Translations under genes and position numbers: made by a program
Shown here: piece after piece, positions 1 to 64,000 of the stretch
Layout of the letters: each line of letters opens with the position of its first letter
Position numbering within the stretch: the first letter of the stretch is position 1
Assembly: GCF_017368815.1 (NCBI RefSeq)
Contig: NZ_JAFNME010000006.1
Location: 1 to 64,000, forward strand
DNA: 64,000 bases
Direction: 5' to 3'
Source: Comamonas denitrificans
Lineage (GTDB): Bacteria; Pseudomonadota; Gammaproteobacteria; Burkholderiales; Burkholderiaceae_C
The notes under the pieces: model-generated
What the model was told of the DNA's origin: nothing
The model's input: only the letters and a program-made list of their open reading frames with translations
Databases searched by the model: none

Positions 1-1249
1 TGCTGGCCGGCGCTGGGTCTGCAGGGGCGGGCTGGCCTGCGTCCGTGGGCAGGACGGGGGCGTTGGCCTCCACCGTCAAAGGCGACGCAGGGGCATCGCC
101 AGCCGTGGCGTTGTCGCCGGGCGTGGGGGGCATGGCGGTTTCGGCGGAAGCGGCCACGCTGCCAGCGGCCGTGGTTGCAGCCGATGCATCGCTGAGTTTT
201 TCCAGCTCTGCCAGGTTGCGTTCAAGCTCTTTGGTGCGGTCATTTTGGGCGGTGGATTGTTTTTCCGCCATGAGCTTGTCTTCGACTTTGGAGGCGGCAG
301 CCCCTTTGGAGAGCGTGAGCTTGTCGGTGGGCGTGGTGGCCGCCGTGGCATCTTCCACCTGTGCTTGCACTTTGCCAGAGGCGCTGCGCTCGGCCTCGCC
401 GACCTGGGCCTGGGTGGTGCGTTCGGCCAATTTGCGGCGATAGGCGTTGAAATCCTTGCTTTGTGTGGCAATGATTCGCCGCGCTTCTTTGGCGCTGGTG
501 CTTTGGGCTTGTTCGGCGTTAGGAATGCTGACCACCGCGCCAGCCTTGATGCGGTTGATATTGCCGTTGATGAACGCGCTGGGGTTGTTGCGCAGCATGG
601 CCACCAGCATTTGGTCCAGCGAGATGCCGGAGATGGCGTGGGCGGCGGCAATGCGCCCTGCGGTGTCCCCCGTGCGCACGGTCACGCTGCTGGTGGCATC
701 GGTTGTCCCCGTTGCTGCTGCGGTGCTGGAGGCGCTGGGCGCTGCAGTGCGCGGTTGTGAGCGGTAGGTTTGCCCTGTTTGGGCTGGTGTGGAGGCTTGT
801 ACGGCGGTGGTGGGTGCGGGGGGTTTTTGCACCGGGGGCGGATCCAGCAGCAGGGTGTAGCCCCGGGTGAGGTTGCCTGCGCTCCAGTTGGCCTGAAGAA
901 TGAGATCAATAAACGGATCATTCACCGGGGAGGTGGTGGTCAGGCGAATTTTTGAACCGCCTTTGGCCGGTGAAATCAGCTCTACGCGAACGTTGCGTGC
1001 CGTAGGGCTCAATTCCATGCCATGGGCTTGAAAGACATCGGGCGAGGCCAGCGTGGCTTGCAGTGAACCGGCTTCGGCTGCCGTGATTTGGGTAATATCA
1101 ATTTCAGCGCGAAGGGGTTCGCCCAGATGCGACTGCACATGAATGGCACCCAGCGAGAGTGCGGCGGCAGGGCTGGCCATGAATGCAGTGCATAGGCTGA
1201 GGGCAGAGGCAAGGGCAGAAAATTTCCAGCGGTGCATAGTTGTGTTCAT
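1..1249 (-). CDS. fimV: FimV/HubP-family peptidoglycan-binding protein, N-terminal part (C-terminus outside window)
   Basis: About 416 codons lie in the window and the gene runs off the left edge. A signal peptide of about 30 residues is followed by the FimV opening LSLGAIHVQSHLGEPLRAEI (residues 31-50). A LysM-like domain spans about residues 189-243 (begins SVTVRTGDTAGRI), then an Ala/Thr-rich low-complexity linker continues past position 1. FimV/HubP proteins are inner-membrane polar organisers that bind peptidoglycan and support type IV pili and polar flagella. The start at 1249 opens MNTTMHRW; an in-frame ATG at 1237 is an alternative. It lies downstream of asd, a common order in Burkholderiales, but has its own candidate promoter and is separated from asd by a strong terminator. 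Confidence 0.9.
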   Translation of the reverse strand, partial: MNTTMHRWKFSALASALSLCTAFMASPAAALSLGAIHVQSHLGEPLRAEIDITQITAAEAGSLQATLASPDVFQAHGMELSPTARNVRVELISPAKGGSKIRLTTTSPVNDPFIDLILQANWSAGNLTRGYTLLLDPPPVQKPPAPTTAVQASTPAQTGQTYRSQPRTAAPSASSTAAATGTTDATSSVTVRTGDTAGRIAAAHAISGISLDQMLVAMLRNNPSAFINGNINRIKAGAVVSIPNAEQAQSTSAKEARRIIATQSKDFNAYRRKLAERTTQAQVGEAERSASGKVQAQVEDATAATTPTDKLTLSKGAAASKVEDKLMAEKQSTAQNDRTKELERNLAELEKLSDASAATTAAGSVAASAETAMPPTPGDNATAGDAPASPLTVEANAPVLPTDAGQPAPADPAPAS

Positions 1250-1351
1250 ATCCCGGTCATCAACCGCTGGGCAGCGGCAAGTGTTTTGGTAGCTGTGTAA
1301 GACGCGCAGCTCTGTCCCCTGTCGCTGCAGCGACGGGATGAATAAAACGCG

Positions 1352-1381
1352 ATTATGGCGACGCACAATCTGTTTGCTCAA
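1352..1381 (-). promoter_or_regulatory. Candidate sigma-70 promoter of fimV
   Basis: On the minus strand TTGAGC (1381-1376) and CATAAT (1357-1352) are separated by 18 bp, about 105 bp before the fimV start. Downstream, in the predicted leader, lies the perfect 14-bp palindrome GTCGCTGCAGCGAC at 1321-1334, which could form a hairpin in the mRNA. Its role is unknown. Confidence 0.5.
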
Positions 1382-1464
1382 GAATACGTACTGCCCTTGC
1401 CGCTTAGTCAGGAGAAAAGCCGGGATTGTTGCAGCTAAAACACAAGATGTTTTCTTTTATTAAC

Positions 1465-1491
1465 AAAAAAGGAGGGGCTCAACCCCTCCTT
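1465..1491 (-). terminator. Rho-independent terminator of asd
   Basis: A 9-bp perfect stem (1469-1477 with 1483-1491, AAGGAGGGG and its complement) has a 5-nt loop and is followed on the minus strand by a run of six T. It sits 22 bp after the asd stop codon and should insulate fimV. Confidence 0.9.
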
Positions 1492-1513
1492 GTTGCCTGA
1501 CTTGGCCCGTGCT

Positions 1514-2626
1514 TTATGCCTTGAGCAAGATGCGCAGCATGCGGCGCAGCGGCTCGGCCGCACCCCACAGCAGTTGGTCGCCAATCACAAAGGCCGACAG
1601 GTACTGTGGCCCCATGTTCAGCTTGCGCACGCGGCCCACGCCCACTTGCAGGCCGCCGGTGATGCTGGCCGGGGTGAGCTCTTGCACGGTCAGGGCGCGG
1701 TCGTTGGCGACGAATTTCACCCAGGGGTTGCCCGCTTGGATGAGTGCTTCAATCTCGGCCAGGGGCAGGTCTTTTTTCAGCTTCAGCGTCAGGGCCAGCG
1801 AGTGGCAGCGCATGGCGCCGATGCGCACGCACAGACCATCGACGGGGATGGTGGTGGGGGTGCCCAAAATTTTGTTCACCTCGGCCTGGCCCTTCCACTC
1901 TTCTTTGGACTGGCCGTTGTCCAGTTGGGAGTCAATCCAGGGAATCAGGCCACCGGCCAGCGGAGCGCCAAAGAACTCGGTCGGTACATCGTGGCGAATG
2001 GTGTGCGCCACCTGGCGGTCGATTTCCAAAATAGCCGATGCGGGGGTGGCCAGCTTGTCGGCCACGGCGTTGTGGATAACGCCCATGCCTTTGAGCAGTT
2101 CGCGCATGTGGTTGGCCCCACCGCCCGAAGCAGCTTGGTAGGTCATGGAGCTGACCCATTCGACCAACCCGGCCTTGAACAGGCTGCCCACGCCCATCAG
2201 CAAGATGGAGTTGGTGCAGTTGCCGCCAATCCAGTTTTTGCCGCCAGCGGCCAGTTTTTGCTCGATCAAATCCTGGTTCACGGGGTCGAGGACGATGACC
2301 GCATCGTCCTTCATGCGCAGCGCCGAGGCGGCATCAATCCAGTGCCCATTCCAACCGGCGGCACGAATTTTGGGGAACACTTCGTTGGTGTAGTCGCCAC
2401 CCTGGCAGGTGATGACGATGTCGCATTTGGCCAGCTCGGCAATGTCGTGGGCATCTTTGAGCTGGGTGTGCGTTGTGGCCATGGCCGGGGCTGGGCCACC
2501 GGCGTTGGAGGTGGAGAAGAACACCGGTTCAATCAGGTCAAAGTCACCCTCGGCCTGCATGCGCTCCATCAAAACGGAGCCGACCATGCCGCGCCAGCCA
2601 ACCAGGCCTACCAATTGCTTGCTCAT
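1514..2626 (-). CDS. asd: Aspartate-semialdehyde dehydrogenase
   Basis: This enzyme reduces aspartyl phosphate to aspartate semialdehyde with NADPH, the branch point to lysine/diaminopimelate and to threonine, methionine and isoleucine. The 370-residue length fits the gammaproteobacterial-type Asd. Visible features are the N-terminal nucleotide-binding loop [11 protein letters not shown] (7-17) and the catalytic cysteine in GGNCTNS (C137). An AAAGGG Shine-Dalgarno precedes the ATG at 2626. A strong terminator follows it. It is preceded by a leader ORF rich in Thr and Ile codons and by competing hairpins (2646-2834), so expression may respond to charged tRNA-Thr and tRNA-Ile. The later threonine-branch genes hom and thrC lie about 5.5 kb away on the other strand. 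Confidence 0.96.
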
Positions 2627-2645
2627 AAATTGCCCTTTCGTGTGT

Positions 2646-2720
2646 GAAAACAGGTGTGAAAACGGCCGTCTGTTTTCGTCCGGCTCGCCGGGCCGGTTCT
2701 ACGGGCACACGACGAACCGG
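2646..2720 (-). promoter_or_regulatory. Candidate attenuator hairpins in the asd leader RNA
   Basis: Reading the minus strand after the leader-peptide stop codon, segment A (2720-2714, CCGGTTC) can pair with segment B (2699-2693, GAACCGG). Segment B overlaps the first arm of a second stem, CCGGC (2696-2692) with GCCGG (2684-2680), so the two stems exclude each other. A third inverted repeat, GAAAACAG (2677-2670) with CTGTTTTC (2653-2646), follows just before the asd ribosome-binding site. The geometry resembles an attenuator. There is no long U-run, so the final step could be Rho-dependent or act on translation. Confidence 0.55.
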
Positions 2721-2726
2721 GTTGGA

Positions 2727-2834
2727 TCAGCCGGTAATCGTGGTGGTTGTAATGGTGGCACGCACCGCAGTGCCCAGCAGGGGCTGCTGGACAGAGAGAA
2801 GGATGGGGTGCGTGGAGAACATAACGGCATGCAT
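2727..2834 (-). CDS. Putative Thr/Ile-rich leader peptide of asd (35 aa)
   Basis: A 36-codon ORF on the minus strand ends in ATITTTTITG-stop. It has eight consecutive Thr or Ile codons (six Thr, two Ile) placed directly before the final Gly and the stop. This closely resembles the E. coli thrL leader, whose Thr/Ile run senses aminoacyl-tRNA supply for the thr operon. It lies about 100 bp upstream of asd in the same direction, and mutually exclusive hairpins follow it. Two further short hairpins (2757-2774 and 2775-2789) fall inside the leader coding sequence. The start may be 2834 (MHAV) or the in-frame ATG at 2822; neither has a strong Shine-Dalgarno. The function is inferred from the codon run and position. 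Confidence 0.7.
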   Translation of the reverse strand: MHAVMFSTHPILLSVQQPLLGTAVRATITTTTITG

Positions 2835-2954
2835 TCTAGAGGAAACCCTGGGCGGCAGAATATCCACTATGGCGGTATCAATCGTCGAAATGACGAAAAA
2901 ACCCCGTTAATTTTGCCGAATTGCAAATTGCAGCGCCCACTGGCCCTGGACGAT

Positions 2955-3356
2955 CTAGCGCAAAAAGCTGTAAATGCCCAGTCCCAGCGTACTGCCTGCA
3001 AGAATGGCGCAGGCCCAGGCCAAGCGGGTGGCACCGGTGCGCAACAAGCCCACGGTTTCTACGATGCGGGCTTGTTGCTCGGCCATTTGCTCGATCACGG
3101 CAGCGCTGGCTTGCTGGGCGTGTTCCAACTGGTCGATGCGCTTTTGCAATTGGATGATGTGTTGCAAGGCCAGCTCACCAGCATCGGCCGGCGTGCTGGT
3201 GACGGCCGATGAGGCGGGGCTGGGCGCGGGTGCCGCATCGTTTTGGGCCGGTGCTTTTTTCAGCAGCCCTTTGGCGGTTTTAATGACACTGGGGGCCGCT
3301 TCAATGACATCACCCCAGGGCACCATCTTCAGTGCCGTGATCCAAGGGATGGCCAT
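2955..3356 (-). CDS. Hypothetical coiled-coil protein with C-terminal membrane anchor
   Basis: The 133-residue protein is not one I recognise. It has a basic, amphipathic N-terminus, an Ala/Pro-rich linker (about 35-57), and a predicted coiled coil rich in Gln, Glu and Ala (about 60-105). One C-terminal transmembrane segment (about 108-130, AWACAILAGSTLGLGIYSFL) ends one residue before the C-terminus, so it looks tail-anchored with the bulk in the cytoplasm. It starts 3 bp after the phoH stop codon and is very probably co-transcribed with phoH. No catalytic motif is visible. Confidence 0.7.
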   Translation of the reverse strand: MAIPWITALKMVPWGDVIEAAPSVIKTAKGLLKKAPAQNDAAPAPSPASSAVTSTPADAGELALQHIIQLQKRIDQLEHAQQASAAVIEQMAEQQARIVETVGLLRTGATRLAWACAILAGSTLGLGIYSFLR

Positions 3357-3359
3357 GGC

Positions 3360-5156
3360 TTACAGCACCTCGCTGGCAAAGTCGGCCAGGCGTGAGCGCT
3401 CGCCCCGCGCCAACTGGATGTGGCCGCCGTGCTGCCAGCCCTTGAAGCGATCGACCACGTAGGTCAGGCCCGAGCTGCCTTCGGTGAGGTAGGGCGTATC
3501 AATCTGCGCCAGGTTGCCCATGCAGACGATTTTGGTGCCTGGCCCGGCGCGGGTGATTAGCGTTTTCATCTGCTTGGGCGTGAGGTTTTGCGCCTCGTCG
3601 ATGATGACGAATTTATTTAAAAAAGTGCGCCCACGCATGAAGTTCAAGCTCTTGATTTTGATGCGGCTGCGGATCAGGTCGGTGGTTGCTGAGCGCCCCC
3701 ACTCGTGCCCATTGCCGCCGCTGCCTTTGGCCAAAAACTCCAGGTTGTCGTCCAAGGCGCCCATCCAGGGGCCCATTTTTTCTTCCTCGGTGCCGGGCAG
3801 AAAGCCGATGTCCTCGCCCACGCTGACGGTGGCGCGGGTCATGATGATTTCGCTGTAGCGGCGGCTGTCGAGCACTTGGGCCAAGCCGGCCGCCAGCGTC
3901 AGCAGCGTTTTGCCCGTGCCGGCCTGGCCGGTCATGGTGACAAAGTCCACCTCGGGGTCCATCAGCAGGTTGAGCGCAAAATTTTGCTCCCGGTTGCGGG
4001 CATTCACCCCCCAGACGTTGTGCTTGGCGCTGCCGTAGTCGCGCAGCACTTCCAGCACAGCGGTGTCACCGCGCAGCTCAACCACGCGGGCGTACAGGCT
4101 GGGCTCGCTGGGCGCTTCAAAATAAACAAACTGGTTGATGAGCAGTTGGTCGGTCATCGGCCCGCGCAGGCTGTAAAAGCTGCTATTTCCTTCTTGCCAG
4201 CTTTGCACGTCCTTGGCTTTGCGCCAAAAGTCCAGAGGCAGGGCCAGTGCGCCGGTGTAGAGCAAGTCGTTGTCGTCCAGCACCTTGTCGTTGTGGTAAT
4301 CCTCGGCGGGCACCCCCAGGGCACGGGCTTTGACGCGCATGTTGATGTCTTTGGACACCAGCAACACCTCGCGGCCTTGGCTTTCTTGCTCGCGCAGGGC
4401 TTGCACCACGCCCAGAATTTGGTTGTCCGCCTTGCCCTGGGGCAGCGACAGCGGCAAGGTGTAGTGCAGCGGCACGGTCTGGAAAAACAGTTGGCCCGTC
4501 ACGCCCTTGGTGCCGGTGGCATCCAGCTTCAGCCCGGCGGCCAGATCGGTGTTTTTGTGGGCTTCGACCAAGGCATCCAGGGTGCGGCTGACCTGGCGGC
4601 CATTGCGGGCCACTTCGGTGCCACCGCGCTTGTGGCTGTCCAGCTCTTCGAGCACCACCATGGGCAGGAAGATGTCGTGCTCTTGAAAGCGAAACAAGCA
4701 GGTGGGGTCGTGCAGCAGAACGTTGGTGTCCAGAACAAATAAGCAGCGCTTTGCGCCGCGTTTGCTTGGTTTTTGGATAGTTTTATTGCTATTTTGCTTG
4801 TTATTACTAGCGGAGACAGCTTCTTTTTTTTCTGCTTTGGGTGCGCTGCGCTGGTGATTGGCGCTGGGTGCGGTCGGGCGAGCGGCTGCGGTCACGGTTG
4901 CAGTTGCGGCTGTCTTTGGGGCCGCTGCAGGGGCTGTGGCTACGGTCGGCGTTGCAGCGCCCTGGGCGCGCAATTCGGCCAAGCCTTGGGCCGCCGCCGT
5001 GGTGGCCGCGCTGGCGGCGCTGGTTTTGTCCGCACTGGTTTTTGCAGTGGAGGCCGTGGCGCGGGTTTTGGCAGCAGGCGTGGCCGCTTCGCTCTGGTCG
5101 GGGCTGAGGCGGGCGGCGCGTTTTTTCGGGGCGGGAGGCAGGGGCATGGTGTTCAC
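3360..5156 (-). CDS. PIN domain-PhoH ATPase fusion protein (PhoH2/YlaK type)
   Basis: The 598-residue protein joins a PIN ribonuclease-like domain to a PhoH-type P-loop ATPase, an arrangement linked to RNA unwinding and cleavage in the PhoH2 family. Residues 1-135 are a disordered Ala/Thr-rich extension. The PIN domain begins near 137 (CLFVLDTNVLLHD, with acidic D143 and EELD at 170-173). The ATPase has Walker A TGQAGTGKT (409-417) and Walker B FVIIDEAQN (516-524). The linker around residues 113-122 corresponds to DNA (about 4795-4825) that resembles the dispersed intergenic repeat of this genome. It lies between a peroxiredoxin upstream and the small membrane protein downstream. The biological target cannot be read from the sequence. 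Confidence 0.92.
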   Translation of the reverse strand: MNTMPLPPAPKKRAARLSPDQSEAATPAAKTRATASTAKTSADKTSAASAATTAAAQGLAELRAQGAATPTVATAPAAAPKTAATATVTAAARPTAPSANHQRSAPKAEKKEAVSASNNKQNSNKTIQKPSKRGAKRCLFVLDTNVLLHDPTCLFRFQEHDIFLPMVVLEELDSHKRGGTEVARNGRQVSRTLDALVEAHKNTDLAAGLKLDATGTKGVTGQLFFQTVPLHYTLPLSLPQGKADNQILGVVQALREQESQGREVLLVSKDINMRVKARALGVPAEDYHNDKVLDDNDLLYTGALALPLDFWRKAKDVQSWQEGNSSFYSLRGPMTDQLLINQFVYFEAPSEPSLYARVVELRGDTAVLEVLRDYGSAKHNVWGVNARNREQNFALNLLMDPEVDFVTMTGQAGTGKTLLTLAAGLAQVLDSRRYSEIIMTRATVSVGEDIGFLPGTEEEKMGPWMGALDDNLEFLAKGSGGNGHEWGRSATTDLIRSRIKIKSLNFMRGRTFLNKFVIIDEAQNLTPKQMKTLITRAGPGTKIVCMGNLAQIDTPYLTEGSSGLTYVVDRFKGWQHGGHIQLARGERSRLADFASEVL

Positions 5157-5171
5157 CTGTTGAAAAACAAT

Positions 5172-5201
5172 ACAGCCGCCAAGGCAGGGCCCGGCGGCTG
5201 T
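5172..5201 (-). terminator. Probable terminator after the peroxiredoxin gene
   Basis: A 9-bp perfect stem (ACAGCCGCC with GGCGGCTGT, 5172-5180 and 5193-5201) is followed on the minus strand by ATTGTTTTT. It lies between the peroxiredoxin stop codon and the phoH start, so phoH is probably not fully dependent on upstream transcription. Confidence 0.65.
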
Positions 5202-5290
5202 GTTGGGTGTGCGAAGGGGCTTGAGCCCATTATGCAGCGCTTAGGCCGGGGTGATGCCCGCCGATTAACGCGCCTGTTTTACACGCCTGT

Positions 5291-5788
5291 TTATGCGGCA
5301 ACCGCTTGTTTGGCGCTGGCTTTATTCAGGGCTTTGACGGCTTTCAAGACTTCCTCGACGTGGCCAGGCACTTTCAGGCCGCGCCACTCTTGCACCAGGA
5401 TGCCGTCGGCATTGACCAAAAAGGTCGAGCGCTCAATGCCTTTGACCTTTTTGCCGTACATGATTTTGTTTTTCACTACGCCAAACATATGACACATTTT
5501 TTCTTCGGTATCGGCGATGAGTTCAAAGGGCAGTTCCAGCTTTTCTTTGAATTCATCGTGCGATTTCATGTTGTCGCGAGACACACCGAAAATAATGGCC
5601 CCGGCTTTTTCAAATTCCTTGAATTTGTCGCGAAACTGCATGGCCTCGGTGGTGCAGCCCGGAGTGTTGTCCTTGGGGTAGAAGTACAGAATAAAGGTTT
5701 GACCATTGTGGGAGGTATTGGTCACCTTCACGCCCCCGGTTGCGTTTGCTTCAAATTCGGGAAGGGGTTTATTAACAACAATCGCCAT
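5291..5788 (-). CDS. bcp: Peroxiredoxin, Bcp/PrxQ group
   Basis: This thiol peroxidase reduces hydrogen peroxide and organic hydroperoxides in the cytoplasm, usually with thioredoxin. The 165-residue protein has the peroxidatic motif PKDNTPGCTTEA with C45. In E. coli Bcp the resolving cysteine is five residues later; here that position is Met (M50), and the only other cysteine is C99 in EEKMCHMF. It may therefore work as a 1-Cys enzyme or use C99. The start at 5788 gives MAIVVNKPLPEF. A 176-bp upstream region separates it from the next minus-strand gene. Confidence 0.9.
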   Translation of the reverse strand: MAIVVNKPLPEFEANATGGVKVTNTSHNGQTFILYFYPKDNTPGCTTEAMQFRDKFKEFEKAGAIIFGVSRDNMKSHDEFKEKLELPFELIADTEEKMCHMFGVVKNKIMYGKKVKGIERSTFLVNADGILVQEWRGLKVPGHVEEVLKAVKALNKASAKQAVAA

Positions 5789-5964
5789 GCGCCTATCTCT
5801 CAGGTGTAGTTCTTAAAAAACCGAGGGGCTTGGCAAAAACAGTATTGTTTTTATTTTTTTGCCATTTATTACGTTCATCACGCTGATTAAAACGATCATT
5901 GCCCCTCGACCGCAACCTGTAATTGTACCTTCAAGCGTAGGTTTTGACTAGGGGCGTTCCGATA

Positions 5965-6342
5965 CTACCCTAAAACCAGTGCTGCCAACACTTTCCGGCC
6001 TTCCATGGCCAAAACGTTGTAAGTGCGCAGGGCCGCTGGGGTGTCCATGGTTTCTACGCCGATGCGTTGTTGCATGAAAGGCTGCAGCCAGCTGGGGTGG
6101 CAAAACTGCAGGCGCGGGCCGCTGCCCAGCAGGAGCACTTCCACCCCTGGGCATTGGTGGGCCAGCGCTTGCAAGGCGCTGGCATTGAGATCACTGAAGC
6201 GGGCGCAATCCCAGGCTTGCAGCAGGCCGCTGCTGCCAATGAGCAGGCTGGTGGTGTGCCGGGTTTTGTTCACTTCGAGCCAGCCGGGGCCGTAGCCGGT
6301 GATCAGTTGCAGGTCATCGGCGCGTTCGGCTTTGAATTTCAT
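5965..6342 (-). CDS. Mth938-like (DUF498/COG3737) domain protein
   Basis: The 125-residue protein matches the Mth938 fold family by its overall pattern. It has an N-terminal strand with ITGYGPGWLEVN, a central block GVEVLLLGSGPRLQF, and a C-terminal RTYNVLAMEGRKVLAAL. Human NDUFAF3 is a distant relative, but the bacterial function is unassigned. The start at 6342 gives MKFKAERADD; the same frame stays open far upstream only because it lies antisense to the aminotransferase gene. It is divergent from that aminotransferase gene across about 150 bp. Confidence 0.85.
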   Translation of the reverse strand: MKFKAERADDLQLITGYGPGWLEVNKTRHTTSLLIGSSGLLQAWDCARFSDLNASALQALAHQCPGVEVLLLGSGPRLQFCHPSWLQPFMQQRIGVETMDTPAALRTYNVLAMEGRKVLAALVLG

Positions 6343-6495
6343 GGGGCATTCCTTGGTGATTTTTTGGCAATTTGGCGAAGGTGCGCCCCCCGTTTGGCGT
6401 GGGCGGGCACGCTGGGGGCGGTGCTTTCTTGTGGTCAAATTATGCGTTTCCCCGCGATGCACTGGGCGCAGTGGGGCTGCTAAAGGTGAAGTGCT

Positions 6496-7767
6496 ATGAG
6501 GACTGTGACCAAATCCGCCAAACTGGCCAACGTCTGCTACGACATTCGGGGCCCCATCATGGATGCGGCCAAGAAGATGGAAGACGATGGGCAAAAGATC
6601 ATCAAGCTCAATATCGGTAACTTGGCTGTGTTTGGCTTTGATGCCCCGGAGGAGGTGCAGCAGGACATGATCCGCAACCTGCCCAACTCGGCGGGGTATT
6701 CGGACAGCAAGGGCATTTTTGCCGCCCGCAAGGCCGTCATGCACGAAACCCAAAAGCAGGGCATCAAGGGCGTGACGCTGGATGATATTTACCTGGGCAA
6801 TGGTGCTTCTGAATTGATCAGCATGGCCACCAACGCGCTGCTGGACAACGGCGATGAGCTGCTGCTGCCTGCGCCCGACTATCCGCTGTGGACGGCGGCG
6901 ACCAGCCTCTCGGGCGGCACACCGGTGCACTATGTGTGCGATGAGGCCAATGGCTGGATGCCCAATCTGGCCGACATCCGCAGCAAGGTCACGCCGCGCA
7001 CCAAGGGGATTGTGGTGATCAACCCCAACAACCCCACCGGCGCTTTGTACAGCCGCGAGCTGCTGCAAGGCATTGTCGAAATTGCCCGCGAGCACGGGCT
7101 GGTGATTTTTGCCGACGAGGTGTACGACAAAGTGCTCTACGACGGCGCGGTACACACGCCGCTGGCCAGCCTGTCGGCCGATGTGCTGACGCTGACGTTC
7201 AATTCGCTCTCCAAAGCCTACCGCTCCTGCGGCTACCGGGCTGGCTGGATGGTGGTCTCGGGTGATAAAAAACTGGCCAAGGATTACATCGAGGGCTTGA
7301 ACATGCTCTCGAACATGCGCCTGTGCGCCAACGTGCCAGGGCAGTGGGCGGTGCAGACGGCGCTGGGTGGTTACCAAAGCATCAACGACCTGATTTGCGA
7401 AGGCGGCCGCCTGCGCCAGCAGCGCGATTTGGCCTATGAGCTGATCAATGCGATTCCTGGCGTGTCGTGCGTCAAGCCACAGGGGGCGCTGTACATGTTT
7501 CCGCGCCTGGACCCCGAGATTTACCCGATTAAGGACGACCAGGAGTTTTTCCTGGAAGTGCTGCAAGAAACCAAGGTGATGCTGGTGCAGGGCACGGGCT
7601 TTAACTGGCCGCACCCGGACCACTTTCGCATTGTCTTTTTGCCGCACGAGGCCGATCTGCGCGAGGCGATCAACCGCCTGGCCGATTTTCTGGCCAGGTA
7701 CCGCCTGCGCATGGGCACCGACAAGCTGCTGGCCAAACCGGCAAAAAAAACCAAGGCCGAGGCCTAA
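6496..7767 (+). CDS. alaA: Alanine/glutamate-pyruvate-type PLP aminotransferase
   Basis: A fold-type I aminotransferase of 423 residues, close in pattern to E. coli AlaA, which makes alanine from pyruvate with glutamate. Visible elements are the substrate-side loop IGNLAVFGF, the NPNNPTGALYS motif, the DEVYDKVLY segment and the PLP lysine in FNSLSKAYRSCGYRAGW. The start MRTVTKSAK follows AAGGTGAAG about 7 bp upstream. It is followed by hom and thrC on the same strand, so a role near aspartate-family metabolism is possible, but the sequence does not decide the substrate. Its TAA stop codon (7765-7767) is also the left target duplication of a MITE. Confidence 0.88.
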   Translation: MRTVTKSAKLANVCYDIRGPIMDAAKKMEDDGQKIIKLNIGNLAVFGFDAPEEVQQDMIRNLPNSAGYSDSKGIFAARKAVMHETQKQGIKGVTLDDIYLGNGASELISMATNALLDNGDELLLPAPDYPLWTAATSLSGGTPVHYVCDEANGWMPNLADIRSKVTPRTKGIVVINPNNPTGALYSRELLQGIVEIAREHGLVIFADEVYDKVLYDGAVHTPLASLSADVLTLTFNSLSKAYRSCGYRAGWMVVSGDKKLAKDYIEGLNMLSNMRLCANVPGQWAVQTALGGYQSINDLICEGGRLRQQRDLAYELINAIPGVSCVKPQGALYMFPRLDPEIYPIKDDQEFFLEVLQETKVMLVQGTGFNWPHPDHFRIVFLPHEADLREAINRLADFLARYRLRMGTDKLLAKPAKKTKAEA

Positions 7768-7927
7768 GAACGTGTTCACGATCTCCTCATGGGTGTGCGG
7801 GCGCGGCTTCGGGCGGTCTGCGTCGTTGCAAATCCTCGCAATAGCCAAGCTGTTGCTGTGGTTTGCGCCTCGCAACCCATCCCGATCCGCATCCCCCACA
7901 CCTTCATTCGAGATCATGAACACGTTC
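7768..7927. mobile_element. 160-bp MITE, copy A
   Basis: A non-coding element has 18-bp terminal inverted repeats (GAACGTGTTCAYGATCTC and its complement), with imperfect inverted similarity continuing inward so that most of it can fold on itself. It is flanked by TAA on both sides (7765-7767 and 7928-7930), consistent with a 3-bp target duplication as in some IS5-family groups. The left TAA is the stop codon of the aminotransferase gene. A copy in inverted orientation at 30157-30316 differs at only three positions. No parent transposase is in the window. Confidence 0.88.
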
Positions 7928-7933
7928 TAAAAC

Positions 7934-8013
7934 GATAGCTGGTAGCGCTGGTTAATCAAGGGATTAATGCATTAAACGCCTTGAAGTTAATCAATAACAA
8001 GCGCTTGCAGCTC
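7934..8013. repeat. Dispersed palindromic repeat (AGCGCTTG/AGCTAT type)
   Basis: The left half begins GATAGCTGGTAGCGCT and the right half reads ATAACAAGCGCTTGCAGCTC, forming an imperfect inverted repeat with ATTAATC-type inner arms. It fills most of the gap before hom. Sixteen bases of the left half recur exactly inside the rarA coding region at 50237-50252. Confidence 0.6.
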
Positions 8014-8048
8014 TTATTTTTAAATAGTTCTTTATTTTTAAACACACC

Positions 8049-9383
8049 ATGAAACCCATTCAAGTTGGCCTTTTAGGCATTGGCACCGTCGGTAGTGGCA
8101 CGTTTGCCGTTTTGCAACGCAACCAGCAAGAGATTGCCCGCCGCGCCGGGCGGGGCATTGAAATTGCCATGGTGGCCGATCTGGACGTGGAGCGCGCCCG
8201 CGCCATTGTGGGCGAGCAGATTCAGGTGGTGAACGATGCCCGCGCCGTGATTGCCAACCCCGATATCGATGTGGTGGTGGAGCTGATTGGCGGCTACGGC
8301 ATCGCCAAGGCGCTGGTGCTGGAGGCGATTGCCGCCGGCAAGCATGTGGTCACCGCCAACAAGGCGCTGCTGGCGGTGCATGGCACGGAAATTTTCCAGG
8401 CGGCGCATGACAAGGGCGTGGTTGTGGCCTTTGAAGCGGCCGTGGCCGGGGGCATTCCCATCATCAAGGCGCTGCGCGAGGGCCTCTCTGCCAACCAGAT
8501 CCAGTGGGTGGCGGGCATCATCAACGGCACGACCAACTTCATCCTGTCGGAAATGCGCGACAAGGGCTTGGACTTTGACGTGGTGCTCAAAGAAGCCCAG
8601 CGCCTGGGCTACGCCGAGGCCGATCCCACCTTTGACATCGAAGGTGTGGATGCCGCGCACAAGGCCACCATCCTGAGCGCCATGGCGTTTGGCATTCCGG
8701 TGCAATTTGACAAGGCCTACGTTGAAGGCATCACCCAGCTGGCCGCTGCCGACATCAAATACGCCGAGCAGCTGGGCTACCGCATCAAGCTCTTGGGCAT
8801 CACCAAGCGCACTGACAAAGGGGTGGAGCTGCGCGTTCACCCCAGCCTGATTCCGGCCAAACGCCTGATCGCCAACGTTGAAGGCGCGATGAACGCCGTG
8901 CTGGTACAGGGCGATGCCGTGGGTGCCACGCTGTACTACGGCAAGGGCGCAGGCAGCGAGCCCACCGCCAGCGCCGTGATTGCTGATTTGGTCGATATCG
9001 TCCGCCTGATTGATGCCGATCCGGCCCACCGGGTGCCGCCGCTGGCCTTCCAGAGCCACACCCTGGCGGCGGCGGCCGGGGCCTTGCCGGTGCTGCCCAT
9101 GGCCGAGGTGGTCACCAGCTACTACCTGCGCATTCGCGTGGCCGACGAGGCTGGCGTGCTGGCCCAAATTACCAGCCTGATTGCCGGTGCCAACATCAGC
9201 ATCGATGCGGTGCTGCAGCGCGAAGCCGATGAAATCGGTGGCGAAGGCATTGCGCAGACCGACCTGATCATCCTCACCCACGATACGCGCGAGGGCGACA
9301 TGGACGCGGCCCTGGCGCGTATCCAGGCCCTGCCTTCGGTGCTGGCCCCCATCACCCGCATTCGCAAAGAGGAGTTGAACTGA
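8049..9383 (+). CDS. hom: Homoserine dehydrogenase
   Basis: This enzyme reduces aspartate semialdehyde to homoserine, the committed step to threonine and methionine. The 444-residue protein has an N-terminal Rossmann motif GLLGIGTVGSG (7-17), the conserved THANKALL-like segment (VVTANKALLAVHG), the catalytic region GGIPIIKALREGL, and a C-terminal ACT domain (about 360-440), which in this family usually confers feedback control by threonine. It is monofunctional, without aspartokinase. Its stop codon overlaps the thrC start by one base (TGATG), so the pair is translationally coupled. Unlike asd, it has no Thr-rich leader ORF upstream. Confidence 0.96.
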   Translation: MKPIQVGLLGIGTVGSGTFAVLQRNQQEIARRAGRGIEIAMVADLDVERARAIVGEQIQVVNDARAVIANPDIDVVVELIGGYGIAKALVLEAIAAGKHVVTANKALLAVHGTEIFQAAHDKGVVVAFEAAVAGGIPIIKALREGLSANQIQWVAGIINGTTNFILSEMRDKGLDFDVVLKEAQRLGYAEADPTFDIEGVDAAHKATILSAMAFGIPVQFDKAYVEGITQLAAADIKYAEQLGYRIKLLGITKRTDKGVELRVHPSLIPAKRLIANVEGAMNAVLVQGDAVGATLYYGKGAGSEPTASAVIADLVDIVRLIDADPAHRVPPLAFQSHTLAAAAGALPVLPMAEVVTSYYLRIRVADEAGVLAQITSLIAGANISIDAVLQREADEIGGEGIAQTDLIILTHDTREGDMDAALARIQALPSVLAPITRIRKEELN

Positions 9384-10807
9384 TGCGCTACCTCTCCACC
9401 CGTGGCCACGCCGAGCGCAAACGCTTTTGCGACATCTTGCTCGAAGGGCTGGCCCCCGATGGCGGCCTGTACCTGCCCGAAAGCTACCCGCAAATCAGCA
9501 CCGAGCGCCTGGGGCAGTTGCGGCAGATGTATGCCGAACAGGGCTACGCGGCCCTGGCGTTTGAGATTTTGTCGCTCTACATCGACGACATTCCGGCCGA
9601 CGATTTGCGCGCGCTGTGCGCCAAAACCTATACCGAAGCCGTCTTTGGCAGTGCCGCCATCACCCCGGTGCGCCCGCTGGAAGGCCCGCTGCACATTCAG
9701 GCGCTGTCCAACGGCCCCACGCTGGCCTTTAAAGACATGGCCATGCAGCTGCTGGGCAACCTGTTTGAATACGAACTGGCCCGCCGGGGTGAAGCGCTCA
9801 ACATTCTGGGCGCAACCAGCGGCGACACCGGCAGCGCGGCCGAATACGCCATGCGCGGTAAAAAAGGCGTGCGCGTGTTCATGACCAGCCCCAACGGGCG
9901 CATGAGCCCCTTCCAGCAGGCGCAGATGTTCAGTCTGCAGGATGAGAACATCCACAACCTGGCCATCGAGGGCGTGTTTGACGACTGCCAAGACATCGTC
10001 AAGGCCGTCAGCAACGACCATGCCTTTAAGGCGCAGTACAAGATCGGCACCGTCAATTCCATCAACTGGGCGCGGCTGCTGGCGCAGGTGGTGTACTACT
10101 TTGCCGGTTATTTTCAGGTGACCCAAAGCGATACGGAACAAGTCAGCTTCACCGTGCCCAGCGGCAACTTTGGCAACGTCTGTGCCGGCCATGTGGCGCG
10201 GCAAATGGGCCTGCCGATTGCCAAACTGGTGGTGGCCACGAACGAGAACGATGTGCTGGACGAGTTCTTTCGCACCGGCGTGTACCAGGTGCGCGGCGCC
10301 GCAGCGACGTTTGAGACCTCCAGCCCGTCGATGGACATCAGCAAGGCGAGCAATTTTGAGCGCTTTATCTTCGACCTGGTCGGCCGCGATGGGGTGCGCA
10401 CCCAGGCCTTGTTTACCCAAGGCGTAGGCCGCGAGGGGCGTTTTGACCTGAGCGCCGACCCGGTGTTTGCCGATATCCAGGGCAAATTTGGCTTTGTTAG
10501 CGGCAAAAGCACCCATGCCGACCGCCTGGCCACCATCCGCGACAGCTACCAGCGCCTGGGCCAGATGGTCGATACCCACACCGCCGATGGCATCAAGGTG
10601 GCCCGCGAGCACCTGGGCACAGAGCCGATGGTGGTGCTGGAGACGGCCCTGCCCATCAAATTTGCCGCCACCATCGAAGAGGCCCTGGGCCGCCAGCCCG
10701 AGCGCCCGGCGCAGTTCAACGGCATCGAAGCCCTGCCCAAGCGCGTGCAGGTGCTGCCTGCCGATGTGGCGCTGGTGAAAACCTATATCGCCCAGCACTG
10801 CGATTGA
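9383..10807 (+). CDS. thrC: Threonine synthase
   Basis: It converts O-phosphohomoserine to threonine with PLP. The 474-residue protein has the PLP lysine in SNGPTLAFKDMAMQ (K117) and the phosphate-binding loop GATSGDTGSAA, and its length fits the long bacterial ThrC class. It follows hom with a one-base overlap. The homoserine kinase gene (thrB) is not in the window. The downstream gap to mobB holds a dispersed hairpin repeat. Confidence 0.96.
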   Translation: MRYLSTRGHAERKRFCDILLEGLAPDGGLYLPESYPQISTERLGQLRQMYAEQGYAALAFEILSLYIDDIPADDLRALCAKTYTEAVFGSAAITPVRPLEGPLHIQALSNGPTLAFKDMAMQLLGNLFEYELARRGEALNILGATSGDTGSAAEYAMRGKKGVRVFMTSPNGRMSPFQQAQMFSLQDENIHNLAIEGVFDDCQDIVKAVSNDHAFKAQYKIGTVNSINWARLLAQVVYYFAGYFQVTQSDTEQVSFTVPSGNFGNVCAGHVARQMGLPIAKLVVATNENDVLDEFFRTGVYQVRGAAATFETSSPSMDISKASNFERFIFDLVGRDGVRTQALFTQGVGREGRFDLSADPVFADIQGKFGFVSGKSTHADRLATIRDSYQRLGQMVDTHTADGIKVAREHLGTEPMVVLETALPIKFAATIEEALGRQPERPAQFNGIEALPKRVQVLPADVALVKTYIAQHCD

Positions 10808-10828
10808 TCGGTTTTTACATCAAAAACT

Positions 10829-10872
10829 ACCAACAGCGCTTGTATATCAAGCGCCGTTTGCTATTAAAAACA
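10829..10872. repeat. Dispersed palindromic repeat between thrC and mobB
   Basis: Perfect core stem GCGCTTG-TATAT-CAAGCGC (10836-10842 with 10848-10854), flanked by CAACA and CGTTTGCTATT. It belongs to the same family as the repeats at 7934, 21684 and 31123. It lacks a T-run, so it is not a clear terminator here. Confidence 0.65.
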
Positions 10873-10887
10873 GTGAAAGGAGGGCCC

Positions 10888-11439
10888 ATGCACGCCCTGG
10901 GTTTCGCCGCGTATTCGGGCACGGGCAAGACGACCTTGCTGGAAAAAATCATCGCCTTGCTGCGCCAGCGGGGGCTGCGGGTGGCCACCGTCAAGCACGC
11001 CCACCACGATGTGGACATCGACCAGCCGGGCAAGGACAGCTGGCGCCACCGCCAGGCCGGGGCCAGCCAGGTGCTGCTGGTGTGCGACCGGCGCATGGCG
11101 CTGGTGCAAGAGTTTGACGCGCCGCAGGAGCTGGATGTCCACGCCATGCTGGCCCAGCTCGACCCGCGCATGGATTGGGCGCTGGTGGAGGGCTTTAAGC
11201 AGGGCAATTTGCCCAAAATCGAGCTGTGGCGTGCGCCTGCGCCGGGCCAGCCGGTGCGCCCTTTGCAGTGCTTGAGCGATCCCAGCGTGCTGGCGCTGGC
11301 CACCGATGCGCCGCAGCAGCTGCCCCAGCCCTTGCCCGCGCAGGTTGCGCTGTTGGACTTAAATGCCCCTGAGGCCATCGTTGCCTGGATGCTGGCGCAA
11401 GGGGAGCGGCTACAGTATGTGCCTCCGAAAACTCCTTGA
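10888..11439 (+). CDS. mobB: Molybdopterin-guanine dinucleotide biosynthesis adaptor MobB
   Basis: A P-loop GTPase-like protein that assists MobA in attaching GMP to molybdopterin. The 183-residue protein opens MHALGFAAYSGTGKTTLLEK with Walker A at residues 8-15, followed by TVKHAHHDVDID, a MobB hallmark, and later WALVEGFK. I chose the ATG at 10888 because GGAGGG lies just upstream and the family starts one strand before the P-loop; the frame is open 84 bp further back into thrC. It forms a cluster with moeA (6-bp gap) and moaD. Confidence 0.92.
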   Translation: MHALGFAAYSGTGKTTLLEKIIALLRQRGLRVATVKHAHHDVDIDQPGKDSWRHRQAGASQVLLVCDRRMALVQEFDAPQELDVHAMLAQLDPRMDWALVEGFKQGNLPKIELWRAPAPGQPVRPLQCLSDPSVLALATDAPQQLPQPLPAQVALLDLNAPEAIVAWMLAQGERLQYVPPKTP

Positions 11440-11445
11440 TCTGCC

Positions 11446-12696
11446 ATGTCTCGCGCACCCCTTACTCCCTTAGAAGACGCTTTGGCCGCTGTGCTGGCCC
11501 AGGCGCAGCCACTCCCTGGTGGGGCCTTTGTCGATTTGCTGCAGGCCGATGGCCGGGTGCTGGCGGCCGACTGCATTGCGCCCTTGCAGGTGCCGCCGCT
11601 GGACAACTCGGCCATGGATGGCTACGCCGTGCGCAGCGCCGAGGTGGCGCAGGCCGGCACGGTGCTGCCGGTGAGCCAGCGCATTCCCGCCGGGCAGGTG
11701 GGCGCGGCGCTGCAGGTGGGCACCGTGGCGCGGATTTTTACCGGGGCCCCGCTGCCGCTGGGGGCCGATGCCATCGTTATGCAGGAAGACTGCACGGTGC
11801 TGGACGATGGCCGGGTGCGCTTTGACGCGGTGCCGCAACCGGGCCAGTTTGTGCGCCGCGCCGGGCAAGACATTGCCCTGGGCAGCACCGCGCTGCAGGC
11901 CGGGCTGCGCCTGACCCCGGCAGCGCTGGGGCTGGCGGCCAGCCTGGGGCTGGCGCAACTGCCCGTGGCCCGCCGGCCGCGGGTGGCGCTGTTTTCTACG
12001 GGCGATGAGCTGGCGCTGCCTGGCAGCATCGCCCCGCAGGATTTGCCGCCGGGGCATATCTTTAACAGCAACCGCTATGTGCTGGCCAGCTTGCTGCAGC
12101 GCTGGGGCTGCGAGGTGGTGGATGGTGGCATCCTGCCCGACGACCGGGCGGCCACCCACGCCGCCCTGGCCCAGGCGGCGCAGGATTGCGACCTGCTGGT
12201 GACCAGCGCCGGGGTGTCGGTGGGCGAAGAAGACCATGTGCGCCCGGTGGTCGAGCAGCTGGGGGCGCTGTCGCTGTGGAAGATTGCCATGAAGCCGGGC
12301 AAGCCCTTTGCCTTTGGCCACGTGCGCCGCAGCGGGGGCGATCCAGCGGCCGGGCGGGCGCACTTTATCGGCCTGCCGGGCAACCCGGTGTCCAGCCTGA
12401 TCACGGCGCTGGTGCTGCTGCGCCCCTTTGTGCTGGCCTTGCAAGGGGCCAGCGTGGTGCAGCCGCCAGCGCATTGGCTGATGGCGGATTTTGAAATTAC
12501 CCAGCGCGATAGCCGCCGTGAGTTTTTGCGCGTGCGGCGCAATGCAGCCGGGCAGTTGGAGCTGTTTGCCAACCAGAACTCGGGGGTGCTGACCTCCACC
12601 GTCTGGGCCGAGGGCTTGGTGGACAACCCGGCGCAGACCTTGATTGCACGCGGTGAGCGCGTGCGCTTTTTGCCTTTTTCGGAGCTGCTCACATGA
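11446..12696 (+). CDS. moeA: Molybdopterin molybdotransferase MoeA
   Basis: MoeA inserts molybdate into adenylylated molybdopterin. The 416-residue protein has the conserved PPLDNSAMDGYAV (about 49-61), the GAPLPLGADAIVMQED segment, the MPT-binding domain with FSTGDEL and the TSAGVSVGEED motif, and a C-terminal domain IV. The start MSRAPLTPLE lies 6 bp after the mobB stop. Its stop overlaps the moaD start by 4 bp (ATGA). Confidence 0.96.
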   Translation: MSRAPLTPLEDALAAVLAQAQPLPGGAFVDLLQADGRVLAADCIAPLQVPPLDNSAMDGYAVRSAEVAQAGTVLPVSQRIPAGQVGAALQVGTVARIFTGAPLPLGADAIVMQEDCTVLDDGRVRFDAVPQPGQFVRRAGQDIALGSTALQAGLRLTPAALGLAASLGLAQLPVARRPRVALFSTGDELALPGSIAPQDLPPGHIFNSNRYVLASLLQRWGCEVVDGGILPDDRAATHAALAQAAQDCDLLVTSAGVSVGEEDHVRPVVEQLGALSLWKIAMKPGKPFAFGHVRRSGGDPAAGRAHFIGLPGNPVSSLITALVLLRPFVLALQGASVVQPPAHWLMADFEITQRDSRREFLRVRRNAAGQLELFANQNSGVLTSTVWAEGLVDNPAQTLIARGERVRFLPFSELLT

Positions 12697-12950
12697 CCAA
12701 GACGATTACGGTGCGCTACTTTGCCTCGATCCGCGAGGCCATGGGCACGGGGGAAGAAACCTGGGCCACCACGGCCCCCACCGTGGCGGCTTTGCGCCAG
12801 GAGCTGGCCGGGCGCAGTGCCCAGGCCGCGCTGGCGCTGGCCGAAGACCAGCCGGTGCGGCTGGCGCTGAACCAAACCATGTGCCCGCCCGATGCGCCGA
12901 TTGCGCCGGGCGATGAAGTGGCATTTTTTCCGCCGGTGACCGGGGGGTAG
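12693..12950 (+). CDS. moaD: Molybdopterin synthase small subunit MoaD
   Basis: A ubiquitin-fold sulfur carrier of 85 residues with the required C-terminal Gly-Gly (FFPPVTGG), which is thiocarboxylated and donates sulfur to make the dithiolene of molybdopterin. The N-terminus ITVRYFASIREAMG is typical. It overlaps moeA by 4 bp. The partner large subunit gene moaE, which often follows directly, is absent; a terminator and the biotin-transport cluster come next. Confidence 0.95.
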   Translation: MTKTITVRYFASIREAMGTGEETWATTAPTVAALRQELAGRSAQAALALAEDQPVRLALNQTMCPPDAPIAPGDEVAFFPPVTGG

Positions 12951-13017
12951 GCTGTTTTTAGTGGCAATTGAAGGTGAAAAGACCGAAGTTAATCGATTTG
13001 TCTTTAACTGAATTCAA

Positions 13018-13045
13018 AATGCCGACTTTGGTCGGCATTTTTGCG
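13018..13045 (+). terminator. Rho-independent terminator after moaD
   Basis: A stem of AATGCCGAC and GTCGGCATT around a TTTG loop, followed by TTT. It closes the hom-thrC-mobB-moeA-moaD group about 70 bp after moaD. Confidence 0.85.
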
Positions 13046-13048
13046 TGG

Positions 13049-13062
13049 ATTTACCGGTAAAT
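13049..13062. promoter_or_regulatory. Perfect palindrome upstream of bioM (candidate operator)
   Basis: ATTTACCGGTAAAT is a 14-bp perfect palindrome 97 bp before the bioM start, directly after the moaD terminator. A possible promoter follows, CTGACC (13103-13108) and TAAAAT (13127-13132) with 18-bp spacing. It does not match the spaced E. coli BirA operator arms or the BioR pattern as I know them. The regulator is unknown. Confidence 0.4.
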
Positions 13063-13159
13063 GGCAGCAGTTGCCGCCCCTGGCCTTTTTCATGCCGGGA
13101 GGCTGACCGGGGGCGGGGCGGCTTCCTAAAATCGCCGCCATCACATCAGGAACGGATTC

Positions 13160-13894
13160 ATGACGATGCAGGGTTGGGAGTTGCAGGACATTCATTTACG
13201 CCGGGGGCAAACCCCGGTGTTTGCCGGGTTGCACCTGCAATTGCACGAAGCGCGCATTGGCTTGATCGGCTTTAACGGCGCGGGCAAAACCAGTTTGCTG
13301 CGCATGCTGGCCGGGCTGGATGTGCCCCAGCAGGGCCGCATCGTGCGCCAGGGCGAGACTTTGCACAGTGCCGAACGTGGCCACGCGCCCAGCCGCCGGG
13401 TGGGGCTGATGTTTCAGAACCCGGACGACCAAATCATCTTCCCCACCGTGCAGGAAGAGCTGCAGCTGTCCTGGCGCAGCGCCCACCCCGGCAGCAGCCG
13501 GGCGCAGGCGGCCCAGGCGGTGGCGGATTTTTTACAGCAGCGCGGCCTGGCGCACTGGGCCGAGCGGGCCGTGGGCAGCTTAAGCCAAGGCCAACGCCAA
13601 TGGGTGTGCTGGCTGGCCATGCGGGTGGCCCAGCCCGAGGTGCTGCTGCTGGACGAGCCCTACGCCAGCCTGGATTTGCCCGGCCAGTTGCGGCTGGCCG
13701 CCGACATTGCCGCCTGCCCGCAGCAGGTGCTGGTCTCGACCCACGTGCTGGACTATGTGCGCGACTACCCGCGCGTGCTGTGGCTGGAGCAGGGGCAGTT
13801 GCGCCTGGACGGGCCGGGCCAGCAGGTGTGCGCCGCGTACGAGGCACATGTGCGCCGCCTGGGTATCGACCAGGGATGGGCGCAGCATGGGTAG
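13160..13894 (+). CDS. bioM: Biotin ECF transporter ATPase BioM
   Basis: The ATP-binding subunit of an energy-coupling-factor transporter. In 244 residues it has Walker A GFNGAGKTS (37-45), the Q-loop segment LMFQNPDDQIIFPTV (the NPDDQ pattern typical of ECF ATPases), the signature LSQGQRQ and Walker B VLLLDEPYASLD. It starts the bioM-bioN-bioY cluster and overlaps bioN by 8 bp. The biotin assignment rests on the adjacent BioY; the ATPase alone would only be called CbiO-like. Confidence 0.9.
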   Translation: MTMQGWELQDIHLRRGQTPVFAGLHLQLHEARIGLIGFNGAGKTSLLRMLAGLDVPQQGRIVRQGETLHSAERGHAPSRRVGLMFQNPDDQIIFPTVQEELQLSWRSAHPGSSRAQAAQAVADFLQQRGLAHWAERAVGSLSQGQRQWVCWLAMRVAQPEVLLLDEPYASLDLPGQLRLAADIAACPQQVLVSTHVLDYVRDYPRVLWLEQGQLRLDGPGQQVCAAYEAHVRRLGIDQGWAQHG

Positions 13895-14480
13895 TTTGTA
13901 TAGCGAGTACCGCACGTGGTTGCACGGTTTCAGGGCAGGATTCAAGTTATTTGGCTTGGTGATTGCGGGAATAGCTCTTTTTATTATTCAACCGCTGTGG
14001 GCTTTGGCCGCCGTGGCGGCGCTGTGTGCCGGGGTGCTGGCCAGCCTGGGGCCGGCCACGCAACCGGCGCGGCGCTTGCTGGTGGCGGTGCTGGTGGCGG
14101 CTTTGTTGGTAGCAGGGTTTCATGTATGGATGGGCACCTGGCAGGTGGGCGTGGCCAGTGCTTTGCGGCTGTTTTGCGCCTCCAGCCTGGGCGTGGCGCT
14201 GACGGTGACCACCCGCACCGGCGATGTGGTGGCGGTGCTGGAATGGCTGCTGCAGCCGCTGCGCCCGCTGGGGGTGGACCCCGAGCGCCTGTCGCTGCAG
14301 CTGGGCTTGATGCTGCGCTTTACCGAGCACTTTTTCATCCAGTGGGGCAAGCTGGACGATGCCTACCGCCTGCGCACCGGGCGCGGCGGCGGCTGGCGGC
14401 TGGTCGCCCCGCTGGCCGTGCACATGTTGCAAACCGCGCGGCGCGTGGCCGATGCGTTGTTTGTCCGCTTGGGCGGTTAG
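13887..14480 (+). CDS. bioN: Biotin ECF transporter transmembrane subunit BioN (EcfT)
   Basis: The 197-residue membrane protein has several hydrophobic segments in its first half and the EcfT-type cytoplasmic helices near RFTEHFFIQWGKLDDAYRLR, which couple the ATPase to the substrate-binding subunit. The ATG at 13887 lies inside the end of bioM; an open frame further upstream runs through bioM and is not used. The downstream neighbour bioY begins 24 bp later. Confidence 0.88.
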   Translation: MGSLYSEYRTWLHGFRAGFKLFGLVIAGIALFIIQPLWALAAVAALCAGVLASLGPATQPARRLLVAVLVAALLVAGFHVWMGTWQVGVASALRLFCASSLGVALTVTTRTGDVVAVLEWLLQPLRPLGVDPERLSLQLGLMLRFTEHFFIQWGKLDDAYRLRTGRGGGWRLVAPLAVHMLQTARRVADALFVRLGG

Positions 14481-14504
14481 TTTTTTTAAAAGGAAGGTTT
14501 TGCT

Positions 14505-15086
14505 ATGACCACTTTGACGCGCAACAGCGCCCAATCGCTGTCCACCGTTGCCCTGTTTGCCGCTGTCATGGCGGTGCTGGGCCTGGTGCCCAAGATTGAC
14601 CTGCCCTTTGGCGTGCCCATTACCCTGCAGTCGCTGGGGGTGATGCTGGCCGGGTGCTTGCTGGGCGGCAAGCGCGGCTTTCAGTCGCTGGCCTTGTTTT
14701 TGCTGGCCGTGGCCGTGGGGTTGCCGCTGCTCTCAGGCGGGCGCGGGGGGATTGGCGTGTTCATGCTGCCCTCGGCGGGGTATTTGATTGGCTACGCCTT
14801 GGCGGCGGGCGTGATTGGCCTGCTCATGGGGCGCTTGCCCAGCAAAACACCCAAGCAAGCGGCGCTCAGCGCCTTGGTGGCCTCGGTGCTGGGCGGGGTG
14901 GTGTTTTTGCACGCCCTGGGCATTGCCGGGCTGGTGCTGATAGCGCAAATGCCGCTGGAAAAAGCCTTTCTGCTCGATTTGGCCTTTGTGCCTGGCGATT
15001 TGGCCAAGGCGGTGCTGTGCGCCATCGTGGTACACACCGTGGCCAAGGCCCTGCCCGATTGGCCGCTGGGTGGCAAAGCCGCATGA
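14505..15086 (+). CDS. bioY: Biotin transporter substrate-binding subunit BioY
   Basis: The biotin-specific S component. The 193-residue, six-helix-type protein shows family landmarks: VPKIDLPFGVPITLQSLGVM, the loop LLGGKRG, and GLPLLSGGRGGIGVF. It follows bioN after 24 bp with AAAGGAAG upstream. Its stop overlaps the next gene's ATG by 4 bp (ATGA), so the acyl-CoA ligase-like gene is translationally coupled to it. Confidence 0.95.
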   Translation: MTTLTRNSAQSLSTVALFAAVMAVLGLVPKIDLPFGVPITLQSLGVMLAGCLLGGKRGFQSLALFLLAVAVGLPLLSGGRGGIGVFMLPSAGYLIGYALAAGVIGLLMGRLPSKTPKQAALSALVASVLGGVVFLHALGIAGLVLIAQMPLEKAFLLDLAFVPGDLAKAVLCAIVVHTVAKALPDWPLGGKAA

Positions 15087-16573
15087 GCGGTCTACACCCC
15101 ATGCACCCCATGCCTCCCACCACCGCGCCCGTGTCCGCGCCCGTGCCACCGGCGTGGCGCTTGGTACACGACAGCATCGCGCACTGGGCCCAGGTGCAGC
15201 CCCAGGCGGTGGCCTTGGCCAGTGAGTGCGAGCAGCTCACCTTTGCCCAACTGCACCAGCGGGTACAGGCACAGGCGGCGCAATGGGGGCAATGGGATGG
15301 GGAGCAGGCCGCGCCCACCGTGTTGCTGCCGCTGCACCTGGGGGTGGTCGAGGGACTGGTGCAGTTTCTGGCCGTGCTGGCCAGTGGCCGTTGTGCGGCT
15401 ATTGGCGATGCGGCCTGGCCCCCGGCCATTGCCCAATCGGTGCAGGCGGCGGTGGCCGCTTTGCCCCCCTACCGGGCTGCAGCGCCAGACCTGATGCCGT
15501 TCTACATTGGCTTTACCTCGGGCAGCTCGGGCCAGCCCAAGGGGTTTCGCCGCCACCACCGCTCGTGGGTAGAAAGCTTTGCCATCACCGCCCATACCTT
15601 TGGGGCGCAGCTCACCGGCCCGGTGCTGGCCCCAGGGCGCATCAGCCATTCGCTGTTTTTGTTTGCCGCCATGCTGGGGCTGTGGACGGGGCGCGGGGCG
15701 CGGGTGCAAGAGAAATTTTCGGCAGAAACCACCTGGGCACAGCTGCAGCAAGCCCCTGGCAGCACCCTGGTGGCCGTGCCCAGCCAGCTTTTGTTGCTGA
15801 TGCAGATGGCGCAGCGCAAGGGCTGGGCCCCGTTGGCCCAGCCCAGCTTGGTCTTGATCAGCGGGGCCCGCTGGATGCGCGAGCACACGCCGCAGCTGCA
15901 AGCGCTTGTGCCGCAGGCGCGGGTGACGGAGTTCTACGGTGCCTCTGAGGCCAGCTACATCACCTGGATGGACGTGGCCGACCGCGCCCACCCGCAGACC
16001 GTGGGCCAGCCCTTTGGCAATGTGCAGCTGCGCATCGGCCCCACGCCCCACCGCAGCCTGCCGGTGGGCGAGGTGGGCCGCATCTGGCTGCGCAGCCCCA
16101 TGCTGTTCATGGATTACGTGCATGCCCTGGATGGCTCGGCCGCCGAGCTGCACGACGGCTGGCTGACCGTGCGCGACATGGGCTGGCTGGATGCGGCCGG
16201 CCAGCTCTACCTGTGCGGGCGCGAAAGCCGCATGCTGGTCACCCAGGGTAAAAACCTGTTCCCGGAAGAGGTGGAAGCCTGGCTGCTGGCCCAGCCCGGT
16301 GTGGCCCAGGCCAGCGTGATCGGCCTGCCCGATGCACTGCGCGGCCTGCGCATCCATGCCGTGCTGCACGGCACGGATTTGCCTGCGGCCACGGCCCTGG
16401 CCGCAGGCTGCCGGGCGCAGCTTGAAGCCTTTAAAACCCCGCGCCGCTGGTGGCGCTGGCAGGGGGCCTGGCCGCAAACGCGCAGCGGCAAAACCGATAC
16501 GGCAACCCTGCAAGCGGCCGTGGCCCAGGCGCTGGCCGGGCAGCCGCCCGCCGCCTTGCAGCCATGGCGGTAA
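15083..16573 (+). CDS. AMP-dependent acyl-CoA synthetase-like protein (YhfT type)
   Basis: An adenylate-forming enzyme of 496 residues. It has the P-loop TSGSSGQPKG (145-154), the aromatic motif VTEFYGASE, a hinge-region GRESRMLVTQGKN, and a C-terminal TRSGKTDT lysine. It overlaps bioY by 4 bp and the thiolase-like gene by 10 bp. As I recall, Bacillus subtilis has a BirA-controlled yhfU(bioY)-yhfT-yhfS operon with the same partners, an acyl-CoA ligase and a thiolase. The substrate is unknown; a pimelate-related or fatty acyl substrate would fit a role in biotin precursor supply, but that is inference. Confidence 0.82.
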   Translation: MSGLHPMHPMPPTTAPVSAPVPPAWRLVHDSIAHWAQVQPQAVALASECEQLTFAQLHQRVQAQAAQWGQWDGEQAAPTVLLPLHLGVVEGLVQFLAVLASGRCAAIGDAAWPPAIAQSVQAAVAALPPYRAAAPDLMPFYIGFTSGSSGQPKGFRRHHRSWVESFAITAHTFGAQLTGPVLAPGRISHSLFLFAAMLGLWTGRGARVQEKFSAETTWAQLQQAPGSTLVAVPSQLLLLMQMAQRKGWAPLAQPSLVLISGARWMREHTPQLQALVPQARVTEFYGASEASYITWMDVADRAHPQTVGQPFGNVQLRIGPTPHRSLPVGEVGRIWLRSPMLFMDYVHALDGSAAELHDGWLTVRDMGWLDAAGQLYLCGRESRMLVTQGKNLFPEEVEAWLLAQPGVAQASVIGLPDALRGLRIHAVLHGTDLPAATALAAGCRAQLEAFKTPRRWWRWQGAWPQTRSGKTDTATLQAAVAQALAGQPPAALQPWR

Positions 16574-17706
16574 GCCCCTGCTGGCCCATTCTTGGCTGGG
16601 CGCGCACCCCGGTGGCCCCGGTGGGCGGGGCGCTGGCCGCTTGCGCGGTGCCGGATTTGACCACCCCGCTCATCACCCACTTGCTGCAGCGTGCGGGGGT
16701 GCCGGCCCAGGCGGTGGATGCGCTCATTCTGGGCAATGCCCTGGGGGCCAATGGCAACCCGGCCCGCCTGGCCGCCTTGAGTGCCGGGCTGCCCGACCGG
16801 GTGGCGGCCTGGACGCTCGATAGCCAGTGCTGCGCTGGGCTGGATGCCATCACCCACGCCTGCGCCCTGCTGGCGCTGGGGCAGGCCGACATCGTTATTG
16901 CCGGTGGGGCCGAGGCCTGGAGCCGCGCCCCCATTCGCCAGCACCGCCCGCGCCATGCCGCAGAAGTGGCGCAAACCTACGAGCGCCCCGCTTTTGCCCC
17001 GCCGGGGCGCGATCGGGACATGCTGGATGCCGCAGCGACCATTGCCGGTGCGCAATCGCTGGCCCGCGCCGCGCAGGAGGCCTGGGCAGTGACCAGCCAC
17101 GCCCGGGCGCTGGCCTCTGCGCCGGGGGATGACGTGGTGCCGGTGGCCGCACTGCTGCGCGATGCCTACCCCCGCGCCCTGACCCCGGCGCGGGCCGCGC
17201 GCATGCCCGTGGTGCGCCCTGGGCGCAGTGCCGCTGGCCAAGATTGCAGCCTGAGCACCGTGGCCATTTCGCCCAAAGCCGATGGGGCCGCCCTGCTGCT
17301 GCTGGCCAGCCCGGCGGCCTGCCAGCGCTGGCAGCTGCAGCCGCGTGCGCACTGGTTGGGGGCGGTGAGTGTGGGCGCGGCCCCGGAAACTCCCATGCTG
17401 GCGGCCCAGCAGGCGGCGCTGCAGCTTTTGCAACGGCATGGCCTGCAGGCCGCAGCGCTGCAGGTGCTGGAGCTGCACGATGCCTTTGCCGCCCAAGCGC
17501 TGGTCTTTGCCCAGGCTTTGGGGGTGCCGCTGGCGGCACTCAACCGCCACGGCGGCGGGCTGGCGCGGGGGCATCCGATTGGGGCCTCGGGGGCGATTGC
17601 CCTGGTGCAGGCCCTGGCGCAATTGCAGCCGGGGCAAACCGGCTTGGCCGCCATTGCCGGGGCGGGGGGCTTGGGTAGTGCTGTTTTAGTGCGTTTAGGC
17701 TTATAA
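16564..17706 (+). CDS. Thiolase-like protein lacking the C-terminal catalytic cysteine (YhfS type)
   Basis: The 380-residue thiolase-fold protein keeps the nucleophile region LDSQCCAGLDAI (C89) and the GHPIGASG histidine motif. The loop that is NEAFA in degradative thiolases reads HDAFA here. The second catalytic cysteine, normally in a C-x-GGG-x-G block, is replaced by Ala in AAIAGAGGLG. It may therefore act in one direction only or on an unusual substrate. It starts at ATG 16564 inside the end of the ligase gene. With the ligase and bioY it forms a three-gene association like yhfUTS of Bacillus. The next gene is convergent, 30 bp away. Confidence 0.8.
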   Translation: MAVSPCWPILGWARTPVAPVGGALAACAVPDLTTPLITHLLQRAGVPAQAVDALILGNALGANGNPARLAALSAGLPDRVAAWTLDSQCCAGLDAITHACALLALGQADIVIAGGAEAWSRAPIRQHRPRHAAEVAQTYERPAFAPPGRDRDMLDAAATIAGAQSLARAAQEAWAVTSHARALASAPGDDVVPVAALLRDAYPRALTPARAARMPVVRPGRSAAGQDCSLSTVAISPKADGAALLLLASPAACQRWQLQPRAHWLGAVSVGAAPETPMLAAQQAALQLLQRHGLQAAALQVLELHDAFAAQALVFAQALGVPLAALNRHGGGLARGHPIGASGAIALVQALAQLQPGQTGLAAIAGAGGLGSAVLVRLGL

Positions 17707-17736
17707 ATAAAGCGGATACAGCTATTGCTTTTGTAA

Positions 17737-19071
17737 TTATTCGGCCGCGGTTTCTGCTGGGGTGGGCATGGCCGTGCCATCGGCGGCCAAGCGGGTGACC
17801 AGCACCTGGTCGATGCGGTAGCTGTCCACGTCGATCACCTCAAACTTGTAGCCGCCCCAGTCCACGCTGTCGGTGCGCCGGGGCACGCGGCGCAGCATGA
17901 CCATGAGAAAGCCGGCCAAGGTGGCGTATTCCTCATCGTGCGGCAGCTCGTCGAGCTGCAGGGCGTGCAGCACATCGTCAATCGGCGTGATGCCGTCAAT
18001 CAGCCACGAGTTGGCATCGCGGCGCACGATTTGCTCTTCATCGGCATCGGGGCTGACCAGATCGCCCATCACCGTGCTCATCACATCGTTCAAGGTGACC
18101 ACGCCCACCACCAGGCTGTATTCGTTCAAGATCACGGCAAAGTCTTCGCGCACCTGCTGGAACTGGTCGAGCACTTCGGCCAGGGTGAGCTTGTCCGGCA
18201 CGATCAGCACGCGGCGAATCAGGCTGCCGTCTTTGAGCGACAGCGGCTGGTTGTTCAGCGCCCGCTGGAACAGGTCTTTGGCATCCACGTAGCCAATCAC
18301 ATGGTCAATGTCGCCATCGCACACCGGGTAGGTGGAATAGGGCTCTTCGGCAATGCGGGCGCGGATGATGTGGTCGGGGTCATCGCGCAAAAAATAGGCG
18401 ATGCGGTCGCGCTGCGTCATGGCCGAGGGCACGGTGCGCGAGTTCATGTCCATCACATTGGCAATCACCTGCTGCGCCCGCAGCGCCAGCACCCCGGCGC
18501 GGGTGCCATCCTTGGTCATGGCCAAGATATCGTCGCTGGTGATGCGCTCATCGCGCACGGCGGGCAGGCGGAAAATTTTGACCACCGCGTTGGCCAGCCA
18601 GTCAAACAGCCACACCAGCGGTTTTAAGATCAACATGCACCACAGCATGGGCTGCAGCAGGCGCACGGCCAGGGCTTCGGGCTTGGCCATGCTCACCCGC
18701 TTGGGCAGCAGATCGGCAAACAAAATAAACAGCGAAGTCACCGCCACAAACGACAGCAAAAACCCCGTGGTTTGCGCAGGCCGCTGCGGCAGCCACAGCG
18801 CAACCACCTCGGTCAGGTAGGGCGATAGCGCCCCTTCGCCGACCACACCGCCCAAAATGGCCACCGCATTCAAGCCAATTTGGGTGACGGTGAAATATTC
18901 CCCCGGCTGGCTTTGAATGTGCATCACCCCTTCTGCGCGCTTGTCGCCGTCCTCCAGCATCTGCCGCAGGCGCACCCGCCGCGAGGCCGCAAGGGCAATT
19001 TCGGACATAGAGAAAAAAGCGCTGGTGGCAATCAGCAAGGCGATGGTAAGAAGGCTTTGGGTCAAAGTCAT
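17737..19071 (-). CDS. CNNM/CorC-type membrane protein with CBS domains (YtfL-like)
   Basis: A DUF21-CBS-CorC_HlyC protein of 444 residues. The N-terminal DUF21 domain (about 1-190) has three to four membrane segments with the helix AFFSMSEIALAASRRVRLRQM. A CBS pair follows (about 210-345) and a CorC_HlyC domain closes it (about 360-430, DANSWLIDGITPIDDV). Relatives are linked to Mg2+/Co2+ export or are called hemolysin-like. It is a single gene converging with the thiolase-like gene; the substrate is not evident. Confidence 0.88.
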   Translation of the reverse strand: MTLTQSLLTIALLIATSAFFSMSEIALAASRRVRLRQMLEDGDKRAEGVMHIQSQPGEYFTVTQIGLNAVAILGGVVGEGALSPYLTEVVALWLPQRPAQTTGFLLSFVAVTSLFILFADLLPKRVSMAKPEALAVRLLQPMLWCMLILKPLVWLFDWLANAVVKIFRLPAVRDERITSDDILAMTKDGTRAGVLALRAQQVIANVMDMNSRTVPSAMTQRDRIAYFLRDDPDHIIRARIAEEPYSTYPVCDGDIDHVIGYVDAKDLFQRALNNQPLSLKDGSLIRRVLIVPDKLTLAEVLDQFQQVREDFAVILNEYSLVVGVVTLNDVMSTVMGDLVSPDADEEQIVRRDANSWLIDGITPIDDVLHALQLDELPHDEEYATLAGFLMVMLRRVPRRTDSVDWGGYKFEVIDVDSYRIDQVLVTRLAADGTAMPTPAETAAE

Positions 19072-19173
19072 AAGTCAATGGGTGGCTGGCAACATGCCCA
19101 AGGTTGCCAAAATGCATGCCTCCTGCGCATGCGGGCGTGCAAGATTTTTTGTGCCGCTGCCCTGCGGTCAAAA

Positions 19174-19202
19174 ACGAAAAAACCGCCCAAAAATGGGCGG
19201 TT
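19174..19202 (-). terminator. Rho-independent terminator after grxD
   Basis: A 9-bp perfect stem (AACCGCCCA with TGGGCGGTT, 19181-19189 and 19194-19202) has a 4-nt loop. On the minus strand it is followed by TTTTTTCGTTTTT. It closes the hemA-prfA-prmC-grxD operon. Confidence 0.88.
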
Positions 19203-19276
19203 CATCATAAGCGCTTGTTTCTGTGGCCGCTGGGATATTTACCCCCAGGCCCACACTGCGCGCTGTGCTGGCCCCT

Positions 19277-19594
19277 TTAGGCGGCCAGCAGCTTTTTCAG
19301 CTCGCCCGATTCGTACATCTCCATCATGATGTCCGAGCCGCCAATAAATTCGCCCTTCACATACAGCTGGGGGATGGTGGGCCACTGGCTGTAGTCTTTG
19401 ATGCCCTGGCGGATTTCGTCATCTTCCAGCACGTTTACGGTGGCGATCTGGCTGGCCTCAACGCCGCAGGCTTTCAAAATCTGCACTGCACGGCCCGAGA
19501 AGCCGCACTGCGGAAAACTGGCGCTGCCCTTCATGAACAGCAAAATATTGTTGGATTTGACCAATTGGTCGATGCGTTGGTGAACGTCGCTCAT
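19277..19594 (-). CDS. grxD: Monothiol glutaredoxin Grx4
   Basis: A CGFS-type glutaredoxin of 105 residues that carries or transfers [2Fe-2S] clusters with glutathione and BolA partners. The active site is FPQCGFSG, with QWPTIPQLYVKGEFIGGSD giving the cis-proline and glutathione-binding GG. It is the last gene of the hemA operon, about 105 bp after prmC, and a strong terminator follows. Confidence 0.96.
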   Translation of the reverse strand: MSDVHQRIDQLVKSNNILLFMKGSASFPQCGFSGRAVQILKACGVEASQIATVNVLEDDEIRQGIKDYSQWPTIPQLYVKGEFIGGSDIMMEMYESGELKKLLAA

Positions 19595-19700
19595 GCAGTA
19601 ACTCCAGGGCTAAAAAGACGCTGCGCTCCAAAGGCGCAACAGCGGGGGATTATTTCATTGTCTGGGTGGACTAGGGGGGTGCAGGGAGAAAGATGGATTT

Positions 19701-20576
19701 TCAATTTTGATTTAGCCACTGCCCTCCGGTACAACGCCACTGCCCGGCCAGATCTTGGCGGCTGCAGACGTGCGCAAAACCGGTCTGGCGCAAGAGGGTT
19801 TGCACCGCCTCGGCCTGGTCCCAGCCGTGCTCCAGCAGCAGCCAGCCGCCTGGGTGCAAATGTGCCGGGGCCTGGGCGGCGATGGCGCGGATATCGTCCA
19901 GTCCGTCCGCGCCACTGGTCAGCGCTTGGCGGGGTTCGTGGCGCAGGGCCGCCATGTGCGGATCGTCCTGGCGGATATAGGGCGGATTGCTCACGATGAG
20001 GTCGAACACCCCATCGACGCGGCTCAGCCATGCGCCCTGGATGAAGCGCACCGGCAGCTGCAGCCGCTGGGCATTGGCCTGGGCCACGGCCAGCGCATCG
20101 GCGCTGACATCCACGGCCGTGACGCTGGCCTGCGGGCGCTGGTGTTGCAGCGCCAAGGCAATGGCCCCGCTGCCGGTGCCCAAATCGGCCACACGGCAGG
20201 GGGTATGGGGGGGCATGTGCTCCAGCGCCCATTCGACCAAAATTTCTGTATCCGGGCGCGGATCAAGCACGCGCGCATCCACCTGCAGCGGCAAGCCGAA
20301 AAATTCTTTGCAGCCCGTCAGGTAAGCCACCGGCACCGCATCCAGGCGCTGGGCGCACAGGGCGGCGTACTGTTGCGCTTGCGCGGGGGTGAGCAGCTGA
20401 TCGTCGTGCGTGAGCAGCCAGGCGCGGCTGTTGTGCCCCAGCAGGTGCAGCAGCAGCAGCTGCGCGTCGATGCGCTCCAGCCCGGCCTGCTGGGCCTGGC
20501 GCAGTGCTTGGGCGAGGGTGAGCGCATCAATGGGCGCACTAATGGGCGCAGTGGTGAACAGGGCGGGTTTAGGCAT
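19701..20576 (-). CDS. prmC: Release factor glutamine methyltransferase PrmC
   Basis: It methylates the Gln of the GGQ motif in release factors 1 and 2. The 291-residue protein has the SAM-binding motif [15 protein letters not shown] and the catalytic SNPPYI. The start at 20576 (MPKPALFTT) lies 8 bp inside the end of prfA, its substrate gene; an upstream in-frame ATG at 20627 would overlap prfA further and is less likely. Confidence 0.95.
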
Positions 20577-21651
20577 TGATCGCCAGCTCTTCGAGCAACT
20601 CGGCCTCGCGGGCGGCTTGCAGGGCATCGAGCACTTCGCCCAAATCGCCTTCCATGATGTTCAGCAACTTGTACAAAGTGAGGTTGATGCGGTGGTCGGT
20701 CAGCCGCCCTTGTGGAAAGTTGTAGGTGCGGATGCGGTCGCTGCGGTCGCCGCTGCCCACCAAGCCCTTGCGCAGGGCCGCTTCTTTGGCTTCGCGCTCT
20801 TTGCGCTCTTTTTCTTGAATCCGCGCTTGCAGCACCTGCAGCGCCTTGGCCTTGTTGCTGTGCTGGCTGCGCCCGTCCTGGCACTCGGCAACGATGCCGG
20901 TGGGCAGGTGGACGACGCGCACGGCCGAGTCCGTTTTGTTGATGTGCTGGCCCCCGGCCCCGCTGGCGCGGAAGGTGTCGATGCGCAGGTCGGCCAGGTT
21001 CAGGGTGATGGCCTGGGCTTCGTCCGGCTCGGGCATGACGGCCACCGTGCAGGCGCTGGTGTGGATGCGGCCCTGGGTCTCGGTTTCGGGCACGCGCTGC
21101 ACGCGGTGGCCGCCCGATTCAAAGCGCAGGCGGCCATAGACGTTCTCGCCCTCGATGCGCAGCACCACTTCTTTGAAGCCGCCAATCTCGTTTTCATTGG
21201 CACTCATGATCTCCACGCGCCAGCCTTGCTCGGCGGCGTAGCGGGTGTACATGCGCGTGAGGTCGCCGGCAAACAGGGCCGACTCATCGCCGCCGGTGCC
21301 AGCGCGGATTTCCATGAAGGCGTTGCGTTCGTCATCCGGGTCTTTGGGCAGCAGCAGGCGCTGCAATTCGTCTTTCAGCTGCTGCAGCTCTTGATCGGCG
21401 CTGGCGATTTCTTCCTGGGCCATCTCGGCCATATCGGGGTCAGCGAGCAGCTCGTGCGCGGTGGCGCGGTCAGCCTCGCATTGCTGGTAGCGGGCGTAGC
21501 GGCCGGCGATTTGCGTCACGTCGGCGTGTTCGCGCGAGATGCGGCGGTACTGCTGCATGTCGCCCATGATGTCTTCGCGCGAGAGGAGAAAGTCCAGTTC
21601 GTGCAGGCGCTGGGTGTAGCGCTCCAGCTGGCGGCGCAGAAAATCTTGCAT
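20569..21651 (-). CDS. prfA: Peptide chain release factor 1
   Basis: RF1 recognises UAA and UAG. The 360-residue protein has the catalytic [15 protein letters not shown] loop and the decoding-region motif of RF1. It lies between hemA and prmC in the usual betaproteobacterial order. About 130 bp separate it from hemA, and that gap contains a dispersed repeat. Confidence 0.97.
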
Positions 21652-21683
21652 AAGAAGGGCTAAAGAGGCAGAAAGCTATTGAA

Positions 21684-21768
21684 TAAATAGCTGTTAGCGC
21701 TTGCAATACAAGGTTTTCAGGTGTTTTATCCTTAAAAATCAATCAGGACAAGCGCCAGCAGCTACGAA
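21684..21768. repeat. Dispersed palindromic repeat between hemA and prfA
   Basis: The left half AATAGCTGTTAGCGCTTG and the right half ACAAGCGCCAGCAGCTACG form an imperfect inverted repeat around an AT-rich centre. It lies in the operon spacer, so read-through into prfA must tolerate it. Confidence 0.6.
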
Positions 21769-21781
21769 AGCAAGGGCAGCG

Positions 21782-23086
21782 CTAACGCTGCGAACCCTGG
21801 GCCGTGCGCCCGCGCAGGAACAGGCGCTGCACGGTGGCGGCGGCTTGCTCGCGCTCGGCTTCGCTGCCCTGGCGCAAGGCGGTCATGCTGCCGTGCAGCA
21901 TTTTTTGCGTCAGGCCGCGCGAGAGGGCTTCCAGCACGGTGTCCACATCCTCGCCCTTGGCCAGCAGCTTTTTAGCGCGGGCGATTTCTTGGGCCCGCCA
22001 GGCATCGGTTTGCTGGTTGAGCTGCTGGATGAGCGGCACCGCGCCACCTTGCGGATTGCGTTGTTCTAGCCAGTGCAAAAAGCTTTGCACGCCGTGGTCG
22101 ATGATGACTTCGGCCTGCTCGACGGCCGCCTGGCGCTGGGCCTGGCCGGTGCGCACCACGCTGGCCAGATCATCGACGGTGTAGAGGTACACGTCGCGCA
22201 GGTCTTTGACCTCGGATTCGATGTCGCGCGGCACGGCCAGATCGACCATGAAGATGGGGCGGTGTTTGCGCTTTTTTAAGGCCCGTTCAACCGCGCCCAG
22301 GCCGATGATGGGCAGGGTGGATGCGGTGCAGCTGATCACCGCATCGTATTCGTGCAGGTGCTCGGGCAGCTCGGCCAGCGGCATGGTGCTGGCACCAAAC
22401 TGGGCGGCCAGTTTTTCGCCGCGTTCGGCCGTGCGGTTGGCAATCGTCATCTGCTTGGGATGGCGGGCGGCAAAGTGGGTCGAGACCAGCTCAATCATCT
22501 CGCCCGCGCCGACGAACAGGATGCGAATTTGCGTCAAATCCTCAAACAGCTGGCTGGCCAAGCGCACGGCAGCGGCGGCCATGCTGATGCTGTGCGCACC
22601 GATTTCTGTGCTGCTGCGCACCTCTTTGGCCACCGCAAAGCTGCGCTGGAACAGCTGGTGCAAGGTGCTGCCCAGCGCCCCGGCATCTTCGGCCGCGCGC
22701 ACGGCGTTTTTCAGCTGGCCCAAAATTTGCGCCTCTCCCAGCACCATGGAGTCGAGGCCCGATGCCACGCGAAAGGCATGGCGGGCCACGCCACCGTCTT
22801 CCAGCAAGTAGGAGTGCGAGCGCAGCACCTCGGGGCTGACACCGCCGGACTGGGCCAGCCAGCCCAGGGTGTGGTCCAGCGCGGGGGCGTTGGCGGCGCA
22901 GTAAATTTCGGTGCGGTTGCAGGTGGAGAGGATGGCAGTTTCTACCTGCGGGTGGTGGGTGGCGCTGGTCAATGCGCTGCGCAGCCCCTGCAACGTAGGG
23001 GCGATTTGATCGAGTGCAAACGCAAAACGGCCGCGCAAATCGAGCGGTGCCGTGTTGTGGTTGATGCCTAATGCCCAAACTGCCAT
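21782..23086 (-). CDS. hemA: Glutamyl-tRNA reductase
   Basis: The first committed step of C5-pathway haem synthesis, reducing glutamyl-tRNA to glutamate-1-semialdehyde with NADPH. The 434-residue protein has the catalytic cysteine in LSTCNRTEIYC (C56), the motif LGEAQILGQLK, and a Rossmann segment ILFVGAGEM. It heads the hemA-prfA-prmC-grxD operon and is divergent from a small membrane protein gene across about 55 bp. Confidence 0.97.
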   Translation of the reverse strand: MAVWALGINHNTAPLDLRGRFAFALDQIAPTLQGLRSALTSATHHPQVETAILSTCNRTEIYCAANAPALDHTLGWLAQSGGVSPEVLRSHSYLLEDGGVARHAFRVASGLDSMVLGEAQILGQLKNAVRAAEDAGALGSTLHQLFQRSFAVAKEVRSSTEIGAHSISMAAAAVRLASQLFEDLTQIRILFVGAGEMIELVSTHFAARHPKQMTIANRTAERGEKLAAQFGASTMPLAELPEHLHEYDAVISCTASTLPIIGLGAVERALKKRKHRPIFMVDLAVPRDIESEVKDLRDVYLYTVDDLASVVRTGQAQRQAAVEQAEVIIDHGVQSFLHWLEQRNPQGGAVPLIQQLNQQTDAWRAQEIARAKKLLAKGEDVDTVLEALSRGLTQKMLHGSMTALRQGSEAEREQAAATVQRLFLRGRTAQGSQR

Positions 23087-23140
23087 AGGGCGCGATTATA
23101 AAATTAGTTACCGGCCCAGGGTTAGCCCGAGGGGAAACAC

Positions 23141-23446
23141 TTGATCTGGGTCATGTTGAACATGGATTTCATCGTCTTTTTTTGGCACTTGCTGAACTTT
23201 TTCGCCCCGGCGGCCTTTTTGGCCCTGGCCTTGGGCCTGGGGGCGTGGTTGCTGCGCATACCTCGGCGTTTGCCGTGGTGGACGGGTGTGGGCCTGAATT
23301 TTGTGCTGGGCTGCAGTGTGCTGGGGGCGGGCTTGGTGCTGACGGGCAGCGATGGCAAGCTGGTGACTTACGTTGCTTTGGTGCTGGCCATGGGCTCGGG
23401 CCAGTGGCTGCTGACCCCAGGGGGCGAGCCCACGATTGAAAAATAG
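23141..23446 (+). CDS. Small conserved membrane protein, unknown function
   Basis: A 101-residue protein with three hydrophobic segments (about 8-35, 45-65 and 75-90). I do not recognise a named family. The start is uncertain: GAGGGG at 23129-23134 is well placed for TTG at 23141, while ATGs at 23153 and 23162 give shorter forms. It is divergent from hemA. A bidirectional terminator separates it from the convergent TRAP operon. Confidence 0.65.
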   Translation: MIWVMLNMDFIVFFWHLLNFFAPAAFLALALGLGAWLLRIPRRLPWWTGVGLNFVLGCSVLGAGLVLTGSDGKLVTYVALVLAMGSGQWLLTPGGEPTIEK

Positions 23447-23470
23447 CAAAGCGCTTGCCGCTTATAAATA

Positions 23471-23507
23471 AAGGGATTCAGGTAAATATATGCCTGAATC
23501 CCTTTTT
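23471..23507. terminator. Bidirectional terminator
   Basis: A perfect 12-bp stem, AAGGGATTCAGG (23471-23482) with its complement (23493-23504), around a 10-nt AT-rich loop and followed by T on the plus strand. It serves the small membrane protein gene (plus) and dctP (minus). Confidence 0.85.
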
Positions 23508-23528
23508 AAATTGAGCGTAAACAGCTCT

Positions 23529-24581
23529 TTATTTGCGAGCGGCAATCGCCTTTTCGGCCATATCGACCAGGTTGGTGCCAATTTGCGGTTTCCACTTGGT
23601 GTAAACGGCCTTGGTGGCATCGGCAAAGGCTTTGCGCTGCTCGGCGTTCAGGTCGGTGACGGTCACGCCCAGGGCCTCCAGCTCTTTGACCAAAGGTTTG
23701 CCGGCTTCGACCAAGCCTTTGCGGGCAATGGCGATTTCTTCGCGGCCCGCATCAATGGCGGCCTGGCGCACGATCTCGCGGTCTTCGGGGGTCCAGCTGG
23801 CCCACACGTCTTTGTTCACCACAAAAATCAGCGGGTCGTTCATGTAGCCCCACAGGGTGACGTGTTTTTGGCCCACCGATTGCAGTTTGGCGGCCTGGAA
23901 GACGGACAGGGGGTTTTCTTGCCCATCCACCGCTTTGCTGGCCATGGCGGGCTGGGCATCGGCCCAGCTCATTTGGGTGGGGTTGGCCCCCAGGGCGGTG
24001 AAGGTGTCCAGGAACAGCGGGGAGCCGACCACGCGCAGCTTCAGGCCTTTCAAATCGGCCGGTTGGGTGATGGCGTGTTTGGAGTTGCTGATTTCGCGGT
24101 AGCCGTTTTCGCCCCAGGCCAGGGGCTGCACGCCGGCTTTGTCCAGAATTTTGAAAATCTCTTGGCCCGGTGCGCCCTGGGTGACGGCATCGACGGCAGC
24201 AAAGTCGGGGAACAAGAAGGGCAGCGAGAACAGGTTCAGCGCTTTGACCTGGGGCGACCAGTTGATGGTTGAGCCCACCGCCATGTCGATCACGCCCTGG
24301 CGGATGGCGCTGAACTCGCGCGTTTGGTCGCCCTGCACCAGCGAGGTGCCGGGGTAGAGCTTGATATTGATGCGCCCGTTGGTGCGCTCGCGCACCTTAT
24401 CGGCCCACAGCTGGCCGCCTTGTCCCCAGGGGAAGGCGATGCCCAGCACCAGCGACATGCGGTATTCGTCCTTGTACTTGGCCTGCGTCTGGGCGGCGGT
24501 GGGCAGGCCCACGGCCAGCAAGGTGGCTGCGGCCGCCGTGGCGGTCAGCAGGGTGCGCAAAGAAGGTTTTTGCAGTTTCAT
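23529..24581 (-). CDS. dctP: TRAP transporter substrate-binding protein (DctP family)
   Basis: The periplasmic solute receptor of a tripartite ATP-independent transporter, 350 residues with a cleavable signal peptide of about 31 residues (basic start, Ala/Leu core). The DctP fold is shown by PGTSLVQGDQTREFSAIRQG, LSLPFLFPDF-type text and the ligand-side LKGLKLRVVGSP, with the conserved Arg that binds a substrate carboxylate. It is the last gene of a dctQ-dctM-dctP operon. The substrate is probably an organic acid but is not determined by the sequence. Confidence 0.9.
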   Translation of the reverse strand: MKLQKPSLRTLLTATAAAATLLAVGLPTAAQTQAKYKDEYRMSLVLGIAFPWGQGGQLWADKVRERTNGRINIKLYPGTSLVQGDQTREFSAIRQGVIDMAVGSTINWSPQVKALNLFSLPFLFPDFAAVDAVTQGAPGQEIFKILDKAGVQPLAWGENGYREISNSKHAITQPADLKGLKLRVVGSPLFLDTFTALGANPTQMSWADAQPAMASKAVDGQENPLSVFQAAKLQSVGQKHVTLWGYMNDPLIFVVNKDVWASWTPEDREIVRQAAIDAGREEIAIARKGLVEAGKPLVKELEALGVTVTDLNAEQRKAFADATKAVYTKWKPQIGTNLVDMAEKAIAARK

Positions 24582-24616
24582 GAGATGTCTCCTATCGTTT
24601 TACGAACACGGGGTGG

Positions 24617-25915
24617 TCAATACCCCAGCTTGTGTGGCAGCCACAGCGCAATCTGCGGCCACTGCAACACCATGAGCATGGCCACGGTCATGGCCAGCAC
24701 CAGCCACAGCACCCAGCGGGTGGTGGCTTCCATGCGCACTTGGGCGATCTTGCTGGCCACCATCAGGTTCACGGCCATCGGAGGGGTGAATTGGCCAATG
24801 GCCACCGTCAGCACCGTCAGCACGCCAAACCACACCACGTCCCATTGGTAATGCACCATCAGCGGGTACAGCAGGGGCACAAAAATCAGCAGGATGGAGA
24901 TGCCGTCCAAAAACATGCCCAGCACCAGCAGCAGGGCCAGCACCAACAGCAAAATGCCCGTGGAGCCAAGGCCGGAGTTCACGATGGCTTGGGTGATCGG
25001 GTCAATCACCCCCAGAGTGGACAGCGAGAAGGCGAAGATGCCCGCCAGCGAGACCACGATCAAAATCACCGCCGACAACTCGCCCGCTTCGCGCAGGATG
25101 TCAAACAAATCGCGCACGCCAATGCTGCGGTGCACGACCATGCCGACAAACAGGCCGTAGAACACGGCCACCACGGCGGCCTCGGTGGGTGTGAACCAGC
25201 CCATGCGCATGCCGCCCAAAATCAGCACCGGCGCGGCCAGCCCCCAGGCGGCTTCGCGCAAGCTTTTCCAGAACGGCGGGCGTGGCAAGCTGGCTTCAAG
25301 TTGGCCCATGCCGTGGCGGCGGGCCAGCCAGACGGCAGGAATAATCAGCGCCAGCCCGGCCAGCACCCCAGGAAACAGGCCTGCGGCAAACAGTGCGGGC
25401 ACCGAAGCGCCGGGCACCAACACCGAATACACAATAAAAGCCACCGAGGGCGGAATCAAAATATCGGTCGCCGCTGCCCCGGCCACCACGCTGGCGGAGA
25501 AGCCGGCGGGGTACCCGGCGCGGTGCATGGCAGCAATCATCACCCCACCCACCGCTGCGGCAGTGGCCGGGCCCGAGCCGGAGATGCCGCCCATGAACAT
25601 GGCCACGCCAATGGCCACCAGCGGCAGCATGCCGGGGCCGCGCCCAACGATGGCGACGGCAAAATTCACCAACCGCGCCGCCACGCCAGAGCGGTCAAAA
25701 ATTGAGCCCACCAGCACAAACATTGGAATGGCCAGCAGCGGGTATTTGCCCAGTCCGGCGTAAAAGTTTTGCGGCACGGCCAACAGGCCAAACCATTGGC
25801 TGTCGGCATTGGCCAGGGCGATGCAGGCCGCCCCCGCCAGCCCCAGGGCGGCCCCAATGGGCACCCCGGCCATCATCATGGTCAAGAAAACAATAAACAG
25901 CAGGCTGGCAATCAT
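24617..25915 (-). CDS. dctM: TRAP transporter large permease (DctM)
   Basis: The 432-residue membrane subunit of the DctM family has about 12 hydrophobic segments. Conserved loops include GVPIGAALGLAG near the N-terminus, GGISGSGPATAAAVGGVM and the central GWFTPTEAAVVA. It uses the sodium or proton gradient for import. It overlaps dctQ by 4 bp and precedes dctP by 35 bp. Confidence 0.94.
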   Translation of the reverse strand: MIASLLFIVFLTMMMAGVPIGAALGLAGAACIALANADSQWFGLLAVPQNFYAGLGKYPLLAIPMFVLVGSIFDRSGVAARLVNFAVAIVGRGPGMLPLVAIGVAMFMGGISGSGPATAAAVGGVMIAAMHRAGYPAGFSASVVAGAAATDILIPPSVAFIVYSVLVPGASVPALFAAGLFPGVLAGLALIIPAVWLARRHGMGQLEASLPRPPFWKSLREAAWGLAAPVLILGGMRMGWFTPTEAAVVAVFYGLFVGMVVHRSIGVRDLFDILREAGELSAVILIVVSLAGIFAFSLSTLGVIDPITQAIVNSGLGSTGILLLVLALLLVLGMFLDGISILLIFVPLLYPLMVHYQWDVVWFGVLTVLTVAIGQFTPPMAVNLMVASKIAQVRMEATTRWVLWLVLAMTVAMLMVLQWPQIALWLPHKLGY

Positions 25916-26520
25916 GGCTGATCCGCCTGTGCTGTTTGTGCTGGGGTGGTTGTGGCGCTGGCGCTGGCGCTGGCGGTGTTTTCGGCCATGCCAGCGTCTT
26001 CGATCATTTCAGGGGCAAAGGCCGCTGGATGGCCTTGGCGCACAAACAAACCCAAGGCACGCAAGGCAATGGCCACCGAGCAAATGGGCAGCCACATCGA
26101 ATACCACCACTGCGGCACGCCAATGCCGGGCGAGGTTTCTTCATAGCGCCAGTCGTCCCAGACCAGGCGCACGCTGAGCACGGCCAGCACGGTAAAGAGC
26201 AGGGCCGTCATCAGCGCCCCCAGCCGGGCCAAACGGCGGCGGCGCTGGGCGCTGCCATTGCCGCTGAAAAATTCAATGCGAATGTGCTGGTCGCGCGCCA
26301 CGGCCGAGCTGCCGCCGACCATGGCCAGCACGATCATTAAAAAGATGGAGATTTCTTCGGTCCAGGCAAACGAGGTATCGGTGAAGTAGCGCAGCAGCAC
26401 ATTGGCAAAGGTGATCAAGGCCAGGGCGGCCATGATGAGCACGACCAACCAATCTTCTAAGGCCAAGGCTTTGGCCGTGGGCGGGGGGGCAGGATTGGCA
26501 GTGGGCGGGAAATCGGTCAT
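25912..26520 (-). CDS. dctQ: TRAP transporter small permease (DctQ)
   Basis: The 202-residue small membrane subunit has four membrane segments and the family motif FAWTEEISIFLMIVLAM. The C-terminal tail (about 175-202) is rich in Ala, Ser and Thr and looks disordered. It is the first gene of the operon, divergent from a LysR regulator gene 84 bp away that probably controls it. Confidence 0.9.
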   Translation of the reverse strand: MTDFPPTANPAPPPTAKALALEDWLVVLIMAALALITFANVLLRYFTDTSFAWTEEISIFLMIVLAMVGGSSAVARDQHIRIEFFSGNGSAQRRRRLARLGALMTALLFTVLAVLSVRLVWDDWRYEETSPGIGVPQWWYSMWLPICSVAIALRALGLFVRQGHPAAFAPEMIEDAGMAENTASASASATTTPAQTAQADQP

Positions 26521-26604
26521 AGCGGCGCATTATTGCGAACTTCACCCCTGACGAACTGCAAAGCCAGCACCCGCCAAACACGAAGGCAGCGCGATAATTG
26601 CACG

Positions 26605-27555
26605 ATGGAAACCAAATGGCTTGAAGATTTTGTCAGCTTGGCCGAGACGCGCAGCTTTAGCCGCTCCGCCCAGCTGCGTCACGTTACGCAACCGGCTTTC
26701 TCGCGCCGCATCCAGGCGCTGGAGGCCTGGGCCGGGGCCGATCTGGTCGATCGCAGCTCCTACCCCACACGCCTGACCCCGGCAGGCAAGACCATGTACG
26801 ACCAGGCGCTGGAGATGCTGCAAGCGCTGCAAAGCACGCGCTCGATGCTGCGGGCGCACGCCAGCTCGGATGCCAGCATGGTGGGCTTTGCCGTGCCGCA
26901 TACGCTGGCTTTTACCTTTTTTCCGCGCTGGGTGGCGCAGGTGCAGGCCAGCTTCGGGCCGTTCAAAAGCCGCCTGATTGCGCTGAACGTCCACGATGCG
27001 GTGATGCGCTTGGTGGAGGGCGGTTGTGATCTGCTCATCGTGTACCACCACAGCTCGCAACCGCTGGAGCTGGATGCTTCGCGCTACGAAATGGTCAATC
27101 TGGGGCAAGAACTGCTGGCCCCGTATTGCAAACCGGATAACCTGGGCCAGCCGCTGTTTCCACTGCCCGGTAGCAGTGAGCGCCCCTTGCCGTTTTTGGC
27201 CTATGGCCCCGGTGCTTACCTGGGCCGCTTGACGGAGCTGATTTTGAAAGAGGCCGGTGTGCCTGTGCACTTAGAGCGGGCCTATGAAACCGACATGGCC
27301 GAAGGCTTGAAAGCCATGGCGCTGGAGGGCTTGGGGGTGGCCTTTTTGCCCTTTAGCGCGGTGCGCGATGAGCTGCAAAATGGCCGCTTGGTGAATGCCG
27401 CCTTGCCTGGCGGCCCGCAATTTTCACTGCCGATGAATTTGCTGGGCTACCGCGAAAAACCCAATCCCAATCACAGCAACAAAGAAAACCGGGTTGTGCA
27501 CGCCCTGTGGCATTTCTTGCAAGAGCAGGCGGCAGGCTTGCCTTTGGCCGGATAA
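26605..27555 (+). CDS. LysR-family transcriptional regulator of the TRAP operon (inferred)
   Basis: The 316-residue protein has an N-terminal winged helix-turn-helix (1-60, DFVSLAETRSFSRSAQL) and a LysR substrate-binding domain (about 90-300). The start METKWLEDF fits the family; the frame is open 72 bp upstream from a TTG. It is divergent from dctQ, the usual arrangement for a LysR regulator and its target. The inducer is unknown, perhaps the transported solute. Confidence 0.88.
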   Translation: METKWLEDFVSLAETRSFSRSAQLRHVTQPAFSRRIQALEAWAGADLVDRSSYPTRLTPAGKTMYDQALEMLQALQSTRSMLRAHASSDASMVGFAVPHTLAFTFFPRWVAQVQASFGPFKSRLIALNVHDAVMRLVEGGCDLLIVYHHSSQPLELDASRYEMVNLGQELLAPYCKPDNLGQPLFPLPGSSERPLPFLAYGPGAYLGRLTELILKEAGVPVHLERAYETDMAEGLKAMALEGLGVAFLPFSAVRDELQNGRLVNAALPGGPQFSLPMNLLGYREKPNPNHSNKENRVVHALWHFLQEQAAGLPLAG

Positions 27556-27718
27556 ACAAAAAAAATGCAGGTTTAAGGGTTTTTCCGGAGGAAACCACCA
27601 ATAGTCGGGCGGCCTGCGTCCTTTACGATGGGGTGCTTATTCTTTTGCGTGCCATTTTTTGAATGCACAATTTGCACACGCTTTCGTATCACGCTGGCAA
27701 CAGCAAGGAGACCCCCCT

Positions 27719-28618
27719 ATGAAAAAACATTTGCTAGCACTGGCGGTAACCGCATTGGCCGCCACCAGCGCCATGGCCCAGGCGGGCGACACCCTGGCCA
27801 AAGTCAAATCTTCGGGTGCCATTACTTTGGGCGTGCGGGAATCGTCCGGCGCTTTGGGCTACACCCTGGGCGACGGCAAGTTTGTGGGTTTCCACACGGA
27901 AATGGCCGAAAACATTGCCCGCGATATGCAAAAAAATCTGGGCTTGGCCAAGCTGGACATTAAATACCAGCCAGTGACCTCGCAAAACCGCATTCCGCTG
28001 GTCACCAACGGTACTGTTGATTTGGAGTGCGGCTCCACCACCAACGACCTGAACCGCCAAAAAGAGGTGGATTTTGCCAACACCACCTATGTGGAGCAGG
28101 TGCGCATTGCAGTGCGCAAAGACTCCAACATCAAAGAGGTGGAAGACCTCAACGGCAAGACCGTGGCCACCACCACCGGCACCACTTCGGTGCAACTGCT
28201 GCGCCAAAGCAAGCGCGGCGGCAACATCGACTTTAAAAACATCTTGGGCAAAGACCATGCCGACAGCTTCTTGCTGCTGGAAACCGGCCGGGCCGATGCC
28301 TTTGTGATGGATGGCTCCATCTTGGCGGGCAACATCTCTAAATCCAAAAACGCCAAGGATTTCGTGATTGTGGGCGAGCCCCTGTCCACCGAACCCATCG
28401 CCTGCATGGTGCGCAAGAACGACCCAGCGTTCCTGAAAGCCGTGAACGACTCCATCGCCCGCCAAGCCAACGATGGCACCTTGGCCAAGCTGTGGGATAA
28501 GTGGTTCATCCAGCCGATCCCGCCTGCCAACGTGGCTGTGGGCCTGCCCCTGTCGGATGCCACCAAAAATGCCTGGGCCAACCCCAACAACAAGCCCAAG
28601 GAAGATTACAACAAGTAA
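27719..28618 (+). CDS. gltI: Glutamate/aspartate ABC transporter substrate-binding protein
   Basis: A periplasmic binding protein of 299 residues with a signal peptide ending near ATSAMAQA (residue 21). Family motifs include AITLGVRESSGALGYTLG, DLECGSTTNDLNRQKEVDF and the TTGTTSVQLLRQ segment, all typical of GltI. AAGGAG lies 8 bp before the ATG. It is the first gene of gltIJKL. A strong hairpin just after it likely lowers expression of the membrane genes relative to the receptor. Confidence 0.95.
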   Translation: MKKHLLALAVTALAATSAMAQAGDTLAKVKSSGAITLGVRESSGALGYTLGDGKFVGFHTEMAENIARDMQKNLGLAKLDIKYQPVTSQNRIPLVTNGTVDLECGSTTNDLNRQKEVDFANTTYVEQVRIAVRKDSNIKEVEDLNGKTVATTTGTTSVQLLRQSKRGGNIDFKNILGKDHADSFLLLETGRADAFVMDGSILAGNISKSKNAKDFVIVGEPLSTEPIACMVRKNDPAFLKAVNDSIARQANDGTLAKLWDKWFIQPIPPANVAVGLPLSDATKNAWANPNNKPKEDYNK

Positions 28619-28638
28619 TTACTGAGTTGGCCGATCAC

Positions 28639-28672
28639 GCCCCTGCCCGCTTTGCGCGGGCGGGGCGTTTTT
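28639..28672 (+). terminator. Intra-operon terminator/attenuator between gltI and gltJ
   Basis: A stem of GCCCC(T)GCCCGC (28639-28650) with GCGGGCGGGGC (28656-28666), one bulged T, a 5-nt loop and a following run of five T. It lies 20 bp after gltI and 50 bp before gltJ. Partial termination here would keep the binding protein more abundant than the permeases, a known pattern. Confidence 0.85.
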
Positions 28673-28723
28673 GTTGGTGTTTCATTGTTGGTGATCGCTC
28701 TGCTTTAAGAGGAGGTGCCCCCT

Positions 28724-29482
28724 ATGGCATGGGATTGGCAAGTGTTTTGTGAAGACACCCTGGACCGCAGCCCGGTGCCCGGATGTTTTGGTAAGAATGG
28801 TGACATCACTTACCTTGACTGGATGCTGTCTGCCTGGGGCTGGACGGTGTCGGTGTCGGTATTGGCCCTGCTGCTGGCGTTGGCCAGCGGCATGATTATT
28901 GGCGTGCTGCGCACCCTGCCTAATAACAAGTGGGCGGTGCGCTTTGGCAATGCGTGGGTGGAGTTTTTTCGCAATATTCCGCTGCTGGTGCAGATTTTTC
29001 TGTGGTACCACGTGATTCCGGCGATTTTCCCGGCGCTCAAATCGGTCTCCGGCTTTGTGTTGGTGGTGCTGGCCCTGGGGTTTTTCACCTCGGCGCGCAT
29101 TGCTGAGCAGGTGCGCTCAGGGATCGAGGCGCTGCCACGCGGCCAGCGCCATGCGGCCATGGCCATGGGTTTTACCACTTGGCAGGTGTACCGCTATGTG
29201 CTGCTGCCCAATGCGCTGCGCATCATCATTCCGCCGCTGACCAGCGAGACGATGAATATTTTCAAAAACTCTTCCGTGGCCTTTGCCGTCTCGGTGGCCG
29301 AGCTGACCATGTACGCCATGCAGGTGCAGGAAGAAACCGGGCGCGGGGTCGAGGTGTACCTGGCAGTGACGGGCCTGTACGTCATTTCGGCCTTTGCCAT
29401 CAACCGCATCATGGCCTGGATTGAAAAACGCTCGCGGGTGCCAGGTCTGAGTGCGCCGAGCATGGCAGGTGGGGGGCATTGA
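28724..29482 (+). CDS. gltJ: Glutamate/aspartate ABC transporter permease GltJ
   Basis: The 252-residue inner-membrane permease has about five membrane segments and the permease signature EALPRGQRHAAMAMGFTTWQ, which contacts the ATPase. The ATG at 28724 follows GGAGGT by 7 bp; a GTG just upstream lies inside that Shine-Dalgarno and is not used. It is followed by gltK after 2 bp. Confidence 0.94.
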   Translation: MAWDWQVFCEDTLDRSPVPGCFGKNGDITYLDWMLSAWGWTVSVSVLALLLALASGMIIGVLRTLPNNKWAVRFGNAWVEFFRNIPLLVQIFLWYHVIPAIFPALKSVSGFVLVVLALGFFTSARIAEQVRSGIEALPRGQRHAAMAMGFTTWQVYRYVLLPNALRIIIPPLTSETMNIFKNSSVAFAVSVAELTMYAMQVQEETGRGVEVYLAVTGLYVISAFAINRIMAWIEKRSRVPGLSAPSMAGGGH

Positions 29483-29484
29483 GC

Positions 29485-30156
29485 ATGAATCTTTCTCTCG
29501 ATTGGTCGTTTTACAACTGGGACTTGATCAGCAACTTTGTCCTTAAAGGGCTGGCTTTTAGCCTGATGCTGACAGTGATTGCCACCGTGGGCGGGGTGTT
29601 TTTTGGCACGCTGCTGGCGCTGATGCGCTTGTCCGGGAAAAAGTGGCTGGATGTGCCCGCCACCATCTACGTAAACGGTATGCGCTCCATTCCGCTGGTG
29701 ATGGTGATTTTGTGGTTCTTTCTGCTGGTGCCCATGCTCATTGGCCGCCCGATTGGCGCAGAGATTTCGGCCATCATCACCTTCACGGCCTTTGAGGCGG
29801 CGTACTTCTCGGAAATCATGCGGGCGGGCATCCAGTCCGTGCCCCGTGGCCAGGTATTTGCCGGGCAGGCGCTGGGCATGAGCTACGGGCAGAACATGCG
29901 CTTGGTGGTGCTGCCGCAAGCGTTTCGCAACATGCTGCCGGTGCTGCTGACGCAAACCATCATCCTGTTCCAGGACACCTCGCTGGTGTACGCCATTGGC
30001 GCTTACGACATGCTCAAGGGCTTTGAAGTGGCGGGCAAAAACTATGGCCGCCCGGTCGAGGCTTATATCGCTGCGGCGGTACTTTATTTTGTGATTTGCT
30101 TTGGCCTGTCGTGGATTGTCAAACGCATCCACAAGAAGATTGCCATCATCCGCTAA
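29485..30156 (+). CDS. gltK: Glutamate/aspartate ABC transporter permease GltK
   Basis: The 223-residue second permease has five membrane segments and the ATPase-contact loop SVPRGQVFAGQALGMSYGQ. I chose ATG 29485 (MNLSLDW); a TTG two codons earlier would overlap the gltJ stop. The TAA stop codon (30154-30156) is also the left target duplication of the second MITE copy, so the coding sequence remains complete. Confidence 0.93.
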   Translation: MNLSLDWSFYNWDLISNFVLKGLAFSLMLTVIATVGGVFFGTLLALMRLSGKKWLDVPATIYVNGMRSIPLVMVILWFFLLVPMLIGRPIGAEISAIITFTAFEAAYFSEIMRAGIQSVPRGQVFAGQALGMSYGQNMRLVVLPQAFRNMLPVLLTQTIILFQDTSLVYAIGAYDMLKGFEVAGKNYGRPVEAYIAAAVLYFVICFGLSWIVKRIHKKIAIIR

Positions 30157-30316
30157 GAACGTGTTCATGATCTCGAATGAAGGTGTGGGGGCTGCGGTTC
30201 GGGATGGGTTGCGAGGCGCAAACCACAGCAATAGCTTGGCTATTGCGAGGATTTGCAACGACGCAGACCGCCCGAAGCCGCGCCCGCACACCCATGAGGA
30301 GATCGTGAACACGTTC
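30157..30316. mobile_element. 160-bp MITE, copy B (inverted relative to copy A)
   Basis: It differs from copy A at three of 160 positions when reversed. The same 18-bp terminal repeats are flanked by TAA (30154-30156 and 30317-30319). It sits between gltK and gltL, and the left TAA is the gltK stop codon. Both strands carry fortuitous open frames across it, which I do not regard as genes. Confidence 0.88.
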
Positions 30317-30358
30317 TAAGCCCGGCGCATGCACAGCGCAACAGCGAAAGGAATTTTT

Positions 30359-31096
30359 ATGATTGAAATGAAAAACGTCTCCAAGTGGTACGGCAGCTTT
30401 CAGGTGCTGAACGAGTGCTCGACCAACATCGAAAAAGGCGAAGTGGTCGTGGTCTGCGGGCCGTCTGGCTCGGGCAAATCGACCTTGATCAAAACCATCA
30501 ACGCGCTGGAGCCCATCCAGCAGGGCGAAATCTGGGTGAATGGCGTGGGCGTACACGACCCCAAAACCAACCTGCCCAAGCTGCGCAGCCAGGTGGGCAT
30601 GGTGTTTCAGCACTTTGAGCTGTTTCCGCACCTGACGGTGACCGAGAACCTGACCATCGCCCAAATGAAGGTGCTGGGCCGCAACGACACCGATGCCAAG
30701 GCCCACGGCCTGAAATACCTTGAGCGCGTGGGCCTGCTGGCGCACCGGGACAAATTCCCCGGCCAGCTCTCGGGCGGTCAGCAGCAGCGCGTGGCGATTG
30801 CCCGGGCGCTGTCCATGGACCCCATCGTCATGCTGTTCGATGAGCCCACCAGCGCCCTCGACCCCGAAATGGTGGGCGAAGTGCTGGATGTGATGGTCAG
30901 CCTGGCCCATGAGGGCATGACCATGATGTGCGTGACCCACGAAATGGGCTTTGCCAAAAAAGTGGCCAGCCGCGTCATCTTTATGGACGTGGGCGGCAAG
31001 ATGCTGGAGGACTGCTCGAAAGACGACTTCTTCGGCCACCCCGAGGCCCGCCAGCCGCGCACCAAGGATTTCTTAAGCAAAATCTTGCAGCATTGA
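30359..31096 (+). CDS. gltL: Glutamate/aspartate ABC transporter ATPase GltL
   Basis: The 245-residue polar amino acid ABC ATPase has Walker [10 protein letters not shown], the signature [15 protein letters not shown], Walker [20 protein letters not shown] and the switch histidine in CVTHEMGFA. The ATG at 30359 follows AAAGGAA. A MITE separates it from gltK by about 200 bp, so its transcription depends on read-through of the element or on a promoter near its right end. Confidence 0.95.
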
Positions 31097-31122
31097 TTGC
31101 AGCGTGGCTGCTTTTGCTCCTT

Positions 31123-31213
31123 AAAAGAGAGCTGTTTGCGCTTTATCTATATAATTTTTATGGCTTAAAGCCTTATAAATCCATATAAATAAGCGCTTAC
31201 AGCTCTCTTTTTT
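31123..31213. terminator. Long inverted repeat/bidirectional terminator (dispersed-repeat family)
   Basis: AAAAGAGAGCTGTTTGCGCTTTAT (31123-31146, split here as AAAAGAGAGCTG then TTTGCGCTTTAT) pairs with the segment at 31189-31211 with only small mismatches. An inner stem TGGCTTAAAGCC lies between them. T-runs flank it on both strands. It separates gltL (plus) from the lytic transglycosylase gene (minus) and carries the AAGCGCTTACAGCT repeat signature. Confidence 0.7.
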
Positions 31214-31220
31214 ATATTAT

Positions 31221-31850
31221 TTATATTTGCTCTTGCGCTTGAAACACCCACTGGCGCTGCGCAGCAAACACGGCATTGGGGTATTGCGGCTTGCCCCGGC
31301 TGCCGTTGTAGCGGCCCAAGGCCAAGTACATATTGCCTTTTTCGCGCTCCAGGTAGTGGCGCAGGATGACGCAGCCAAAGCGCAGATTGGTCTGCATGTG
31401 AAACAGCTTGCCGGGGTCGCCGTCGCCAATCACCCGCGTCCAAAACGGCATGATCTGCATATAACCCCGTGCCCCGGCGTGGGAGATGACGAATTTGCGA
31501 AAGCCGCTTTCCACCTGAATCAGCCCCAGCACCAGCGACACTTCCAGCCCGGCGCGGGTGGCCTCATACCACAGGGTTTGTAAAAAATCGCGGCGCACCT
31601 CCCAGTCGGGCATGCGCTTGCGCAGCTTGTCGCTGGTGGCGGTCAGCCAGCGCAGATACTGCAGGCGCGAATCGGTCGAGGCAAAAATCGGCTCTGGGGG
31701 CGAGAGCTCATTCACCGCCGCTTGCAGTGCCGAGCGCACCGAGTCGATCAGCGGCTCTTCAATCTGTGCCCCGGCCTGGGCCGGCAGCTGGGCCAAAGCC
31801 GCCCAGGCACCGGCCCCGAGCAAACAATGGCGGCGCGTGAGCAGGCCCAT
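31221..31850 (-). CDS. Lytic transglycosylase (SLT domain) with Tat-like signal
   Basis: A peptidoglycan-cleaving enzyme of 209 residues. The SLT fold covers about residues 95-200, with the catalytic Glu in LIQVESGFRKF and the family motifs ARGYMQIMPFW and ALGRYNGSRG. The N-terminus carries TRRHCLLGAGAWAALAQ, a twin-arginine pattern, so Tat export is plausible. The start MGLLTRR lies 4 bp after the proS stop codon, so it is probably co-transcribed with proS. Confidence 0.87.
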   Translation of the reverse strand: MGLLTRRHCLLGAGAWAALAQLPAQAGAQIEEPLIDSVRSALQAAVNELSPPEPIFASTDSRLQYLRWLTATSDKLRKRMPDWEVRRDFLQTLWYEATRAGLEVSLVLGLIQVESGFRKFVISHAGARGYMQIMPFWTRVIGDGDPGKLFHMQTNLRFGCVILRHYLEREKGNMYLALGRYNGSRGKPQYPNAVFAAQRQWVFQAQEQI

Positions 31851-31854
31851 GGCG

Positions 31855-33597
31855 TTACAGCCCCAGCCGGGTTTTGAGTTGTGCCACCACGTCGGCCAGC
31901 GGCACGGGGGTGGCGGCGGCATCGCGCCGGTGTTGGTATTCGACCAGGCCCTCTTTCAGGCCTCGGTCGCCCAACACCACGCGGTGGGGTACGCCAATCA
32001 GCTCCCAATCGGCAAACATGGCCCCTGGGCGCTCGCCCCGGTCATCCAAAATGACATCCACGCCCAGCGCCAGCAGGTCGGCATAGAGTTTTTCGGCAGC
32101 TTGTTTGACCAATTCGCTGCGGTCCATGCCAATGGGGCAAAGCACCACGGTGAACGGCGCAATCGCATCGGGCCAGATGATGCCGCGCTCATCATGGTTT
32201 TGCTCGATGGCTGCGGCCGGCAGGCGCGTAATGCCAATACCGTAGCAACCCATTTCAAAATGCGTGGGTTTGCCGTTGTCTGCCAAGAAGGTGGCGTTCA
32301 TGGCCTCGGAATATTTGGTGCCCAGGTAGAACACATGGCCAATTTCAATGCCGCGCTCAATGGCCAGCGGGCCTTGGCCGTCGGGCGAGGGGTCGCCAGC
32401 CACCACGTTGCGCAGGTCGGCCACCAGCGCGGGCTCGGGCAGGTCACGGCCAAAGTTCACGCCCCGGATGTGAAAGTCTTTTTCATTGGCACCGCAAATC
32501 CAGTCGGCCATCACAGCCACTTCCCGATCGACCACCAGTTTCACGGGTTTTTGCAAGTTCAGCGGCCCCAAATAGCCCGGCTCGCACCCGAAATGGTCTT
32601 GGATCTCTGCCAGGCTGGCAAAACGGAAGTTGGCCAAGCCATCGACTTTATTGACCTTGACCTCATTCATATCGTGGTCGCCACGCAGCAGCAGCAGCCA
32701 GACTTGGGTTTTAACAATTTCGCCTGCTTCATTGACCTCGTCCGTCGCCAGCACCAGAGATTTGATGGTGCGGGCCAGCGGCAAGCCCAGCTGATCGGCC
32801 ACGGCCTGGCAGGTGCTGTTGCCGGGAGTGGCGATTTTTTCCAGCGCCTCGCTGGCCGCTGGGCGGGGGCCGGCGGGGGCCAAGCTCTCGGCTTTTTCGA
32901 TGTTGGCGGCGTAATCGCTGTTCGGGCAGTACACGATGGCATCTTCACCGGTGGCAGCAATCACCTGAAACTCTTCGCTCAAGTCCCCGCCAATGGCACC
33001 ACTGTCGGCCCGCACGGCACGGTATTGCAGGCCAAAACGGTCAAAAATGCGCTGGTAAGCATCGCGCATGGTTTGGTAGCTGGCTTGGGCGCTGTCGCGG
33101 TCTTTGTCGAAGGAGTAGGCATCCTTCATGGTGAATTCGCGCCCGCGCATCAGGCCAAACCGGGGGCGGCGCTCGTCGCGGAATTTGGTTTGAATTTGGT
33201 ACAGATTCTTGGGCAGCTGCTTGTAGCTTTTGAACTCTTGGCGGGCGATGTCGGTGACCACTTCTTCGCTGGTCGGTTGAATCACAAAATCGCGCCCGTG
33301 GCGATCCTGAAAGCGCAGCAGCTCAGGCCCCATTTTGTTAAAGCGCCCCGTCTCTTGCCATGCCTCTGCCGGCTGCACTACGGGCATGGTCACTTCAATT
33401 GCTCCGGCGCGATTCATCTCCTCGCGCACGATGGCTTCGACTTTGCGGATCACGCGCAGGCCCATGGGCATGTAGCTGTACACGCCAGCACCGAGCTTTT
33501 TAATCATCCCCGCACGGGTCATGAGTTGGTGGCTGACGATCTCAGCGTCGGCAGGCGCTTCCTTCAGGGTCGAGATTAAAAAATGCGAAGCTTTCAT
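31855..33597 (-). CDS. proS: Prolyl-tRNA synthetase
   Basis: A class II synthetase of 580 residues, the bacterial form with an inserted editing domain. Motif 2 appears in [19 protein letters not shown] and motif 3 in [10 protein letters not shown]. The editing insertion spans about 225-405 ([11 protein letters not shown] onward). The start [15 protein letters not shown] at 33597 is standard; the frame is open far upstream only because it is antisense to rppH. It is divergent from rppH across about 110 bp. Confidence 0.97.
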
Positions 33598-33708
33598 AGC
33601 AATGAGGCCGGTAGTAAGAGCGTGGTAGTGCAGGAAATGGGCATGGCCCGCTTGCCGAGAGCAAGGGGCCATGCATAATGAACCCAAGTTAAAAATTGGG
33701 GTTTGATT

Positions 33709-34389
33709 ATGCTTGACCGGGACGGATTTCGCCCAAACGTCGGCATCATCTTGCTCAACCAGAAGAACCAGGTGTTCTGGGGCAAACGCATACGCACACA
33801 CAGTTGGCAGTTTCCGCAAGGTGGCATTGATCGGGGTGAATCGCCCGAGCAGGCCATGTTCCGAGAACTGCACGAGGAAGTCGGGCTCCAGCCTGAACAT
33901 GTGCGCATCGTGGCCCGCACCCGCGACTGGTTGCGCTACGAGGTGCCAGACCGATTTATACGCCGCGAAGCACGCGGCCATTACCGAGGGCAAAAGCAAA
34001 TTTGGTTCTTGCTGCAGCTTACGGGCTACGACTGGAATCTGAACTTGCGGGCCACCGACCACCCCGAGTTTGATGCTTGGCGTTGGAACGATTACTGGGT
34101 GCCGCTGGAAGTGGTCGTGGAATTTAAACGCGGTGTGTACGAGATGGCGCTGACCGAGTTGGCCCGCTTCTTACCGCGCGGCGAGCAGCCGCGCAACCGC
34201 TACCTGCGCGGCGGTATGCGCAATCGCGAAGGCGAGCGCGAAGGTGAACGGCGTGAGCTGCGCGGCCCAGATGCTGGTCTTGAGCCGACCCGCAGCGCTT
34301 TGCGCACCCCCTGGGCCCCCGGCAACCTGCCCATGGCTTTACCCCCCGGGGCCAGCTTTGATCCTGAGCCGCCCTCCGGCACTATCTAA
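33709..34389 (+). CDS. rppH: RNA pyrophosphohydrolase RppH
   Basis: A NUDIX enzyme that removes pyrophosphate from mRNA 5' ends and starts decay. It has 226 residues. The N-terminus [18 protein letters not shown] and the Nudix box ([13 protein letters not shown] followed by [10 protein letters not shown]) match RppH. The C-terminal 60 residues (rich in Arg, Glu, Pro and Gly) are an extension beyond the roughly 160-residue catalytic core, as in other Burkholderiales. A terminator follows. Confidence 0.95.
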
Positions 34390-34405
34390 AATTTCAGATG
34401 CACGT

Positions 34406-34428
34406 AATGGCCCTGCGGGGCCATTTTT
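34406..34428 (+). terminator. Terminator after rppH
   Basis: An 8-bp stem AATGGCCC with GGGCCATT, a TGCG loop and following T residues, 17 bp after the stop codon. Confidence 0.85.
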
Positions 34429-34444
34429 GCGCCTGAATCAAAAT

Positions 34445-34462
34445 AAAGAACGATCGTTCTTT
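34445..34462. promoter_or_regulatory. 18-bp perfect palindrome upstream of the ACBP gene
   Basis: AAAGAACGATCGTTCTTT ends 60 bp before the ATG of the acyl-CoA-binding protein gene. TACACT (34470-34475) downstream could be a -10 box, so the palindrome would overlap the -35 region. Sites with a GAACG-CGTTC core are typical of TetR-family regulators of fatty-acid genes in proteobacteria, from memory. The regulator is not identified. Confidence 0.5.
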
Positions 34463-34522
34463 TAATTCGACTACACTGCAACTTTCCTGTCGTTTTTACA
34501 AATTTTGTTTTGGAGACCCGCC

Positions 34523-34777
34523 ATGTCCGATTTGCACGCTGCCTTTGAAGATGCCGTAAAAAACTCCACCAGCCTGAGCGAGCGCCCTGACAACGCCACG
34601 CTGCTGAAAATTTACGCCTTGTACAAGCAAGCGACCGAGGGGGATAACGAAGCCAAAAAACCCAGCTTCACCGATATGGTGGGCCGCGCCAAGTGGGATG
34701 CTTGGGAAAAGCTCAAAGGACAAAGCCTGGACGAAGCCAAGCAAGGCTATATCGACCTGATTACCTCGCTGCGCTAA
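34523..34777 (+). CDS. Acyl-CoA-binding protein
   Basis: An 84-residue ACBP-fold protein that binds long-chain acyl-CoA esters. Family landmarks are DLHAAFEDAVKNS, LLKIYALYKQATEGDN and MVGRAKWDAWEKLKGQS, with the conserved Tyr, Lys and Trp residues. The start MSDLHAAF follows GGAG. Monocistronic: a palindrome lies upstream and a terminator follows. Confidence 0.95.
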   Translation: MSDLHAAFEDAVKNSTSLSERPDNATLLKIYALYKQATEGDNEAKKPSFTDMVGRAKWDAWEKLKGQSLDEAKQGYIDLITSLR

Positions 34778-34797
34778 AAACAGCGCATGCTGGACAC

Positions 34798-34822
34798 AAC
34801 GGCCGGAATGGCCGTTTTTTTA
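34798..34822 (+). terminator. Terminator after the ACBP gene
   Basis: A 7-bp stem AACGGCC with GGCCGTT, a GGAAT loop and a run of five T. Confidence 0.9.
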
Positions 34823-34873
34823 TGCGCCGAGCGCGGCATTCCCTGACTACACTTGACAGATCAGGGAGTGGCT

Positions 34874-35491
34874 ATGAGTGGTTTAAGTTGGATATTGATC
34901 ATTGGGGCAGGCATTTTTTGGTTGCAAACCAATGAGCAGCGCCGTCGCATGGGATTGCTGGCCAAGCATTTGGCCCCCACGCGGGTAGAAAAAATTCTTG
35001 GCACCTTGATTGATGGTTACCTCAAGGCGCTGGAGTTCCAAGACCCTGAGCGCCAGCAGCACGCCTGGAATGCCTTGGGGCGGCAAGAGCAAGAATTGGT
35101 GGAGCATTTCCAGCGTTTTGCCGATGGTTTTGCCACAGAAAGCGCCGAAGCCACTCGGGTGAGTACCTTGCCCCTGGGCTTGCCGCTGCTGGACCGCATC
35201 TTGCCCGCCTACACCTTTGACATGCGCCAGGCCCTGGCGCTGCATGCCCAGGCCATTCGCGCTGCCTGCGCCCCGGAAGGGCTGGATGCAGCGGCCCGGC
35301 GCGATTTTGCATTCACCATGACTGCCGAGCTGCTACTGATGCAGCACACCTGCCATTGGTTTGGTAAAACACGCACGATTGCCTCGATTCGGCTGGTCAC
35401 ACGGCATAAAACCCAGTACGAGCAGGTGCTCGCTTCGGTCGCACCGACCACACGGCGGGCGTATTTGAAGTTGATTGGCGACAGCAATTAG
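34874..35491 (+). CDS. Conserved hypothetical protein with N-terminal membrane segment
   Basis: A 205-residue protein with one N-terminal hydrophobic segment (about 3-18, LSWILIIGAGIFWL), followed by a soluble, mainly helical region. I recognise no motif. The ATG at 34874 has AGGGAG about 6 bp upstream; a TTG 21 bp earlier is a weaker alternative. It is a single gene between ACBP and the DUF1840 gene. Confidence 0.7.
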   Translation: MSGLSWILIIGAGIFWLQTNEQRRRMGLLAKHLAPTRVEKILGTLIDGYLKALEFQDPERQQHAWNALGRQEQELVEHFQRFADGFATESAEATRVSTLPLGLPLLDRILPAYTFDMRQALALHAQAIRAACAPEGLDAAARRDFAFTMTAELLLMQHTCHWFGKTRTIASIRLVTRHKTQYEQVLASVAPTTRRAYLKLIGDSN

Positions 35492-35587
35492 CCACTAAGG
35501 GCTGTGCCGAATGACTTTTTCAGGATAAGCGCGGCACAATGGCTTTCGGGATGAATCAAAACTACTCACAAAAGAAAGGGAATCTGT

Positions 35588-35938
35588 ATGTACACCTTCC
35601 AATCGCGTGCAGCAGCTGATTTGCTGATGCTGGAGGCCACTGCCAAACACATCTTGCAGTTGCTGGACAAAACACCTGGCGAGCCCGGGATCATCACGGT
35701 GGCGCAAATTCCCGCAGCCTTGGAGACCCTGGCCAAGGCGGTTGAGGCCGATGAAGCGCGGCGCAAAGCGCTGGAGCTGGCCGCGCAGTCGCCCGATGCG
35801 GCGACCAGTGCCAAAGCGGGTGCGGAATCGGCCGAGTTGGGGGCTATCAGCTTGCGCCAGCGGGTGGCTCCTTTGGCGGACATGCTGCGCGCCAGCTTGG
35901 CCGAAAACAAAGACCTGACCTGGACACCGAAAAAGTAA
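35588..35938 (+). CDS. DUF1840 domain protein
   Basis: A 116-residue protein recognised from the DUF1840 pattern: MYTFQSRAAADLLMLEATA at the start and GIITVAQIPAALETLAKAV in the middle. The family is common in Burkholderiales and has no assigned function. The sequence is helical and soluble. AAAGGGAA precedes the ATG. A bidirectional terminator follows. Confidence 0.88.
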   Translation: MYTFQSRAAADLLMLEATAKHILQLLDKTPGEPGIITVAQIPAALETLAKAVEADEARRKALELAAQSPDAATSAKAGAESAELGAISLRQRVAPLADMLRASLAENKDLTWTPKK

Positions 35939-35964
35939 GCCGGTCTTTCGCCCCCCTCACCCAC

Positions 35965-35997
35965 AAAAAAACCGCTGTGTTGAGCAGCGGTTTTTTT
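35965..35997. terminator. Bidirectional terminator between DUF1840 gene and rhlE
   Basis: Stem ACCGCTG (35971-35977) with CAGCGGT (35985-35991), preceded by six A and followed by six T. It works for both convergent genes. Confidence 0.9.
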
Positions 35998-36025
35998 ATG
36001 GCTGGCGCACTGCCGCTAGGGCTGC

Positions 36026-37972
36026 TTAATGCTCACGTGCAAAACGCTTGCCGCCACGGGGTTCATAAGGCTTGCCAGCGGGTTTGCCGCCACCAAAATT
36101 ACCACCGCCGCGGCGCTCACCGTCAAAGCGGCGCACTTCGCTGCGCTCGCCAAAGGGTTTGCCACGGCCAAAGCCTTCGCCATCGCGGCGGGGGGCGAAC
36201 TCACGCGCAGGTGCAGCGCCAAAGTCGCGGCTACCGCCTTCGCGATTGCCAAAACCACGGCTGGCACCAAAGTCACGGCTGCCGCCTTCACGATTGCCAG
36301 CTTCGCGGTTGCCAAAGCCACGGCCAGCACCAAAGCCACCACGATCACCACCTGCATCACGGAAATCGCGCTGGGGACGGTCACCAAAGCGGGGACGCTC
36401 GCTGTCACGGCCAAAGCCGCCGCCAGCAGCACCGCCAAACCCACTCTTGCGGCCATAGCTGCTGCCGCCGCCAAAACCACCCTCGCGGCGTGGCGCGCCT
36501 TCGCTGCGGCCACCGCGGAAGCCACCGCGGTCGTTGCCACCTGCACCACGGCGGCCTTCGGAGCCGCTGGGGAAGCGTTGCTGTGGCTCCAGTCCTTCAA
36601 TGGTCTCGGGTTTGAATTGCAGGCGGGTAAAGCCTTCAATATCAAAAATACGGCGGCGGTCACGGAATTCGGCAAAGGTCACGGCCATGCCTTCGCGCCC
36701 AGCGCGGCCGGTGCGGCCAATGCGGTGGGTGTAGTCCTCGGCCTTCATGGGCAGACCGTAGTTGAAGACGTGGGTGATGGTGGGCACATCAATACCGCGT
36801 GCCGCCACGTCGGTGGCAACCAGAATCTGAATTTGCCCTTCACGCAGTGCCCGCAGACGGCGGTTGCGCAGCCCTTGGCTCAATGCGCCATGCAAAGCGG
36901 CGGCCGAGAAACCGGCCTCTGCCAAGTCTTGCGCCAGGCCGTCGCACTCCACTTGGGTGGAGGCAAACACGATGGCCTGGTTGATGGTGGTGTCACGCAG
37001 CCAGTGGTCCAGCAGCTTGCGCTTGTGCTGGGCATGGTCAGCCCAGTACAGTTTTTGCTGGATGTTGTCGTGGCCCTGCTGGGGCGTGGCGATGGTGATT
37101 TTTTGCACATTGGCACCGCCGTCGTGCATCACGCGCATGGCCAGCTGCTGAATGCGCGGCGCAAAGGTGGCGCTGAACATCATGGTTTGCTTGCGCTGGG
37201 CGGTCATCTGGTGGACCTCTTCCAGATCATCGGCAAAACCCAGGTCGAGCATGCGGTCGGCCTCATCGACCACCAAGAACTGCACCTTGTCCAGCTTGAT
37301 TTGCAGGCTGCGCTGCAAGTCCAGCAAACGGCCCGGCGTGGCCACGACCAAATCGGCGTTTTGCAGCTTGGCAATTTGTAGTTGGTAGGGCATGCCACCG
37401 ACGACGTTGGCCACACGCAGATTTTTGCAGTGCTTGACCAGCTCAATGGCATCTTGCGCCACCTGTTGGGCCAGCTCACGGGTGGGGCACAGCACCAAGG
37501 CACCGGGCACGGCCGCCTTGAAATTGCGCGATTGCATGGGGTTTTTGCGCTTGGCACGCTTGGGGGCGGCCTCGCCGCTGGCAGCCGCTTGGGCACGCTG
37601 GCGCTCAAATTCGGCTTGCTCGGCAGCGGCTTCGATGGCTTTTTGTGCGATCAGGGTATTGAGCACGGGCAGCAAGAAAGCAGCCGTTTTGCCCGAGCCG
37701 GTTTGGCTGGACACCATCAAGTCGATGCTGGCTTCGTCGGCCTTGCCACTGCCCATGGCCAGGGGAATGGCTTTGGCTTGCACTTCGGTGGGCTGGGTGT
37801 AGCCCAGATCGGAGACAGCACGAACCAGTGCGGCATCCAGGCCCAAAGCGGTAAAAGGGTTGGGGCCTTCGGCCACAGCGGCCACCGCAGGGGCAGCAGA
37901 TTCAATAACCACGGCAGGAGCAGACACGGCCACGTCAGCCACGATGGGCTGGTCTAAAGTTTCAGTATTCAT
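36026..37972 (-). CDS. rhlE: DEAD-box RNA helicase RhlE with RGG-type tail
   Basis: An ATP-dependent RNA helicase of 648 residues. The Q motif (ALVRAVSDLGYTQPTEVQ), motif I SSQTGSGKTAAF, motif II VVDEADRMLD and motif VI HRIGRTGRAGREG are present. Between motifs I and Ia is a charged insertion (EAAAEQAEFERQRAQAAASG). The C-terminal 200 residues are Gly/Arg/Phe/Glu-rich with repeated GNREGG and DFGA units, expected to bind RNA and be disordered. The start MNTETLDQP at 37972 is supported by a family-like N-terminus. A long upstream region with a 9-bp inverted repeat suggests a structured mRNA leader. Confidence 0.94.
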   Translation of the reverse strand: MNTETLDQPIVADVAVSAPAVVIESAAPAVAAVAEGPNPFTALGLDAALVRAVSDLGYTQPTEVQAKAIPLAMGSGKADEASIDLMVSSQTGSGKTAAFLLPVLNTLIAQKAIEAAAEQAEFERQRAQAAASGEAAPKRAKRKNPMQSRNFKAAVPGALVLCPTRELAQQVAQDAIELVKHCKNLRVANVVGGMPYQLQIAKLQNADLVVATPGRLLDLQRSLQIKLDKVQFLVVDEADRMLDLGFADDLEEVHQMTAQRKQTMMFSATFAPRIQQLAMRVMHDGGANVQKITIATPQQGHDNIQQKLYWADHAQHKRKLLDHWLRDTTINQAIVFASTQVECDGLAQDLAEAGFSAAALHGALSQGLRNRRLRALREGQIQILVATDVAARGIDVPTITHVFNYGLPMKAEDYTHRIGRTGRAGREGMAVTFAEFRDRRRIFDIEGFTRLQFKPETIEGLEPQQRFPSGSEGRRGAGGNDRGGFRGGRSEGAPRREGGFGGGSSYGRKSGFGGAAGGGFGRDSERPRFGDRPQRDFRDAGGDRGGFGAGRGFGNREAGNREGGSRDFGASRGFGNREGGSRDFGAAPAREFAPRRDGEGFGRGKPFGERSEVRRFDGERRGGGNFGGGKPAGKPYEPRGGKRFAREH

Positions 37973-38288
37973 AGTGATGCAATAACAACGCGGCCATGCC
38001 ACTGCCCTTTGCGCAGTGGAGATCAAAAAGGATGGCTACGTTTTTGACGGTTACGGGGAACAACATCCACCGTCAAACATTCCGTCTGATGCTTTTGGGC
38101 TGCAGGGTGCAGCGGCATCGCGGTGGGCCTGGATGGTTCTAATGCGGGCACTGGGCTGTAAAAGCTTGAAAGCGCCGTGGCATGAACGTGCCCGGTAGTG
38201 TGATGGGAAGATGTAACAAATCTGCCAAAGAGTTCTAGGGGTAACCCTTAAGGCAAGCCAGCGATTCTAGCCGAGTTACTGATTTTTG
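37973..38288 (-). promoter_or_regulatory. 316-bp gene-free region: rhlE promoter/leader
   Basis: No credible gene is seen; the small open frame on plus has no family resemblance. The notable structures are the perfect 9-bp inverted repeat TTTGACGGT with ACCGTCAAA (38043-38051 and 38069-38077) and the motif CTAGGGGTAACCCTTAAG at 38235-38252, which resembles a motif upstream of the pit operon. Confidence 0.45.
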
Positions 38289-38894
38289 TCACGGCAATAA
38301 AAAATGCTGGCGGTAGTGCTGCAATTCGTCAATGGATTCAAGCACATCGGCCAAAGCGGTATGGCGCTGGGCTTTTTTAAAAGATTTGACGGCCTCGGGC
38401 TTCCAGCGCCGGGCCAGTTCTTTCAAGGTGCTTACGTCCACATTGCGGTAGTGCAGGTAGGCCTCCAGCTTGGGCATGTAGAGCGCCAAAAAACGCCTGT
38501 CTTGTCCAATGCTGTTGCCGCACAGCGGCACTTTGCTCTTGGGGACGTACTGGCGCAGGAAGGTGAGCAACTGCTCTTGCGCATCCTCTTCGCTCAGGGT
38601 AGAGGCTTTGACCTTGTCGATCAGGCCACTGCGCCCGTGTGTGCCTTTGTTCCAGGCATCCATGGCGTTTAGCAGCTCATCACTTTGGTGAATCACCAGC
38701 ACCGGGCCAGGCACGCGCACTTGGAGATTGGCATCGGTGACGACCACAGCAATTTCGATGATGCGTTCGGTGGCGGGGTTCAGCCCCGTCATCTCGCAAT
38801 CGATCCACACCAAATTAAGGTCGGACTTGGGCAAATGGGGAACGGCAGGAGGGCTGACAACAGCCGGGGTTTCACTGGAAGCGGGGGAAAGCAT
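38289..38894 (-). CDS. orn: Oligoribonuclease
   Basis: A DEDDh 3'-to-5' exonuclease that degrades 2-5 nt RNAs, including pGpG from cyclic-di-GMP turnover. The 201-residue protein has the first DEDD motif [11 protein letters not shown] and [11 protein letters not shown], and the closing [18 protein letters not shown]. The N-terminus is about 20 residues longer than in E. coli. I chose the ATG at 38894. It is divergent from the M48 protease gene across 29 bp. Confidence 0.95.
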
Positions 38895-38923
38895 AGACAA
38901 ATTGTCGCCTACACTCGCGCCAC

Positions 38924-40258
38924 ATGTCGTCCTCCAGCCTCTTTTCCCCCAGTTTTCTCCTCACAGCGGCCTTTGCCTGCGCCTTGGCGCTGCAACTTTT
39001 GGCCCAAGTGGGTTTGCTCACCCGCCAAGTGCGCCATGTGGCCCGCCACCGCAGTGCCGTGCCTGCCGCATTTGCTGAAAAAATCACCCTGGCCGCGCAC
39101 CAAAAAGCGGCCGACTACACCTTGGCCAAAGCGCAAGTGGGCCTGCTGCAACTGGCCTGGGGGGCCATGCTGCTTTTGGGTTGGACGCTGTTGGGCGGGC
39201 TGGATGCCCTGCACCAGGCACTGCTGGCCGCCATGGGGCCTGGGCTGGGGCAGCAAATTGCGCTGGTGGCGGCGTTTGCCTTGATTTCCGGCGTGTTGGA
39301 GTTGCCGTTTTCGCTCTACCAAACCTTTGTGGTGGAGCAGCGCTTTGGCTTTAACCAAAGCACGCTGGGCCTGTGGCTGGCGGATGTGTGCAAAAGCAGC
39401 GTGTTGGCCGCCGTGATTGGCCTGCCCCTGGTGGCTGCCGTGCTGTGGCTGATGCAAGCCGCCGGCAGCCTGTGGTGGCTGTGGGCCTGGGGGCTGTGGA
39501 CGGGCTTTCAGCTGTTGCTGATGTGGATTTTCCCGACCTTTATCGCACCACTGTTCAACAAATTTCAGCCCCTGGAAGATGCGGCCCTGAAAGAGCGCGT
39601 TACCACCTTGATGCAGCGCTGCGGCTTTGCCGCCAAGGGCTTGTTTGTGATGGATGGCAGCCGCCGCTCGGCCCACGCCAATGCTTATTTCACCGGCCTG
39701 GGCAATGCCAAGCGCGTGGTGTTCTACGACACGCTATTAAAAAAACTCAACGTCGATGAGGTCGAAGCGGTGCTGGCGCACGAGCTGGGCCACTTCAAAC
39801 ACCGCCACATCACCAAACGCATGCTGGGCATGTTTGCCCTCAGCCTGGGCGGGCTGGCGCTGCTGGGCTGGGTCAGCCAGCAGCCGTGGTTTTATACCGG
39901 CCTGGGCGTGGCCCCCTCACTGGCCTTGGCCCTGGGGTCGAGCAGCAGCATGCTAAGCGGGGCGCAAATGGGCCACATCCCTGGCGTGGCGCTGCTGCTG
40001 TTTTTGCTGGTGGTGCCGGTGTTTAGTTTTTGGCTGGCACCGCTGATGGCGCATTTTTCGCGCCGCGATGAATTTCAGGCCGATGCCTACGCCGCCGCCC
40101 AAGCGCAGCCGGCAGCCCTGGCCAGTGCGCTGCTCAAGCTGTATGAGGACAACGCAGCCACCCTCACCCCGGACCCGCTGTATGCCCGCTTTTACTATTC
40201 ACACCCCCCAGCAGTAGAGCGCTTAGCGCAGCTACAGCGCCAAGAAAGCCGTGTATGA
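38924..40258 (+). CDS. M48-family membrane metallopeptidase (Ste24/CAAX protease type)
   Basis: The 444-residue integral membrane protease has several membrane segments. It has the zinc motif [10 protein letters not shown] (about 286-295) and the third ligand in [11 protein letters not shown]. The N-terminal domain contains [15 protein letters not shown], typical of the Ste24-type peptidase_M48_N. In bacteria the role is probably membrane protein quality control. Its stop overlaps the rsgA start by 4 bp (ATGA). Confidence 0.92.
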
Positions 40259-41238
40259 GTCGTAAAAATAGCGCCAAATCAGCGCCAGCTGCTAGCAATA
40301 CAGAAGGTGTGGGCTTGCAAGAGGGCTTGGTCGTGGGCAGCCATGGCCGCCACTGCGTGGTGGAGAGCGCCGATGGCAACCGCCGCATCTGCCACCCCCG
40401 GGGCAAAAAAAATCAAGCCCTGGTCGGTGACCGCGTGCTGTGGCTGCCTGCCCCGCCAGGCCAGGGGGAGGAGGGCAGCATCGAAAAAGTACAGGCGCGG
40501 CGCAATCTGCTCTACCGCCAGGACGAGATTCGCACCAAATCTTTTGCGGCCAATATTGACCAAGTGCTGATCCTGATCGCGGCCGAGCCGGTGTTCTCTG
40601 AAAGCCAACTGGCCCGCGCCTTGATTGCCGCAGAGGCCGCTGGCATTCCCCCCATCATTGCCCTGAACAAAAGTGATTTAACCGTGCCCTTTGCCCAGGC
40701 CTGGGAGCGCTTGGCGGCGTACCGCGCCATCACCGATGGCGAGGGGCAGCTGCACTACCGCACGCTGGGGCTGAATCTGGCCCAGCCCAGTGATGCACAA
40801 ACCGCCCTGCTGGCCCAGCTGTTGGCCGACAAAGCCACCTTGGTGCTGGGGCCGTCCGGTTCGGGCAAGAGCACGCTGATCAATCTGCTCATTCCCCAAG
40901 CACAGGCGGCGACGGGGGAAATCTCGCAAGCGCTCAACTCGGGCCGCCACACCACCACCACCACCACCTGGTACTGGCTGGATGGCGCGCGGCGCAGCGC
41001 CTTGATTGATTCGCCCGGCTTTCAAGAATTTGGCCTGCGCCACATTGCCCCCACAGCGCTGGCGCACTTTATGCCCGACATTCACCAGCACGCCAGCAGC
41101 TGCAAGTTCTACAACTGCACCCACTTGCACGAACCCGGTTGCGCTGTGCTGGCACAGGTGGGGCACAGCATCAACGCCCAACGGCATCGGCTGTATGCCG
41201 CATTGTTTGAAGAGCTGTCTGCGCCTGTGAATTATTGA
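40255..41238 (+). CDS. rsgA: Ribosome small subunit-dependent GTPase RsgA
   Basis: A late-stage 30S assembly GTPase with a circularly permuted G domain in 327 residues. The order is NKSD (G4), then [12 protein letters not shown] (G1) and DSPGFQEFG (G3), with the C-terminal zinc motif CKFYNCTHLHEPGC. An N-terminal OB-fold covers about residues 25-85. The first 18 codons ([18 protein letters not shown]) correspond to DNA resembling the dispersed repeat, so the N-terminus may be derived from such an element. Confidence 0.96.
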   Translation: MSRKNSAKSAPAASNTEGVGLQEGLVVGSHGRHCVVESADGNRRICHPRGKKNQALVGDRVLWLPAPPGQGEEGSIEKVQARRNLLYRQDEIRTKSFAANIDQVLILIAAEPVFSESQLARALIAAEAAGIPPIIALNKSDLTVPFAQAWERLAAYRAITDGEGQLHYRTLGLNLAQPSDAQTALLAQLLADKATLVLGPSGSGKSTLINLLIPQAQAATGEISQALNSGRHTTTTTTWYWLDGARRSALIDSPGFQEFGLRHIAPTALAHFMPDIHQHASSCKFYNCTHLHEPGCAVLAQVGHSINAQRHRLYAALFEELSAPVNY

Positions 41239-41297
41239 TTTCAGGCTATTAAAGCCATGAAATTGTTGATATACAAGCGGTGACAGCTATCTAAATA

Positions 41298-42938
41298 TTA
41301 AAACCGAAAAACATCCAGCGTGCGCCGCAACACCCCCGTGCTGCCGTCCATGCGCTCGGCCGACTGGGCATAGTCGTGCGCCATGCGGGCGTTGTCCTGG
41401 GTGACGTGGTCCAGATCGGCCAGCGCCACATTCACCTGGGCGATGCCCGCGCTTTGTTCGGTCATGGTGACCAGCATGCCTTGCATTTCCTGGCGCACCT
41501 GTTGCACCGCCTGCACCGACTGGCCCATGGATTGGCTGGCCGACTGCATTTGCGCTGCGCTGCGGCTAATTTGGTCGGTCGAGCCGGCAATCAGCTGGCG
41601 GATTTCCCCCGCCGCCTTGGCGCTGTTTTGCGCCAGATTGCGCACCTCAGCGGCCACCACGGCAAACCCTCGGCCTTGCTCCCCGGCGCGGGCGGCCTCG
41701 ACGGCGGCATTCAAGGCCAAGATATTGGTTTGAAAAGCAATGCTTTCGATGGTGGAGATGATGTGCCCCATCTGCTGGGACGATTGCTGCAGCTCTTGCA
41801 TCAACTGCTGGCTGCGCTGCATGGCTTGTTCGCTTTCGGTGGAGAGCTGGGCACTGCGCTCGGTCTCGCGCTGAATTTGCTCTGTTGTTTGCCGACTTTG
41901 CGCAATGGTTTGGGCCATTTGCTCCATGGCGGTGGCCGTCTCTTGCAAGTCCTGCGCTTGGCGATCCGTGCATTCGGACAAGCGCCCTGCACCCTCGGTC
42001 AGCTCCCGGGCCACGGCATTGAAGCCATCAATTTCGTGTTTGGCATCGCCAAACACGGCCCGCAGGTTGATGTGGATTTGCTTCATTCGCTCCTGCAGCA
42101 AGCCCAGTGGATGCGGTGGCAAATCTTTGGGCAAGGTGCCCGATAGCTCACCGCTGGCGATTTCAGCGCTCAGGGCATGAATGGCCTCCAATGGCTGGGT
42201 AATGCGCCGGTGCAACCAGCCCAGCGCCATCGCCGACCAGCCCAGCAGCAAGGCGGTCAATACGCCCAGCTGCCAAGGTGCCGTCCATCCCAGCAGGGGA
42301 AACAGCAGCGCCAAGACCACCAGCGGCAGCTGCAAAACGGCTTGGCGCTGGGTCAAACTCAGGCGCTGCAACTTGCCCCACTGGTTGCGCCAGCCAAAGA
42401 CGCGAATGCGGCCGCCGTGCAGAATAAAGCGCGGTTTGGCACGGCTGCGCTGGGCCACGATGTCTGCGTAGAGTTTTTGGGCCTCGGCAATTTCTTGGTC
42501 GCTGGCCCGGGCACGCACCGACATATAACCAATCGGTTTGCCCGCTTGCAGCACCGGGGTAACGTAGGCCCGCACCCAATAATGGCCACCGCCATGGCGC
42601 GCATTTTTCACCGTGCCTTGCCAAATGCGACCATGCCCAATGGTGGCCCACAGATCCTTGAAAATTTCGGACGGTACGTCTGGGTGGCGTACGATGCTGT
42701 GCGGCTGCCCCATCAGGTCGTGCTTGCTAAAGCCACTGACCTGCTCAAACGCCTCATTGCAGTGGGTGATGCGCCCTTGCTTGTCGGTGGTGGACATCAA
42801 GAGCATGGACTCTGGAAAATCGTAACCCCGACCCACCGAGGAAGCGCTTTGCGCGCCCGCCCGGTGCGATGGCAAAGACGAGAAAGCAGCTGCCGCAGTG
42901 GCAGCAGACTGTGTCGATAAATCAGCAATAGAGCGCAT
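41298..42938 (-). CDS. aer: Aer-like PAS-domain methyl-accepting chemotaxis protein
   Basis: An energy/redox-type chemoreceptor of 546 residues. An N-terminal PAS domain (about 45-150) contains [20 protein letters not shown], similar to the FAD-binding PAS of Aer. A hydrophobic hairpin (about 205-245) anchors it with little periplasmic sequence, then a HAMP-like linker and an MCP signalling domain with the hairpin tip [20 protein letters not shown]. It ends LDVFRF with no CheR/CheB-tethering pentapeptide. It is about 9 kb from the che operon and transcribed alone. Confidence 0.9.
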
Positions 42939-43098
42939 AGGGCCTCACTGTGTAAAGCACATTGGCCAAAACCAATGTTTGGATGAATGTGCTGTGCAGC
43001 CGCTGATACTAGAAGTTTTTTGTGTCTAGAAGAACCGTGCTAACAACGGTTTAACACCAATCCAACAAAAAGCCTATGTCTTTGTTGAGGCAGATCAA

Positions 43099-44037
43099 TT
43101 AACCCAATAAGCGCCCCAGGGTTAATAGCGCCAGCAGTAGCAGCCACACCGCCACCAAGCGCCATACCAAGCCCACCAAGCTGTACAAATGCTGCATTTG
43201 AGGTGCCAGGCCGTTGGGCATGCCGTACGCCCCCAGATCAATGTGCAGTGCCCCAGCCGTGGCTGCGATCACCAGGCCATCGTTGTCCTGGGGGGCTTTT
43301 TGCGCATAGGTGCGCCACCCGGCCAGGGTGTCTTCAAAGCTTCCAACAACCGCAAAGCCAATGGCCGTTAAGCGGGCGGGCAGCCAATCGAGCCACCACC
43401 AGGCACGCTGCACTGCCGCTTGCAGGCGTTCACTGACCGGTTGCACCCCCGCACTGGGCTGGGCCGACCAGTCGCGCCCCAAATATTCCGCTGTGCGGTA
43501 GAGCACCGCACCCGCCGGCCCCAAGCCCAACAGCATGGAGAGGGTGAACCACACAAATACGCCAAATACATGGCGGTGGGCTTGCACCACGGAGTGGGCC
43601 ACCACCTGCTCCAGCAAGCCTTGCTCAGTCGGTGCGGGATCGGCCTGTGGGTGCCAGTGGGCAAAGGCGCTGCGTGCGGCAGGCAAATCGCCCTCGGTCA
43701 AGGCATCGCGAATGGCCGTGAAATGGTGGCTAAATTGCCGGAACCCCAAGGTGAGGTAAAGAATTGCCACGTTCCACAGCAGCGCCAGCGGCCAGCCAAC
43801 CGTGGCCAACAGCAGCCAATACACCCCCATGGCCGCCAGGACGGGCACCAGCACGGCGGTGCCTACGGCCAGCCAGGGCGAGGTGGCAAGAACTTGCTCA
43901 CTTTCATCGACTTGGGCATCCAAGCTGCGGCGCACCGAGACGGCCCAGGCTTTCAAACCTTGGTAAGCGGGGTTATCACGCTGCAGGGGGCGGGCCTGCT
44001 CCAGCATCAAGGCAAACAGGATGGCAAAAAAACTCAT
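43099..44037 (-). CDS. CobD/CbiB-family (AmpE-like) membrane protein
   Basis: The 312-residue protein with about five membrane segments has the family-like opening MSFFAILFALMLEQARPLQ and the conserved EGDLPAARSAFAHW and EQVVAHSVVQAHRHVFG segments. Relatives are CbiB (adenosylcobinamide-phosphate synthase) and the AmpE signalling protein. No other cobalamin gene is nearby, so the specific role is open. Upstream ATGs at 44049 and 44067 are possible starts. The NUDIX gene precedes it by about 40 bp. Confidence 0.82.
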   Translation of the reverse strand: MSFFAILFALMLEQARPLQRDNPAYQGLKAWAVSVRRSLDAQVDESEQVLATSPWLAVGTAVLVPVLAAMGVYWLLLATVGWPLALLWNVAILYLTLGFRQFSHHFTAIRDALTEGDLPAARSAFAHWHPQADPAPTEQGLLEQVVAHSVVQAHRHVFGVFVWFTLSMLLGLGPAGAVLYRTAEYLGRDWSAQPSAGVQPVSERLQAAVQRAWWWLDWLPARLTAIGFAVVGSFEDTLAGWRTYAQKAPQDNDGLVIAATAGALHIDLGAYGMPNGLAPQMQHLYSLVGLVWRLVAVWLLLLALLTLGRLLG

Positions 44038-44076
44038 GCCGTCGATCATAGCGGCCACCAGCGGCACATGAGGTGT

Positions 44077-44802
44077 TTATTGCGCAGCCATAAAGCGGTA
44101 AAAGTTGCGCAGCATGCCCGCCGTGGCACCCCAGATAAAGTGCTCAGCCCCCAAGGGGTCGTGCGGGTCTTTGTAGGGCATGGCAAACCATTCGCGCTCA
44201 CGCCCTTGCCAGAACATGCGGTGGCGTTGGTGGTTGGCTGGATCGAGGATGAAGGCCAGCGGCACTTCAAACACCTGGGCCACCTCCTGCGGATTGGGCT
44301 TGAGTGGCTGGGGCGGCACCAGGGCCACCACAGGGGTTACGTTGAACGCCGAGCCCGTGGTGTACACCGGCAGGCTGCCCAGCACCTGGGCGCGCTGCGG
44401 GGCCAAGCCCACCTCTTCCCAGGCTTCGCGCAAGGCGGTGGCGATGGCATCGCGGTCTTCAGGGTCGGTACGCCCTCCTGGGAACGCCACTTGCCCTGAG
44501 TGGCTGGAAAGCTGCGCGCTGCGCTGGGTCAGCAGCACCGTTAGCCCGCCAGTGCGCTGCACCAGGGGCAAAAGCACAGCCGCTTCAGCCACAGGGCGCT
44601 CAACAAAGGCCGGCTCGCCACGCAACTCTGGCTGCCACACCGGGGGCTTGGCAAAGCGCTGGCGCAGGGCTTGCTCGGTTTGTGCCTGGTGGGCCACCGC
44701 GGGCAAGTGGCTATCGCGGCCAGAAATCGGTACTTGCCGGGGGTCGAACGATGGAATGCCGACAGGGCGCTGAAAACCGGGGGAAGAAGAGGGGGAAGAC
44801 AT
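44077..44802 (-). CDS. NUDIX hydrolase, CoA pyrophosphatase type
   Basis: A 241-residue protein of the NudL/COG0494 type that hydrolyses CoA or related dinucleoside pyrophosphates. The Nudix box is visible as AFPGGRTDPEDRD followed by ATALREAWEEVGL, and the UPF0035-type block LTQRSAQLSSHSGQVAFPGG points to CoA pyrophosphatase. The first 50 residues are a variable extension. It lies between the rplS terminator and the CobD-like gene. Confidence 0.88.
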   Translation of the reverse strand: MSSPSSSPGFQRPVGIPSFDPRQVPISGRDSHLPAVAHQAQTEQALRQRFAKPPVWQPELRGEPAFVERPVAEAAVLLPLVQRTGGLTVLLTQRSAQLSSHSGQVAFPGGRTDPEDRDAIATALREAWEEVGLAPQRAQVLGSLPVYTTGSAFNVTPVVALVPPQPLKPNPQEVAQVFEVPLAFILDPANHQRHRMFWQGREREWFAMPYKDPHDPLGAEHFIWGATAGMLRNFYRFMAAQ

Positions 44803-44809
44803 AGCAAAA

Positions 44810-44846
44810 ACAAAAAAGCCGCCACAGCAAAACTGTAGCGGCTTTT
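44810..44846 (-). terminator. Terminator after rplS
   Basis: A 14-bp stem (AAAAGCCGCYACAG type, 44814-44827 with 44833-44846, one mismatch) and a 5-nt loop, followed on minus by TTTTTTG. Confidence 0.9.
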
Positions 44847-44886
44847 GTCCAGTCCCATGTTCCCCTGCTGGGCAGGGGGGCGGTGC

Positions 44887-45285
44887 TTACTCAGCAGCAG
44901 CAGGGGCTGCGGCGGCCACAGCCGCTTTGCGCTGGGGCAGTTTTTCCTTGATGCGGGCTTTCTTGCCAGTCAGACCACGCAGGTAGTACAGCTTGGCACG
45001 GCGCACGTCACCACGGCGCTTGACTTCGATTTTGGCGATCAGGGGCGAGTAAGTTTGGAAGGTACGTTCCACACCCTCACCGTTGGAGATCTTGCGCACA
45101 ATGAAGCCGCTGTTGAGGCCACGGTTGCGCTTGGCGATCACCACACCTTCGTAAGCCTGCACGCGCTTGCGGCTGCCTTCGACGACGTTCACGCTCACGA
45201 TGACGGTGTCACCAGGGTTGAAGTCAGGGATCTCTTTGTTCAAACGAGCAATTTCTTCTTGCTCAAGGGTTTGCAGCAAATTCAT
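44887..45285 (-). CDS. rplS: 50S ribosomal protein L19
   Basis: L19 sits at the subunit interface. The 132-residue protein has the standard N-terminus ([12 protein letters not shown]), [20 protein letters not shown] and [13 protein letters not shown]. It carries an Ala-rich C-terminal extension (about 15 residues beyond E. coli). It is the last gene of rpsP-rimM-trmD-rplS but also has its own promoter and a structured leader. Confidence 0.98.
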
Positions 45286-45346
45286 GGTTCATCCACATTG
45301 ATCGTAACCGCGCCGAAATTGGCAAGTGCCGGGATTGGCACCATAA

Positions 45347-45422
45347 GCTGCAAAACATTTTGCAGCGGCCGGAAAGAGGATCAAAGAACCGCGCATTATA
45401 GCAATCCCCCAATAAGGAGCAA
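45347..45422 (-). promoter_or_regulatory. rplS promoter and leader hairpin
   Basis: On the minus strand TTGCTC (45422-45417), a 16-bp spacer and a perfect TATAAT (45400-45395) form a strong sigma-70 promoter at the end of trmD. The transcript begins with a hairpin of GCTGCAAAA and TTTTGCAGC (45366-45347), then a second stem GTGCC with GGCAC before the L19 start. This is a candidate control region for L19. Confidence 0.7.
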
Positions 45423-46220
45423 CTAATGCCCTGCAATACCGGCATCGTCCGGCGCAGCTGGCAGCGTGCGCAAGAAGGCCTCGTCCTGCGCTGTTAAACG
45501 CCCTTGGCGGCGGGCTTGTTGCAGCAGTTGCGGGCGCTGCTGGGCGGTGAGGCGCAGGCTTTGCTCACGCCGCCAGCGTTCAATGTGGGCATGGTGGCCC
45601 GACAGCAGCGGCGCAGGCACGCTGTGGCCTTGCCACACTTCGGGGCGGGTGTAGTGCGGGCAATCGAGCAAACCATCCAAGGCCGGATTAAAACTGTCTT
45701 GCTGAAAGCTGCCCGCGTCATTGAGCACCCCAGGTTGCAGGCGGGTGATGGCATCGAGCAGCACCAGCGCGGCCAGCTCACCGCCGGAGAGAACAAAATC
45801 CCCCAGGCTGATTTGGTGGGTGACGTTGGCATCAATAAAGCGCTGGTCGATGCCTTCGTAACGCCCACACAGCAAAATGGCCCCGCTGCTCTGGGCCCAC
45901 TGCGCCACCGCGCCATGGTGCAAGGTGTGACCAATGGGTGAAAACAGCACCACAGGCACCGCCTCCTCCTCGGGCAGCGCTTGCGCCCGGCTTTGCTGGG
46001 CGGCATCCAGGCAGCGCTGCAGCGGATCGGCCAGCATCACCATGCCAGGGCCGCCGCCAAAAGGGCGGTCATCCACCCGGCGGTAATTGCCCTCGGCAAA
46101 ATCGCGCGGATTCCATAAATGCACTTCGACCTGGCCGCTGGCAAAGGCACGGCGGGTCACGCCGTTTTCAAGAAATGGCGCAAACATTTGCGGGAACAGG
46201 GTCAGGATGTCAAAGCGCAT
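45423..46220 (-). CDS. trmD: tRNA (guanine-N1-)-methyltransferase
   Basis: A SPOUT knotted methyltransferase for m1G37, which protects reading frame. The 265-residue protein has [20 protein letters not shown] and the SAM knot with [14 protein letters not shown] and the [16 protein letters not shown] loop. The start at 46220 is standard; the frame is open 90 bp further upstream into rimM. It follows rimM after about 16 bp. Confidence 0.97.
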
Positions 46221-46236
46221 GGCCCAGTCGGCAGTC

Positions 46237-46806
46237 TTAGTAATCCAGTTGCCAATCGGCGACGATGGTTTTGCCCGGCAGATCAACACTGTCGATATAG
46301 GCATCGACAAAAGGAATCATGCGCTCGATCGTTTTGCCCTCAAGCGTTTGACTGAGCACCAGCACGGTTTGCGGGCCGGTGGACAGCAGGTCTTTGACCA
46401 CGCCCAGCACCACGCCCTCGCGGTTGCGCACTGTCAGCCCGAGTAAATCAACCCAGTAATACTCACCATCTTCGGCCTTCGGAAAATGCTCGCGGGCCAC
46501 AAAAATACGGGCGCCGCGCAAGGCTTCGGCGTGGTTGCGGCTGACCACGTCCAGACTGGTGGCCACCAGGCCATCGCCATGCCAGCGAATTTGCTTGACG
46601 GGCAGGATGACGGTGCCCGCAAAGGTTTTGGCGCCTTTTTCTGCGGGCTGCAAAAACCATTGCGGCGCAGCCATCAACGCCTGCGGATCGCTGCTGAAGG
46701 CTACAACCTTGAACCAGCCCTTCACCCCCCAAGCATCGGCAATGCGCCCAACTTCAACGGCATCGCTGGGCAGGTCGGTGGCAGATAACAGGGGCAATTC
46801 GCTCAT
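46237..46806 (-). CDS. rimM: Ribosome maturation factor RimM
   Basis: A 30S maturation factor that binds S19, 189 residues. It has an N-terminal beta-barrel ([18 protein letters not shown]) and a C-terminal PRC-barrel with [20 protein letters not shown]. The start MSELPLLSA at 46806 is the best ATG; a second lies two codons upstream. A hairpin with a T-run separates it from rpsP. Confidence 0.96.
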
Positions 46807-46826
46807 AAACAACTCATTGAATCCAT

Positions 46827-46861
46827 AAAAAAAGCCCCGTCAGCGATGCTAACGGAGCTTT
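46827..46861 (-). terminator. Intra-operon terminator between rpsP and rimM
   Basis: Stem AAAGCTCCGT with ACGGGGCTTT (one G-T pair, 46861-46852 and 46840-46831) and an 11-nt loop, followed on minus by seven T. It probably sets a high S16 to RimM/TrmD ratio. Confidence 0.8.
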
Positions 46862-46898
46862 GCTTGCAGTCAGAAGCGCGAGGCTTAGCGACCGCTAG

Positions 46899-47153
46899 TT
46901 AGGCAGCCACTTTGGCAGCAGCTTGCTTGACCAGACGCTCAACGGTGTCCGAAGCTTGCGCACCAACGCTCTTCCAGTAAGCCACGCGGTCCAGCGCCAG
47001 GCGCAGGCCTTCTTCAGCGCCACGGGCGTTGGGGTTGTAGAAACCCAGGCGCTCGATGAAAGCGCCGTCGCGACGCACACGCTTGTCAGCGGCAACGATG
47101 TTGAAGAACGGGCGGGCTTTGGAGCCGCCGCGGGAAAGTCGGATGACGACCAT
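46899..47153 (-). CDS. rpsP: 30S ribosomal protein S16
   Basis: An 84-residue ribosomal protein with [20 protein letters not shown] and the conserved GFYNPNARG. It is the first gene of rpsP-rimM-trmD-rplS. The ATG at 47153 is the family start. A TATAAT box lies about 90 bp upstream. Confidence 0.98.
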
Positions 47154-47239
47154 GGTTATTCCTTCGGGTGGTGGTAAATTTTTCAACGTTTGAGACACGC
47201 GACATGGCCACCCGGCCAGCGACACGCCGAAAACGCGCG

Positions 47240-47245
47240 ATTATA
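47240..47245 (-). promoter_or_regulatory. -10 element of the rpsP promoter
   Basis: A perfect TATAAT on the minus strand with an extended TA upstream. No good -35 box is seen at 16-18 bp; the C/T-rich tract there is unusual. Confidence 0.5.
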
Positions 47246-47272
47246 TAGGAAAAGAAGAGGAGAGGGCGATTT

Positions 47273-47364
47273 TAAAAAAAGAGCTGCACGCGCTTTAAAA
47301 ACAAAGGTTTTAGCATGTAAATGCATTTCAACCTTTGTAAATACATCGTAAGCAGCTTCTTTTT
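47273..47364 (-). terminator. Large hairpin terminator after pit (dispersed-repeat family)
   Basis: Outer arms AAAAAAAGAGCTGC and GCAGCTTCTTTTTTT, and inner stem ACAAAGGTT with AACCTTTGT, form a long imperfect hairpin with a T-run on minus. It lies between the pit stop codon and the rpsP promoter. Confidence 0.7.
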
Positions 47365-48375
47365 TTAATACAGCTGCAAGCTGATCCAGTAGGCAATCGA
47401 GGCCACAAAGGCGCTGGCCGGAATGGTCAAAAGCCACGCCCAGACGATGTTGCCCGCTACGCCCCAGCGCACGGCACTGGCCCGCTGGGTGGAGCCCACG
47501 CCCACAATCGCCCCCGTGATGGTGTGCGTGGTCGAGACCGGCACGCCCAGAAAGGTGGCCACAAACAGGGTCAGGGCACCGCCGGTTTCGGCGCAGAAGC
47601 CGCCCACGGGTTTGAGTTTGGTGATCTTTTGCCCCATGGTTTTAACGATGCGCCAGCCGCCAAACATGGTGCCAAAGCCAATGGCGGCGTAGCAGCTGAT
47701 GATGACCCAGGTGGGGGGGCTGGCCTCGCTGGCCGAGGTGTAGCCCGTGGCAATCAGCAGCAACCAGATGATGCCGATGGTTTTTTGGGCATCGTTGCCG
47801 CCGTGGCCCAGAGAGTAAGCACCCGCCGAGACCAGTTGCAGTTTGCGAAACAGGCCATCGACCCGGTTGGGGCGGGCGCGGCGAAAAACCCAGGCAACGA
47901 GCACCATCATCAACGAACCGAGCAAAAAGCCCAGCAGCGGCGAAATGACAATAAACGCCACTGTTTTCAAAATTCCGCCAGCAATCAGGGCGCTGAAACC
48001 GCCCTTGGCCAAGCCCGCGCCCACCAGCCCACCGATCAAGGCGTGCGAGGAGCTGGACGGGATGCCGTAATACCAGGTGATAAGGTTCCACGTAATGGCC
48101 CCCACCAGTGCGCCGAAGACCACGTGGGTATCGACAATGTCGGCCTCGACGATGCCTTTGCCGACGGTGGCGGCCACACTCAGGTGAAAGACGAAGATCG
48201 CGGCAACGTTAAAAAATGCGGCAAACAGCACCGCTTGGCCCGGTTTGAGCACGCCGGTGGAGACAACGGTGGCAATGGAGTTGGCAGCATCATGAAACCC
48301 GTTCATGAAGTCGAACACCAAGGCCATTGTTACCAGCAGGATGACCACCCATAGGGCAGCTTGTATGGGTTCCAT
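47365..48375 (-). CDS. pit: Inorganic phosphate transporter, PiT family
   Basis: A low-affinity phosphate/metal symporter of 336 residues with about ten membrane segments. The duplicated PiT signatures are present: DFMNGFHDAANSIAT near the N-terminus and SLGHGGNDAQKTIGII centrally, with VPVSTTHTITGAIVG and PSSSSHALIGGL. It is transcribed after a DUF47 gene, its usual partner and likely modulator. The start MEPIQAALWVV at 48375 lies 31 bp downstream of that gene. Confidence 0.94.
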   Translation of the reverse strand: MEPIQAALWVVILLVTMALVFDFMNGFHDAANSIATVVSTGVLKPGQAVLFAAFFNVAAIFVFHLSVAATVGKGIVEADIVDTHVVFGALVGAITWNLITWYYGIPSSSSHALIGGLVGAGLAKGGFSALIAGGILKTVAFIVISPLLGFLLGSLMMVLVAWVFRRARPNRVDGLFRKLQLVSAGAYSLGHGGNDAQKTIGIIWLLLIATGYTSASEASPPTWVIISCYAAIGFGTMFGGWRIVKTMGQKITKLKPVGGFCAETGGALTLFVATFLGVPVSTTHTITGAIVGVGSTQRASAVRWGVAGNIVWAWLLTIPASAFVASIAYWISLQLY

Positions 48376-48406
48376 AATCCGGAATTCCTTGTTGTGCTGG
48401 GAAAAA

Positions 48407-49054
48407 TCAGGCGTTTTCGAGGACGATGCCCTCAACCACCTTGGCAACGTCTTCGCATTTATCGGTGACCGACTCCATCAGCTCATAGAGCACCTTGAGC
48501 TTGAGCAGCTCGCGCATGTCTTGCTCTTCACGGAACAGCTTGCTCATGGCCGAGCGCAGGACGCGGTCCGCGTCGGATTCGACCTTGTCGATTTCATTGC
48601 ACAGCTTGAGTGCGGCCTCGGCCGTTTTGCTATCGCTGACGCGGTCCAGCAGCTTGACCACATCACGCACCAGCTCACAGCAACGCATGTTCAGCCCCGT
48701 CAGCTCAATGACTTCGGGGGTCATCACGCGCACGTCGTAGAGGAACATGGTGTCGGCGCTGTCCTGAATCAGGTCGGCCACATCGTCCATGGTGTCGATC
48801 AAGGCATGGATGTGCTCGCGATCCAGGGGGGTGATGAAGGTTTGGTGCAAGGTGCGATTGACTTCATCGGTTACACGGTCAGCGGCTTGCTCGGCCTCAT
48901 CGACCGCTTGGTTGAATTTCTCGCGCAGCTCAACATCGCTGTAGTTCTCCACCAGCTCAGAAAATGCTTGCGCTGCTTCAACCATGCGCTGGGCGTGCTG
49001 GTTGAACATTTCAAAAAAATTGCCTTCGCGCGGCAATAGCTTGCCAAACAGCAT
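48407..49054 (-). CDS. DUF47 family PhoU-like regulator of Pit
   Basis: A 215-residue all-helical protein with repeated acidic E/D-x3-D motifs (for example NEIDKVESDADRVLR) like PhoU, which bind metal clusters. DUF47 proteins encoded next to pit are thought to control phosphate uptake by Pit. The start MLFGKLLPREGNFFEMF at 49054 is conserved in the family and preceded by GAAGGAG; the upstream part of the frame is non-coding. Confidence 0.92.
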   Translation of the reverse strand: MLFGKLLPREGNFFEMFNQHAQRMVEAAQAFSELVENYSDVELREKFNQAVDEAEQAADRVTDEVNRTLHQTFITPLDREHIHALIDTMDDVADLIQDSADTMFLYDVRVMTPEVIELTGLNMRCCELVRDVVKLLDRVSDSKTAEAALKLCNEIDKVESDADRVLRSAMSKLFREEQDMRELLKLKVLYELMESVTDKCEDVAKVVEGIVLENA

Positions 49055-49444
49055 GAACGCTCCTTCGGATGGATTGCGTAATAGATTAAACCCAGTGTGC
49101 CCGTCACGCAGGAAGCACACCAGCTCTGGGATGGCTGCTCCTGGGCCTGACACCATCAAGTCAGGATGCAGCCGATATAAAAGCCAGGCAAGCATGGATG
49201 CCTACCTGGCCAAGTGGCGCAATTTTCCACGACAGCGGTGCTGCTGCGACGGAAGAACCTAGGCATAACCCTAGGGAGTGCTAGAAAAGCAGGGGGCGAA
49301 AAACTTCAATTTTTAATATTTGTTGAATTTTTTCAATGGCTTATAAATTTATAAAACAAAAGATAACAATTTTTTGTTTTTTGTTGTTTCACTGCAACGC
49401 GCTGGGCAGGCCATGCCCCAGCCGCTCGCCCAGGCGGATTGGGC
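49055..49444 (-). promoter_or_regulatory. 390-bp gene-free region upstream of DUF47-pit
   Basis: No gene is credible here. It contains a strongly AT-rich stretch (about 49300-49385), the symmetric motif CCTAGGCATAACCCTAGG (49258-49275), and a possible -10 TATATC near 49176. The part next to rarA has a GC-rich inverted repeat (GCTGGG with CCCAGC) without a clear T-run. No Pho box is recognisable. Confidence 0.4.
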
Positions 49445-50806
49445 TCATTTGGCTTCTTTGGCCAGAGGTGGGGGTGGGGTTGGTGCCTGTGCCTGTGCCT
49501 GTGCATTGCGCTGGCGCAGCGTGTGCAGCTTCTCGCCAATCTTGATTTCCAGCCCGCGCGCTACCGGCTCATACAGCGGGGGCGGCTGCAGGCCTTCAGG
49601 AAAATAGTTTTCTCCGGCGGCAAAGCCATCGGCCTCATCGTGGGCGTAGCGGTAGCCTTTGCCATAGTCCAGTTGCTGCATGAGTTTGGTTGGCGCATTG
49701 CGCAAGTGCAGCGGCACGGGGCGGCTGCCATCGTTTTGCACCAGGACCCGGGCGCGTTTGTAGGCGATGTAGCCTGCATTGCTTTTGGGCGCAGCCGCCA
49801 GGTACAGCACGGCTTGGGCCAGGGCCAATTCGCCTTCCGGGCTGCCCAGGCGCTCATAGGTGTGCGCGGCATCATTGGCCATTTGCAAGGCCCGGGGGTC
49901 TGCCAGGCCAATGTCTTCCCAGGCCATGCGCACAATGCGCCGCGCCAGATAGCGTGGATCAGCCCCGCCATCGAGCATGCGCACCAGCCAGTACAGGGCG
50001 GCATCGGGGTCGGAGCCGCGCACGCTTTTGTGCAGGGCGCTGATGGTGTCGTAGAACTGTTCGCCGCCCTTGTCGTAGCGGCGCAATTGTTGGCCCAGCA
50101 CCTGCTTTAGCCAGGCGGTGGTGATTGCGTGGACACCGGCCTGTTCAGCGCTCACCGCCAACGTCTCCAGGGTATTGAGCAACCGCCGGGCATCGCCATC
50201 GGCATAGGCCACCAGGGTTTGCAATGCTTCTTTTTCGATAGCTGGTAGCGCTTGTGCAGTCTGCGCTTTGACCACAATTTGCTCTAAATCTTCCAAGGCC
50301 AATGGCTGCAGCACATACACCACCGAGCGCGAGAGCAAGGCGCTATTGACTTCAAACGATGGGTTTTCGGTGGTGGCTCCCACAAAGGTAAACAGTCCGC
50401 TTTCCACATGCGGCAAGAAAGCATCCTGCTGGCTTTTGTTGAAGCGGTGTACCTCATCGACAAACACAATGGTGCGCTGCGCTAGCAAGCCGCTGGCAGC
50501 GGCCTGGGCCTGCTCCACCGCCTCGCGGATTTCTTTCACGCCGCCCAGCACGGCACTGATGGCGATGAATTGGGCATCAAACGCCTGGGCCATCAACCGG
50601 GCAATCGTGGTTTTACCCACGCCCGGCGGCCCCCACAAAATACAGCTGTGGGGCCGCCCCGATTCAAAGGCCAGGCGCAGCGGCATTCCCGGCCCCAGCA
50701 CATGCTGTTGGCCAATCACTTCGGCCAGCGACTGCGGGCGCAGGCGCTCTGCCAGTGGCGGGTGGGGGGAGGGCGTGGAACCGGAGGGAGAAGCTGCTTT
50801 GGCCAT
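49445..50806 (-). CDS. rarA: Replication-associated recombination protein A (RarA/MgsA)
   Basis: An AAA+ ATPase of 453 residues related to clamp loaders and Mgs1/WRNIP1, acting at stalled replication forks. It has Walker A GPPGVGKTT, Walker B TIVFVDEVHRF and sensor ATTENPSFEV, and the C-terminal tetramerisation domain with PRYLARRIVRMAWEDIGLAD. The segment AQALPAIEK (about residue 190) is encoded by DNA identical over 16 bases to the dispersed repeat at 7934. The C-terminus has AQAQAQAPT from a hexanucleotide tandem repeat (about 49482-49504). Confidence 0.96.
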   Translation of the reverse strand: MAKAASPSGSTPSPHPPLAERLRPQSLAEVIGQQHVLGPGMPLRLAFESGRPHSCILWGPPGVGKTTIARLMAQAFDAQFIAISAVLGGVKEIREAVEQAQAAASGLLAQRTIVFVDEVHRFNKSQQDAFLPHVESGLFTFVGATTENPSFEVNSALLSRSVVYVLQPLALEDLEQIVVKAQTAQALPAIEKEALQTLVAYADGDARRLLNTLETLAVSAEQAGVHAITTAWLKQVLGQQLRRYDKGGEQFYDTISALHKSVRGSDPDAALYWLVRMLDGGADPRYLARRIVRMAWEDIGLADPRALQMANDAAHTYERLGSPEGELALAQAVLYLAAAPKSNAGYIAYKRARVLVQNDGSRPVPLHLRNAPTKLMQQLDYGKGYRYAHDEADGFAAGENYFPEGLQPPPLYEPVARGLEIKIGEKLHTLRQRNAQAQAQAPTPPPPLAKEAK

Positions 50807-50864
50807 AGGGCTGCCATCCTAGCGCTTACCGCCCCCGTCGCGCTCTTTCCTACACTTGCGCGTT

Positions 50865-51491
50865 ATGGATGCGCACTACGTCACCCCGCCAGAACAAGAT
50901 TTGGACACCCTGCTGCGCCGCGTACGGGCCTGCACCCTGTGTGCGGCCCATCTGCCATTGGGCCCGCGCCCGGTGGTGCAGGCGGGCAGCAGCGCCCGCA
51001 TCGTGATCGCCGGGCAAGCGCCCGGACGCAAAGTGCATGCCAGCGGTATCCCGTTTGACGATGCCAGCGGCCAACGTTTGCGTGCCTGGCTGGGTTTGAC
51101 CCCCGCGCAGTTTTACGCCCCCCACCTGGTCAGCCTGCTCCCCATGGGGTTTTGCTACCCTGGCACGGGCAAATCTGGCGACTTGCCCCCGCGCCCAGAG
51201 TGCGCCCCCACCTGGCGAGCACCGCTGCTGGCACGCATGCCCCAGGTGGCACTGACCATCGTCCTGGGGCAGTACGCCCTGGCCTGGCACCTGCCGCACC
51301 TGCCGCGCAATATCACCCAAGCCGTGGAGCAACTGCGCGGCAAACAGTTGGCACAACTGCCCAGCACCATCGTCCTGCCGCACCCCAGCCCGCGCAACAA
51401 CGGTTGGTTAAAACAGCACCCCTGGCTGGAGGCAGAGTTTCTGCCCGTGCTGCGCCAGCGGATCGCCCAGCTCCTGGCCGTTGATGGCTAA
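50865..51491 (+). CDS. Uracil-DNA glycosylase superfamily protein (COG1573 type)
   Basis: The 208-residue protein has the superfamily motif GQAPGRKVH and the C-terminal LPHPSPRNNGWLKQHPW. Four cysteines are positioned like the 4Fe-4S ligands of family 4/5 enzymes: C-x2-C near residues 24-27 (ACTLC) and two more in GFCYPG and RPECAP. Base excision of uracil or a related lesion is likely but the catalytic acid differs from the canonical family 4 pattern. I chose the ATG at 50865. It is divergent from rarA. Confidence 0.8.
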   Translation: MDAHYVTPPEQDLDTLLRRVRACTLCAAHLPLGPRPVVQAGSSARIVIAGQAPGRKVHASGIPFDDASGQRLRAWLGLTPAQFYAPHLVSLLPMGFCYPGTGKSGDLPPRPECAPTWRAPLLARMPQVALTIVLGQYALAWHLPHLPRNITQAVEQLRGKQLAQLPSTIVLPHPSPRNNGWLKQHPWLEAEFLPVLRQRIAQLLAVDG

Positions 51492-51564
51492 CCCTAGTGT
51501 CCCCTGGGCACCATCTGCAGGAAGATGCGCTATGTCTTTCGATGGCTATTCAAGGAGATGATGT

Positions 51565-52158
51565 ATGCGTGTGCAACTTGCTGTGGTCTATTACTCCACT
51601 TACGGCACCAACTACCAAATCGCTAGCATCGCTGCCGAAGCGGGGAAAGCAGCAGGCGCTCAAGTGCGGCTGCTGAAAGTAGCTGAAACCGCGCCCGCCG
51701 CTGTGGTCGAAGGGCAAGCCGCCTGGAAAGCCCAAGCCGATGCCATGGCCCACATCCCCACGGCCAGCGCCGCTGACATGGCGTGGGCCAACGCCTACCT
51801 GTTCTGCGCCCCCACCCGCTTTGGCGGCATGGCCAGTCAAATGCGGGCGTTTATTGATACCTTGGGGGGTGTATGGGCCCAAGGCGGCTTGGCAAACAAA
51901 GCCGTCTCGGCGATGACTTCCGCGCAAAACGCCCACGGCGGGCAGGAATCGACCCTTCTGACCTTTTATTACACTGCGATGCACTGGGGCAGCATCATCG
52001 TTGCCCCAGGGTTTACCGACCCGGCCCTCTTTAAAACCGGCGGCAACCCTTATGGGTACAGCCACACCCAAGGGGCCGCATTTACCGAGGAGGTCAAAGC
52101 CTCGATCGGTCACCAAACCAAGCGCCTCATCGAGATGGCCGACAAATTAACGGCCTAA
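51565..52158 (+). CDS. wrbA: NAD(P)H:quinone oxidoreductase WrbA
   Basis: A flavodoxin-like FMN enzyme of 197 residues that reduces quinones by two electrons. It has the FMN phosphate loop [12 protein letters not shown], the [14 protein letters not shown] segment and the [14 protein letters not shown] block typical of WrbA. It lies about 70 bp after the glycosylase gene, with a TAACCCTAG motif at 51489-51497 in between. Confidence 0.95.
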
Positions 52159-52200
52159 CCACTCAGCAGGCCTGAGCACGACAAGCCCAATGGCCACCGA

Positions 52201-52225
52201 GCCCCTGTTATGCAGGGGCCTTTTG
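52201..52225 (+). terminator. Terminator after wrbA
   Basis: A 7-bp perfect stem GCCCCTG with CAGGGGC, a 5-nt loop and CTTTT after it. The convergent cheB ends 85 bp further on. Confidence 0.7.
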
Positions 52226-52309
52226 GTGCCCCTGGCCATCGCCCCTGCAGGGTGGCCTGCGCAGACAACCAAGTGCCGCCGGCCCAAAGCTGCGAACCAG
52301 CAAGCGAAA

Positions 52310-53401
52310 TTAAATCCGGTGGCGCACTTCTCCACCCGCCGAGCGCAGACGGACCAGCAAGGCCTCGCCAATTTTTCCCAAAGGCAATACTTCATCGGCT
52401 GCGCCATGGGCGATGGCTTCACGGGGCATGCCAAAGACGATGCAACTGGCCTCATCCTGCACATAGTTGTAGCTGCCCGCATCCTTCATCTCCCGCATGG
52501 CCGCAGCACCATCCGCCCCCATGCCGGTGAGCATGATGCCGAACGCATTGCGCCCCACATGCTGGGCAACCGATTTGAACAGCACTTCGACCGAAGGTTT
52601 GTGGCGATTGACGGGTGGATCATCATTGACCACCGCCACATAGTTGGCACCACTGCGGCTGATCGCAAACTGCTTGCCACCGGGCGCAATATAGGCGTGC
52701 CCAGGCAAGATGCGCTCACCATGCACCGCCTCTTTGACAGTAATTTGGCAAAGGCTGTTTAACCGTGCCGCAAAGCTGGTGGTAAACCCCGGCGGCATGT
52801 GCTGAGTAATAATGATAGCGGGTGCATCTGCAGGCATATGGATAAGCACCTCTTTAATGGCCTCAGTGCCGCCAGTTGAAGCGCCAATAGCTATTAATTT
52901 TTCGGTGGACAGCCGCCCCAGCAAGGCGGTACTGGACAGCACTGGCGCACTTGCCTGCGTGCCCGCGCTGACTGGTGGACGCACCATGCGATGCACATGG
53001 GCTTTTGCCGCAATACGGATTTTTTCGACAATTTCGGTCGCTAGCTGGGTCAAGCCATTGGCCACCCCAATCCGGGGTTTGGCCACAAAATCCACCGCCC
53101 CCAACTCCAACGCCCGCATGGTGACTTCCGCTCCACGCTCGGTCAAAGTGGAAATCATCAGCACCGGCATGGGCCGCAAACGCATCAAGCGCCCCAAAAA
53201 ATCAATGCCATCCATGCGCGGCATTTCAACATCCAGGGTAATGACATCGGGATTGAGCTCACGAATCATTTCACGTGCAATCAAAGGATCGTTGGCCGTG
53301 CCGATGCACTCCATATCTGGTTGGCGATTAATGATTTCGGTCAGTAAACTGCGCACCAATGCAGAATCATCCACCACCACTACCCGAATCTTGCTACTCA
53401 T
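52310..53401 (-). CDS. cheB: Chemotaxis protein-glutamate methylesterase/deamidase CheB
   Basis: A 363-residue response regulator with an N-terminal receiver domain (phospho-acceptor D57 in [11 protein letters not shown]) and a C-terminal methylesterase domain. The catalytic triad is visible in [10 protein letters not shown] (Ser), TQHMPPGF (His) and MLTGMGADG (Asp). It removes methyl groups from chemoreceptors for adaptation. It is the last gene of the che operon, 20 bp after cheD. Confidence 0.97.
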
Positions 53402-53421
53402 GCGTTTTTAGCCTTAATTAT

Positions 53422-54198
53422 TCAAAACAAATCCACACTGCCACCGGCACTGCGCTTGGCCAATTGGACTGCGCTGCCGGTTGAGCGTTCGCGCTCAACC
53501 AATGCCTCCGGATGGGCGTGGGCTAAACGTTTAACCATGGCTTTCCCGGTTGTGGGAAAGTACACGACTTTGCGGGGATAAATATCTAGCACATCTTCTG
53601 AAACGATGGGAATACGCTCCGTTTGCAAATACTGAGTTACAAAATCGGTATTGCGCTCCCCCACATTCATCGTGGTAAAACTTGCCATGACCTGGCCGCC
53701 ACCAAATATTTTGGCTTGCATATTTTCCCGGCGGGCACCTAGTTTAAACATCTCGTTAATCAAAACCTCCATGGCAAAAGAACCATAACGGCCCGAGGTA
53801 TCTGCAATATCCCCTTCGGGTAACATGAAATGATTCATGCCGCCAATGTTTAAACTACGATCCCACAAACACGCTGCAATGCATGATCCCAGTACCGTGC
53901 AAATCATCATATTTTCAGTGGTGACATAATATTCACCCGGCAATACTTTTACAGCGCCATATTGAAAATGATGATCAAAATAATAAAAAGAAGCTTCTCC
54001 AGGCTTATGCTGGCGTTCTCGTAAATTCCCTAAATCCGCCAAAGACAAAGGAGGTCCGCCCGCTGGCGCACGCCGACCAACCCCCGCAATACTTGGTCTC
54101 GCAATTTGCGGCATGATGCTGCGCTTGCTTTCCCAGGCACTCCCGCTGCTCCCCGCCTGGGGTGAGGTGCTCCCCTGCCCTGTGTGCATAGGATTCAT
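53422..54198 (-). CDS. cheD: Chemoreceptor glutamine deamidase CheD
   Basis: A 258-residue deamidase that converts Gln to Glu in receptors. The catalytic Cys lies in TVLGSCIAACLWD and the His in IGGMNHFMLP. An N-terminal extension of about 65 residues precedes the usual domain. The C-terminus ends SAGGSVDLF, nearly the same as the end of the candidate CheZ-like protein (VGSIELF) in the same operon. The DNA is AT-richer than neighbouring genes. Confidence 0.95.
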   Translation of the reverse strand: MNPMHTGQGSTSPQAGSSGSAWESKRSIMPQIARPSIAGVGRRAPAGGPPLSLADLGNLRERQHKPGEASFYYFDHHFQYGAVKVLPGEYYVTTENMMICTVLGSCIAACLWDRSLNIGGMNHFMLPEGDIADTSGRYGSFAMEVLINEMFKLGARRENMQAKIFGGGQVMASFTTMNVGERNTDFVTQYLQTERIPIVSEDVLDIYPRKVVYFPTTGKAMVKRLAHAHPEALVERERSTGSAVQLAKRSAGGSVDLF

Positions 54199-54234
54199 GG
54201 TTTGCCTTTATTTCTCTAGTTATTTTTTAAAAAG

Positions 54235-55119
54235 TTAAACGCGTTCATAGATTGTTTTTCCCTTTAAGACAAACAAATCTCGCGAATCACTAAAATTTTC
54301 CGCATGCCCAACAAACAATGTTCCACCTGGTTTCATGACACGGTGAATTTTTTCAAGCACTTTTCGTTGTGTCGAGGCATCAAAGTAAATCATGACATTG
54401 CGACAGAAAACCACATCAAATAAATCTTTAAAAGGCCAATCATCTTTAATTAAATTAACCTGAATAAAGTCAATCATCTTCCGTAGCTCAGGCTTGACGC
54501 GTACCATCCCTGCATTGCTATTTTTACCACGCAAGAAAAAATTCTTTAATCGCTCTTGGCTCAGACTTTTTACAGTCTCCATACGATAAACAGCATGGGC
54601 CCCAGCACCCAGTACTCTGGAATCAATATCACTGGCAATGAGTTTAAAATTTGCCTGAGCACCCAGGCTTTCAAGGGCTGTCATCACAATAGAATAGGGC
54701 TCTTCGCCTGTAGAAGCGGCACTGCACCACACCCTCCAAGGGGTATTGGCAGGCTTGGTTTTTAACAACTGAGCCAGTGCCTCAAAGTGATGATTTTCGC
54801 GAAAAAAAGCCGTTAAGTTGGTTGTTAATGCATTAACAAATTGCTGCCACTCATTGGCATCGCCGTGTCGCTCTAACCAATCCAAATAAGCATCAAAACT
54901 TTCGTATCCGGTTTCTCGAAGTCGCCGCGATAAACGGCTATACACCATGGCGTGTTTGCCATCGTGCAGGCTGATGCCGGCATGCTTATAAATCAAACTT
55001 TGGACACGGGAAAAATCCGCAGAAGTCCAGGCAAACTCGCGCTCTTGCGCAACAGATCCGCTGCCCATTGCGGTTGCTGGCTGCACAGCCAGAGGCGTAG
55101 AACGATCAAATTGGCGCAT
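54235..55119 (-). CDS. cheR: Chemotaxis protein methyltransferase CheR
   Basis: It methylates receptor glutamates with SAM. The 294-residue protein has an N-terminal helical domain (about 25-100) and a SAM-binding domain with CSAASTGEEPYS and FCRNVMIYFD. The start at 55119 follows AGGTGGAG; a TTG 21 bp upstream is an alternative. The gene is visibly AT-rich (about one-third GC in a sampled 60-bp stretch, 54241-54300). It lies between cheW and cheD. Confidence 0.96.
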   Translation of the reverse strand: MRQFDRSTPLAVQPATAMGSGSVAQEREFAWTSADFSRVQSLIYKHAGISLHDGKHAMVYSRLSRRLRETGYESFDAYLDWLERHGDANEWQQFVNALTTNLTAFFRENHHFEALAQLLKTKPANTPWRVWCSAASTGEEPYSIVMTALESLGAQANFKLIASDIDSRVLGAGAHAVYRMETVKSLSQERLKNFFLRGKNSNAGMVRVKPELRKMIDFIQVNLIKDDWPFKDLFDVVFCRNVMIYFDASTQRKVLEKIHRVMKPGGTLFVGHAENFSDSRDLFVLKGKTIYERV

Positions 55120-55211
55120 GAACTCCACCTGCTGCTGCAAACTTTTGCAGCACTAACAGTACGAACGACTTCGTAACTCCATCGATAAAAGAATGTATTT
55201 TTCTTCCTGTT

Positions 55212-55700
55212 TTATTCAGTGGGTGCCACCAATCCCATTTCTACACTGGACATGAGTTTTTCAATATCCAGCAAAATTAACATTCTTCCCCCTGTGGATC
55301 CCAACCCAAGAATGCAGGAGCTGTCAATGGCACTCTCAATATCTGGTGCAGGACGAATCGCATCGGCGGCCAGCTCCATCACATCACTGACGGAATCCAC
55401 CACCCCACCCACGATACGATTATGTAAATTAAGAATAATCACCACCGTAAAACTATTGTATTCAACGTTGGCGCAATTTAATTTACGCCGCATATCTACA
55501 ATAGGCACGATGGTGCCACGCAAATTCACGACACCTCGAATAAAATCAGGTGCATTCGCAATGCGTGTAGGCTCTTCATAGCCACGGATTTCCTGCACCT
55601 TCAGGATATCAATGCCATACTCTTCTTCTCCAAGACGAAAAGTAAGGTACTCACGCGTACCAGAATCTTTATTTCCTGTATTTTTAATAAGCGTTGCCAT
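55212..55700 (-). CDS. cheW: Chemotaxis coupling protein CheW
   Basis: A 162-residue scaffold linking receptors to CheA through an SH3-like double barrel. It has EYLTFRLGEEEYGIDILKVQ and the NLRGTIVPIVDMRRKL segment. I chose the ATG at 55700, which lies 25 bp after cheA. Codon use is AT-rich like cheR. Confidence 0.96.
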   Translation of the reverse strand: MATLIKNTGNKDSGTREYLTFRLGEEEYGIDILKVQEIRGYEEPTRIANAPDFIRGVVNLRGTIVPIVDMRRKLNCANVEYNSFTVVIILNLHNRIVGGVVDSVSDVMELAADAIRPAPDIESAIDSSCILGLGSTGGRMLILLDIEKLMSSVEMGLVAPTE

Positions 55701-55725
55701 TTCTGATCCCTTGCATTTTCGATAT

Positions 55726-57855
55726 TTATCGAGATTTACGCACCAAACTACTGGTGTCCAAAATAAGGGCAACGGTGCCATCACCTAAAATAGTTGCTCC
55801 AGAAATATTTGGAACCTTACGATAATTACTTTCCAGATTTTTCACAACCACTTGGTGCTGCCCCAAGAGCTCATCGACCAACAAGGCCACCCGACTGCCA
55901 TCCGATTCAATCACAACCATAATATCGCTGGTGGATTTGTCACCCGGTTGGCGCGGTACGGCAAAGACCTTCTCCAATCCGATAACCGGCATATATTCAT
56001 CGCGCACTTTGACCAGCTGAGAGCCTTGGGTGACCGTGCTGACATCGGCGGAATTGACTTGGAAGGATTCGACCACCGAGGACAGCGGCAAGATATATAC
56101 CTCCTTGCCCACGCCCACCGACATGCCATCCATGATGGCCAGGGTCAGTGGCAAGCGGATCGAGACGCGCATGCCCACCCCTTCGACGGAATCAATTTCC
56201 ACCGAACCATTCAAGGCAGCGATGTTTTTGCGCACCACGTCCATGCCAACACCGCGTCCGGAAACGTCCGTCACCTGCTCGGCAGTTGAAAAGCCTGGGG
56301 CAAAAATCAGCATCCAGACCTCGTTATCGGTCATCGTGTCCGGGGCATCAATACCGCGCTCTCGGGCCTTGCGGATGAGTTTTTCGCGGTTCATGCCACG
56401 GCCATCGTCGCGCACCTCAATCACAATGGAGCCGCCTTGGTGGGCGGCAGACAGTGTCAAAGTGCCTTGTTCGCTCTTGCCGGCTTTGATTCGGTCCTCT
56501 GGCATCTCAATGCCGTGGTCCAAGCTGTTGCGCACCAAATGGGTCAGCGGGTCGGTGATTTTTTCAACCAAACCTTTGTCCAGCTCGGTGGCTTCACCTT
56601 GGGTGACCAAGTTGATTTTTTTGCCTAATTTATTCGCCAGGTCCCGCAGCATGCGCGGGAAGCGGCTAAATACCGTGGACATCGGAATCATCCGAATCGA
56701 CATCACCGCTTCTTGCAAATCACGGGTGTTGCGATCCAAATCAGCTAAACCAGAGAGCAATTGCTGATTGGCTGTGGGATCAAGGGTTTGGCTGTTTTGT
56801 GCCAGCATGGCCTGAATAATGACCAGCTCACCAGCCAAATTGATCAACTGATCAACTTTTTTCACATCCACCCGGATGCTGGTCGATTCCATCTGCGCCA
56901 TATTGGCCCGCACAGCCGCTTTGGGGGCTTCGGTTTTTACGGCATCCGTCTCAGCAGCGGAGGGCATGGCGACCGCAGTGTCGGGGATGCCCGGTGCGCC
57001 ATCGAACAAGCCATAAGGCTGAATGTGATCGACATCGGCCTCCATTAAGGCTGCATCGGGATCGGCCAAGCCCATGGCCATCGGGGCCGTTGCAGATGGC
57101 ACAGCGCCCACCTGGTCGGTGATGTGGACTTGTTCTTTGCTGACATGAAAGACCATCAAGTCGAGCAAATCGTCGTTGGTGGCTTGTGTTTTTACTTGAA
57201 ACAGGCGGTGCTGGGGCTGATCACACGCCAGGTCTTCGATGCTTCCCAGGCCTGGAATATCGCGAAACAGTTCTTTGATGGCATCGACCGCCTCCAAATT
57301 TTCGACGGGGCCGATTTTCAGCTGCAGCAAGCGCTCGCCATTGGTCAGGGCTGGTGCCGCTGTGGCCACCTTGATTGGGGCTGGAGCCTGCGGCGCTGGT
57401 GCCGCCACTGCTGCCGTGGCGGGGGCTGCATTGGGGCGGTTGCCTGCGGCCAAATCCACAATGCGCCGCACCAAATCCCCGGTGGGCACGGCTTCGCCGG
57501 CCCCACCAGCTTGGTGGCGGGCCAACAAGCTGCGCGAGGCATCGGCCGATTCAAGCAGGGCATCGACCATTTCTGGAATCGGAGTGATTTCATGGCGGCG
57601 CAGTCGGTCGAGGAGCGATTCCATCTTGTGGGTTAATTCAGCCACATCGGTGAAGCCAAAGGTGGCCGAGCCCCCTTTAATCGAGTGGGCACAGCGGAAG
57701 ATGCCGTTGAGCTCTTCATCGTTGGCTTGCGTTAAATCCAAATTGAGCAGCATTTGCTCCATCTGGTCTAGATTTTCGGCTGCCTCTTCAAAAAAGACCT
57801 GGTAAAACTGGGTCAGGTCAAAATCGCTATCCGCACTGCCGTGGGTATCTGCCAT
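55726..57855 (-). CDS. cheA: Chemotaxis histidine kinase CheA
   Basis: A 709-residue kinase. Domains in order: P1 HPt with phospho-His H57 (CAHSIKGGSATFGF), a linker and P2-like region binding CheY, P3 dimerisation (about 325-390), P4 ATPase with HLVRNSLDHGIE and DDGRGM, and P5 coupling domain at the C-terminus. It phosphorylates CheY and CheB. It begins about 40 bp after cheY. GC drops towards the 3' end, where the AT-richer segment begins. Confidence 0.97.
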   Translation of the reverse strand: MADTHGSADSDFDLTQFYQVFFEEAAENLDQMEQMLLNLDLTQANDEELNGIFRCAHSIKGGSATFGFTDVAELTHKMESLLDRLRRHEITPIPEMVDALLESADASRSLLARHQAGGAGEAVPTGDLVRRIVDLAAGNRPNAAPATAAVAAPAPQAPAPIKVATAAPALTNGERLLQLKIGPVENLEAVDAIKELFRDIPGLGSIEDLACDQPQHRLFQVKTQATNDDLLDLMVFHVSKEQVHITDQVGAVPSATAPMAMGLADPDAALMEADVDHIQPYGLFDGAPGIPDTAVAMPSAAETDAVKTEAPKAAVRANMAQMESTSIRVDVKKVDQLINLAGELVIIQAMLAQNSQTLDPTANQQLLSGLADLDRNTRDLQEAVMSIRMIPMSTVFSRFPRMLRDLANKLGKKINLVTQGEATELDKGLVEKITDPLTHLVRNSLDHGIEMPEDRIKAGKSEQGTLTLSAAHQGGSIVIEVRDDGRGMNREKLIRKARERGIDAPDTMTDNEVWMLIFAPGFSTAEQVTDVSGRGVGMDVVRKNIAALNGSVEIDSVEGVGMRVSIRLPLTLAIMDGMSVGVGKEVYILPLSSVVESFQVNSADVSTVTQGSQLVKVRDEYMPVIGLEKVFAVPRQPGDKSTSDIMVVIESDGSRVALLVDELLGQHQVVVKNLESNYRKVPNISGATILGDGTVALILDTSSLVRKSR

Positions 57856-57893
57856 CTTCAAACTCCTTAACTGCTGCAGTTCTTAGGCAGCGC

Positions 57894-58256
57894 TTAGCGA
57901 ATAACTTTTTGAATCACTTCAATTAAGCGATTGGGGTCAAAGGGTTTTACCAGCCACCCCGTGGCACCTGCTGCACGGCCAGCTTGCTTCATTTGATCGC
58001 TCGATTCGGTGGTCAAAATCAGAATCGGCACTTGCTTAAAGCGCGGGTCTTCGCGCAGTTTTTTGGTCAGCCCAATGCCATCGAGCCGGGGCATATTCTG
58101 GTCGGCCAAAACCAGAGCGAAGGGGTGTGCTTGGGCCTTTTCCAAGGCATCTACGCCATCGACCGCTTCGATCACTTTGTAACCTGCGCCGGTTAAAGTG
58201 AACGACACCATTTTTCGCATGGATGGCGAGTCATCGACAGTAAGAATTGCGTGCAT
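57894..58256 (-). CDS. cheY: Chemotaxis response regulator CheY
   Basis: A single receiver domain of 120 residues with acidic pocket DD (8-9), phospho-acceptor D52 (LADQNMPRLDG) and Lys in LVKPFDP (about 102). It signals to the flagellar switch FliM. The start MHAILTVDDS at 58256 is family-like; the frame extends to a TTG two codons upstream. It is preceded by the CheZ-like candidate and followed by cheA. Confidence 0.97.
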   Translation of the reverse strand: MHAILTVDDSPSMRKMVSFTLTGAGYKVIEAVDGVDALEKAQAHPFALVLADQNMPRLDGIGLTKKLREDPRFKQVPILILTTESSDQMKQAGRAAGATGWLVKPFDPNRLIEVIQKVIR

Positions 58257-58294
58257 GTACAAACTCCAGCAGAGGGTGTTGTTTATCTAAAAAA

Positions 58295-58795
58295 TTAAAA
58301 CAGTTCGATGGAGCCTACGTCCATCTCGCTTTGGGTGACGGGGTTGGGACGCTCAGGAACAATGGGCTCAATCGGTGCCTCTAGCTCATCTTCATCCCGT
58401 TCCATGGTTTCTGCCGACAGACGAAAGGCACAGCCTTGCAGGACCTGCGAGGTGTGCCAAATGAGCTGGGTGGCCATGTCGTGAAATTGCAACTCCGTCA
58501 CCGCACTGCGCAGGGCCGTGCGTGCCGCTTCAAGTTCAGCGGTATTGGAGCCAAGCTCTACGCCGTCGTTAAGCAGGCCGTTGGCCTCGGAAAACCGCGC
58601 CATCAAGTTGCTTGTGGCATGGTCTAAAAGACCGACCAAGCGCTGTAAATCACGCATAACGACCAACAAGGAATCTTGCAATTCGGCCGCCACCATGACC
58701 GGCACCTGAACCACAGGCTCAGTGGGTGGCGTTTGTGTTTCCTGCATGACTTCTCCGTGGTTAGGGATCATGGTTGCCGATCCTTCTTCTTTCAT
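58295..58795 (-). CDS. Candidate CheY phosphatase, CheZ-like (D-x3-Q helix)
   Basis: The 166-residue protein has a long helical core (about 33-128) with LQFHDMATQLI, in which D106 and Q110 are spaced as the catalytic D143 and Q147 of E. coli CheZ (FQDLTGQ). A Pro-rich acidic linker (134-156) leads to the C-terminal peptide DVGSIELF, placed like the CheY-binding tail of CheZ. It is the first gene of the operon, 38 bp before cheY. It is shorter than CheZ and not clearly homologous, so the call is inferred. The start may be 58795, 58771 or 58747; the latter two have better Shine-Dalgarno sequences. Confidence 0.6.
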   Translation of the reverse strand: MKEEGSATMIPNHGEVMQETQTPPTEPVVQVPVMVAAELQDSLLVVMRDLQRLVGLLDHATSNLMARFSEANGLLNDGVELGSNTAELEAARTALRSAVTELQFHDMATQLIWHTSQVLQGCAFRLSAETMERDEDELEAPIEPIVPERPNPVTQSEMDVGSIELF

Positions 58796-58853
58796 CTAGG
58801 CAGCACAATAGTGTGTTCCATTTAGCAATTTAGTTTTGTCCAACTATTTCAAA

Positions 58854-60008
58854 ATGTCTCTAATGATAGCGTCCCCGCCGTCGAATTCTTCTACGTCCTG
58901 CACATTGCAGTTGTTGCACTTGGAGGACTGCGTGGCCGATCACAAGCTGCTGCGGCATTGTCTGCGCCAAGCGGGGATAGTCTGCAACATCCACTGGACG
59001 GACAATCTGCAGGATTTCACTACTGAGGTTAGTACCAAGGTATTCGATGCTGTGATTGCCGATTACTACCTGCCTGGCTTTACGGCCCTGGATGCATGGC
59101 AGGCCCTGCAGCAGCAGGCCCAGGCACGGGACACCCCATTTATCTTGCTCTCGGGGGCCATTGGTGAGACGGCGGCGGTGGAGGCGATCCAGCAAGGGCT
59201 GGCAGACTATGTTTTGAAAGATGCCATCGTGCGCCTGCCCCACGTCTTGGCCCGCGCCCTGGAGATGGCCGAAACGCGCCGGGCCAAAGCCCAGGCACTG
59301 CAAGATTTAGAAGCATCTCGCGCACAGTTGGCCGCATTAACAGAGCATTTACAGTCATCTATTGAGCAAGAGCGTGCGGGTATTGCTCGTGAAATTCATG
59401 ACGACATTGGCGGTGCCCTCACGGCTGTGAAGTTTGATGTGTCGTGGATGGTGCGCAATGCGCACAACGCCGCCGGGGTGGCCGAGCATGGCCAGGCGGC
59501 CCTGGAGATGCTGCAGCACGCCCTGGGAGCCAGCCAGCGCATCATGATGAATCTGCGTCCCCCCGTGCTGGACCAGGGGTTGGTAGCGGCGGTGCACTGG
59601 CTGACGCAAAATTTTTCCCAGCGCACACAACTGCCAGTGCGCTGGGTGTGCCAAAACCCGCAGATGCAGGTGCCCGCAGCGCTGCAAGTGGTGGCCTACC
59701 GCACGGCGCAAGAGGCGCTGACCAATATCAGCAAACACGCCCAAGCCACCAAGGTGAGCGTGGAGCTGGCGTGCGATGCCGACTTCCTCACCCTGGAGGT
59801 GCGTGACGATGGCTGTGGCATAAGTGCAACAGCCCGAGAAAAATCGAAAGCCTTTGGCCTGCGCGGTTTGGCAGAGCGGGCGCGCACTGTGGGCGGCTGG
59901 CTGGACATCAGCAGCCAGCCCGGAGCGGGAACCAGCATCATCGTTTCGCTACCATTGGCCGGTTCAGACTGCCAAGGAGATGAGCTTGATCCACGTTGTA
60001 CTGTGTGA
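58854..60008 (+). CDS. Hybrid sensor: receiver domain fused to a HisKA_3 histidine kinase
   Basis: A 384-residue protein without membrane segments. An N-terminal receiver domain (about 17-130) has acidic pair E24-D25, phospho-acceptor D70 (VIADYYLPGF) and K122. A NarL-group kinase follows, with phospho-His H182 in REIHDDIGGALTAVK and an ATPase domain with LEVRDDGCGI and FGLRGLAERA. It overlaps the following response regulator gene by 23 bp. It is divergent from the che operon. The receiver input suggests it is driven by another phosphorylation step, perhaps from CheA, but that is inference. Confidence 0.9.
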   Translation: MSLMIASPPSNSSTSCTLQLLHLEDCVADHKLLRHCLRQAGIVCNIHWTDNLQDFTTEVSTKVFDAVIADYYLPGFTALDAWQALQQQAQARDTPFILLSGAIGETAAVEAIQQGLADYVLKDAIVRLPHVLARALEMAETRRAKAQALQDLEASRAQLAALTEHLQSSIEQERAGIAREIHDDIGGALTAVKFDVSWMVRNAHNAAGVAEHGQAALEMLQHALGASQRIMMNLRPPVLDQGLVAAVHWLTQNFSQRTQLPVRWVCQNPQMQVPAALQVVAYRTAQEALTNISKHAQATKVSVELACDADFLTLEVRDDGCGISATAREKSKAFGLRGLAERARTVGGWLDISSQPGAGTSIIVSLPLAGSDCQGDELDPRCTV

Positions 60009-60615
60009 CGACCACGCTGTGCTGCGCCGCGGCATTTGCGATACGCTGGCCGAGGCGGTCGATATTCGCGTGACCGGTGAGGCGGGCAACTACACCGAGC
60101 TGCGCGAGCTGTTGCGCAGCGCCCCGTGCCAAGTGCTGCTGCTGGATATTGACATGCCGGGGCGCAATGGCCTGGAGGTGCTGGCCAGCGTGCGCGAAAG
60201 CCACCCGCACATTCGGGTGCTGATGGTCTCGATGTACCCCGAGGACCAATACGCCCTGCGCTGCATCAAAGCGGGGGCTGAGGGCTATGCCAACAAATCG
60301 GGCGATCCCCTGGCACTGGTCGAAGCCGTGCGCACCGTGGCCAGCGGGCGCAAATACCTCACGCAGGAGGTGGCGCAAATGCTGGCCCAGAGCCTGGCGC
60401 ACCCCATCGACCAAGCGCCCCACGCCAGCTTGTCTGAGCGTGAAATGCAGACATTGCAAAAAATCGCCACCGGCAAACGACTGACAGATATTGCACAAGA
60501 GCTGATGCTTAGCCCCAAAACGGTTAGCGTTTACCGGGCCCGGGTGCTAGAAAAACTGCAGCTGACGAACAATGCTGAGCTGACGGTGTACGCCATCCGC
60601 AACAATCTGGTGTAA
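59986..60615 (+). CDS. NarL/FixJ-family response regulator
   Basis: A 209-residue regulator with receiver domain (DD at 8-9, phospho-acceptor D54 in LLLDIDMPGRNG) and a C-terminal LuxR-type helix-turn-helix (LSEREMQTLQKIATGKRL). AAGGAG (59974-59979) directly abuts ATG 59980, so the TTG at 59986, with a 6-bp spacer and a family-like opening MIHVVLCDDH, is the better start. It is the cognate partner of the hybrid kinase, and probably controls genes in or near this motility region. Confidence 0.92.
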   Translation: MIHVVLCDDHAVLRRGICDTLAEAVDIRVTGEAGNYTELRELLRSAPCQVLLLDIDMPGRNGLEVLASVRESHPHIRVLMVSMYPEDQYALRCIKAGAEGYANKSGDPLALVEAVRTVASGRKYLTQEVAQMLAQSLAHPIDQAPHASLSEREMQTLQKIATGKRLTDIAQELMLSPKTVSVYRARVLEKLQLTNNAELTVYAIRNNLV

Positions 60616-60635
60616 GCCCAGAAATATCAATAATC

Positions 60636-60718
60636 AGAGCATTGACCGCTTGTTGTTATTTATTTTTAGGCTGTTTTAATTAATTTTTGTTTTAAACAGT
60701 GCGCTAAGCGCTCTTTAT
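60636..60718. terminator. AT-rich inverted repeat between convergent genes
   Basis: CTGTTTTAA with TTTTAAACAG (60671-60700) and adjacent GACCGCTTG and AGTGCGCTAAGCGCTC form a structure of the dispersed-repeat type between the response regulator gene (plus) and fliR (minus). It could terminate both. Confidence 0.5.
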
Positions 60719-61483
60719 TTATACACCAAACACCGCAAACACCTGCTCCAGCAGGCGAAAAAATGGCTGCTCCATGACGGGCAACGTCGCGGTAATGCCG
60801 ATCATGCCCAGCGTTAAAGTGATGGGAAAACCCACCGCAAAAATATTCATTTGCGGCGCAATACGGGTGATCACCCCCATGGTCAAGTTCACAAACAGCA
60901 GCAGCGCCATCATGGGCAAGGCCAGCCACAAGGCACTGGAAAACAAGGCGCTGCCCAGTTCATGCAAGCGCATTTGGGCGACGGCATCGAGAAAGTGCCC
61001 ATCCACCGGAAAGGCTTCAAAGCTTTTGATCACGGCCAGCAAGACAAAAATATGGCCATTCACCACAATAAAAAACAAGGTGAAGGTTTGCACTAAAAAG
61101 CGCGAGACGGCACTTAATTGCCCCCCGCTGACGGGATCGAAAAAGGACGCAAAATTCAGCCCCATTTGCAGCCCAATGGCCTCGCCCGCCATTTCCAGGG
61201 AGGCAATGATCAGCCGCGCGGCAAAACCGACTGACAGGCCAATGCCCACTTGCTGAATGGCCACCACCACCGCCCGTGGGTCATTGACGGCAATCACGGG
61301 CTGGTTGGCCAACGTGGCCTGGGCCCCCAGGGCAATCACCAAGGCCATGCCCACCTTGTAGCGCATCGGGATGGCCCGCTGTGAAAACACGGGAGCTACC
61401 GAGAACAAAGCCAAGATGCGCAAAAACGGCCAAATGACGGGCGAGAGCCACGCCATAATTTGCGCTTCGGAAAATCCAATCAC
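60719..61483 (-). CDS. fliR: Flagellar type III export gate protein FliR
   Basis: A polytopic membrane protein of the export gate core with FliP and FliQ. The GTG start at 61483 (MIGFSEAQIMAWLSP) gives 254 residues, close to the family length; the frame is open 78 bp upstream into fliQ. Family text includes VAPVFSQRAIPMRYKVGMAL and GLQMGLNFASFFDP. It is the last gene of fliMNOPQR. Confidence 0.93.
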   Translation of the reverse strand: MIGFSEAQIMAWLSPVIWPFLRILALFSVAPVFSQRAIPMRYKVGMALVIALGAQATLANQPVIAVNDPRAVVVAIQQVGIGLSVGFAARLIIASLEMAGEAIGLQMGLNFASFFDPVSGGQLSAVSRFLVQTFTLFFIVVNGHIFVLLAVIKSFEAFPVDGHFLDAVAQMRLHELGSALFSSALWLALPMMALLLFVNLTMGVITRIAPQMNIFAVGFPITLTLGMIGITATLPVMEQPFFRLLEQVFAVFGV

Positions 61484-61508
61484 GGGCAGCTGCCTGGCAC
61501 GCTGGCGG

Positions 61509-61778
61509 TTAGCCCAGCGCCGTGGGGATGTTTTCAAACGTGCGTCGAATGAAATCAACAATGGTGCTGATCATCCACGGCCCGGCCACCGCAAACACGA
61601 CCACCGCCGCCACCATCTTGGGCACAAACGACAGGGTGCTTTCGTTGATCTGGGTGACGGCCTGGAAAATACTCACCACCAGCCCCACCACCATCACCGT
61701 CAAAAGCACCGGCAGCGAAACCGTCAGCAGTAGCAACAGCGCTTCTTGGGCAAAGGTTAAAACGGCTTGTGCATTCAT
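61509..61778 (-). CDS. fliQ: Flagellar type III export gate protein FliQ
   Basis: An 89-residue two-helix hairpin membrane protein. The sequence EALLLLLTVSLPVLLTVMVV and the QINESTLSFVPKMVA loop are family features. It lies 15 bp after fliP and 26 bp before fliR. Confidence 0.96.
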   Translation of the reverse strand: MNAQAVLTFAQEALLLLLTVSLPVLLTVMVVGLVVSIFQAVTQINESTLSFVPKMVAAVVVFAVAGPWMISTIVDFIRRTFENIPTALG

Positions 61779-61793
61779 GGCAGCACTCCTTGG

Positions 61794-62534
61794 CTAGGTG
61801 GCAAAACTGGCTGCCAGCGACCCGACCAGCAAATTCCAGCCATCGGCCAGCACAAACAGCATGAGCTTGAAGGGCAGCGCCACCAGCACCGGTGAGAGCA
61901 TCATCATCCCCAAGGACATCAGCACCGAGGAGACCACCATGTCGATGACCAAAAACGGGATAAAAATCATGAAGCCGATTTGAAAAGCCGTTTTCAACTC
62001 ACTGATCACAAACGATGGCACGACCACGCGAAACGGGGCTTCTTCAATTTGCGTGCCTTCGGGCAGCTTGGCCAAGCGGGCAAACAAAGCGTAATCGGAC
62101 TGGCGCGTTTGGCGGATCATGAAGGCCCGCATGGGTGCCTCGGCCCGGGGCAATGCCTGCTCAAAAGTCAGGCTGCCTTCGCTGTAGGGCTTGTACGCCT
62201 CGGCATACACCCGGTCCAGCGTCGGCCCCATGACAAACAAAGTCAGGAACAACGACAGGCCAATCACCACCTGGTTGGGGGGCGACGATTGGGTTCCCAG
62301 CGCCTGGCGCATCAGGCTCAACACAATCACGATGCGGGTGAACCCCGTCATCATCAACAACACGGCCGGCAAAAACGACAGCGCGGTAAAAAACAGCAGC
62401 GTTTGAATCGGAACAGAAAAGCTGTTGTTGGGCCCACTGCCCACCATCAAGGGCAGGCTTGGGGCCTCTTGGGCACCGACCAGTGCAGGCAGCAAGCTGG
62501 CGGCCAGCAGTAAAAGCCTGGCTCCACGCATCAC
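61794..62534 (-). CDS. fliP: Flagellar type III export gate protein FliP
   Basis: A 246-residue core gate protein with a cleavable signal peptide (first about 21 residues), GFTRIVIVLSLMRQALGTQ and SFVISELKTAFQIGF. Five copies form the pore entry. It overlaps fliO by 4 bp. Confidence 0.97.
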   Translation of the reverse strand: MMRGARLLLLAASLLPALVGAQEAPSLPLMVGSGPNNSFSVPIQTLLFFTALSFLPAVLLMMTGFTRIVIVLSLMRQALGTQSSPPNQVVIGLSLFLTLFVMGPTLDRVYAEAYKPYSEGSLTFEQALPRAEAPMRAFMIRQTRQSDYALFARLAKLPEGTQIEEAPFRVVVPSFVISELKTAFQIGFMIFIPFLVIDMVVSSVLMSLGMMMLSPVLVALPFKLMLFVLADGWNLLVGSLAASFAT

Positions 62535-62908
62535 GAATCCTTGCCCTGCTCGGCCACCAGGGTTTGCGCAAAATGAGTAGCACTCTGCGCTGATGGGGTA
62601 ATGGTTTCAGGCGTTAAAGAGGCCGATTGCGCTGACTCTCCCAGGACGTGCAGACACTGAATATTGTGCGCCGTCACCCCCAGAACCAAACACGTCGTCT
62701 GCTCATTGCGCTGTACTTGCACCGTCACAATGCGCTGCCCCGGCCCCACGGCCAGGGCCCCCAGCACCTGAATCTGGGCCTGCACCACCCCGCGCGCCAT
62801 CTGGTTGCGCTGCTGCCAGCGGCGCAGCCCCCACGGCAAAGCGGCCATGGCGACCACCATGGCCGCTAAAGCCAAAAGAGAGGTGCTCAAACTGCTGGCA
62901 TCAGCCAC
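62531..62908 (-). CDS. fliO: Flagellar biosynthesis protein FliO
   Basis: A 125-residue protein with one N-terminal membrane segment and a soluble tail, which assists FliP assembly. Recognition rests on QVLGALAVGPGQRIVTVQV and CLVLGVTAHNIQCLH and on position between fliN and fliP. It overlaps fliN by 8 bp and fliP by 4 bp. Confidence 0.9.
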   Translation of the reverse strand: MADASSLSTSLLALAAMVVAMAALPWGLRRWQQRNQMARGVVQAQIQVLGALAVGPGQRIVTVQVQRNEQTTCLVLGVTAHNIQCLHVLGESAQSASLTPETITPSAQSATHFAQTLVAEQGKDS

Positions 62909-63347
62909 GGCTGACGCGCCGCAGGCGCTCCGAGGGGGTGACCACGTCGGTCAGGCGGATACCGAATTTGTCGTTCACCACCACCACTTCCCCCTGGGCA
63001 ATGAGGTAGCCATTGACCAGCACATCCATGGGCTCGCCGGCCAAAGCGTCCAGCTCCACCACCGAGCCTTGGGCCAGTTGCAAGATGTATTTGATTGGCA
63101 CTTTCGTGCGTCCCAGCTCGACGGACAACTGCACTGGAATGTCCAGCACCATGTTGATATCGTTTACCGGCACTTCTGTGCCAGTGGGCGCATAGGCGCT
63201 GCTGGGTTTGCCGGTTAAAGGACCGCCTTGCTCGCTGTCCAACGGTGCGGGGGTGCCATCGACCTGTTTTTGCTCTTCCAGGGCTTCGGCCCAATCCGAA
63301 AATGGATCATCGCCACCTGGTGCTTCGTTATTCTGGTCTATCGCCAT
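62901..63347 (-). CDS. fliN: Flagellar motor switch protein FliN
   Basis: A C-ring component of 148 residues with an N-terminal acidic, disordered region (about 1-60) and a C-terminal SpoA domain (about 70-145) containing VQLSVELGRTKVPIKYIL and LDALAGEPMDVLVNG. The start codon ATG at 63347 overlaps the fliM TAA by one base (TAATG). Confidence 0.97.
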   Translation of the reverse strand: MAIDQNNEAPGGDDPFSDWAEALEEQKQVDGTPAPLDSEQGGPLTGKPSSAYAPTGTEVPVNDINMVLDIPVQLSVELGRTKVPIKYILQLAQGSVVELDALAGEPMDVLVNGYLIAQGEVVVVNDKFGIRLTDVVTPSERLRRVSRG

Positions 63348-64000
63348 TATTTCTCTCCGGTCCAATTGGACTCAACACTGCGCAAGCACTGCTCAATGCG
63401 AATTGCGTATTTGTTATTGTGCGTGCCATATTGGCATTCGAACACAGGAACCCCGCCAATCGAGGCGCGAATGCGCGGCTCCCGCACTAACTCAATAAAG
63501 TCACCCGGTTTCATCGCCAAGAGTTGCTCCACCGATGCGTCGGTGCGGGCCAGCTCAGCCACCAAGGTCACCTCCGCCGACTGAATTTCGCGGGTCAGTA
63601 CCTTCACCCAGCGACGATCGACCTCCATCGAGTCGCCCTGGGTGGAGGAATACAAAATATCGCGAATCGGCTCCATCGTGGCATAGGGCATGCAAATATG
63701 GATTGCGCCCGAGACATCGCCAATTTCCAGCTGAAACGAGGTGGACACCACAATCTCGCTGGGCGTGGCAATGTTGGCAAACTGCGGCTGCATTTCCGAG
63801 CGCTGGTAGGCCAGTTCTAATGGGTAAATACCATTCCAGGCCTTTTTGTATTCCTCGCTGATGACATCGACCAGGCGGTTGATCACGCGCTGCTCAGTCG
63901 CAGAAAAATCACGCCCCTCAATCCGGGTTTGCAAACGGCCAGCGCCACCGTACAAGGTGTCAATAATGCCAAACACCAGCGACGGATCGCACACCACCAA
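63347..64000 (-). CDS. fliM: Flagellar motor switch protein FliM, C-terminal part (start outside window)
   Basis: The middle and C-terminal domains of FliM, the CheY-P target in the C-ring. The visible 217 residues include VCDPSLVFGIIDTLYGG, RDFSATEQRVINRLVDVI and the SpoA-like end (AMKPGDFIEL). The N-terminal CheY-binding peptide lies past position 64000. Confidence 0.95.
   Translation of the reverse strand: MVVCDPSLVFGIIDTLYGGAGRLQTRIEGRDFSATEQRVINRLVDVISEEYKKAWNGIYPLELAYQRSEMQPQFANIATPSEIVVSTSFQLEIGDVSGAIHICMPYATMEPIRDILYSSTQGDSMEVDRRWVKVLTREIQSAEVTLVAELARTDASVEQLLAMKPGDFIELVREPRIRASIGGVPVFECQYGTHNNKYAIRIEQCLRSVESNWTGEK

Follow-up and report, generated by a model that had tools for sequence, protein, structure and literature searches.

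A conserved leader peptide with threonine, isoleucine and lysine codons upstream of asd in the family of Comamonas: a probable attenuator of translation initiation

Aspartate-semialdehyde dehydrogenase (Asd) stands at the branch point from which Lys (and the diaminopimelate of the cell wall), Met, Thr and Ile are made; these amino acids are the pathway products after aspartate semialdehyde. In the attenuation of E. coli pyrE the reader is the ribosome that ends rph, and UTP is sensed through the speed of transcription. In B. subtilis, translation initiation of rtpA (anti-TRAP) is reportedly controlled at a leader peptide, a finding credited to Chen and Yanofsky in 2004. The thrL-type attenuation of E. 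coli and Vibrio is presented, in the passages of PMC12925634 at hand, as relying on a Thr/Ile leader peptide with ribosome stalling as the sensor. Excerpts of three further papers give background on anti-TRAP (PMC4027176), place the start of the S. meliloti trpL mRNA at the leader ATG (PMC7298713) and assign the asd RNA motif RF01732 to the Lactobacillales (PMC2864571).

The leader analysed here precedes asd in a stretch of 64,000 nucleotides from Comamonas denitrificans, hereafter the window. With the rtpA leader, as that system is said to work, it would share control of the next gene's translation by codon stalling in a leader peptide; rtpA, in contrast, involves a single amino acid (Trp) and a regulator gene instead of a biosynthetic enzyme, and the two are set apart by description, not by sequence. 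The pyrE/rph case is similar in that the leader role falls to a structural gene upstream, as it would to LeuB in 14 of our loci, but pyrE is not regulated by way of specific codons. Like S. meliloti trpL, the asd leader is predicted to lie on an mRNA that starts at or near the leader AUG, whereas trpL works by transcription attenuation, has Trp codons and belongs to another organism group. The closest parallel in design is E. coli thrL (RF00506, transcription attenuation of thrABC), in which a short Thr/Ile leader peptide stands before aspartate-family genes and stalling is the sensor (PMC12925634, in the passages at hand); unlike thrL, the element described here would control asd, holds Lys codons as well, is probably leaderless or nearly so, has no RF00506 match and shows a terminator-like site in no more than 29 of the 129 elements folded. 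RF01732 is likewise named for asd but comes from another phylum and has no match at this element.

At the element, RF00506 (Thr_leader; gathering score 55 bits) gave no match. A weak RF00506 match of 20.5 bits at 3147-3039 lies inside the ORF upstream of the leader and was taken as chance; this ORF of 133 aa (2955-3356, minus strand) has no NCBIfam match. No family of Rfam 15 fits the element of the window, and none reaches the gathering threshold in six related loci. Among the literature matches listed, from a search with mostly non-subscription coverage, none describes an asd leader in betaproteobacteria, nor do the passages at hand of PMC8632094, PMC2965389, PMC1262725 (Actinobacterial leaders) and PMC10272879 (the Corynebacterium ilvB uORF).

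The leader ORF and its predicted promoter

The features at the start of the element and the gene behind it are as follows.

1514-2626, minus strand: asd, aspartate-semialdehyde dehydrogenase (TIGR01745, 655.8 bits, cut-off 402.9), the gene predicted to be regulated
2727-2822, minus strand: leader peptide ORF of 31 codons, MFSTHPILLSVQQPLLGTAVRATITTTTITG-stop; probably (near-)leaderless, with no Shine-Dalgarno (SD) sequence; its MF-type start recurs at the -10-linked AUG
2733-2756, minus strand: sensor run, ACC ATT ACA ACC ACC ACG ATT ACC (T I T T T T I T)
2833-2838, minus strand: TAGAAT, the predicted -10 box for leader and asd, corresponding to a -10-like box that is conserved among the leaders

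A first-pass annotation of this DNA had proposed a leader of 35 codons ahead of asd that begins at AUG 2834 and ends in a run of Thr and Ile codons. The minus-strand ORF 2834-2727 (MHAVMFSTHPILLSVQQPLLGTAVRATITTTTITG-stop, terminating ATITTTTITG-stop) lies upstream of asd, its stop is 100 nt from the asd AUG (2626), and the run is real: eight Thr/Ile codons stand in a row at 2756-2733, and the run is kept in 74 of the 80 family loci examined. The start codon has to be moved. AUG 2834 overlaps the -10-like TAGAAT, and the start conserved in the family is the in-frame AUG 2822, 12 nt downstream, which leaves 31 codons.

Scanned on both strands, the window holds one single ORF of 10-80 codons with at least six Thr/Ile/Lys codons among some eight of the final 12; in 20 copies of the window generated by a second-order Markov model, the averages were 0.45 ORFs with six of eight, 0.05 with seven of eight and none with eight of eight. 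The identities of hom (8049-9383, plus strand) and thrC (9383-10807, plus strand) were confirmed, and the scan found no leader with a Thr/Ile/Lys run for either of them, in agreement with the earlier claim that asd has such a leader and hom-thrC do not. Upstream of lysC, dapA and hom there is no Thr/Ile/Lys-run ORF on the strand of the gene.

Start sites were compared in the 118 distinct leaders that have an AUG of their own; where several in-frame AUGs were available, the one with the MF-type motif (MFSTHP... in the window) was chosen. A TAnnnT box ends 6-10 nt upstream of the leader AUG in 114 of the 118, compared with a mean of 1.8% at other offsets, and the stricter TANAAT/TANCAT occurs at the same spacing in 111. 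Given this spacing, the mRNA is probably leaderless or nearly leaderless, with transcription starting probably 0-6 nt before the leader AUG. The mean duplex with the anti-SD before these AUGs is -0.78 kcal/mol (-0.90 for shuffled sequence), as against -4.83 before the asd AUGs. A two-hexamer scan of the window returned no promoter-like site, so a -35 element would be weak or absent. An mRNA starting downstream of the run, an objection that the first-pass annotation had raised to its own proposal, is not what the sequence suggests.

Conservation and distribution of the element

The asd gene was found in 146 of 149 relatives, and its upstream region was examined in 90 of the 146 (loci L001-L090). 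By a fixed rule (a B/anti-SD motif, a C motif and a stop after GGC, AGC or GAC; segments B and C are defined below) the element is present in 74 of the 90 loci, that is in 74 of 80 from the window's family and in none of ten from other families. The family loci missed by the rule are L005, L033, L065, L083, L082 and L087: no element was seen before asd in the first four, a diverged copy is visible in L082, and in L087 (G087:C18) a covariance model places the element further upstream, about 600 nt before asd. L005 and L033 belong to the window's genus, and L005 has a different inverted repeat at the site. The ORF between leader and asd in L087 looks by eye like an acetyltransferase. When asd upstream regions are aligned, as the first-pass annotation had advised, the run is conserved and much of the remaining peptide drifts; loss of the run in close relatives, which would have spoken against a leader, is thus not what we see.

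A covariance model of the element core (R1) matched 239 of 299 family genomes in 120 of 141 genera (E 0.01), although 11 of the 239 matches have E values above 1e-4 and could be due to chance. Among 300 genomes of the order, nine strong matches (at least 47.8 bits) all fall in the window's family; nine weak ones lie outside it, the best with 26.7 bits, and the single locus inspected among these (L135) has no asd. In all 37 strong-match loci inspected (L091, L099-L134) asd is directly downstream, some of these genomes having been used to build the model. Within the genome of the window itself, 18 matches up to E 10 were obtained, of which the asd copy alone is strong (71.7 bits) and the next has 21.2 bits. 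The latter (L092) overlaps the end of an ORF that looks by eye lipoprotein-like and was taken as chance; no asd was found at the weak-match loci L092-L098 of this genome.

In a pattern scan of named genomes, among the matches listed, 112 of 120 precede asd (74 of 80 and 38 of 40), and a Thr/Ile/Lys run leads up to the called stop in 111 of these 112. The run is degraded in L216, and the stop call of L252 gives another reading. The other eight of the 120 listed stretches contain no asd, the match in L151 being at the stretch edge. Named carriers include Comamonas, Acidovorax, Hydrogenophaga, Limnohabitans, Variovorax, Ramlibacter, Simplicispira, Tepidimonas and Diaphorobacter. By these sequence comparisons, the asd leader is conserved beyond the window and family-wide. 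Two records titled Akkermansia and Anaerolineae MAG (L175, L137) hold a family-type asd with the leader and are probably mis-binned contigs.

Predicted competing folds, run codons and the probable level of control

After the leader stop, the elements follow each other in the order B, anti-SD (GUGCGCCC type), CCGGC, C, H4, SD (GAAAGGGCG type) and asd AUG. In the window they are:

2727-2732, minus strand: terminal GGC (Gly) and UGA stop, part of a small hairpin H1 (GGCU/AGCC) in most relatives
2711-2720, minus strand: segment B, CCGGUUCGUC, 5' arm of the predicted ON hairpin H2; it would be partly covered by a ribosome at the leader stop
2701-2710, minus strand: anti-SD segment GUGUGCCCGU, whose core UGCCC (2707-2703) can pair with GGGCA (2635-2631)
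2692-2696, minus strand: H3 5' arm CCGGC; predicted OFF-fold partner GCCGG (2684-2680)
2680-2689, minus strand: segment C, GGCGAGCCGG, consensus GACGAGCCGG; predicted to pair with B in the ON fold and with the H3 5' arm in the OFF fold
2646-2677, minus strand: hairpin H4, GAAAACAG/CUGUUUUC, from the window fold with a ribosome at the stop
2631-2638, minus strand: asd Shine-Dalgarno region AAAGGGCA

In an alignment of 64 rows, 95.8% of the H1 cells and 96.6% of the H2 (B:C) cells are paired; the window's own H1 is weak, with AACC replacing AGCC. RNAalifold recovered H2 alone from the whole alignment. Covariation in B:C is slight (9 cells, 8 of them of the CUGG/CCAG type) because the bases barely vary.

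Each of 129 distinct elements was folded computationally after taking out the nucleotides covered by the ribosome, whose A site was placed either five codons before the stop (stalled) or on the stop. With the ribosome stalled, the means are 6.34 B:C, 1.84 H3 and 2.49 anti-SD:SD pairs and an SD openness of 0.424; with the ribosome at the stop they are 0.61, 4.44 and 5.96 pairs and 0.311. Upon stalling, B:C pairs are higher in 125 of the 129 elements, anti-SD:SD pairs lower in 114 and higher in 15, and SD openness higher in 100 and lower in 29; an initial calculation of SD accessibility, in which the footprint was 15 nt, showed a similar but smaller trend. The window's own sequence yields both computed folds. 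Thus, in the model, ribosome position picks between two competing folds, as in attenuators, and the anti-SD is predicted to pair with the asd SD mainly when the ribosome is not stalled, as in translational attenuators. These folds exclude pseudoknots, so that H2 and anti-SD:SD pairing are mutually exclusive by construction. The ribosome-free fold is ON-like, with H2 favoured (6.15 pairs), and the OFF state would accordingly need a ribosome near the stop, or kinetics. We also considered whether B might be held in the OFF state by a helix A:B, in which ACGACGA of the run pairs with UCGUCGU, but H2 still keeps its 6.15 pairs without a ribosome; our explanation therefore relies on the ribosome at the stop.

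The anti-SD:SD pairing is specific to its partners. Shuffling the 20 nt before the asd AUG reduced the pairs from 5.96 to 1.63, the cognate sequence exceeding the shuffled one in 115 of 129, and swapping anti-SD and SD between species weakened the duplex (z -3.42, -3.44 and -3.58 for 74, 57 and 30 hand-chosen sequences, respectively, a test that relatedness inflates). Relative to L002, the closest relative by Asd identity, the window has a C-G to U-A double change in this pairing, but the pair next to the anti-SD core is a C.A mismatch in 21 of 118 scorable elements and a compensated U-A in the window alone. Outside Comamonas (e.g. L138, L136, L174), H4 often holds GUCUGGUC, which is complementary to GGCCAGAC at the anti-SD/C junction, and the two pair in some OFF folds.

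Combining these data, we consider it likely that the element is a ribosome-mediated asd attenuator that senses whether tRNA-Thr, tRNA-Ile and tRNA-Lys are charged and works mainly at the level of asd translation initiation. In this model, (i) the promoter would place the mRNA 5' end at or a few nt from the leader AUG; (ii) with plentiful amino acids, the ribosome at the leader stop would cover the 5' part of B, C would pair locally (H3), the anti-SD between B and H3 would pair with the asd SD, and asd would be off; (iii) with Thr, Ile or Lys in short supply, the ribosome would stall on the run, B would be free as C is made, and the long B:C hairpin (H2) would hold the anti-SD in its loop, leaving the SD free and asd translated; and (iv) in those lineages whose upstream leuB ends in the run, sensing would fall to the ribosome that completes LeuB. 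The model predicts high asd expression from a leader lacking its AUG, opposite to classical attenuation, as the ribosome-free fold is ON-like.

What the ribosome would read was assessed in 133 distinct leaders (of 148) from the eight codons that directly precede the one for the terminal residue. Of these 1064 codons, 975 specify Thr, Ile, Lys or Met (527 Thr, 235 Ile, 206 Lys, 7 Met), so that on its sequence the leader is an upstream short ORF with codons for the products of the pathway it would regulate, the arrangement of ribosome-mediated attenuators. The first-pass annotation had linked the leader to tRNA-Thr and tRNA-Ile; codons for both are in the run, and across the family Lys has to be added, although the window's copy has none. 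A thrL-like sensor of Thr and Ile only, with the Lys codons arising from neutral drift of ACG/ACA to AAG/AAA, would fit with Thr being the commonest residue and with the window's Lys-free run, but we regard it as improbable: Lys fills almost a fifth of the run codons yet just 1.9% of the preceding 16 codons, which are also far less enriched in Thr (10.4%) and Ile (4.9%), and codons for Asn or of the AGN type are all but missing from the run. The codons for Thr, Ile, Lys and Met all start with A. Asn, Ser and Arg make up 1 of 976 ANN codons in the run (Asn, as AAC/AAT, once and AGN never), whereas in the accompanying asd genes their share is 2462 of 11767 (20.9%). Since RNA pairing alone should allow Asn, Ser (AGY) and Arg (AGR), their near absence argues that the run is under selection at the amino-acid level. 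For Ile, the run uses ATT 155 times and ATC 80 times, whereas the asd genes favour ATC (2147; ATT 439), and the Lys codon AAA is over-used. The same selection, together with the in-frame LeuB fusion in 14 loci and the fixed distance of the AUG from the -10-like box, makes it very improbable that the ORF is untranslated, its coding look being incidental to a protein- or metabolite-binding RNA element, even if the bases of B and C rank among the best conserved and several positions are invariant.

The main alternative keeps the same sensor and differs in the output, which would be transcription termination as in E. coli thrL, either by an intrinsic terminator at H4 or by Rho acting on the untranslated stretch; an asd mRNA that is not being translated would be accessible to this factor. 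A hairpin with a T-rich tail occurs in the 29 elements noted above compared with 2.9 in mononucleotide shuffles, in all 29 after segment C (H4), and the H4 region averages 5.7 pairs when the ribosome is stalled against 7.1 when it is at the stop. Stalling costs this region more than one pair in 49 of the 129 elements and adds pairs in 11, which is the direction that regulated termination needs. Also, thr leaders are known to work by transcription attenuation (PMC12925634, in the passages at hand). On the other hand, the H4 region shifts by at most one pair in 69 of 129 elements, the conserved hairpins H2 and H3 are not followed by a T-tract, and 100 of 129 elements have no terminator-like site by the same rule; as this last result combines with anti-SD:SD pairing that is specific and general, we favor control of translation initiation and consider termination as the output unlikely, if still the strongest competitor. 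In the window, a consensus scan of 2500-3100 for a classical terminator gave one site, inside asd, and none before the asd AUG. Of the thrL design put forward in the first-pass annotation, the leader peptide with amino-acid codons stands as far as the sequence goes and the mechanism appears to be different, with no Thr_leader match, a predicted alternation between SD sequestering and SD freeing, and few terminator-like sites.

If the model holds, a single leader that reads several end products would be an integrated sensor of a branched pathway, and the element would be a family-wide case of amino-acid attenuation in proteobacteria that is translational, not transcriptional.

LeuB fusions and Asd lineages

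At 14 loci (11 from the rule-based set and three from Ramlibacter: L056, L068-L070, L072, L074-L076, L078, L080, L086, L184, L201 and L205) the run forms, in frame, the C-terminal end of LeuB. Two of these fused genes were tested and match TIGR00169 (leuB) with 496.7 and 494.1 bits. Fused LeuB proteins extend 11-21 residues beyond the conserved G-D-A-V-type motif, with ends such as AITTTTKTIKS, compared with 4-8 residues for 95 other LeuB ends in the same set of loci. A quick Asd tree, rooted by midpoint only, requires seven changes between the fused and the free state, at least two of which are forced by well-supported branches, suggesting that fusion or release occurred more than once on this tree.

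The same tree separates two lineages of Asd. The Asd of Comamonas, Tepidimonas and others groups, on starred branches, with the Asd of other families that lack the element, and the Asd of most family members belongs to a different lineage, about 63-73% identical to that of the window. Both lineages (L001-L057 versus L064-L087) sit behind the same leader. The simplest reading of this quick, midpoint-rooted tree is that the leader was kept through replacement of the asd gene, or was transferred. Taking these observations together, we tentatively suggest, giving the idea slightly less than an even chance, that one translational attenuator watches Thr, Ile, Lys and occasionally Met, that it stands as a leaderless mini-gene before two asd lineages, and that more than once it was built into, or released from, the tail of LeuB, whose last codons would then serve as the sensor for the next gene. 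The LeuB fusions give a sequence-level view of a regulatory peptide becoming part of an enzyme, and the attenuator cassette spans about 200 nt.
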